IMG/VR virus record: IMGVR_UViG_3300017967_000166
Coordinates: 1-26,829 of that record
Length of the DNA stretch: 26,829 bases
Origin: a virus
Direction: 5' to 3' (one strand)
This document shows, piece after piece, positions 1-26,829 of this stretch (the stretch's first letter is position 1; each line of letters starts with the position of its first letter). The position numbers were made by a program, and so were the translations under genes. The notes under the pieces are model-generated. The model was not told where the DNA came from, did not search any database, and saw only the letters and a list, made by a program, of their open reading frames with translations.

Positions 1-28
1 AATAAGAAATAATCCAATCTTTTGCCAT
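1..28 (-). CDS. Start of a gene cut by the left window edge
   Basis: An ATG at 28 opens a minus-strand frame that stays open to the window edge and reads MAKDWIISY. It begins only 4 bases beyond the stop of the upstream membrane protein gene, which fits the tight spacing of this operon. A purine-rich GAAGAAG stretch lies just upstream and could serve as a weak ribosome binding site. Only nine codons are visible, so neither function nor reality can be settled. By position it could be a lysis gene or a further late gene, but that is a guess. Confidence 0.35.
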
Positions 29-32
29 ACAT

Positions 33-272
33 TCACTTCTTCATCCCTTCAATCAAACGGTCAATCTTGTGATCTAATTGTTCCATTCGATCTATTATGC
101 GGTTGATGTCGTGATGTACTTCCGCTTTAGTTACATATTCCTTTGCTATTTCTTCTCTGGTTCTATTCAACAAGATAGATAGACGCTGTGTTTCTTTCCA
201 CATGTTGCTGCCCCACCAACCTATCAAAGCAAGTGTTACAGTAAGTAGAATATTCCAGAGCATCATATCCAT
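33..272 (-). CDS. Small membrane protein with coiled-coil tail (holin- or spanin-like, uncertain)
   Basis: A 79-residue protein. Residues about 4-21 form one hydrophobic segment ending in a Trp/Gly-rich turn (LIGWWGSNMW), followed by a highly charged, heptad-like helix from about residue 26 to the end. This is a one-pass membrane anchor with a coiled-coil domain outside the membrane. The shape and its place at the end of the structural operon, after the adhesins, resemble small phage lysis or membrane-associated proteins. No diagnostic holin motif is visible and the single membrane segment is short. Its ATG overlaps the stop of the upstream MAHYAK-family gene as TAATG, so translation is probably coupled. 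Calling it a holin is inference; a membrane-anchored coiled-coil protein is what the sequence shows. Confidence 0.65.
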   Translation of the reverse strand: MDMMLWNILLTVTLALIGWWGSNMWKETQRLSILLNRTREEIAKEYVTKAEVHHDINRIIDRMEQLDHKIDRLIEGMKK

Positions 273-619
273 TATTCAACAACATCCCAAGATTGTGTTT
301 CTTCATTCCAAGTGTATCTTTCGCCATCGTTTGGATGTGCAACAGGGGATTCCCAAAGACAAGTTGTATCATTGAGTGTCCAACTTGGAAAAGGTTGTGG
401 TTCATAAAATGCGTCTTTATCAACATCATAAATGTAACCAACCCCAGCAAAGTTTTTTCTTAATGGAGTTCCACCATCTAAATGAACACCACCTCTAGTG
501 TTATAAGAAGTCTGAATCCATTGCCCTGCTGAGTCATCTACAAAGGTTTCAAAAAACTCTGGTTCAGCAACAATTACTTTAGTTACAATACCATCAACTA
601 CTTTTGCATAATGTGCCAT
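272..619 (-). CDS. MAHYAK-family adhesin-associated protein, copy 2
   Basis: A 115-residue protein beginning MAHYAKVVDG and containing SYNTRGG, a LRKNFAGVGY block and an ExPQPFPSW block. The same blocks, in the same order, occur in the 130-residue protein encoded at 2023-2415, so the two are paralogs. Related proteins are, to my knowledge, common in marine phages next to tail fibre genes, often with no assigned function. Possible roles are a small fibre-tip component or an assembly chaperone, but the sequence does not decide. It has no membrane segment or signal peptide. It lies directly downstream of the Gly-rich adhesin (633-2030), just as its paralog lies downstream of the fibre gene. Its stop overlaps the next ATG as TAATG. 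Confidence 0.8.
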   Translation of the reverse strand: MAHYAKVVDGIVTKVIVAEPEFFETFVDDSAGQWIQTSYNTRGGVHLDGGTPLRKNFAGVGYIYDVDKDAFYEPQPFPSWTLNDTTCLWESPVAHPNDGERYTWNEETQSWDVVE

Positions 620-1915
620 CTACATAATCTCCTTATATTGCCGTTATGTCGTATCTAACGATGACAATACCAGAACCACCTGCACCTGTTAATGCAACGT
701 TGCCAGACCTTTCGTCACCGCCACCACCGCCACTTCCTGTGTTTACAGTTCCATTTGTAGCATTTAATTGTTTTTGTGATTTACCACCATTTCCACCGCC
801 ACCGGCGCCACCCTGTGGGATAGTATTATTTGAGCCTGTATACCAAGCGCCAGCACCACCACCGGCACGAGTTACAGATGAACCTGTAATATTTGATGAA
901 AGACCATCACCGCCATAACTGCTAGAAGTATTTGGCATCTCAATTTGGTCATTTGAACCGTTACCACCGTCTTGACCGGCACCGCCACCACCGCCACCAG
1001 ACCGCCATGAGGTTGCATCACCGTAACCTCCATCATAACCTTGTCCAGCAGTTCCAAACCCTCTACTACCAATTAGTTGATCTCGACCAGTACCACCACC
1101 AGAACCACCATTTGAAGCACCGGCCCCAGATTGAACACCACCTGTTCCACCACCAATAGAAGTAATAGAATCGAAAACAGAATTTCCACCATTTGCCCTT
1201 GCAGCCCCACCAGAACCCACTGTCACCGTTTTGTTTCCAGTTGAAAGACTTAATGCACTTTCAGCAGAGGAGTTTCTTCCAGATGTTTGTCCAGAAACAT
1301 TAGTTCGATACCCACCAGCACCGCCGCCTCCACCACCACCGCCGACAGAATCACCGCCGCCTCCAGCGCCTCCGGCAATAACTAGATATTGAACATCTAA
1401 AGATGCAATAGTATTTGTAAATGTTCCAGATGATGTGAATGTATGAATTCTATAATTACCAGAGGTTGTGATTGTTCCACCAGAAGGTAATGCAAGAGCA
1501 GTTTTATTCAAACTTGCTGTTGTGTTATCTATGTTTGTTACAGTAATCGTTACTACATTTCCAGCAGTTACATTAGAATATACTGCACTAGGAACAGTAA
1601 CAGTTGCGGCAGTGTCAGATGTTGCAGTAACATTGACATCCTCATCAATTGAGTCTGATAATTGTGTAAAGTTTACAGTTAGAGTATCTGTAAGAAAACC
1701 AGTTCCAGTAAGCGTTAAGTCTGAACCAGCCACACCAGCATAAATATTTCCAGTAATAGATGATAATGAAACTTGTTCTGCCGCAATCTTTAACCATTCG
1801 CTTCCATTGTAATATTCCATAACACCCAAATCAGTATTATATCTCTGAGCGCCACTATATGCTGTTACTGGTCTTTGTGCAGTCGTTCCTTCTGGTAATA
1901 CAAACTGTCCTGTAG
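272..1915 (-). repeat. Duplicated adhesin cassette, distal copy
   Basis: This block holds an adhesin C-terminal region plus a MAHYAK-family gene and matches 2023-3655 in gene content, order, orientation and approximate length (both about 1.64 kb). At DNA level short stretches remain close: both copies encode the FTSSGTFTNTI, TALPSGGTI-like and VDDSAG-W-QTSYNTRGG segments with similar codons. Divergence elsewhere, mainly in the Gly-rich tip, says the duplication is not recent. Boundaries are approximate and were set from protein similarity. Confidence 0.7.
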
Positions 1916-2030
1916 AAGTGTTATCTTGGTCTGAAACTGCTGTAGGAGTTACAGAAACATTATCAAGAGCGGCTGATTTAACATCGCTGCTTGCGTCTAG
2001 TAAGTCTGATATATCTCTTGCTTTAGTCAT
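633..2030 (-). CDS. Gly-rich tail adhesin, paralog of the fibre C-terminus
   Basis: A 465-residue virion-type protein. Residues 1-40 form a short polar leader (MTKARDISDLLDASSDV...) that may attach it to the tail. Residues about 43-84 form a small module with LPEGTTAQRP and YNGSEWLKI. Residues about 86-180 form a beta-rich, IPT/TIG-like domain (YAGVAGSDLTLTGTGFLT). From about 190 to the end the protein is a Gly/Ser-rich domain with runs of Gly, closing with GSGIVIVRY. The whole segment after residue 43 is homologous to the C-terminal part of the fibre at 2425-5850. Gly-rich domains of this kind are found at phage adhesin tips. Its ATG overlaps the end of the upstream gene by eight bases. Host receptor binding is inferred from family and position. 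Confidence 0.82.
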   Translation of the reverse strand: MTKARDISDLLDASSDVKSAALDNVSVTPTAVSDQDNTSTGQFVLPEGTTAQRPVTAYSGAQRYNTDLGVMEYYNGSEWLKIAAEQVSLSSITGNIYAGVAGSDLTLTGTGFLTDTLTVNFTQLSDSIDEDVNVTATSDTAATVTVPSAVYSNVTAGNVVTITVTNIDNTTASLNKTALALPSGGTITTSGNYRIHTFTSSGTFTNTIASLDVQYLVIAGGAGGGGDSVGGGGGGGGAGGYRTNVSGQTSGRNSSAESALSLSTGNKTVTVGSGGAARANGGNSVFDSITSIGGGTGGVQSGAGASNGGSGGGTGRDQLIGSRGFGTAGQGYDGGYGDATSWRSGGGGGGAGQDGGNGSNDQIEMPNTSSSYGGDGLSSNITGSSVTRAGGGAGAWYTGSNNTIPQGGAGGGGNGGKSQKQLNATNGTVNTGSGGGGGDERSGNVALTGAGGSGIVIVRYDITAI

Positions 2031-2415
2031 TCGTTACCTCCAACCATCCTGTTGTGTTGTCTGCTTGGTAAGCATCTTCATCCCATTCATACACTAGACC
2101 ATCAGTAGGATAAGTTAATGGTGCTTCCCAAAGATATGTTGTTTCATTTTTAGTCCAACTGTTAAATGGTTGTGGGGCATAAAAGCCTACGCCATCGTAA
2201 TGAAAACCTATACCTGCAAAATTTTTTCTTAATGCTTTTGTTTGGTCAGCACTTTCTGTATTTGAGTTAGGTTCATAATGTTTGCCACCACGCGTATTAT
2301 AAGAAGTTTGAACCCATTCACCTGCAGAATCATCTACAAATGTGTCAAAAAAATCGGCTTCAGCAACAATTACTTTTGTTACTTTTCCATCTACTATTTT
2401 TGCATAATGAGCCAT
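2023..2415 (-). CDS. MAHYAK-family adhesin-associated protein, copy 1
   Basis: A 130-residue paralog of the protein at 272-619. Shared blocks are MAHYAK-VDG, the VIVAE segment, DTFVDDSAGEW, SYNTRGG, LRKNFAGIG, PQPFNSW and the WEAPLTYPTDG region. It carries an insertion of about 12 residues after the SYNTRGGKH block (around PNSNTESADQT) and a longer C-terminus. It sits immediately downstream of the fibre gene and overlaps the start of the Gly-rich adhesin. Function is unknown; a role tied to the adhesin encoded just upstream (assembly or tip component) is inferred from the fact that the pair was duplicated together. Confidence 0.8.
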   Translation of the reverse strand: MAHYAKIVDGKVTKVIVAEADFFDTFVDDSAGEWVQTSYNTRGGKHYEPNSNTESADQTKALRKNFAGIGFHYDGVGFYAPQPFNSWTKNETTYLWEAPLTYPTDGLVYEWDEDAYQADNTTGWLEVTND

Positions 2416-3655
2416 AATTTTATCCTATAATTGATACCTTACTATTACAACACCAGAGCCGCCAGCACCTTCTGTAAATGAAGATGTAACTTCACCAGCA
2501 CCGCCTCCACCACCAGTATTGCCTTGTCCAGCCACTCCACTAGCGCCATCTTCGGCAGCGTATGACCTGCCACCTCCACCTTGACCGCCACCATTAATAC
2601 CAGTAGTTTGATATCCTCCTGCTCCACCACCAGCATAATAACCGCTATCACCAGTAGATGTTGCTGTAGCCCAAGTAGAATAGTTTAAGCCATCTCCTCC
2701 ATAACCATTTCCATCTGTGTTACCAGCTTCGCCAGCACCTCCGCCGCCGCCGCCATAGTCATTGGATTCACTACCATTACCACCAGCATTACCTTGTCCA
2801 GAAGTTCCAGAAGCACCAGTACCGTCACTTTCTTGTCCACCTCCACCACTGCCACCACTAGTAGGGGAATTACTATTACCGCCGCCACCGCCACCGCCAA
2901 TTGCGGTTAATCCAAAAGCAGAACTATTGTTTCCAGAGTTTCCAACTCTATCAACTTGGGTACCTGATGTTCCTTGATTTGCACCACCAGCACCAACAAC
3001 AATAGAATATCCTGTTACTGAAAGTGTTGATGTTGTACCTTGTAATAATCCACCAGCACCTCCGCCACCACCAGGCCCTCCAATGGCGCAACCACCAGCA
3101 CCGCCACCAGCAACTATTAGATATTCTACTTGTTGACTGATTGTATTAGTAAATGTTCCAGATGAAGTAAATGCGTGATACCTATAACCGCCAGATTCCG
3201 ATATTGTTCCTCCAGAAGGTAAAGCTATGGCTGTTGTAGTTTGATTTCCTGAAGTTGCACCATCACTATTTGTAACTTTAATTGTAACTACATTACCACC
3301 TGTTACATTGTTATAAACAGCGGCAGAAACCGTAACTGTAGCACTAGTATCACTAGTAGGAGTTACAGTAACATCTTCATCAATTCCATCTGATGATTGT
3401 AAAAAGTTGACGACAAGATTTGCAGTTAAAAAGTTTGTACCAGTTAAAGTTAATGTAGATGTTGCACCAGCATATATTGTTCCAGTAACATTTGTTAATG
3501 TAGGAATAGCAGATGAAATTTTTAACCAATTTGAACCATTAGAAAAGTAAATTGTATCATCATCAGCGTTGTATCTTATATGACCTTCTTTTGTAGATGC
3601 AGTTGGTGCTTGTGCAGCAGTACCTACTGGTAAGCCAAATGATTCAGTGTTACCT
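2023..3655 (-). repeat. Duplicated adhesin cassette, proximal copy
   Basis: The counterpart of 272-1915. It comprises the last 410 or so codons of the fibre gene (from the FGLPVGTAAQAP module through the IPT-like and Gly-rich domains) plus the MAHYAK-family gene. In this copy the adhesin domain is fused to the fibre shaft; in the other copy it is a free-standing protein with its own 40-residue leader. Boundaries are approximate. Confidence 0.7.
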
Positions 3656-5850
3656 GTTAGGTCAATAGTGTTTCCATTACCATCAAGATCGCCGCCTAAC
3701 TGTGGAGTCGTATCCCCTACTACATCTGAAATAATTGTAGTTGGTTCTAGGTCACCACTTGTGCTGTTGTAGGCCAATACTTGACCGTTAGTAATACCTG
3801 CAAGGCTTACATCATTAGCATCCCCTACGCTAAAGTTAGCCAATGCAAATGTGCCGTATGCAATAATGTCTACGGTATCTGTACCTGATGCACCAATCGC
3901 ACTAGCAAATACAATGCTTGTACCTGAAGTTGCTGTGATGTCAGTGCCATTAACCATCTTGACACCGTTTAAGTACACATCAACATAACCTGCGTCATAG
4001 GCTAATGTGCTGCCAGAATCGTCTGTACCTGTAATTGTGGTGGTACTTGAGGATACTGTGAAAATAAATCTGTCTGCTGTACCGTTTACGCTAGACCCTG
4101 TAGACACCCACCCGCCAGATGAGTAAACCTTCATCGTGTCTGTGGATGTATCAAAATACAAATCACCCACCTGAAGGGCTGATGAATCTGCTCTTGTTGT
4201 AGGTGGTGTTGCTGATGCTCCAATGTACACATCTGCAAAATTTGTAATATCAGTAACGTTATTTGCTGCAGTTGTTACATCTGCTGATATACCCGCAACT
4301 GTAGTTACGTTTGATGAAATCCCCGCAACTGTATTGATGTTTGCTGCATTAGAATTTACAGCGTTAATATTTGTTTCGTTGCCTGCTACTGAATTTACAT
4401 TTGCAATGTTAGTAGCAACCGTACCGATATTGTCTGAACCTGCTAAGTCTGTAGCAACAGTACCAATATCTGTAGCATCACCTGCTACTGCAGTAACATC
4501 AGATGAAATACCTGCTACGGTATTAACATTTGAAATATTTGTGCCAACGTTATTTACATTAGTAATGTTGGTAGCAACTGTGCCAATAGTATCTGTGCCA
4601 GTAAGGTTAGTAGCGATTGTTCCAATATTAGATGTATCACCTGCAACCGTAGTTACATTGCTGCTTATTCCTGCAACTGTTGTTGTGTCACCAGAAATAC
4701 CTGCCACCGTAGTAACATCGCTTGATATGCCTGCTACTGTGGTTACATCACTAGAAATACCTGCAACGGTATTGATGTTAGTTTGTGCTGATACAGTTGG
4801 GGTCAATTGATACCACGTTGTAGTACCAAGATCATAGACCATCATGTAATTGCTAGTAGTATTAAAGAACAATGCACCGTCTTGTAGTGCATCACCGTCA
4901 TTGTCTACTGTAGGTGCAGTTGCTTTTGCGCCTAGGTAAGCATCATCAAAGTTGTCGTATATTGCTGCTGCTGCCGCTTCACTTGCTGCCGCATTACTTT
5001 CGCTTGTAGCCGCTGCTGACTCACTAGCCGCTGCCGCTGATTCGGATGCTGCCGCTGCTGATTCTGAAGCCGCTGCTGCAGTTTCGCTTGCTGCTGCTGC
5101 TGTAGCACTGGCAGCCGATGCTGTTGCACTAGATGCTGATGCTGTGGCTGATGATGCTGCTGCGCTTGCACTTGATGTTGCTGATGCAGCGTCTACCAAT
5201 AAATCCCATTTAGCACTGTCTGTGTTGCTAGTAAGTGGCTGTGCGCCTGAAGAAGTATGTGCAGTATTACAAATAAAAATATTGTTTGTAGAAGTATCTT
5301 TGACAATATCACGGGCATAATAAGCCGTTGAGCCTGACCAATCACCTTTATAAGTACCTAATTCTTGAGTAACAGCAATCTCACCGCTACCGTCAAAGGC
5401 TAGAATTTTGTTAGCACGCGTTGCTGCATCCACTGTAAATTCAGTAGATGTCATTGAGTTAGTACGCGATAGTTTGATTGATCGGTCTACTTCTTCCTGC
5501 AATTCTTGTGCAATCAAGATAGATCGGTCAAATGCACCTTCTACGGTTTCTGCTGTGAATGGGTCATTTTCTACTAGGTCAACAGTTTGCGTCTGTGTAG
5601 TTTCACGCCTTAATACTACTGTTTCCGTAGATGATGGGGCTGTTCCAAAGGTTACGTTACCGCCACTTGCTGTACCTGCACCTGATACGGTGTAGTCAGT
5701 TGTCAAAGTTTTGACAGTTTCAGTACCGTTGGCAGCACGAATAATGACTTGAATATCGGCATCCGCTAGGATTTTAAAAGTGTAAGCAAAGACAGTCTGG
5801 CTTCCATCGCCAGAATAACTGTTTTTGATCGTTGTAGTCGATATAGTCAT
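2425..5850 (-). CDS. Tail fibre protein with T7-type N-terminus and Gly-rich tip
   Basis: An 1141-residue fibre, about twice the length of T7 gp17. Residues about 1-150 match the T7-type tail-attachment domain (starts MTISTTTIKNSYSGDGSQ; RRETTQTQTVDL; FDRSILIAQELQEEVDRSI). Residues about 220-297 are an Ala/Ser-rich repeat likely to form a trimeric coiled coil. A DAYLGAKATAP module at about 300-340 recurs as DVYIGASATPP at about 540-583, bracketing a shaft of VTTVAGISSD/NIGTVATNI repeats. Residues about 584-667 form a beta domain (YVDVYLNGVKM). Residues about 735-1141 are the IPT-like and Gly-rich tip, ending GSGVVIVRYQL and homologous to the protein at 633-2030. It should attach to the tail by its N-terminus and bind the host through the tip. 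The trimeric state is inferred from the fibre family. Confidence 0.88.
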   Translation of the reverse strand: MTISTTTIKNSYSGDGSQTVFAYTFKILADADIQVIIRAANGTETVKTLTTDYTVSGAGTASGGNVTFGTAPSSTETVVLRRETTQTQTVDLVENDPFTAETVEGAFDRSILIAQELQEEVDRSIKLSRTNSMTSTEFTVDAATRANKILAFDGSGEIAVTQELGTYKGDWSGSTAYYARDIVKDTSTNNIFICNTAHTSSGAQPLTSNTDSAKWDLLVDAASATSSASAAASSATASASSATASAASATAAAASETAAAASESAAAASESAAAASESAAATSESNAAASEAAAAAIYDNFDDAYLGAKATAPTVDNDGDALQDGALFFNTTSNYMMVYDLGTTTWYQLTPTVSAQTNINTVAGISSDVTTVAGISSDVTTVAGISGDTTTVAGISSNVTTVAGDTSNIGTIATNLTGTDTIGTVATNITNVNNVGTNISNVNTVAGISSDVTAVAGDATDIGTVATDLAGSDNIGTVATNIANVNSVAGNETNINAVNSNAANINTVAGISSNVTTVAGISADVTTAANNVTDITNFADVYIGASATPPTTRADSSALQVGDLYFDTSTDTMKVYSSGGWVSTGSSVNGTADRFIFTVSSSTTTITGTDDSGSTLAYDAGYVDVYLNGVKMVNGTDITATSGTSIVFASAIGASGTDTVDIIAYGTFALANFSVGDANDVSLAGITNGQVLAYNSTSGDLEPTTIISDVVGDTTPQLGGDLDGNGNTIDLTGNTESFGLPVGTAAQAPTASTKEGHIRYNADDDTIYFSNGSNWLKISSAIPTLTNVTGTIYAGATSTLTLTGTNFLTANLVVNFLQSSDGIDEDVTVTPTSDTSATVTVSAAVYNNVTGGNVVTIKVTNSDGATSGNQTTTAIALPSGGTISESGGYRYHAFTSSGTFTNTISQQVEYLIVAGGGAGGCAIGGPGGGGGAGGLLQGTTSTLSVTGYSIVVGAGGANQGTSGTQVDRVGNSGNNSSAFGLTAIGGGGGGGNSNSPTSGGSGGGGQESDGTGASGTSGQGNAGGNGSESNDYGGGGGGAGEAGNTDGNGYGGDGLNYSTWATATSTGDSGYYAGGGAGGYQTTGINGGGQGGGGRSYAAEDGASGVAGQGNTGGGGGAGEVTSSFTEGAGGSGVVIVRYQL
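4223..4790 (-). repeat. Fibre shaft coding repeat (TVAG/NIGTVATN units)
   Basis: Imperfect tandem units encoding TTVAGISSDV and GTVATNI-type repeats recur throughout this part of the fibre gene. Near-identical short runs occur several times, for example four consecutive VAGIS units near 4660-4790. The regular spacing of V, I and N residues suggests an elongated shaft. Identical neighbouring units would allow length change by recombination. Confidence 0.75.
4960..5190 (-). repeat. Ala/Ser-rich trinucleotide-like repeat in fibre gene
   Basis: Imperfect GCT/GCC/GCA and TCA/AGT codon repeats encode ASAASSATASASSAT-like and ASESAAA-like units at fibre residues about 220-297. The protein repeat has heptad-like Ala spacing found in phage fibre coiled coils. 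The DNA is low complexity but the codons are varied, so long perfect slippage tracts are absent. Confidence 0.8.
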
Positions 5851-5871
5851 TTTTTACCTCCTATCATACCA

Positions 5872-8800
5872 CTATTCCCCGCTAAACAACAGTGGAAAAT
5901 CTTTAGGGTTTTCTTGAACAAAGTTTTGTATGTTTTTAATAATCAACGCTTGTTTCTTCCTATCTGTTTCGCTCAATAGCAGTTGTAGTAAATCCGTTCC
6001 ACCTGATACTTTACCAATTTGCTTACGCAATAAAGTATTATTTTTAATATAATTTTTTCTTTTTGCAATCACTGTGATTTCTTCTGTTGTTAATTTTTCA
6101 TCACTAGCGTCTAAAATCTTTTTTATTGCACCTCTAAAGATCAGGTTTTCTCTGCTCTTTTCCCTGTCCAAAAGTTTCAGGTCTTTGTATATATCCATTT
6201 TAACAGGATGTTCGCCAACCTTTAGAAAAACATTTGCCATTTCACCTGCTAGTGGGATACGCAATATTTCTTCTAATTCACTAACAATCTCTGTTGGGTC
6301 ATCAGAACGCAGTCTGTAGATACTGCCACCACCATAAGTATTCCACATGTACTTTAACGCTTCTTTGGTGGTTTCTGAATTCTGTGCATTCCATACATCT
6401 TCATTTAAAGCGTACTCACCCCTGAAATTATCAAGCGGATTGCCACCAGTAGCAAAGGTTATTGTATCTTTTAGGAATGGGAAGATTGGGTTCATACTAG
6501 GCAATACATCACTTTCCAGTGCTTTCAAGAAGTTTGATGGGCCTATTTCACCTTCACCAAAGGTAGCGTCCATAAAAAGACCAATAAAGCCATTCATCAC
6601 ACGGGCTGATTCGTCCTGTGGAATACGCCAGTAAACTGGTCTGCCTTCTTTGGTGTAAGCAATCGGAATGACGATGTAGTTTTGCTCATCGTATTCTGAT
6701 ACGCCTTTGTAGAACCAGTACAGTCCACTACCAAATACACCATATTTCATCATCTTCTGAAGCACCTTAGGTGCTACGTTGTAGGCTACAAATTTACCTG
6801 TGACTGACAATGGGTCTTCACGCAGTCTTACATAGTCTGCCCTGATACCTTCTTTCATAGCATTTGAGAATATCAGCATATTATTAGTTAGTTGATGATA
6901 CCGTGCAGTACGCAGGAACGCAGGTGACCCTACATCTGCTTGTATTTTTAGCATCATTTCCTGTGTAGACATGCTAATTTCACCGCGTGCAATCATATCT
7001 CTTAGATATGCAGCACCCGCTACTTTAGGCGCACGTTCCAAGAATTTAGCAAAGTCACTAATGTGTTGGAAAAAACGGCCCATTGTTCTGTCATACAAAG
7101 ACTCATACTCTTTTGGAGTAAGACGCTGCATCATTTTTTCAGTGACATACTGGTCTGGCGTAATGGTCTTGTTGTCTAACAGTTTTTGAATGTGTGCTTC
7201 CCCTGCTTTGCCTCGATAGCCTTCTACCTGTGCAATTAGGAAACCTTGTTCTTCCATCCAACGTGTTAACTCTGTACCTTTCCTATCGCCAAAAATAGAC
7301 TTCCATGTAGGCTTTAGGTTCATAAAGAAATATTTGACGTATGAGTTTTTAAACCCGCCTGCTATGTCGAAATAACGTGCTTTAGGCAAGTTTCTAACTG
7401 CACGCCCAATATCTCTAAATGTGTTCTTTTGCCAGAATTTAGGGTTGTATTCTGTATAGATGGTTCTGAAGAAATTGTTAGACGATTGAACGTACTTCAT
7501 CCACTGCATTGCTACATGCGGATTACGCTCAAATGCTACGGCTGCAAACTTATTGATGTGATAGTAAACGTATTTACCGTTACGCATGTACGCAACAGTC
7601 TTCATACCTACTGGTGCAGGTTCTACTCTACCTTTGTCAACATACTTGGCTTTTTGAACAACCTTATCTTTCCATTGACCTCCAACTTCTTTAGCCATTT
7701 TTTCTGCATCAAATGACTCAATCCAATCTTTGTTTTTGCCCATCCATTGAATAGCATCGTGAATCATACGGTTACGCTTTAACTCACCCATAATGAGCAA
7801 GTCTTTTTGTAGCGTAGCAAGTAATGGGTCAACAATATCTGACAACGTTCCTTCAGCCTTTTTACTGAATGATGCAGATGAAATGTTTTGACCGCCTGAT
7901 CTATTCAATCTATCAAGAGCGTACTTCAACACATTGAACGTAATGTATTCTTCGTTGTTCAGAATTTTGTTAAGTGTTTCTTTGTCAAACGCACCACTTT
8001 CCTTAATCAATGGATGTAAGTAACGTTTACGAATTTCATAAAATTTAGTGGCTGCTTGGTCTAGTAGTGGGTGTTCTTTAGCAAACCATTGATAAGCCTC
8101 TAGTGGAGTACGCTCCCCTACAAACTCATTCATTATGGCTTCACCTTCTTTGCCTATAGCCTTTAATTGTGACCATAGACCCATTGGGTTTGCTTTACCC
8201 ATACGCTGTTGTGATACCGCAAGGTTACGCAACAACAACATAGCAGATAGCATGCTTGAGTTGTAACCCGCTGCTTCTATTGGTCGCACTACTTCAGCAT
8301 CCATTGTTTCTGCATAACGCTGCATACCTGCATGTCGATACCTGTAGTTTTCCATACGGGCATTTAGGTTCAGCGTTTCTTTGTCCATCCAACGGCTTTG
8401 ACCAGTTTTGTTCTTACCCCACATGCCGTTTTGTCCACCAAAACGTCTGTAGAACCAAGCCATTGTGTCTAGTAGATCAATCTCAATTGCATCACGGCTG
8501 TTAGGCTTCCATGCTTCTTCCATGCCTTTGAAGATTTGAGTTTTACTATCTACAAATTTATTAGCGATACGCGTAACCATTGCTGAGTAACGTGCATCTG
8601 AACCTGCGTTAATTTGGTTCTGTAACTTCTCATACTGCGCCTTCACTTCTGGACGCTTGTACATGTGATAGTTAAACAATTGCCAAGACTTTGGTGCGTT
8701 GACCATTGTCCATTGTGGACGCAGCAAAAACGCCATCATAAAGTCAGCCATCAATTCCCTAGGATTATCACGATATGCTGTGTATTTAGGGTCTGCTGCT

Positions 8801-11800
8801 CTATCAAATGGTTTCCATTGCTGTGATAGTGCTTTTAATTCAGTAGTAATTTCTTCACGGCTAACCAATCCACGTTCACGGATTTCAGTTTCAAATTTAC
8901 GCTTAAAGATTTCTGCTGCTTCTTCAGACAGTTTACCTTCTGCTTCAGTTGATGGTTTCTTGCCGTTAATTCGATCAACCAGTGCTTTGATGTGCGGGTC
9001 AATCATGCCTCGCATAGCACTACGCGTAATCATCTTCTTGAGTTTTCCGTCTAACTTAGCAAACGCTTCATAAAACTCAGGGTCAATCTTATTTCTAATA
9101 TCTGGGTCACGGAAGATGTCGAGGATTTTTTGAGGAGTAATTTTAAGGTCTTCCGTGATTTCTTTATCTACCTTCTTCTCAAACTTAGCGGCCTCAATCT
9201 CTGCCTCACGTTTCATGGCTTCGATTTCTTTACGCTCTAACGGTTTTGCACCGTCTGCTTTACCGTCAATCCATTTGTTCAAGTAACCTTTCAAGGCTGC
9301 CATTGAGCCAAGAATGTTACCTTTCTTCATGGTTTCTTGAGGTAGGTAGTCAATTAGGTGTCCAATCTCATGCGCTAGTGTCATGGTGAAATCTTTAGGA
9401 TTTTCAGCCAACGCACGATTGACAATAACTTTTAGTTCTTCCTTTGGTATCGGCATTTGTTTGCCTTTCTTACCAAACTGGAAGTAACCACGCAGAGTAG
9501 GGCCAAGTTTTTCTACTGCAGGTGTTTTGTTAATTAGGATTTCCACCAATTCAACAAGATCAAATGTATCTAGCCCTTTAGCGTTGTTGTAAAATTTTTT
9601 GTATGGTGAATTCAGTAATGGCATGTTTGGCGGTACTTCTGCACCACCACCTGTAGATGGTTCGTTAGGTACGCCCCATTCTTCACCGCCTTTACTGCTA
9701 TAAACACGTTCTTCTGCTGCTCCACCTTTAACGTCTGATTCAGCAAATACTTTGTCTTTAGCACCTACATGTGTGTTGTAGTAGTTAGTTGCTTGTTGTT
9801 CTGGCTGACCTTTAAGTTTTTCAGTCTTAAATGCAGCAACAACACGCCTTGTCTTTTGGTCAAGCACCATCAACACATCACCACTTAATAGGATTTGTGT
9901 TTTCTCTGGTGTTTTAAAATCTGTTACGCCTTTGTAATCTACGCTTTTAATGTATTTAGTTTGCTGTATTGCTTCATAAATAGCCTTTGGAATAGCAAAC
10001 ATTCCACCTTGGTTGTCACGCAGAATGTATGAATCTGCCTTAACACCTGATGGGCCATCTTTAGTGACTTCATAAACTACATCTACACGGCTGCCAGTTT
10101 CTTTTGCTTTTGGTGCATGCTGCGATACCCATTCACCAATAACCACATCAGGGCTACCATCACGGCTTTCTCTTAGTGGCGCACGGGCTTTGTACCCAGA
10201 ATCAAATGTTTTACCAAATGCTGTTGTATCAATAACGTATTTGGTATTGCCTTCTACTCTACCAAATGCTGTAAAACCACCGCTGCCTTCACCAACGTAT
10301 GTTTCCATAGTGGAATCAAGCACCTTGATTTCTTCAGGTGATTCTTTCCATTTGATTGATAATTGCTTTTTAGGTACTTGCAGTTCAACAATGTCAGTGT
10401 TGTATTCACCGTTTTGTTGACGTTCTTTGAAGTTAGTTTCAACTCTTTCAGTAATTTCAATCTTACCGTCTTTGCCTACAGTAACTTGCTCAGTACCCGC
10501 TTTAGGTGCTGTTTGAATATCAATTTCTTTAACATGTACAACTTCACCATTTTCTAACTCAACTTTAAGAATAATCTCACCGTTGATTTCTTCACGGGCT
10601 TTGACAATACCTTCTCTTGAACCAGAGCCTTCTACAGCAACTTTAGCCTCTAATTCTACTTTAGGTGCTTCAATCAATTTGATATTGGCTTCTTCTTCAA
10701 GACCCTTAATAAAGGCTTCGTTAAGTTCGCCTAATGCACGGGGTTCTTGTACATCGGGGTCTAATAAGTCTGCTTTTACATCATCACGCTTTTCTGCAAG
10801 CGTTTGCATATCACGCGGATGAATGCCGTATGTTTTGTAGATATGGTACAGTTTGTTGATACCGCTACCTGCGTAGTGGATACCAAAGATCAATACTGCA
10901 GCATGTGCAAAATCTTTACGCGTTGGTACTTGACCTTCTAACACTGAAGAAAGTGTCACCATTGTGGCAACTTCACCTGCTATCTGTGTCTTACGTCCGC
11001 CGCCTAATCCTTTAATGTATTTACCTGTACCGTATGTTGCAGCACCTACAGTTGTGTATTTACCAAATGTTTTTAGTGTCTGCACACGCATGATTTCATC
11101 AAGCAATTCATCAAAATCGTTGACTTCACCATTCATCATGGCACGCATGTAAACATCACGGATAGTTTCTGGTAGACCAAACGCTGTTCCCATTGCTATA
11201 AAGGGAGTCGCGGGGGCTGCAGCACCACCAGTGGCGGCTGTTGTTCCCGCACCAATACCTAATCCACCAACAAAACCTAGGCCCATAACAGGTAGGTCAT
11301 TTACTAGCGTAACGGCACTTTGCACTATTTCTTGTGGGAAATTCTGTGCTTGGTGCATAAAGATTTGTTCATAGGCTTGTTGTGGGTCTATATCGTCTAC
11401 TGTTACTGCAGTGTGGTATGCCTCAATAAGACCTAGTGTAGATAGTTGGTAACCTGCGCCAAATACGTTTCGATCACCCGCACCACCAGTGTATTTAATA
11501 AACTTCTTACCTACGCTTGAATCCTTGATGTATTTGGTAATCCACCAATCATCATCTTCTGGTCTTAGGTTTGATGAAGACCATGTAGCAAGTTCTGGTA
11601 AAGAATACTCATAATTCAAAGTATTCCACGAACCCATAAATGAATTTACACGTTCTTTGAATATAGTTTCATCACGCCCCTTTTGAGGCACAAAATTTGC
11701 ACCTGTTATTTCTTTGTACTCAGCCTCTAAAGCCTCATTTTCTTTCTTTAAGCCTTTTAACAATTCTTCTTGATAAGCAAGTGATTCTTTTGCTTTTTCT

Positions 11801-13047
11801 ACATCGCCTATATTGTTGTCAATTTGATCTAACAAAGACTTGGCAATTGCTGTTTGATTATCAGAACGTTTTAGGAAATCTTCGTTTTTTGCTTCCCATG
11901 CAGCCAATTTTTTTTGATCTACAACAAATTCTGTTTTAGGCGCAGGGTTATAGTAATCTGTGTACAGCGCAGTCAGTGCATCTTTATCACCCCTAGCACC
12001 TTTCAAGATATATGCCTGTGCTTCAGGGTTCATTGATATTTTAATCAACGCCAATGCACGTTGGGCATCTAGTGATAGTTTTGTAGGGTCTTTATGCGTA
12101 TAAGCCAGTTCCATCCATTTTGGCATCTTCCAATCTGGATTACTTGCTTTTGCCACATTACCGTAATAATTAAGCAAACTAGGCATTTCTTCATTAGACA
12201 GTTGGAATACACCGCCTTTTGTGCCTGCTTCGTTATAGATATTACGGTTGCCTGATTCAATACTGGCAATAAATGATACAAATTCGTTCAGTGTGCCTAC
12301 ATCATCATCTTCTAGGCTTTGTGCGTTTTTGATGGAATTAAGCACTAGCATACTGCTAGGCCCAGTAGTTACCGTAGTATTTAGAATAGGTATCTTTGCA
12401 TCTTCTGTTGGTCTGTAGATGACACCCATCTGTTGACCATCACGCACAGGTTTTTTACGATTTCTGTTATAAATTTTTCTTTCGCTATCGGATAATTGGT
12501 CATAGTAAATCAGACCTTTTTCCTTCATTTCGGCTTCAGTTTTTTCTTTTGCTGCTTGTTGTTCAGCAATCGTTTGAAATAACTGCGTGTTGTAATCTGG
12601 TGTAGGTACGTTCTGAAACGGCACTAAACTAGATTTGTTGTTTATGATTTGATCTGTTGATGTAATGGCTTTATTTGCACTAAAGTTAACACTGTCACCT
12701 TCTTTGATTGGCTTGTTTTCATCCGTAATAGATGAATTGTTAACTTTATTACTTGCATTTGCACTACTTGGGTTCTTTTCAGCCTGCTTTTCTGCCCAAG
12801 TCTTACTTACATCTTGACCTGCGTTAAGTGATTCGCCTTCAGTATTTACTGATTGATGCAGCGGATGAACGTCACCATCAGTCAATGGCGCAACAGTAGT
12901 ACGTTCAATACCGTAGAATTTATCAATTTGATTGTCAGAAAACCCTGCTTGTTTTAGTAGGGGTCTTTGCTCATCAATATGACCTAGGATAGATTCATCA
13001 TCAAAGCCTGCTGCTTTAAGTTGTGATGCTGTAATCCCTATTGCCAT
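5872..13047 (-). CDS. Giant internal virion protein (gp16-like, polyvalent): SLT-like plus HExxH metallopeptidase
   Basis: A 2391-residue protein in the T7 gp16 position but much longer (gp16 is about 1318). Residues 1-45 hold two short repeats (LKAAGFDDESILGHI, LKQAGFSDNQIDKFYGI). Residues about 255-370 resemble a soluble lytic transglycosylase or lysozyme fold, with E264 in IESGNRN and GGVFQLS following. A coiled coil lies at about 399-442 and Gly/Ala-rich hydrophobic segments at about 572-620. A zinc peptidase-like motif HEIGH is at 1226-1230 and a possible third ligand E1431 lies in NPRELMADF. The last third is mostly helical, and the region near 2115-2232 resembles a large-polyvalent-protein domain (LPD38-like). 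It is expected to be ejected into the host with DNA, cutting peptidoglycan and spanning the envelope. The ATG overlaps the upstream stop as TAATG. Enzyme activity is inferred from motifs. Confidence 0.85.
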   Translation of the reverse strand: MAIGITASQLKAAGFDDESILGHIDEQRPLLKQAGFSDNQIDKFYGIERTTVAPLTDGDVHPLHQSVNTEGESLNAGQDVSKTWAEKQAEKNPSSANASNKVNNSSITDENKPIKEGDSVNFSANKAITSTDQIINNKSSLVPFQNVPTPDYNTQLFQTIAEQQAAKEKTEAEMKEKGLIYYDQLSDSERKIYNRNRKKPVRDGQQMGVIYRPTEDAKIPILNTTVTTGPSSMLVLNSIKNAQSLEDDDVGTLNEFVSFIASIESGNRNIYNEAGTKGGVFQLSNEEMPSLLNYYGNVAKASNPDWKMPKWMELAYTHKDPTKLSLDAQRALALIKISMNPEAQAYILKGARGDKDALTALYTDYYNPAPKTEFVVDQKKLAAWEAKNEDFLKRSDNQTAIAKSLLDQIDNNIGDVEKAKESLAYQEELLKGLKKENEALEAEYKEITGANFVPQKGRDETIFKERVNSFMGSWNTLNYEYSLPELATWSSSNLRPEDDDWWITKYIKDSSVGKKFIKYTGGAGDRNVFGAGYQLSTLGLIEAYHTAVTVDDIDPQQAYEQIFMHQAQNFPQEIVQSAVTLVNDLPVMGLGFVGGLGIGAGTTAATGGAAAPATPFIAMGTAFGLPETIRDVYMRAMMNGEVNDFDELLDEIMRVQTLKTFGKYTTVGAATYGTGKYIKGLGGGRKTQIAGEVATMVTLSSVLEGQVPTRKDFAHAAVLIFGIHYAGSGINKLYHIYKTYGIHPRDMQTLAEKRDDVKADLLDPDVQEPRALGELNEAFIKGLEEEANIKLIEAPKVELEAKVAVEGSGSREGIVKAREEINGEIILKVELENGEVVHVKEIDIQTAPKAGTEQVTVGKDGKIEITERVETNFKERQQNGEYNTDIVELQVPKKQLSIKWKESPEEIKVLDSTMETYVGEGSGGFTAFGRVEGNTKYVIDTTAFGKTFDSGYKARAPLRESRDGSPDVVIGEWVSQHAPKAKETGSRVDVVYEVTKDGPSGVKADSYILRDNQGGMFAIPKAIYEAIQQTKYIKSVDYKGVTDFKTPEKTQILLSGDVLMVLDQKTRRVVAAFKTEKLKGQPEQQATNYYNTHVGAKDKVFAESDVKGGAAEERVYSSKGGEEWGVPNEPSTGGGAEVPPNMPLLNSPYKKFYNNAKGLDTFDLVELVEILINKTPAVEKLGPTLRGYFQFGKKGKQMPIPKEELKVIVNRALAENPKDFTMTLAHEIGHLIDYLPQETMKKGNILGSMAALKGYLNKWIDGKADGAKPLERKEIEAMKREAEIEAAKFEKKVDKEITEDLKITPQKILDIFRDPDIRNKIDPEFYEAFAKLDGKLKKMITRSAMRGMIDPHIKALVDRINGKKPSTEAEGKLSEEAAEIFKRKFETEIRERGLVSREEITTELKALSQQWKPFDRAADPKYTAYRDNPRELMADFMMAFLLRPQWTMVNAPKSWQLFNYHMYKRPEVKAQYEKLQNQINAGSDARYSAMVTRIANKFVDSKTQIFKGMEEAWKPNSRDAIEIDLLDTMAWFYRRFGGQNGMWGKNKTGQSRWMDKETLNLNARMENYRYRHAGMQRYAETMDAEVVRPIEAAGYNSSMLSAMLLLRNLAVSQQRMGKANPMGLWSQLKAIGKEGEAIMNEFVGERTPLEAYQWFAKEHPLLDQAATKFYEIRKRYLHPLIKESGAFDKETLNKILNNEEYITFNVLKYALDRLNRSGGQNISSASFSKKAEGTLSDIVDPLLATLQKDLLIMGELKRNRMIHDAIQWMGKNKDWIESFDAEKMAKEVGGQWKDKVVQKAKYVDKGRVEPAPVGMKTVAYMRNGKYVYYHINKFAAVAFERNPHVAMQWMKYVQSSNNFFRTIYTEYNPKFWQKNTFRDIGRAVRNLPKARYFDIAGGFKNSYVKYFFMNLKPTWKSIFGDRKGTELTRWMEEQGFLIAQVEGYRGKAGEAHIQKLLDNKTITPDQYVTEKMMQRLTPKEYESLYDRTMGRFFQHISDFAKFLERAPKVAGAAYLRDMIARGEISMSTQEMMLKIQADVGSPAFLRTARYHQLTNNMLIFSNAMKEGIRADYVRLREDPLSVTGKFVAYNVAPKVLQKMMKYGVFGSGLYWFYKGVSEYDEQNYIVIPIAYTKEGRPVYWRIPQDESARVMNGFIGLFMDATFGEGEIGPSNFLKALESDVLPSMNPIFPFLKDTITFATGGNPLDNFRGEYALNEDVWNAQNSETTKEALKYMWNTYGGGSIYRLRSDDPTEIVSELEEILRIPLAGEMANVFLKVGEHPVKMDIYKDLKLLDREKSRENLIFRGAIKKILDASDEKLTTEEITVIAKRKNYIKNNTLLRKQIGKVSGGTDLLQLLLSETDRKKQALIIKNIQNFVQENPKDFPLLFSGE

Positions 13048-14915
13048 TATTCATTCCCTGTAGGTAAAACGATCATATTTTGAGTGCTAGTACCGCCTAC
13101 TACATCACTTTGCATAAATGATGGCAAGCCTGTCTTAGATTGTGCTTGTTTTTTATTCCAAGCCTGTAATCTCAAAAGATAATCATTGATGCTTTCATTA
13201 TCACCTCTAGGGGGTACTTGATTCTGTGTATTGGTTGTTTGTACCGATGTTTGGTAATTTGCCCAACCCACAGGGTCAATTCTGTAATCGCCAAACTTTT
13301 TAGTGTCTTCATCTGCACTGATAAAGGCTTTTGCTTTGGCTTCATAGTTTCTGATCTTGTCAGTCTTAACTTGATCTTTGTACACCTGAACAATGTCATT
13401 GATGATGTAATGAGGGCTTTTAGTGTTCAGCAACATATCTGACATAGATATGCCTTTTTTCTCACCTTCAGCAATCAATCGTGTCAAATTATTGACAGCA
13501 GTGTATGCAGTAGCATCTACGCCACTACCAAAGATTGATGCAAGTACACTGTCTACGTTTTGAGCGTCAAGATTTTGACCTTGTATTGCATCCATTAAAT
13601 TAGGGTCTGCGCCTGCTTCTTTTAGCACTACTTTTATAGCATTTTTGTACATTGATACTTTGTGTGCATTAGCATCTTTTTGTTGCTTCTCAATTGTTCC
13701 AACAAGCGTATCGCCCCTTGTAGGCTTTATCTTACCTTCAGCAACTAATTTCAAAACAACTGATTTTTCTTCTTCAGTATCAATAGCACCACTTAACACC
13801 ATTGCAGTTACAATAGCGTCTGTTTGCTGACCTTCTGCAGTATCCCAATATTTAGTTTTGTCTTTAAGTGCTTTAATAGCCGCTAGATAATCTGCGTTAA
13901 GTTTTTTCTTCTGGTCACCTGATAGATTTGATTTGTTTACATCTTCCATAAATGTAGCATCAGGTACGCCAGTGTAGACCTTACCTAACCTAGCATTAAA
14001 ACTGTCTGATGTATTTCTGTCATTTACAGCAATTTGGTTAGTATCAAACGTATCTTGTTCAGCAGACTTTTGCTGTGCATTTTTAATAAAATCAGCACGC
14101 GCAGGGTCATCTACAGTAAGTTCATTGCCCTGTACGTCATACATTTTGACAGTTGGGTCTGCAGCACGTTCTGCTACTTTTGACCAATCTGTTGCTGTTA
14201 CGCCTTGTGGGTTTTTGTAAATAGGTGTTTTACCATTTTCACCAGACTGCAATAACATCATCTGATTGTTACTTTTGGCTAATAGTTCATCATAGCCAGT
14301 AGCCAATGTTCCTTGGTCAAATGTTGCAAGACCAGAATATTTAGCAAATGTGCCGTTTTCCCATTCCTGCCAGTTACCTGTTACTTGTGCTACAGATGTC
14401 GATGTTTCAATAGATTTCGTTGTAGCGTCATAATTAGTATTGTAAGCCGTTACAGACTGAGCATTACGCGCTTTAGATATATTTCCTTGTACAGCAACTT
14501 TACCCTGCATGTATGCTTTGTTATGGAACGGTTCGTATTGTTCCCAAGCATATTGGTCAAAATTACCTTTTTTATCAGTAAACCTATCTTTTTTGACTTT
14601 AGCAGTATGTTTGTTCCACATACCATCATAGTCAGGTTGAAAATTGTTGTAGTCTTTACGTTGCTCTAAACCAAAATTAAAGTCATTAGCCGCCATAAGA
14701 CTATCGCCTTCAGCCAATGTTTTAAGATTAGTAATCTCTTGGTCACGCAGTTTCAGTTCAATTTCTTGTTTAGCAGCCGCAAATTGCGTAATAGAATCCA
14801 ACATGGTTTTACCCAAGTTAGCCATGCCTTGTGCGCTGCCAACACCTGTAGTTAGCGATCTACCGCTTTGAATTGGTGCTGAACCTAAGTTACTTGTATA
14901 ACGAGGTATTTTCAT
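13047..14915 (-). CDS. Internal virion protein (gp15-like)
   Basis: A 622-residue, mostly hydrophilic protein. The N-terminus (MKIPRYTSNLGSAPIQSGRS, then a Gly/Ser-rich stretch and a helical TMLDSITQFAAAKQEIELKL) is of the kind seen in gp15-like inner core proteins of short-tailed phages. The rest is rich in Gln, Asn, Lys and Asp, with predicted long helices and no membrane segment or enzyme motif. It lies between the gp14-like gene and the giant internal protein, the same order as T7 gp14, gp15 and gp16. The expected role is to form part of the ejected tube that carries DNA across the periplasm. It overlaps both neighbours as TAATG. Assignment rests mainly on order and size (T7 gp15 is about 747 residues). 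Confidence 0.72.
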   Translation of the reverse strand: MKIPRYTSNLGSAPIQSGRSLTTGVGSAQGMANLGKTMLDSITQFAAAKQEIELKLRDQEITNLKTLAEGDSLMAANDFNFGLEQRKDYNNFQPDYDGMWNKHTAKVKKDRFTDKKGNFDQYAWEQYEPFHNKAYMQGKVAVQGNISKARNAQSVTAYNTNYDATTKSIETSTSVAQVTGNWQEWENGTFAKYSGLATFDQGTLATGYDELLAKSNNQMMLLQSGENGKTPIYKNPQGVTATDWSKVAERAADPTVKMYDVQGNELTVDDPARADFIKNAQQKSAEQDTFDTNQIAVNDRNTSDSFNARLGKVYTGVPDATFMEDVNKSNLSGDQKKKLNADYLAAIKALKDKTKYWDTAEGQQTDAIVTAMVLSGAIDTEEEKSVVLKLVAEGKIKPTRGDTLVGTIEKQQKDANAHKVSMYKNAIKVVLKEAGADPNLMDAIQGQNLDAQNVDSVLASIFGSGVDATAYTAVNNLTRLIAEGEKKGISMSDMLLNTKSPHYIINDIVQVYKDQVKTDKIRNYEAKAKAFISADEDTKKFGDYRIDPVGWANYQTSVQTTNTQNQVPPRGDNESINDYLLRLQAWNKKQAQSKTGLPSFMQSDVVGGTSTQNMIVLPTGNE

Positions 14916-15361
14916 TATGTGACCACCCCTTTACTGTTCAGTAACTTTTGATTTTGTTGATATGTTCCTACTGAGGCTGCGGTACTAAACAATGACTGAC
15001 CAATAGCAAAATTAGCATTGGCTATTTCACCTGCTAGTTCTGCATCTTGTGCCTGTGTTTTAGTCCATAGACCTTTTTCCAAATACCACATATCTGTTTC
15101 AAATTCTTCTATGTCTGCCTGTGCTACAAGCAAACTACTGCCCGTAAACATCTGTGCGCCTGATGCACCTGATGTAGCACGCGCCAAACTTAAACGTTTC
15201 TTTTCTTCAGTTAAACGTTTTTGTTTTTCGTAATTGAAGTTAAGTTCATTCTCATATTTACGCCAAGCGTCATTGGCTCTGAGATTCTTCTTCTGTTGTT
15301 GGATACCCATAACGGTGACTGCTGTAGAAGCAACCATTGCAGGTATAACCCACCATGCCAT
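14915..15361 (-). CDS. Internal virion protein (gp14-like)
   Basis: A 148-residue protein with an N-terminal hydrophobic segment (WWVIPAMVASTAVTVMGI, residues about 3-20), then a charged helix with NLRANDAWRKYENELNF, a Gly/Ser-rich linker (TSGASGAQMFTGSSLL), an acidic helix and a C-terminal tail. In short-tailed phages the first ejected protein in this position is small, with an N-terminal hydrophobic helix, and is thought to form a pore in the outer membrane. Order before gp15- and gp16-like genes supports the call. The sequence itself does not show enzymatic motifs. It shares TAATG with the next gene. Confidence 0.75.
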   Translation of the reverse strand: MAWWVIPAMVASTAVTVMGIQQQKKNLRANDAWRKYENELNFNYEKQKRLTEEKKRLSLARATSGASGAQMFTGSSLLVAQADIEEFETDMWYLEKGLWTKTQAQDAELAGEIANANFAIGQSLFSTAASVGTYQQNQKLLNSKGVVT

Positions 15362-15375
15362 ATCAGTATCCTCCT

Positions 15376-17859
15376 TTAATCACTGGTCACCAACGTTCCT
15401 GTTATACCAAGAACAGTCATTGGTAGCGGCTGAGTTTGTTCAACCGTTATCTGACCTTCCCTGTTCCAACCTAAATTAGTTACACGTTTATCACCTGTAA
15501 AGGCAGGTATGTTTTGCCCTACTGGTGTAGACGATGATCTAAAAGGTACTTGGTCACCGTTTATTGTTACACCGACAGTTTCGTACAATCTAACTGCCAC
15601 TTCATTCCATCGTTTAGGTCTGTTTTGTGCAGACCCCGCTGATGCTCCTGCTTCAACACGCATAGTAACCATTTTACTGGTATATCCTAAACCTATCTCA
15701 ACATTTTGATACCCTGAAGTAGATGGTAATGTTACGGTAATTTCACCGTTAGTTACCGTCTGATTTGGATACACTGCATCACCTACTAGCACCTGTACAC
15801 TTTCACCTTCCAAATGGTCTAAGTTTGTTAGTGTTCCAGATGTGCCATTTACTAATCCGTTCAACGTAGAATCCATGTTAAGTAATGGGTCTAAGTATTC
15901 GACATACTGTACTTTTTCACCATTGATAGTACGCTCAACAACAACCCATACTTCAGTTGTATCACCAACTGGAATTGAAGCAACTGATTTTACTTTGGCA
16001 TGGTTTTTAATAATGTGTGTGCCTGACCCTGTACCAATCTGATGTACGGTACGATCTACGGCTTGTTTATAAGTTCTTGCTAATTCAATAGTGTCTGCAT
16101 CTACTGCAATCACATAATACGTTTGACCATTAACAAGACCATTGATGTCATCATTGCCGTTGTTGTCGTAAATAATTGGGTCACCTGTTGTGTACCCATG
16201 TGCTGTTATTGTGAAATAACCATTTTGTAGGCTATCACTGCCGTAATCTGTCAAATCTGTAGCAGTGTCAATTTCGTGACTAATATAACCGCCAAGGATA
16301 TGACGATGCCATGCTACAACGTCTTCTTCACGTTTATAAGTCATTCCTAATAGAACACCATCATCACGCACTGCCCAATAAATACTTTCAGGTTCTTGAG
16401 CGTATGTAACGTCTGTAATCCCTGTACCTGTAATATGTTCCGCTAATAGACACATATCTGGCGCAGCATACGCATCATCTTCAAATTGATACGCAAACTC
16501 ACGAATTTTCTTACGTTCTTTTTGTACGAATAAAACTACGTTACCGATTTGGATAGGTTCTGTAGTCCATCCACCGTATGTAGTCTGTTGCGTAATTGTC
16601 ACATTATCTGGCTTTAGTGGTTCACCAGTAGGTCTACCTACCTTAAATTCACCGCCTGCAGTGCCTACAACAAGGTCACGGGCAGGTGCTAACCAACGAA
16701 TTACGTTAACTTTGTTTGCTGCAATTGTGTAAATAAACGCATCTGCAGCGTCACCCGCGCCTGCATCAAAGTCTGTGTACAGCCCTGATTGGGATGCCCA
16801 GATTGTTTGGGGAAAATATGTTGAGCCTGCGAATACTAAACGCTGCTCATAAAATGATACTGTACGCGGGTAACCTGTGTGTTCTGACCATGCGCCTAAT
16901 GCCCATTCTGTTGTAGCGGCAGCAGAGCCTATATCTTTTTTAATTTCCCATGTAACTTGGGTATTTGACGTATATCCTGTAATTACGCCCCAACCATCTT
17001 TCATCTTTACCAAACGTCCAATATCGTCTGTATGGAAGCCTGTTAGAGTGCCAACATCAGGAAATGCGCCAGAAGCCGTTAAAGTACGTCCTGTGCCTAC
17101 GCCTGTAGCAGATGAAGTAAATGTAAAACTTGAAGTGTTATCGTCTAAAAAAGGGCCGCCTTCAAACGTTTCATCACCAATTGTCCATGATGTATGCCCT
17201 GTACGGGTTAGTTTTTGCGGCGGCAGCGTTTCATGCACGATGTACATGATGTCCGCTGATTGCGTGTACTGAATCTCATAAAGCATGCTTTCAGTAATGC
17301 TAGTAGAGATTTCATATATTTTGTTTCCAACACCACCTGATGTGTATGCCGTATATGCGCTGCTGTCAATATTGTTACCATCAAGGTCTTGCAATGCAAA
17401 AGTATTTGTAGATGCTGATGCTACTTTGTATCGTTTGCCATTGATCTCAGTCATACCAACAACTTCAGTGATAATAACTTCATCACCGTTGCTGTATCCG
17501 TGACTTGCTGATGTAACTACTGCAGGATTAGCCTGTGTAATGGCTGTAATTGTTTTATCGTTTTCAGTAATAATACCGTTGTCTTTGTAGAAACGGATAT
17601 ATTGGTCACCAAACTCTAATATGTAACTTTGCTCAACGTTAAATTCAAATGGAATCAAACGTATTGTTGCTGTGTGATCTTTTACTGGGCCAACGTATTT
17701 AGTGCCATATCTACGCGCTGCACCCCCTTGTGGGAATACAGTCATGTTCTCAAGTGTTTCTAGGCCATTAGCATATTTTTTAAAGTCAATCTGACCTGCT
17801 AACTTGGGGGTTAGTTCACCTGCTGTAAAATTTGATTGAAACGGATGTACCCTAGCCAT
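15376..17859 (-). CDS. Tail nozzle / tail tubular protein B (gp12-like)
   Basis: An 827-residue beta-rich structural protein. The N-terminus (MARVHPFQSNFTAGELTPKL, then FKKYANGLETLENMTVFPQGG and RRYGTKYV) is characteristic of tail tube/nozzle proteins of podoviruses. Two similar beta modules lie at residues about 103-176 (ITQANPAVVTSASHGYSNGDEV) and about 535-600 (YFTITAHGYTTGDPIIY), of a type seen inserted in many phage tail proteins. It should form the hollow nozzle below the adaptor, through which the internal proteins and DNA leave. T7 gp12 is about 794 residues, so the length fits. It follows tube protein A, overlapping as TAATG. Confidence 0.85.
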   Translation of the reverse strand: MARVHPFQSNFTAGELTPKLAGQIDFKKYANGLETLENMTVFPQGGAARRYGTKYVGPVKDHTATIRLIPFEFNVEQSYILEFGDQYIRFYKDNGIITENDKTITAITQANPAVVTSASHGYSNGDEVIITEVVGMTEINGKRYKVASASTNTFALQDLDGNNIDSSAYTAYTSGGVGNKIYEISTSITESMLYEIQYTQSADIMYIVHETLPPQKLTRTGHTSWTIGDETFEGGPFLDDNTSSFTFTSSATGVGTGRTLTASGAFPDVGTLTGFHTDDIGRLVKMKDGWGVITGYTSNTQVTWEIKKDIGSAAATTEWALGAWSEHTGYPRTVSFYEQRLVFAGSTYFPQTIWASQSGLYTDFDAGAGDAADAFIYTIAANKVNVIRWLAPARDLVVGTAGGEFKVGRPTGEPLKPDNVTITQQTTYGGWTTEPIQIGNVVLFVQKERKKIREFAYQFEDDAYAAPDMCLLAEHITGTGITDVTYAQEPESIYWAVRDDGVLLGMTYKREEDVVAWHRHILGGYISHEIDTATDLTDYGSDSLQNGYFTITAHGYTTGDPIIYDNNGNDDINGLVNGQTYYVIAVDADTIELARTYKQAVDRTVHQIGTGSGTHIIKNHAKVKSVASIPVGDTTEVWVVVERTINGEKVQYVEYLDPLLNMDSTLNGLVNGTSGTLTNLDHLEGESVQVLVGDAVYPNQTVTNGEITVTLPSTSGYQNVEIGLGYTSKMVTMRVEAGASAGSAQNRPKRWNEVAVRLYETVGVTINGDQVPFRSSSTPVGQNIPAFTGDKRVTNLGWNREGQITVEQTQPLPMTVLGITGTLVTSD

Positions 17860-18437
17860 TATTTTCTAAAGTCCGTAAATGTTGTTGAAACTAGGTCATC
17901 AATAAATCCTTCTTGACCATCAACACTACGGGCTTCAGATAGTTTGGCTTGATACATTTTTTCCATCTGCGCCTGTAGTTGTGCGCTTCCTGTTATTGCA
18001 TACGCTAAATCTACAGCCAACTTAGATGTAAGGGTTTCTACAAACATTGCATCAAATAGCGTTGGGTCAGTGATTCGCGCTATGTACAAAATCTTTGCTG
18101 TACTTTCATCAGTCAGCAAGACCCTGCCATTAGTTGCATCGTTCTCAATCTTGAATATGTAATCTGGATAACTCATTTCCAACACACGCAAACAATATGG
18201 GTCTGTTGGTAGCGCATACATGTAGTTAAAGCCGTATGCGGGAGTATCAGATAACTGAGGCAAAGACGCTCTAGTTATCGCAAAATTCCAAGGATGTGCG
18301 CGTAGTACAGTGTCACGCGCATCTGGGAAAAAGGCATTACAAAGACGCGCTCTTTCTGTATCGTCAGTAAGACTTGTGATAGGTGCATCACCTAACCGTC
18401 TTAAAGCATTACTACATATTGATACGTCTGTTGCCAT
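17859..18437 (-). CDS. Tail tubular protein A / adaptor (gp11-like)
   Basis: A 192-residue protein that begins with the family pattern SICSNALRRLGDAPITSL, followed by ARLCNAFFPDARDTVLRAHPWNFA and a C-terminal helical region (SKLAVDLAYAITGSAQLQAQM). This pattern is typical of the adaptor ring that binds the portal and receives the nozzle (T7 gp11 is about 196 residues). It acts in the neck of the virion. Its ribosome binding site lies in a small hairpin (18445-18457), and a GC-rich hairpin (18460-18479) separates it from the head genes, which may set a lower expression than that of capsid. It shares TAATG with the gp12-like gene. Confidence 0.88.
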   Translation of the reverse strand: MATDVSICSNALRRLGDAPITSLTDDTERARLCNAFFPDARDTVLRAHPWNFAITRASLPQLSDTPAYGFNYMYALPTDPYCLRVLEMSYPDYIFKIENDATNGRVLLTDESTAKILYIARITDPTLFDAMFVETLTSKLAVDLAYAITGSAQLQAQMEKMYQAKLSEARSVDGQEGFIDDLVSTTFTDFRK

Positions 18438-18444
18438 ACTAATC

Positions 18445-18457
18445 CCTTTAATAAAGG
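18445..18457 (-). promoter_or_regulatory. Hairpin containing the ribosome binding site of tube protein A
   Basis: On the minus strand CCTTTA-T-TAAAGG forms a short hairpin 8 bases before the ATG at 18437. The 3' arm supplies the AAAGGGA ribosome binding site, so folding would hide it. The stem is only five or six pairs and AT-rich, so opening should be easy and the effect modest. Confidence 0.45.
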
Positions 18458-18459
18458 CA

Positions 18460-18479
18460 GGGGGGTTTTTACGCCCCCC
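18460..18479 (-). terminator. GC-rich hairpin, partial terminator or attenuator between head and tail genes
   Basis: On the minus strand GGGGGG, an eight-base loop and CCCCCC form a perfect six-pair GC stem just past the stop of the decoration-like gene. It is followed by TGCCTTTATT, which is pyrimidine-rich but lacks a strong run of T. It could slow or partly stop transcription or protect the 3' end of head mRNA. Full termination is unlikely because the tail genes downstream have no obvious separate promoter. Confidence 0.55.
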
Positions 18480-18492
18480 AACCTAATGTTAC

Positions 18493-18957
18493 TTAGTCGG
18501 TAACGTATTGCATGCTAAGTACGATAGTACCTGTGCCTGCTGCGCCACCCATAGTAACTGTTACTGGCATACCAGTTGCATCAGCATCAACTTCTAAACC
18601 GTAGTTTAGAGCCAATGTTGCTGCACAATCTGCAAGTCCTGCTGAAGCAGAAGATGCTGCTGCTTTGAAAGCCGCTGCACCCGCTGATACTGCTGAACCT
18701 GAAGAATCAGTATGCGCTGCATAACCTACAGAGAGAGTTGTAGATGAACCTAGTGCATCGTGTGCAATAGTTCCGCCAACAATCCTTGCTCCGTTAGGCA
18801 AGTTGAACATTTCAATGACATCACCAGATGCTAATGAAGACGCTTCATAAGTAGCGTAAGCAATTCGCACCCTTCCTGCCATTTCGTTCGTTTTTACTCG
18901 ATCAGTTGGGTTGTTTTGACTCCAACTGGTCTTCTGTGCTGAATATACAGTAGCCAT
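18493..18957 (-). CDS. Capsid decoration-like / minor head structural protein
   Basis: A 154-residue, Ala/Gly/Ser/Thr-rich protein with no charged C-terminus or membrane segment. It starts MATVYSAQKTSWSQNNPTDR, and the central EMFNLPNGARIVGGTIAHDALGSS block followed by alternating hydrophobic residues predicts a compact beta fold. Proteins of this sort directly after the capsid gene in marine phages are virion components, and decoration of the capsid surface is the likely role, though I do not recognise a named family. A strong ribosome binding site (AAGGAGGG) precedes the ATG. A hairpin follows its stop. Confidence 0.65.
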   Translation of the reverse strand: MATVYSAQKTSWSQNNPTDRVKTNEMAGRVRIAYATYEASSLASGDVIEMFNLPNGARIVGGTIAHDALGSSTTLSVGYAAHTDSSGSAVSAGAAAFKAAASSASAGLADCAATLALNYGLEVDADATGMPVTVTMGGAAGTGTIVLSMQYVTD

Positions 18958-18970
18958 GTTTCAACCCTCC

Positions 18971-19831
18971 TTATTCGTTACAAGCGATTTCTACAACTTT
19001 TTCGTCTTCTACTCGCGTAGCACCGATAGTCATTGATAGAAATACCTGAGTTGCATAATTCTTGTCTGCACGTTCAGAGATACGAGTGTTCACATCCTGA
19101 CCTACAGCAAGCCCGATTCCAGACTGCGTAAACGCCAAAACTTGTCTGTCTGAGTTTGAATCAAGACCTAGACGCTCAGTTCGTAGGAATTTGAATCCTA
19201 GATAAGTGTCGATTTGGCCTTGTACCAAACTTTTAACACTTGCGTAATCAGCAGAAGTTACCTTCGTGATGTTAAGCAAGTTAGACATTTGTTTTGAAGT
19301 TACTACACAATAGCGTGCTTCATCTGGGTCAACATCGTTAGCATCAAGAATTTCTTTTGCTTCGATTAGTTTTTCCAGAGTAAGACCTGCTGAACCATGT
19401 GCAATCTTTTGTGCTGAAGGAAGTGCAACAGTAGTACCGCCACTAACACCGCCAAAAGCGTTGCCTGTTGCTGCACTAATAATTGCATCGTCCATAGCAC
19501 GGCCCATTGCCCATGCGCCTGCCATTGCGTATTCTGATTGAGGTGAGATAAGCATTCTTACCTTATCTTCATTATCAATCAAATCTGCCCAATCGTAATC
19601 GTCCATAGTGACTTTACGTCTTGAGTGTGGTGTGTCCATTCTTGGGGTATCAGAGTGGCGAGAAGTTCGCTTCTGAGCCGCAACAGAACCAATTCGCTCA
19701 AAGAAGTGCGATTTACCTGTAACTGTTTCAGTTCTAACCGCATCCCTTAAACGTGAACCTTTCTGCTGCGCCAAGTGGAACACATTACTTTTGTACTGTT
19801 CTACAAAAGCAGTTGTGATTTCTACTGACAT
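18971..19831 (-). CDS. Major capsid protein
   Basis: A 286-residue capsid protein. A conserved block at residues about 57-95 (TSRHSDTPRMDTPHSRRKVT, then DYDWADLIDNEDKVRMLISP) matches a capsid family found in many short-tailed phages, and GAWAMGRAMDDAIISAATG follows. The C-terminal part (TQVFLSMTIGATRVEDEKVVEI) fits the closing beta strands of the fold. It assembles into the head shell on the scaffold encoded just upstream. A strong ribosome binding site (AGGAGA at 19838-19843) precedes the ATG. The 165-base leader with several predicted hairpins upstream is the only large internal gap in the late operon, which suggests its expression is separately controlled. Confidence 0.9.
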   Translation of the reverse strand: MSVEITTAFVEQYKSNVFHLAQQKGSRLRDAVRTETVTGKSHFFERIGSVAAQKRTSRHSDTPRMDTPHSRRKVTMDDYDWADLIDNEDKVRMLISPQSEYAMAGAWAMGRAMDDAIISAATGNAFGGVSGGTTVALPSAQKIAHGSAGLTLEKLIEAKEILDANDVDPDEARYCVVTSKQMSNLLNITKVTSADYASVKSLVQGQIDTYLGFKFLRTERLGLDSNSDRQVLAFTQSGIGLAVGQDVNTRISERADKNYATQVFLSMTIGATRVEDEKVVEIACNE

Positions 19832-19833
19832 AG

Positions 19834-19996
19834 TAGTTCTCCTTTGTTTAAGTTTAACATTTCACGGTTTTTATCCTTTGCAGGGAAACCTTACAGTTAA
19901 CGCACTGTCGAACGGATTTTAAGGCATCACACCTACAATCAAGGTTGTCCGATTAACGGGCCTTAATAATGTAATTCAAATATACCATATAAGTTG
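19834..19996 (-). promoter_or_regulatory. Folded leader upstream of the capsid gene
   Basis: This 165-base gap between scaffold and capsid has no reading frame. On the minus strand it can fold into a three-way junction: a 7-pair closing stem (TTAAGGC with GCCTTAA, plus-strand 19960-19966 and 19919-19925), a 3-pair hairpin (19949-19951 with 19957-19959) and a 4-pair hairpin (19931-19934 with 19942-19945). Below it are a 5-pair hairpin ACAGT/ACTGT (19893-19908) and a GGTTT/AAACC stem (19866-19890), then the ribosome binding site. No convincing promoter is seen. Possible roles are mRNA processing or stabilisation, or translational control of capsid; the sequence does not say which. Confidence 0.5.
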
Positions 19997-20824
19997 TTAA
20001 TTACCATGCACTTTTTCCATGAGTTGACGCATACGTTCCACAGCCGTTCTGTGGTCTGGGTGTTTTGCATCAAAATATGGATGATTTGCATTAGCAAATG
20101 TTGCACTAATTTCGTCCTGCGCGTCCAACCTATTGGCTGCTAGAGTATTATTCTGCGTATTTTGCGTCATATCCTCTGTGACTTCAGCACCTAATCGTGC
20201 AAACAACTTAATTACCGCAGGGTGGTTACCTGCAGTGGTATTCATAAGTTCCATCATTTCATCATCGCCGTAAACCTGCAATGCACGTTGTGCGGCTTTA
20301 ATATTTTTACTGTAATCAAGACCCCATTCTTGCTTCAGATAAGTTTCTGTTTCTTCTTTCTGAGCAGCAAGCATAGCAGGTTCGTTTTCCAACTGGCCTT
20401 GAATTGCACCTGCTTGGTAGTTAATCAAAGCATCTACTTGTTTTTGATTAAGACCAATTTCGTGCGCTACATTTTTAAATTGATTTAGTTCATTATCACC
20501 AAAATACGATTCCATGCCTTCAGGCACTTTGGTTTCATATCCTGTCGGTTCATCTGGTCTACCCAGTTTGCCGTACAATTCTTTGAAACCTTCGTCATCT
20601 TTTGGAATCGGAATACGGTTACCCATCTGCTTTTGCTGATGAACAACTGTTTTAGCAAGACTTTCTACATCTTTAAAGTTTGATAAAGTAGGGTCGTTTT
20701 TAAGATCGTCAGGTAGTGATGATTTCCAATCAAGGTTATCGCCCACTCCTTCAGACCCAAGTAGCGTACCCGCTTCCTGAGTTACCTGTTCTTCGGTGGT
20801 AACGGCCTCTGCGTTTTCTGACAT
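19997..20824 (-). CDS. Capsid assembly scaffolding protein
   Basis: A 275-residue, acidic, helix-rich protein directly before the capsid gene. The segment DNLDWKSSLPDDLKNDPTLSNFKDVESLAKTVVHQQK at residues about 29-66 and the RPDEPTGYETKVPEG block are typical of phage scaffolding proteins. A basic, helical C-terminus (DHRTAVERMRQLMEKVHGN) would bind the inner face of the capsid subunits. It directs correct assembly of the head precursor and is then released or degraded. Its ATG directly abuts the stop of the 77-residue gene. No protease domain is present. Confidence 0.85.
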   Translation of the reverse strand: MSENAEAVTTEEQVTQEAGTLLGSEGVGDNLDWKSSLPDDLKNDPTLSNFKDVESLAKTVVHQQKQMGNRIPIPKDDEGFKELYGKLGRPDEPTGYETKVPEGMESYFGDNELNQFKNVAHEIGLNQKQVDALINYQAGAIQGQLENEPAMLAAQKEETETYLKQEWGLDYSKNIKAAQRALQVYGDDEMMELMNTTAGNHPAVIKLFARLGAEVTEDMTQNTQNNTLAANRLDAQDEISATFANANHPYFDAKHPDHRTAVERMRQLMEKVHGN

Positions 20825-21058
20825 TTATGTATCTTTCCTTTCTTTTATCATTGATTTAATGCGTAGAAATAAACTACGCTGTCCTTCCTTGTATGCAGTT
20901 GCATACGGGTCAGAAGAAAAACTAATTCTATTCCCGTAGGCTGCCTCCAAGTCTTCTAGCACTTTTTCACCCGCAGGTGTTGAAAAACACTGTTTGTAGT
21001 TTTCTACTAACTCAGTGTGTTCTTTGTGCAATTCTTCAAATTGTTCTGCGTCTGCCAT
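20825..21058 (-). CDS. Small Bbp19-like phage protein
   Basis: A 77-residue protein with a helical N-terminus (FEELHKEHTELVENYKQCFSTPAGEKVLEDL) and a DPYATAYKEGQRSLFLRIKSMI block near its end. The arrangement (Y-x-x-x-F-x-TPAGE-x-VL, then a DP-x-x-x-A-x-x-EGQRS helix) resembles the small Bbp19-like family found near portal and scaffold genes in many phages, whose role is unclear. It starts within a TAATG overlap and its stop abuts the scaffold ATG, so it is clearly part of the head operon. Chaperone or minor head component are possible roles, but this is inference. Confidence 0.72.
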   Translation of the reverse strand: MADAEQFEELHKEHTELVENYKQCFSTPAGEKVLEDLEAAYGNRISFSSDPYATAYKEGQRSLFLRIKSMIKERKDT

Positions 21059-21195
21059 TATTTTCTTGTGCCGATCTTAGGAAATCCCTTCTTCATATTT
21101 TCGTAATTGTTAGCGGAAATAGTAGATTTGGATTTAGGTCGGCTGATTCCTTTCTTTTTTCTTTCGTTGATGTTGTGATAAAGACCTTTTTTCAT
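21058..21195 (-). CDS. 45-residue basic phage protein (MKKGLY family)
   Basis: A very short gene reading MKKGLYHNINERKKKGISRP, then a Lys/Ser-rich stretch, NNYENMKKGFPKIG and TRK. About one third of the residues are Lys or Arg. Both ends overlap neighbours as TAATG (portal stop at 21195, 77-residue gene start at 21058), leaving no spare bases, which argues strongly for translation. Similar tiny basic proteins starting MKKGLY are, to my knowledge, common in phages next to the portal; none has an assigned function that I can name. The basic charge suggests contact with DNA or RNA. A length-filtered gene caller would miss it. Confidence 0.8.
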   Translation of the reverse strand: MKKGLYHNINERKKKGISRPKSKSTISANNYENMKKGFPKIGTRK

Positions 21196-22862
21196 TACAT
21201 CAATTCCCGTTCTGCCTGTTGCGTAGCCTCAGTCATTACATCTTGAACATCTGGGTCTGCAACTGCTTTGGCTGCTTCAGCCTGCATCTTACCTGTTTGT
21301 GCTTGCTGTTGTTGTGCCATCATCATTTGTTGTTCCATTGCTGCCTGTGCTTGTGCTTCACGTTTCTCAGCAACGTCTTCCCTAGAAATCAAGATAGATT
21401 TAGGTACGCCTAGCAATGTTGCACGCATACGGATTGCTTCATCATGGTTGATGTTGTCCATAATTGTTGGGTCTATCTGCGCTACGTTTGCTGCAAGTTG
21501 ATATAAACGATCAATTGCTTGTGCTTCTTCCATTCGCTGCGAGCGTGCCAATGGCCCTACATATTCAATATCCATCTTGGCCTCTTGGATATTGTCAGGT
21601 GGAGGGAGCAACGCACCTGCTCTGAACATGATGCCAAAGACACGCTCAATCAGCGGGTTGAGAAATTCGCTTTGGAATCTTCCCAACGTTGGGCCAAGAA
21701 GACGTTGCATCAGTTCATAACGAACCTGCACTTCTGTTGCAGTCATTTGTGGCCCTTCCTGCAACTGTAATTGATCTGAGTAGTATGCTTGACGAATTGC
21801 AGTCCTTAACTGCGTTTCTTTCATGTCCGTGATTTGCCAGTTGCTACCAATCTGTAATGGTTTGATAGCACCGTCATTACGAATAACTGTGATGCCTGCA
21901 GGTGTAGTTCTTACTCTGCCAATGACACCATCATCCTGTACCAAAAGTGGGGGGTCAATTGCTTTCGCCCATGCTTTAAGTCCAATCTCTACGGCTTTGT
22001 TTAGCGTTTTAATATCTGGTAACGCGTTATAACTTGGTGAACGTCCATAGATTTCACCTGTTGCTTTAGACCAACGCGGTACTAAATATGGGAATTCATT
22101 GTAACCACCAGTACGCACAACCATTTTGTCTTCCTGACAAACATGGCAACTGTGGTATTTGAGTTTAGTTGCTACTTTTCCAGTAGCACGCTTGTAATCA
22201 ATTGATGGTTCTACTGCATGAATAAATACAAATTCTTTTTCAGGTTTGTTTTTTGCAGCCTCTAGGATTTTTTCGCCAAGGTTGTCTTCACCGAATTCTT
22301 GTACTGCTTGTCGTGCAGACATTTTGTACTTACGGTACACAGTGTCGATAAATCCATTGTTATTTTCTTGTATGTAAAACTCGTTAATGTGTAATGTTTT
22401 GAAATGTATTCCATTGTCTTTAAACCCATCTTTGTGTTCTTCAACAAATAAACACCCAGTACCAATGGATGTTAAATCAAGATACATTTCATGCACTTCA
22501 GTATTGAAGTTCGCATCGTTAAATGCGTCATACATACGTCTAGCGGTATCTTCTAACCACAATTGTGTTTGATGATCTTCGTTAGATTGTTTGTCACGCA
22601 ATTTAATTGAGAACCAAGGCAATGATGGTGAAGTTAGTGTGCCTTGTAGACTTGCTGAGAGCAGAGTGTTTGCAGTTATTGCTGTACTGTCAAAAAGAAC
22701 CTCAGTACGTTTTTCACCTTTTGCTCTTACTAAAGTAACGTCTGCCTTACGCGGCATTACATAGTCAAGGATTTCCTGCCAATGGTCTTCCCAAGTACCT
22801 CGGTTAGACTCCATTGCGCCTAGACGTTTTTTTACATAATCAAAAGGGGTTAAAGTATCCAT
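21195..22862 (-). CDS. Portal / head-to-tail connector protein
   Basis: A 555-residue portal of the short-tailed phage type. The N-terminus (MDTLTPFDYVKKRLGAMESN, then RGTWEDHWQEILDYVMPRK) and the LLSASLQGTLTSPSLPWFS block are family features, as are LVQDDGVIGRVRTTPAGITVIRNDGAI in the middle and the QEGPQMTATEVQVRYELMQR-LLGPTLGR-x-x-x-EFLNPLI block towards the C-terminus. It forms the dodecameric ring at one vertex through which DNA is pumped by the terminase. The last 60 residues are Gln/Ala/Met-rich and probably reach into the head. T7 gp8 is about 536 residues, so the length is as expected. TAATG overlaps occur at both ends. Confidence 0.92.
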   Translation of the reverse strand: MDTLTPFDYVKKRLGAMESNRGTWEDHWQEILDYVMPRKADVTLVRAKGEKRTEVLFDSTAITANTLLSASLQGTLTSPSLPWFSIKLRDKQSNEDHQTQLWLEDTARRMYDAFNDANFNTEVHEMYLDLTSIGTGCLFVEEHKDGFKDNGIHFKTLHINEFYIQENNNGFIDTVYRKYKMSARQAVQEFGEDNLGEKILEAAKNKPEKEFVFIHAVEPSIDYKRATGKVATKLKYHSCHVCQEDKMVVRTGGYNEFPYLVPRWSKATGEIYGRSPSYNALPDIKTLNKAVEIGLKAWAKAIDPPLLVQDDGVIGRVRTTPAGITVIRNDGAIKPLQIGSNWQITDMKETQLRTAIRQAYYSDQLQLQEGPQMTATEVQVRYELMQRLLGPTLGRFQSEFLNPLIERVFGIMFRAGALLPPPDNIQEAKMDIEYVGPLARSQRMEEAQAIDRLYQLAANVAQIDPTIMDNINHDEAIRMRATLLGVPKSILISREDVAEKREAQAQAAMEQQMMMAQQQQAQTGKMQAEAAKAVADPDVQDVMTEATQQAERELM

Positions 22863-23080
22863 TATGTAATTGTTCCGCCTAACATTGTCTTCTTAGTTTC
22901 GGCTTCTTCATCCACGCCCATACCAGAAGTCAAAATAGTTCCATATTGACCTTTTTTTCTAGTAGCCAACATTTTTGCTTTTTCTTCTGCAACCGCTGCC
23001 TCTTTCTCTGCTGTACGATCTGTCACTGAAGTATCTACAGGTGGCGGCATTGCAGGTGATGATTTCATACCCATCTGCAT
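22862..23080 (-). CDS. Small virion-like protein with GVDEEA-KTMLGG motif
   Basis: A 72-residue protein: a Pro-rich start, a charged helix at about residues 22-44 and a C-terminal motif GTILTSGMGVDEEAETKKT-MLGG at about 47-69. The same motif appears at the C-terminal side of the 103-residue protein (23499-23810), so the two are paralogous in this part. Position before the portal suggests a role at the connector or in head assembly; related short proteins with a TILTG-...-LLG motif occur by portal genes in other podoviruses as far as I recall. It overlaps the GNAT-like gene by 16 bases and the portal as TAATG. Confidence 0.68.
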   Translation of the reverse strand: MQMGMKSSPAMPPPVDTSVTDRTAEKEAAVAEEKAKMLATRKKGQYGTILTSGMGVDEEAETKKTMLGGTIT

Positions 23081-23499
23081 TCCTCCTTTAATATTCCGTA
23101 AAGGGCAGCATCAATCCATTTGCCATTTACCTTCATAGTTTTACGAACAACGCCTTCCTTGACAAAGCCTACGCCTGCAAGTAATCTTTCGTTTCTTTCG
23201 TATCCATTGACACACATTGCTGTCATTCTACTACATTTACACTGATTGAACGCATAATCAAACATCAATTTTATATTTCTTCGTTGGCACACCCTTGGGT
23301 CATCTATTGCCAAGTGAACAAATATGTTATGTCCATCATAGTCTGAAAACAGTAAACAACCTAATATTTCGTCTGTTTCAGTTTCTACAAATAAAATAAA
23401 CCTATCCGTTTCTTCTGCTTCACGCAGAATATGCGCTCTAGGCGCAATATAATCGTATGCACGCTCCCGTATTTCTGCGTCAACGCGCACTTCGATCAT
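23065..23499 (-). CDS. GNAT-like acetyltransferase-fold protein
   Basis: A 144-residue protein with the GNAT layout: strands around DRFILFVETETDEILGCLLF (about 31-50), DGHNIFVHLAI and a C-terminal NERLLAGVGFVKEGVVRK followed by WIDAALYGIL. The usual acetyl-CoA loop pattern (Q/R-x-x-G-x-G/A) is replaced by CQRRNIKLM at about 91-99, so cofactor binding is uncertain. GNAT-like proteins are often encoded next to portal genes in podoviruses of marine bacteria. Target is unknown; it could modify host or virion proteins or be a structural relic. It overlaps both neighbours (TAATG upstream, 16 bases downstream). Confidence 0.75.
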   Translation of the reverse strand: MIEVRVDAEIRERAYDYIAPRAHILREAEETDRFILFVETETDEILGCLLFSDYDGHNIFVHLAIDDPRVCQRRNIKLMFDYAFNQCKCSRMTAMCVNGYERNERLLAGVGFVKEGVVRKTMKVNGKWIDAALYGILKEECRWV

Positions 23500-23810
23500 T
23501 ATGCTGCGCCGTAATTAGTTTTCCGTCTACGTCTTCCACCTTGAGAAGCACCACCAAGAACAGTTTTAGCAACGTTTGCTTCTTCTTCAACGCCTGCTGC
23601 TCCTGTCATCATAGTGCTGCCACCATATCCTGCGCCTAATGTTGCGCCTTTATCTGCTAGTGCTGCTGCTTTAGCAGTTTGTGCTTCTGCTGCTTTTGCT
23701 TCTGCTTTAGCCGCTGCAGGTGCAGGTGCTTGCGCTACTACTGGTGCAGGTGCAGGTTTCTTTGGTGCTAGACCTACGGCTTTTGCAATAGTTCTTACTA
23801 CTCCGCCCAT
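23499..23810 (-). CDS. Ala/Pro-rich small virion-like protein with GVEEEA-KTVLGG motif
   Basis: A 103-residue protein: N-terminal MGGVVRTIAKAVGLAPKKPAP, then an Ala/Pro/Lys-rich low-complexity middle, a motif TMMTGAAGVEEEANVAKTVLGG-like at about 66-87, and an Arg-rich end (GGRRRRKTNYGAA). The motif is shared with the 72-residue protein at 22862-23080. The N-terminal pattern is common in small phage proteins encoded between terminase and portal genes. A structural role at the connector is possible. A good ribosome binding site (AGGAAAGGAAAA) lies upstream. Low complexity limits certainty. Confidence 0.66.
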   Translation of the reverse strand: MGGVVRTIAKAVGLAPKKPAPAPVVAQAPAPAAAKAEAKAAEAQTAKAAALADKGATLGAGYGGSTMMTGAAGVEEEANVAKTVLGGASQGGRRRRKTNYGAA

Positions 23811-23828
23811 AGTTTTTCCTTTCCTAAG

Positions 23829-25250
23829 TTATGCAAACACATTAAAACTACTGTCCGAATATATTTGCGTTGGTTCATAATTTTTAACCCTAGCCTTTCT
23901 GACTGACATAATTGCGTATCTTGCTGCAGATATGACATCATCATGCTTAAATACGATTTTACCGTCTTTTCGATGGTACATTCGTAATTCTTCTAGTAAC
24001 TTACTTTGGTTATTAAATATTTTCAATCTATTAGTCATAAACCGCGTATACATTTCTTGAATCCCCGCTTCAACAGAAATTCCTCCTGAACCTTCTTTTT
24101 GACCTGCTGATGGCGGGTTTGTAAAGTGTTCACGCGTCATGTTTACGCCTTCATTACGATATTGCTCTGTCAAACTTTTACCAGAACCTTTGTCTGCCTG
24201 TCTTCCGTCCATCGGCCATATTACGGGTATCCAGTTGCCACGCGATTTAATAGCACTAGCGTGCATTGGCACGGCTTCCTGTGACATTGCATAGGTATCG
24301 TAGATGTAAATTACATCTGAATCTCTATCCCATGCTGCCCATGCAGCAGCAGTCGGGTGATCCCATCCAAAATCAAGACCACAAATTCTAGGCCAAAACT
24401 CTGGTATTTCAATTGGGTCACAAATCATATCTGCTTCAGGTAATGGAAATACCAAGCCTGAACCTAATTGCGGAATACCTTGTTCACGCATTTTACGTTC
24501 ATGTGGGGGTAGCGCAGCTAATATTTGTTGACGCACCTCGGCAGTCATGTGTGGTGCATCATCCCACCCTGCCTGTATGAGAGCCTGCCCATCCCTTAGA
24601 TCATTGACAAACTGCGCTACAGTTTCAGTCATACCGCTTTCTGGAGTAAATGTCATGTAGACAATTCCGCCTTTATCAGCAGTACGCGTCAATGATTGAG
24701 TATATATTGATGATGGTGGTTCTTCGTCTAGCCAAATAACGTCTAGCGATTCACCCATCCATTTTTCTTTGCCCATTTCGTAGGCTTTGAATGCTAATCG
24801 TGACCATCCGCCTGTTACATGTTTAATGACAAGGCTGTTCATGGCATTTGGTACACCTGCTTTTCGTACCGTTTCACCGATTAACCTTAGTGGAATAGAC
24901 CCAGTACCTTTAGCCGTAGGGTCATCAGGTTGCCCTACCAGTTCTTTTTGGCATATATCACGGGTAGTTTCGTTAGATGCGCCACCCGCCCATGCCCGTA
25001 TAGGGCGCGTAAATTTTTTGCCTTCCCACCAGTCTGGATATAACCCAGTAAGATGGTAAGCCATTTCCATAGCACCAGAAAACGATTTACCGATACGGTT
25101 ACCCGCCATAAGTAGTCTTTGTTGCGCTATGGTATTGTGGAATTTTTTTTGATAGTCATAGGGTTCGTAATGCGCCATTCGATTAGTCGCTTTACGGTGT
25201 TCTAATTCTTTGGCGATTTCTAACGCCCTTGCTAATGCTTCATTGCTCAT
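23829..25250 (-). CDS. terL: Terminase large subunit
   Basis: A 473-residue packaging motor. Walker A is AGNRIGKS at 49-56 and Walker B with the catalytic acid is LDVIWLDEE at 169-177. The nuclease half has CGLDFGWDHPTAA around 290-302 (D293 as a metal ligand), D318 in IYIYDTY, and HDDVISAARYA at 436-446 with D437/D438 as the other acid pair. The protein pumps DNA into the prohead through the portal using ATP and cuts concatemers. Length is in the usual range. It overlaps the nuclease gene upstream as ATGA. The recognition mode (headful or cos) cannot be read from the sequence. Confidence 0.95.
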   Translation of the reverse strand: MSNEALARALEIAKELEHRKATNRMAHYEPYDYQKKFHNTIAQQRLLMAGNRIGKSFSGAMEMAYHLTGLYPDWWEGKKFTRPIRAWAGGASNETTRDICQKELVGQPDDPTAKGTGSIPLRLIGETVRKAGVPNAMNSLVIKHVTGGWSRLAFKAYEMGKEKWMGESLDVIWLDEEPPSSIYTQSLTRTADKGGIVYMTFTPESGMTETVAQFVNDLRDGQALIQAGWDDAPHMTAEVRQQILAALPPHERKMREQGIPQLGSGLVFPLPEADMICDPIEIPEFWPRICGLDFGWDHPTAAAWAAWDRDSDVIYIYDTYAMSQEAVPMHASAIKSRGNWIPVIWPMDGRQADKGSGKSLTEQYRNEGVNMTREHFTNPPSAGQKEGSGGISVEAGIQEMYTRFMTNRLKIFNNQSKLLEELRMYHRKDGKIVFKHDDVISAARYAIMSVRKARVKNYEPTQIYSDSSFNVFA

Positions 25251-25543
25251 AACTTAGCAAGATCATCACTATGTACCATTATCCAAAACCCTTTCCGATT
25301 TTTTTCGCATAATGCAATTACTGGGGTCTTTTCTTCAGCATCCGCTAATTTCTTAGTTTCATCCCATAATGACACCACAGAATGCTTGGCACGCAGTTTA
25401 CATTCAATAAACAGGTCATCGTGTATGACATCAGCCCTAGTAATCTTGCCGTTGCCGCCCGACAAAGCAGTACGCTCACCACCAAAGTAAGCAGCCACCT
25501 GTCGTTCACGCTGTTTCCATGCTTTATCACCCATAAATAACAC
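25247..25543 (-). CDS. PDDEXK-like (Holliday junction resolvase/VRR-type) nuclease
   Basis: A small protein of 98 residues from a GTG at 25543 or, better, 95 from an ATG at 25534. It starts KAWKQRERQVAAYFGG, then LSGGNGKITRADVIHDDLFIECKLRAKH: D38 and the E47-x-K49 pair (numbered from the GTG) match the PDDEXK active site, followed by a VVSLWDETKKLAD helix and a C-terminal GFWIMVHSDDLAKL. Related small nucleases, often annotated as Holliday junction resolvases, occur in phages near the terminase. It may trim branched DNA during packaging or help form ends. The ATG at 25534 lies 8 bases past a -10 element (25542-25547), and no ribosome binding site precedes it, so the mRNA may be leaderless. 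It overlaps terL as ATGA. Confidence 0.78.
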   Translation of the reverse strand: MLFMGDKAWKQRERQVAAYFGGERTALSGGNGKITRADVIHDDLFIECKLRAKHSVVSLWDETKKLADAEEKTPVIALCEKNRKGFWIMVHSDDLAKL

Positions 25544-25569
25544 TATACCCGAAAATTAACCTAGCACAA
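25542..25569 (-). promoter_or_regulatory. Sigma-70-type promoter for the nuclease-terL operon
   Basis: On the minus strand TTGTGC (25564-25569) and TATAGT (25542-25547) are separated by 16 bases. The expected start of transcription, about seven bases past the -10, falls next to the ATG at 25534, giving an mRNA with almost no leader. The -35 is imperfect, so the call is moderate. Confidence 0.55.
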
Positions 25570-25904
25570 CCCCAATGTCCTATGCGTTAACTTACGTTAA
25601 TATCTAAAAATGCCCTCCGCTGTACGGATGAATCCATTGTATATAGCAGGGCGAGGCACTTTGGGGGGTGGGGGGTCGATTTGGCGGGCGCGTCTGTGAG
25701 ATTCGATGCCTGTCTGTGTGCGTATATAGGATGCAGACACATTTAGCCCGTGACCCTTTAACAAGACCGCAGGGATGAGGGCTGCTTTGCTCAGGATGCG
25801 CGTGTGTGTGTGCAATGAACCATTCTTCTGGGGTGGATTGGCAAGGCTGCCTGATGTGTCTTCCCCTATATGTGTGTAATAGAGGGAAGCAGAAGAAGGA
25901 TGGT
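25544..25904. other. Gene-free, G-rich region between TerS and the nuclease
   Basis: No convincing gene is present: the only open frame has a TTG start, no ribosome binding site and low-complexity peptide. Base composition is clearly more GC-rich than the flanking genes. It contains GGGGGG-T-GGGGGG (25663-25675), a hairpin with TGTCTG/CAGACA arms (25711-25739), several TG/CA-alternating runs with TATATA cores (near 25639, 25723, 25868) and the nuclease promoter with an upstream palindrome. The place beside terS is where many phages keep packaging-recognition DNA; that role is an inference here. Confidence 0.6.
25587..25600. promoter_or_regulatory. Palindrome TTAAC-TTAC-GTTAA, candidate operator
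   Basis: A 14-base inverted repeat, TTAAC with four spacer bases and GTTAA, lies 18 bases upstream of the -35 of the nuclease promoter. The same arms and spacing occur at 26403-26416. The symmetry and position fit a dimeric regulator site. The regulator is not in the window. Confidence 0.5.
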
Positions 25905-26318
25905 TTAGTGTTCTGTTTCTTTGACTAGACCGCCGCCGAGTGATTGCAGCAGGTGGTTCAGTTCTGTCTGTAGTTCTTCGTCTGTACGTTGCTTGGTTAC
26001 GTCTTCTACCTTGTGGACTGTCTGGTAGCCTGTACGATCTAGGATGCTATTGATTGCCCCTAACTTGACCGCAGGCGATACCTTGTCATCACTGATGAGG
26101 CTTTGGAGTTTCTCAACCGCCATAGGTACAGCACCGCCCAACGCCTGTCGTGTTGCGTCATCTATCTGGGTGGCTAGTTTCTTCTTGAGTTCGTAAGCCT
26201 GTTGTTCGGCAGTTGCAGCAGAGTACCCCGCACTGATGGCGGACTGTGTTGCGTTGCCCGTCTGACTAAAGTAGTGGACGAATAACTTTTGCTTATCTGT
26301 CAACGTTTTATCGCTCAT
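25905..26318 (-). CDS. terS: Terminase small subunit
   Basis: A 137-residue protein with the terminase small subunit N-terminal DNA-binding pattern: LTDKQKLFVHYFSQTGNATQ followed by SAISAGYSAATAEQQAYELKKKL, a helix-turn-helix, then a helical oligomerisation region (AVEKLQSLISDD, AVKLGAINSILDRTGY) and an acidic tail. It binds the packaging-start DNA and presents it to TerL. It is the first gene of the minus-strand late block, with a promoter whose -10 lies six bases before the ATG and no ribosome binding site, so it is probably read from a leaderless mRNA. Terminase order TerS, nuclease, TerL is unusual only for the inserted nuclease. Confidence 0.9.
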   Translation of the reverse strand: MSDKTLTDKQKLFVHYFSQTGNATQSAISAGYSAATAEQQAYELKKKLATQIDDATRQALGGAVPMAVEKLQSLISDDKVSPAVKLGAINSILDRTGYQTVHKVEDVTKQRTDEELQTELNHLLQSLGGGLVKETEH

Positions 26319-26324
26319 ATCAAC

Positions 26325-26352
26325 ATTATAACCTAAAGTAGTGGCATATCAA
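26325..26352 (-). promoter_or_regulatory. Strong sigma-70-type promoter for terS, leaderless
   Basis: On the minus strand TTGATA (26347-26352) and a perfect TATAAT (26325-26330) are 16 bases apart. The predicted start of transcription, seven bases past the -10, is the A of the terS ATG at 26318. There is no space for a ribosome binding site, so the mRNA would start with AUG. Confidence 0.72.
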
Positions 26353-26373
26353 TATATAAGTGAAAATAAATTC

Positions 26374-26403
26374 TTGCGTACACTCTGGAATGTGTTATAT
26401 AAT
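26374..26403 (+). promoter_or_regulatory. Sigma-70-type promoter for the divergent plus-strand genes
   Basis: TTGCGT (26374-26379) and a perfect TATAAT (26398-26403) are 18 bases apart, and the expected start of transcription is near 26410. The leader then runs about 27 bases to the ATG at 26437, with a ribosome binding site. It is back to back with the terS promoter and overlapped at its 3' edge by the palindrome at 26403-26416. Confidence 0.68.
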
Positions 26404-26416
26404 TAACCTACGTTAA
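26403..26416. promoter_or_regulatory. Palindrome TTAAC-CTAC-GTTAA at the plus-strand promoter, candidate operator
   Basis: Same 14-base inverted repeat as at 25587-25600, differing only in one spacer base. Its first base is the last base of the -10 and it covers the predicted start of transcription, the classical place for a repressor. Binding here would switch off the plus-strand genes. Confidence 0.55.
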
Positions 26417-26436
26417 ACAACAATGAGGTAAACAAC

Positions 26437-26766
26437 ATGGACAACGAAACCATAAAGCAAGCGGTTCAGATGCGTAAGGCGCACTTGAATCTTATCAAAT
26501 GGGCTTTGAACGAAGGCTGCAGCATCAACGTGTATTGCGAGGGTGATGCACTGGTTGAGGGTTCTACAAAGTACACCGAAATCAAAGATCACACCGAATC
26601 AGTGGACATTGCTGAATTAGTGTTCTTCAAGGATGGTGTGCGTAAGGGTTGGGCATTGATCGTCTTTGGCAATGAGGATGATGAATTGGTGTCTGATTAC
26701 ACCGCTAACGATTGGATGGAATCTTGGTGGGAGCAGTTCAACGCAATGTGGGAGGCAACACAATGA
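26437..26766 (+). CDS. Unknown acidic protein, first gene of the divergent operon
   Basis: A 109-residue acidic protein with a helical N-terminus (MDNETIKQAVQMRKAHLNLI), a central beta-like segment (INVYCEGDALVEG, then DIAELVFFKDGVRKGWALIVF) and a Trp-rich C-terminus (WMESWWEQFNAMWEATQ). I do not recognise the family. No membrane segment or catalytic motif is visible. It has a promoter, a candidate operator and a GAGGT ribosome binding site (26425-26429). It starts the plus-strand, probably early, gene set. Its stop overlaps the next ATG as ATGA, so the two are co-translated. Confidence 0.82.
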   Translation: MDNETIKQAVQMRKAHLNLIKWALNEGCSINVYCEGDALVEGSTKYTEIKDHTESVDIAELVFFKDGVRKGWALIVFGNEDDELVSDYTANDWMESWWEQFNAMWEATQ

Positions 26767-26829
26767 AAACGTTTCTAAGAGTATTTGGCGGCCTTGCGGT
26801 CGCCATTGGTCTATTGTCAATCATGGGCA
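26763..26829 (+). CDS. Start of a small membrane or secreted protein, cut by the right edge
   Basis: The visible start reads MKTFLRVFGGLAVAIGLLSI, then MG: two basic residues and a Gly/Ala/Leu hydrophobic run, as in a signal peptide or membrane anchor. The ATG overlaps the previous stop (ATGA) and a strong GGAGG ribosome binding site lies at 26751-26755. Only 22 codons are visible, so no function can be given. Confidence 0.6.
   Translation, partial: MKTFLRVFGGLAVAIGLLSIMG

Follow-up and report, generated by a model that had tools for sequence, protein, structure and literature searches.

The late genes of the phage genome fragment analysed here (IMG/VR record IMGVR_UViG_3300017967_000166, positions 1 to 26,829, hereafter the window) are tightly packed, and the locus raises the question of what the non-coding bases directly in front of the capsid gene are for. 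A preliminary description of the sequence had pointed out about 165 free bases at this place and a good ribosome binding site at their end. Both are present. On the minus strand, which is the coding strand, positions 19832–19996 form a gap of 165 non-coding bases between a scaffold/protease-like ORF and the capsid gene, and the ribosome binding site is AAGGAG. The neighbouring elements are:

19997..20824, minus strand: upstream gene, a scaffold/capsid-assembly-like ORF of 275 aa (PHROG 3742 and protease 458)
19839..19844, minus strand: ribosome binding site AAGGAG, outside the conserved helices (sequence)
18971..19831, minus strand: major capsid gene (PHROG 3437, major head protein, E 6e-101)
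18493..18957, minus strand: gene for a small structural protein of the virion, the second in the proposed unit (PHROG 486)

The window phage is related to Pelagibacter phage EXVC032P Baldr, in which the homologue of the upstream ORF is annotated as capsid assembly protein. Its capsid is 80% identical to that of Baldr and 58% identical to that of HTVC010P. The two public entries OQ414636 (L082, Baldr) and OQ414635 (L625, Hodr) carry EXVC031PHodr and EXVC032PBaldr locus tags, respectively, which look swapped. Downstream of the capsid gene the late operon goes on into genes for virion and tail proteins; the late genes downstream of the gap span about 18 kb. Of 80 capsid relatives found in viral metagenomes, 78 have a gap of 133–203 nt before the capsid gene; the records of the other two begin too near the capsid gene for the gap length to be judged.

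The aligned gaps show strong sequence conservation and share one fold on the coding strand. From 5' to 3', four hairpins (A, B, C and D) stand in series, a pseudoknot joins the B–C linker to the loop of hairpin C, and the ribosome binding site follows in the open. The parts in the window are:

19934..19973, minus strand: hairpin A, with C (19960) opposite ACAA (19945–19948) and a CC/GG tip; three inner pairs covary significantly
19922..19934, minus strand: hairpin B (AGGUGUGAUGCCU); one significant pair
19912..19914, minus strand: linker CGU, 5' strand of the pseudoknot; the third pseudoknot pair is significant
19893..19909, minus strand: hairpin C (GACAGU..ACUGU), whose loop GCG (19901–19903) pairs with the linker; three significant pairs
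19866..19890, minus strand: hairpin D (GGUUU C CC..GG AUAA AAACC), with the second C/ANAA internal loop; pairs in all sequences, nearly invariant in the clade

Hairpins A and D have a common internal loop, a feature missing from the preliminary description, in which a single C on the 5' side lies opposite A-N-A-A on the 3' side, capped by a tip of two pairs, CC/GG. In the anchored alignment, the construction of which required most of the motif, hairpin D has the C in 74 of 74 sequences and hairpin A in 72 of 74. In an independent MAFFT alignment of 54 sequences, GGA.AA of hairpin A and GA.AA of hairpin D are also invariant. The stem of hairpin B varies among the relatives as GGU/GCC, GCC/GGC and GUC/GAC. 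In the pseudoknot, the linker CGN pairs with NCG in the loop of hairpin C as CGA/UCG (24 sequences), CGU/GCG (12), CGU/ACG (11) and CGC/GCG (2), with three exceptions. Hairpin C and the CGN linker are missing together in some relatives, which supports that they form one module. Hairpins C and D are the two further stems that had been noticed before the ribosome binding site.

Covariation was evaluated with our own tree-based implementation in the spirit of R-scape (not R-scape itself), which uses a G-test with average-product correction and null alignments that keep the tree and the substitutions and scramble the positions. The alignment was anchored on the CCC..GGANAA motif and the CG of the pseudoknot loop, without being fitted to base pairing; after removal of six sequences whose anchor was ambiguous, it comprised 74. 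At E <= 0.05, 8 of the 25 proposed pairs were significant versus 6 of 6416 other pairs, and the eight comprise three pairs in A, one in B, three in C and one in the pseudoknot. Unsupervised covariation on plain MAFFT alignments was too weak, with 1–3 pairs per clade. In a model-fitted alignment, which leans towards the structure, 97.7% of the paired cells held a pair and 15 of 21 pairs had changed on both sides, a level reached by none of 500 shuffles; when the partners were slid by one column, pairing fell to about 50%. Hairpin D shows little covariation within the clade of the window, so it is supported by the complete pairing and by the corresponding hairpin of the HTVC010P clade. These results indicate that the gap contains a genuine conserved structured RNA, as the preliminary description had proposed should covariation exceed background.

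The wobble pairs tell the strand on which this constraint acts. G-U pairs were found 84 times versus 2 A-C combinations, and thus the constraint acts on the sense RNA of the coding strand. An intergenic, sequence-conserved region could in principle be a DNA-level element (an operator, a packaging or a replication site) or a missed small gene. Since this asymmetry is the signature of a sense-strand RNA, and since gap lengths vary irrespective of reading frame, such an explanation is extremely unlikely.

The fold differs from the one first suggested, a three-way junction closed by a perfect seven-pair stem TTAAGGC/GCCTTAA. Of 74 relatives, only 3, each close to the window in sequence, can form that stem in full, whereas the four inner pairs of hairpin A that compete with it form in 69 of 74. 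The three-way junction was therefore rejected in favour of the four hairpins and the pseudoknot. For the window sequence, the two folds have nearly equal energies (−22.8 kcal/mol for the TTAAGGC/GCCTTAA fold and −24.0 kcal/mol for the conserved fold), which explains the first choice. A folding energy equal to that of shuffled sequence had been named beforehand as evidence against a structured RNA. The energy of the window sequence does equal that of shuffled sequence (z 0.04; the mean z of the relatives is −0.8), yet covariation supports the RNA, so energy alone would wrongly have dismissed it. Single-sequence folding energy is uninformative here. The fold also bears on regulation by a riboswitch or attenuator. 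No terminator-like site was found on the coding strand within the gap, including after hairpin D, the ribosome binding site lies outside the helices, and the alternative TTAAGGC/GCCTTAA stem is not conserved. Because no terminator is formed and the ribosome binding site is not hidden, a riboswitch or attenuator is unlikely.

The RNA is always found directly before the capsid gene, with one copy per genome. The covariance model built for it (R1) gave one match in the window, one in Baldr and one in each of 18 contigs of relatives (24–39 kb), two of which also have a weak match on the opposite strand at the same spot. In a nineteenth contig, taken in through a chance pattern match, R1 finds only that chance place. 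Among about 90 contigs collected by the hairpin D pattern, every one with a capsid match has the pattern 29–76 nt ahead of the capsid start, and the other six were matched by chance. Loci L094, L097, L153, L158, L161, L195 and L273, with no capsid downstream, were likewise dismissed as chance matches. In a pattern scan of bacterial and archaeal genomes, the listed matches were scattered over unrelated bacteria, and the model recognised none in the 80 loci tested. Further copies of the motif elsewhere in Baldr and HTVC010P were no more frequent than in shuffles. In the Baldr-like phages L064, L082, L254, L265 and L502, hairpin D is followed, still ahead of the capsid start, by one more hairpin, in which GGAAUA..UAUUC flanks an inner stem. 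In Lederberg EXVC029P (L186, 624–716), an annotated hypothetical protein of 31 codons, Lederberg_17, spans the leader RNA and is probably an over-annotation.

The strict link to the capsid gene bears on whether the RNA might be released, by cleavage or termination, as a trans-acting small RNA that, for example, targets host messages or serves in packaging. It is compact, highly structured and has a promoter-like element of its own (see below), as a small RNA might. The linkage to the capsid gene speaks against this, as does the absence of a terminator-like site on the coding strand after hairpin D. We therefore regard action in trans as very unlikely.

The C/ANAA motif recurs, rearranged, before the capsid genes of HTVC010P-type and Hodr-type pelagiphages, whose capsids are 27–59% identical. 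A loose DNA pattern applied to viral contigs gave mostly chance matches, but it revealed the distant relatives L213, L228 and L250. In the HTVC010P-type isolates (capsids 55–59% identical), hairpin B is kept, as is a hairpin that resembles D and has an ANAA internal loop; five pairs covary, three of them in the tip of the D-like hairpin. An upstream hairpin, GUAAG-ACAA-UUC..GAA-C-CUUAC, contains the same internal loop with the strands swapped and lies partly within the annotated gp08. This first leader hairpin overlaps the 3' end of the small ORF gp08 (L083, 5756–5783; L179–L188), and the shared stretch would be both coding sequence and RNA. In the Hodr-type phages (capsids 27–32% identical to those of the present family), an AYAA hairpin stands about 50 nt before the capsid gene, apparently enclosed by a second C/AYAA loop; two inner pairs covary. 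A fourth group (within L473–L491) has two such hairpins, often with GNAA tips, and a freshwater podovirus (L190, L632) has one possible copy of the motif. In these two freshwater phages (ct9yY11 and ctVRi840), CCAGTGGCCCGCAAGGACAACCCTGG just before the capsid gene can form a C/ANAA hairpin with a GCAA tip, to which the covariance model gives no score. HTVC100P has a weak model score (E 3.6) at the right place, which shows how far the distant elements have drifted. The distant C/ANAA leaders may go back to one ancestral element or to repeated inventions.

In the capsid gap of Alteromonas phage ZP6 (L192), a near-perfect sigma-70 promoter (TTGACA, about 17 nt, TGCTATAAT) lies directly before the capsid gene; the leader after it looks structured, contains repeated GGTAGCCA motifs and does not resemble the RNA of the SAR11 phages. 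In Methylophilales phage MEP301 (L627), the capsid gap has an extended −10-like TGGTATATT and a hairpin GGCCCAGA..UCUGGCAUACC that is similar to the motif, with CAUA in place of ANAA.

The distant relatives help to judge whether a phage protein (capsid, scaffold or an early protein) binds the leader and represses or activates capsid translation, in the manner of coat or gp32-type autoregulation. The position directly before the capsid gene would suit such control, and the two identical C/ANAA internal loops in each leader resemble a protein-binding module. In contrast, the ribosome binding site lies outside the conserved helices, with hairpin D ending 29–76 nt before the start codon, and the motif persists while the capsids are only 27–32% identical, which favours a host partner. 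Autoregulation by a phage protein is thus quite unlikely.

Upstream of hairpin A, at the end of the scaffold gene, a promoter-like element is conserved, and downstream of the gene that follows the capsid gene a G/C-rich hairpin is found:

19979..19987, minus strand: extended −10 promoter element TGGTATATT, conserved in relatives
18460..18479, minus strand: G/C-rich, terminator-like 3' hairpin GGGGGG-CGUAAAAA-CCCCCC, closing the proposed unit (sequence)

Upstream of hairpin A, 78 of 80 relatives have a −10 hexamer matching at 5 or more of its 6 positions (28–45 in shuffles), and 66 of 80 have the TG extension (9–15 in shuffles). No good −35 box was identified in the window. The end of the hexamer is usually 5–6 nt ahead of the first paired base of hairpin A, and the distance from the −10 element to the motif tracks stem length (Spearman 0.58 over 40 distinct arms; the arms were folded, so this value is partly model-based). 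A sigma-70 start falls 6–7 nt downstream of the −10 element, and the RNA 5' end would accordingly lie in the stem of hairpin A, probably at about 19972–19973, its first bases.

After the gene following capsid, all 36 close relatives have a hairpin with at least five G-C pairs, as do all 40 HTVC010P-type loci and 47 of the 48 Hodr-type loci; shuffles gave 0–1. Its stretches are often G5–6/C5–6 in otherwise A/T-rich DNA (window; L001–L080, L313–L472). In the clade of the window the U tract is often poor, with at least six T in 8 of 36, so the hairpin may not terminate there. About half of the Hodr-type hairpins have a good U tract. The Hodr-type hairpin resembles a full intrinsic terminator.

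A T7-like RNA polymerase (PF00940) was not found in 20 records (18 metagenome records, Baldr and HTVC010P), while the T7 control was positive, which makes the host polymerase the likely transcriber. This agrees with the Skadi genome paper, in which no viral RNA polymerase was reported and neither terminators nor riboswitches could be identified (PMC10504331).

With the host polymerase as the likely transcriber, the main rival is that the leader acts in cis on this enzyme, like the put RNA of HK022, and lets it read through pauses or terminators in the long late operon. The put RNA is about 70 nt long, has two stem-loops with functional unpaired bases and lies just downstream of its promoter (PMC9378689). 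The capsid leader is similarly promoter-proximal, would act in cis, and has several hairpins with conserved internal loops at the inferred transcript start, with about 18 kb of late genes downstream and no T7-like polymerase to transcribe them. However, its layout is different and it is linked to the capsid gene. The conserved terminator-like hairpin soon after the leader, together with its single copy at the capsid gene rather than at the start of the late or early genes, disfavours a put-like effect. There is also no detectable similarity: R1 had no match in the HK022 immunity region (stretch 26000–31500), a weak test, as the exact place of put within this stretch was not located. An action of this type is unlikely and disfavoured.

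Covariation, wobble asymmetry, promoter spacing and strict synteny support a conserved structured leader of the capsid message. We place about even confidence in the reading that this RNA forms the structured 5' leader of a transcription unit devoted to capsid and makes the message long-lived and heavily expressed. Host RNA polymerase would use the extended −10 promoter where the scaffold gene ends, and the first nucleotide of the transcript would be the first base of hairpin A or a neighbour of it, so that the 5' end is held in the stem. The transcript would fold into A, B, C (with the pseudoknot) and D, followed by the open ribosome binding site, the capsid gene, the small virion gene and the G/C-rich 3' hairpin. 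The paired 5' end and the 3' hairpin may protect the message from decay, and a partner, which could be a host or phage protein or the ribosome, may recognise the C/ANAA loops of hairpins A and D. The outcome would be capsid produced in excess. The function put forward originally, a stabilising or translation-control RNA for the most abundant protein, seems the best-fitting one. The strong conservation of the loop sequences exceeds what a simple 5' stabilising stem needs, which counts against this reading.

The element is a structured phage mRNA leader, and several known systems resemble it in part. The ompA and T4 gene 32 mRNAs have stabilising 5' stem-loop leaders. The capsid leader likewise combines a stem at or near the 5' end with an open ribosome binding site and an abundant product, but it is far more constrained, with sequence-conserved repeated loops, a pseudoknot and four hairpins. 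The T7 capsid unit consists of promoter phi10, the gene 10 leader and terminator T-phi. The unit proposed here has the same plan, namely a promoter-like start of its own, a leader before the capsid gene and a terminator-like hairpin soon after, by which capsid would be over-expressed. Unlike T7, it has a host-type −10 promoter and a large conserved structured leader, and the phage single-subunit RNA polymerase of T7-type late expression is absent in the 20 records (PF00940). Structured leader-type RNAs of marine phages are also known from the manA, wcaG and PhotoRC-II RNAs, which occur in marine metagenomes and cyanophages (PMC2864571). Unlike these, which precede metabolic or photosynthesis genes, the present RNA precedes the capsid gene in SAR11-type podophages and matches no Rfam model.

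That the preliminary description knew of no RNA family with this layout agrees with Rfam 15, which gave no match in the window at the gathering threshold; the best sub-threshold match near the gap was a plant-virus pseudoknot (E 1.5). A likeness of GGAUAA to a segment of 23S rRNA was too short to be meaningful and was dropped. No description of the leader was found in a literature search, the scope of which left out most subscription papers and all preprints. The leader family, the repeated C/ANAA module and the link to SAR11-phage capsid units appear to be new.

Pelagiphages infect SAR11, the most abundant bacteria of marine surface waters, and the question addressed by these findings is how HTVC010P-type phages, which are without an RNA polymerase, time and boost their late genes. 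A tentative idea, to which we give well below an even chance, is that the C/ANAA loop is a portable module, occurring in normal, nested and strand-swapped layouts in several marine phage clades, that brings host machinery, be it RNA polymerase, a factor of RNA decay or the ribosome, to the capsid mRNA and is used twice per leader by phages without a T7-like RNA polymerase of their own. If true, it would be a new class of phage RNA element, standing in for a phage polymerase so that capsid dominates among the late products. The leader, the promoter-like element and the matching 3' hairpin together make up a well-defined unit open to experiment in cultivable isolates (Baldr, Hodr, HTVC010P and Skadi), and the leader defines an RNA family missing from Rfam, with a recurrent internal-loop motif by which its binding partner could be captured directly.
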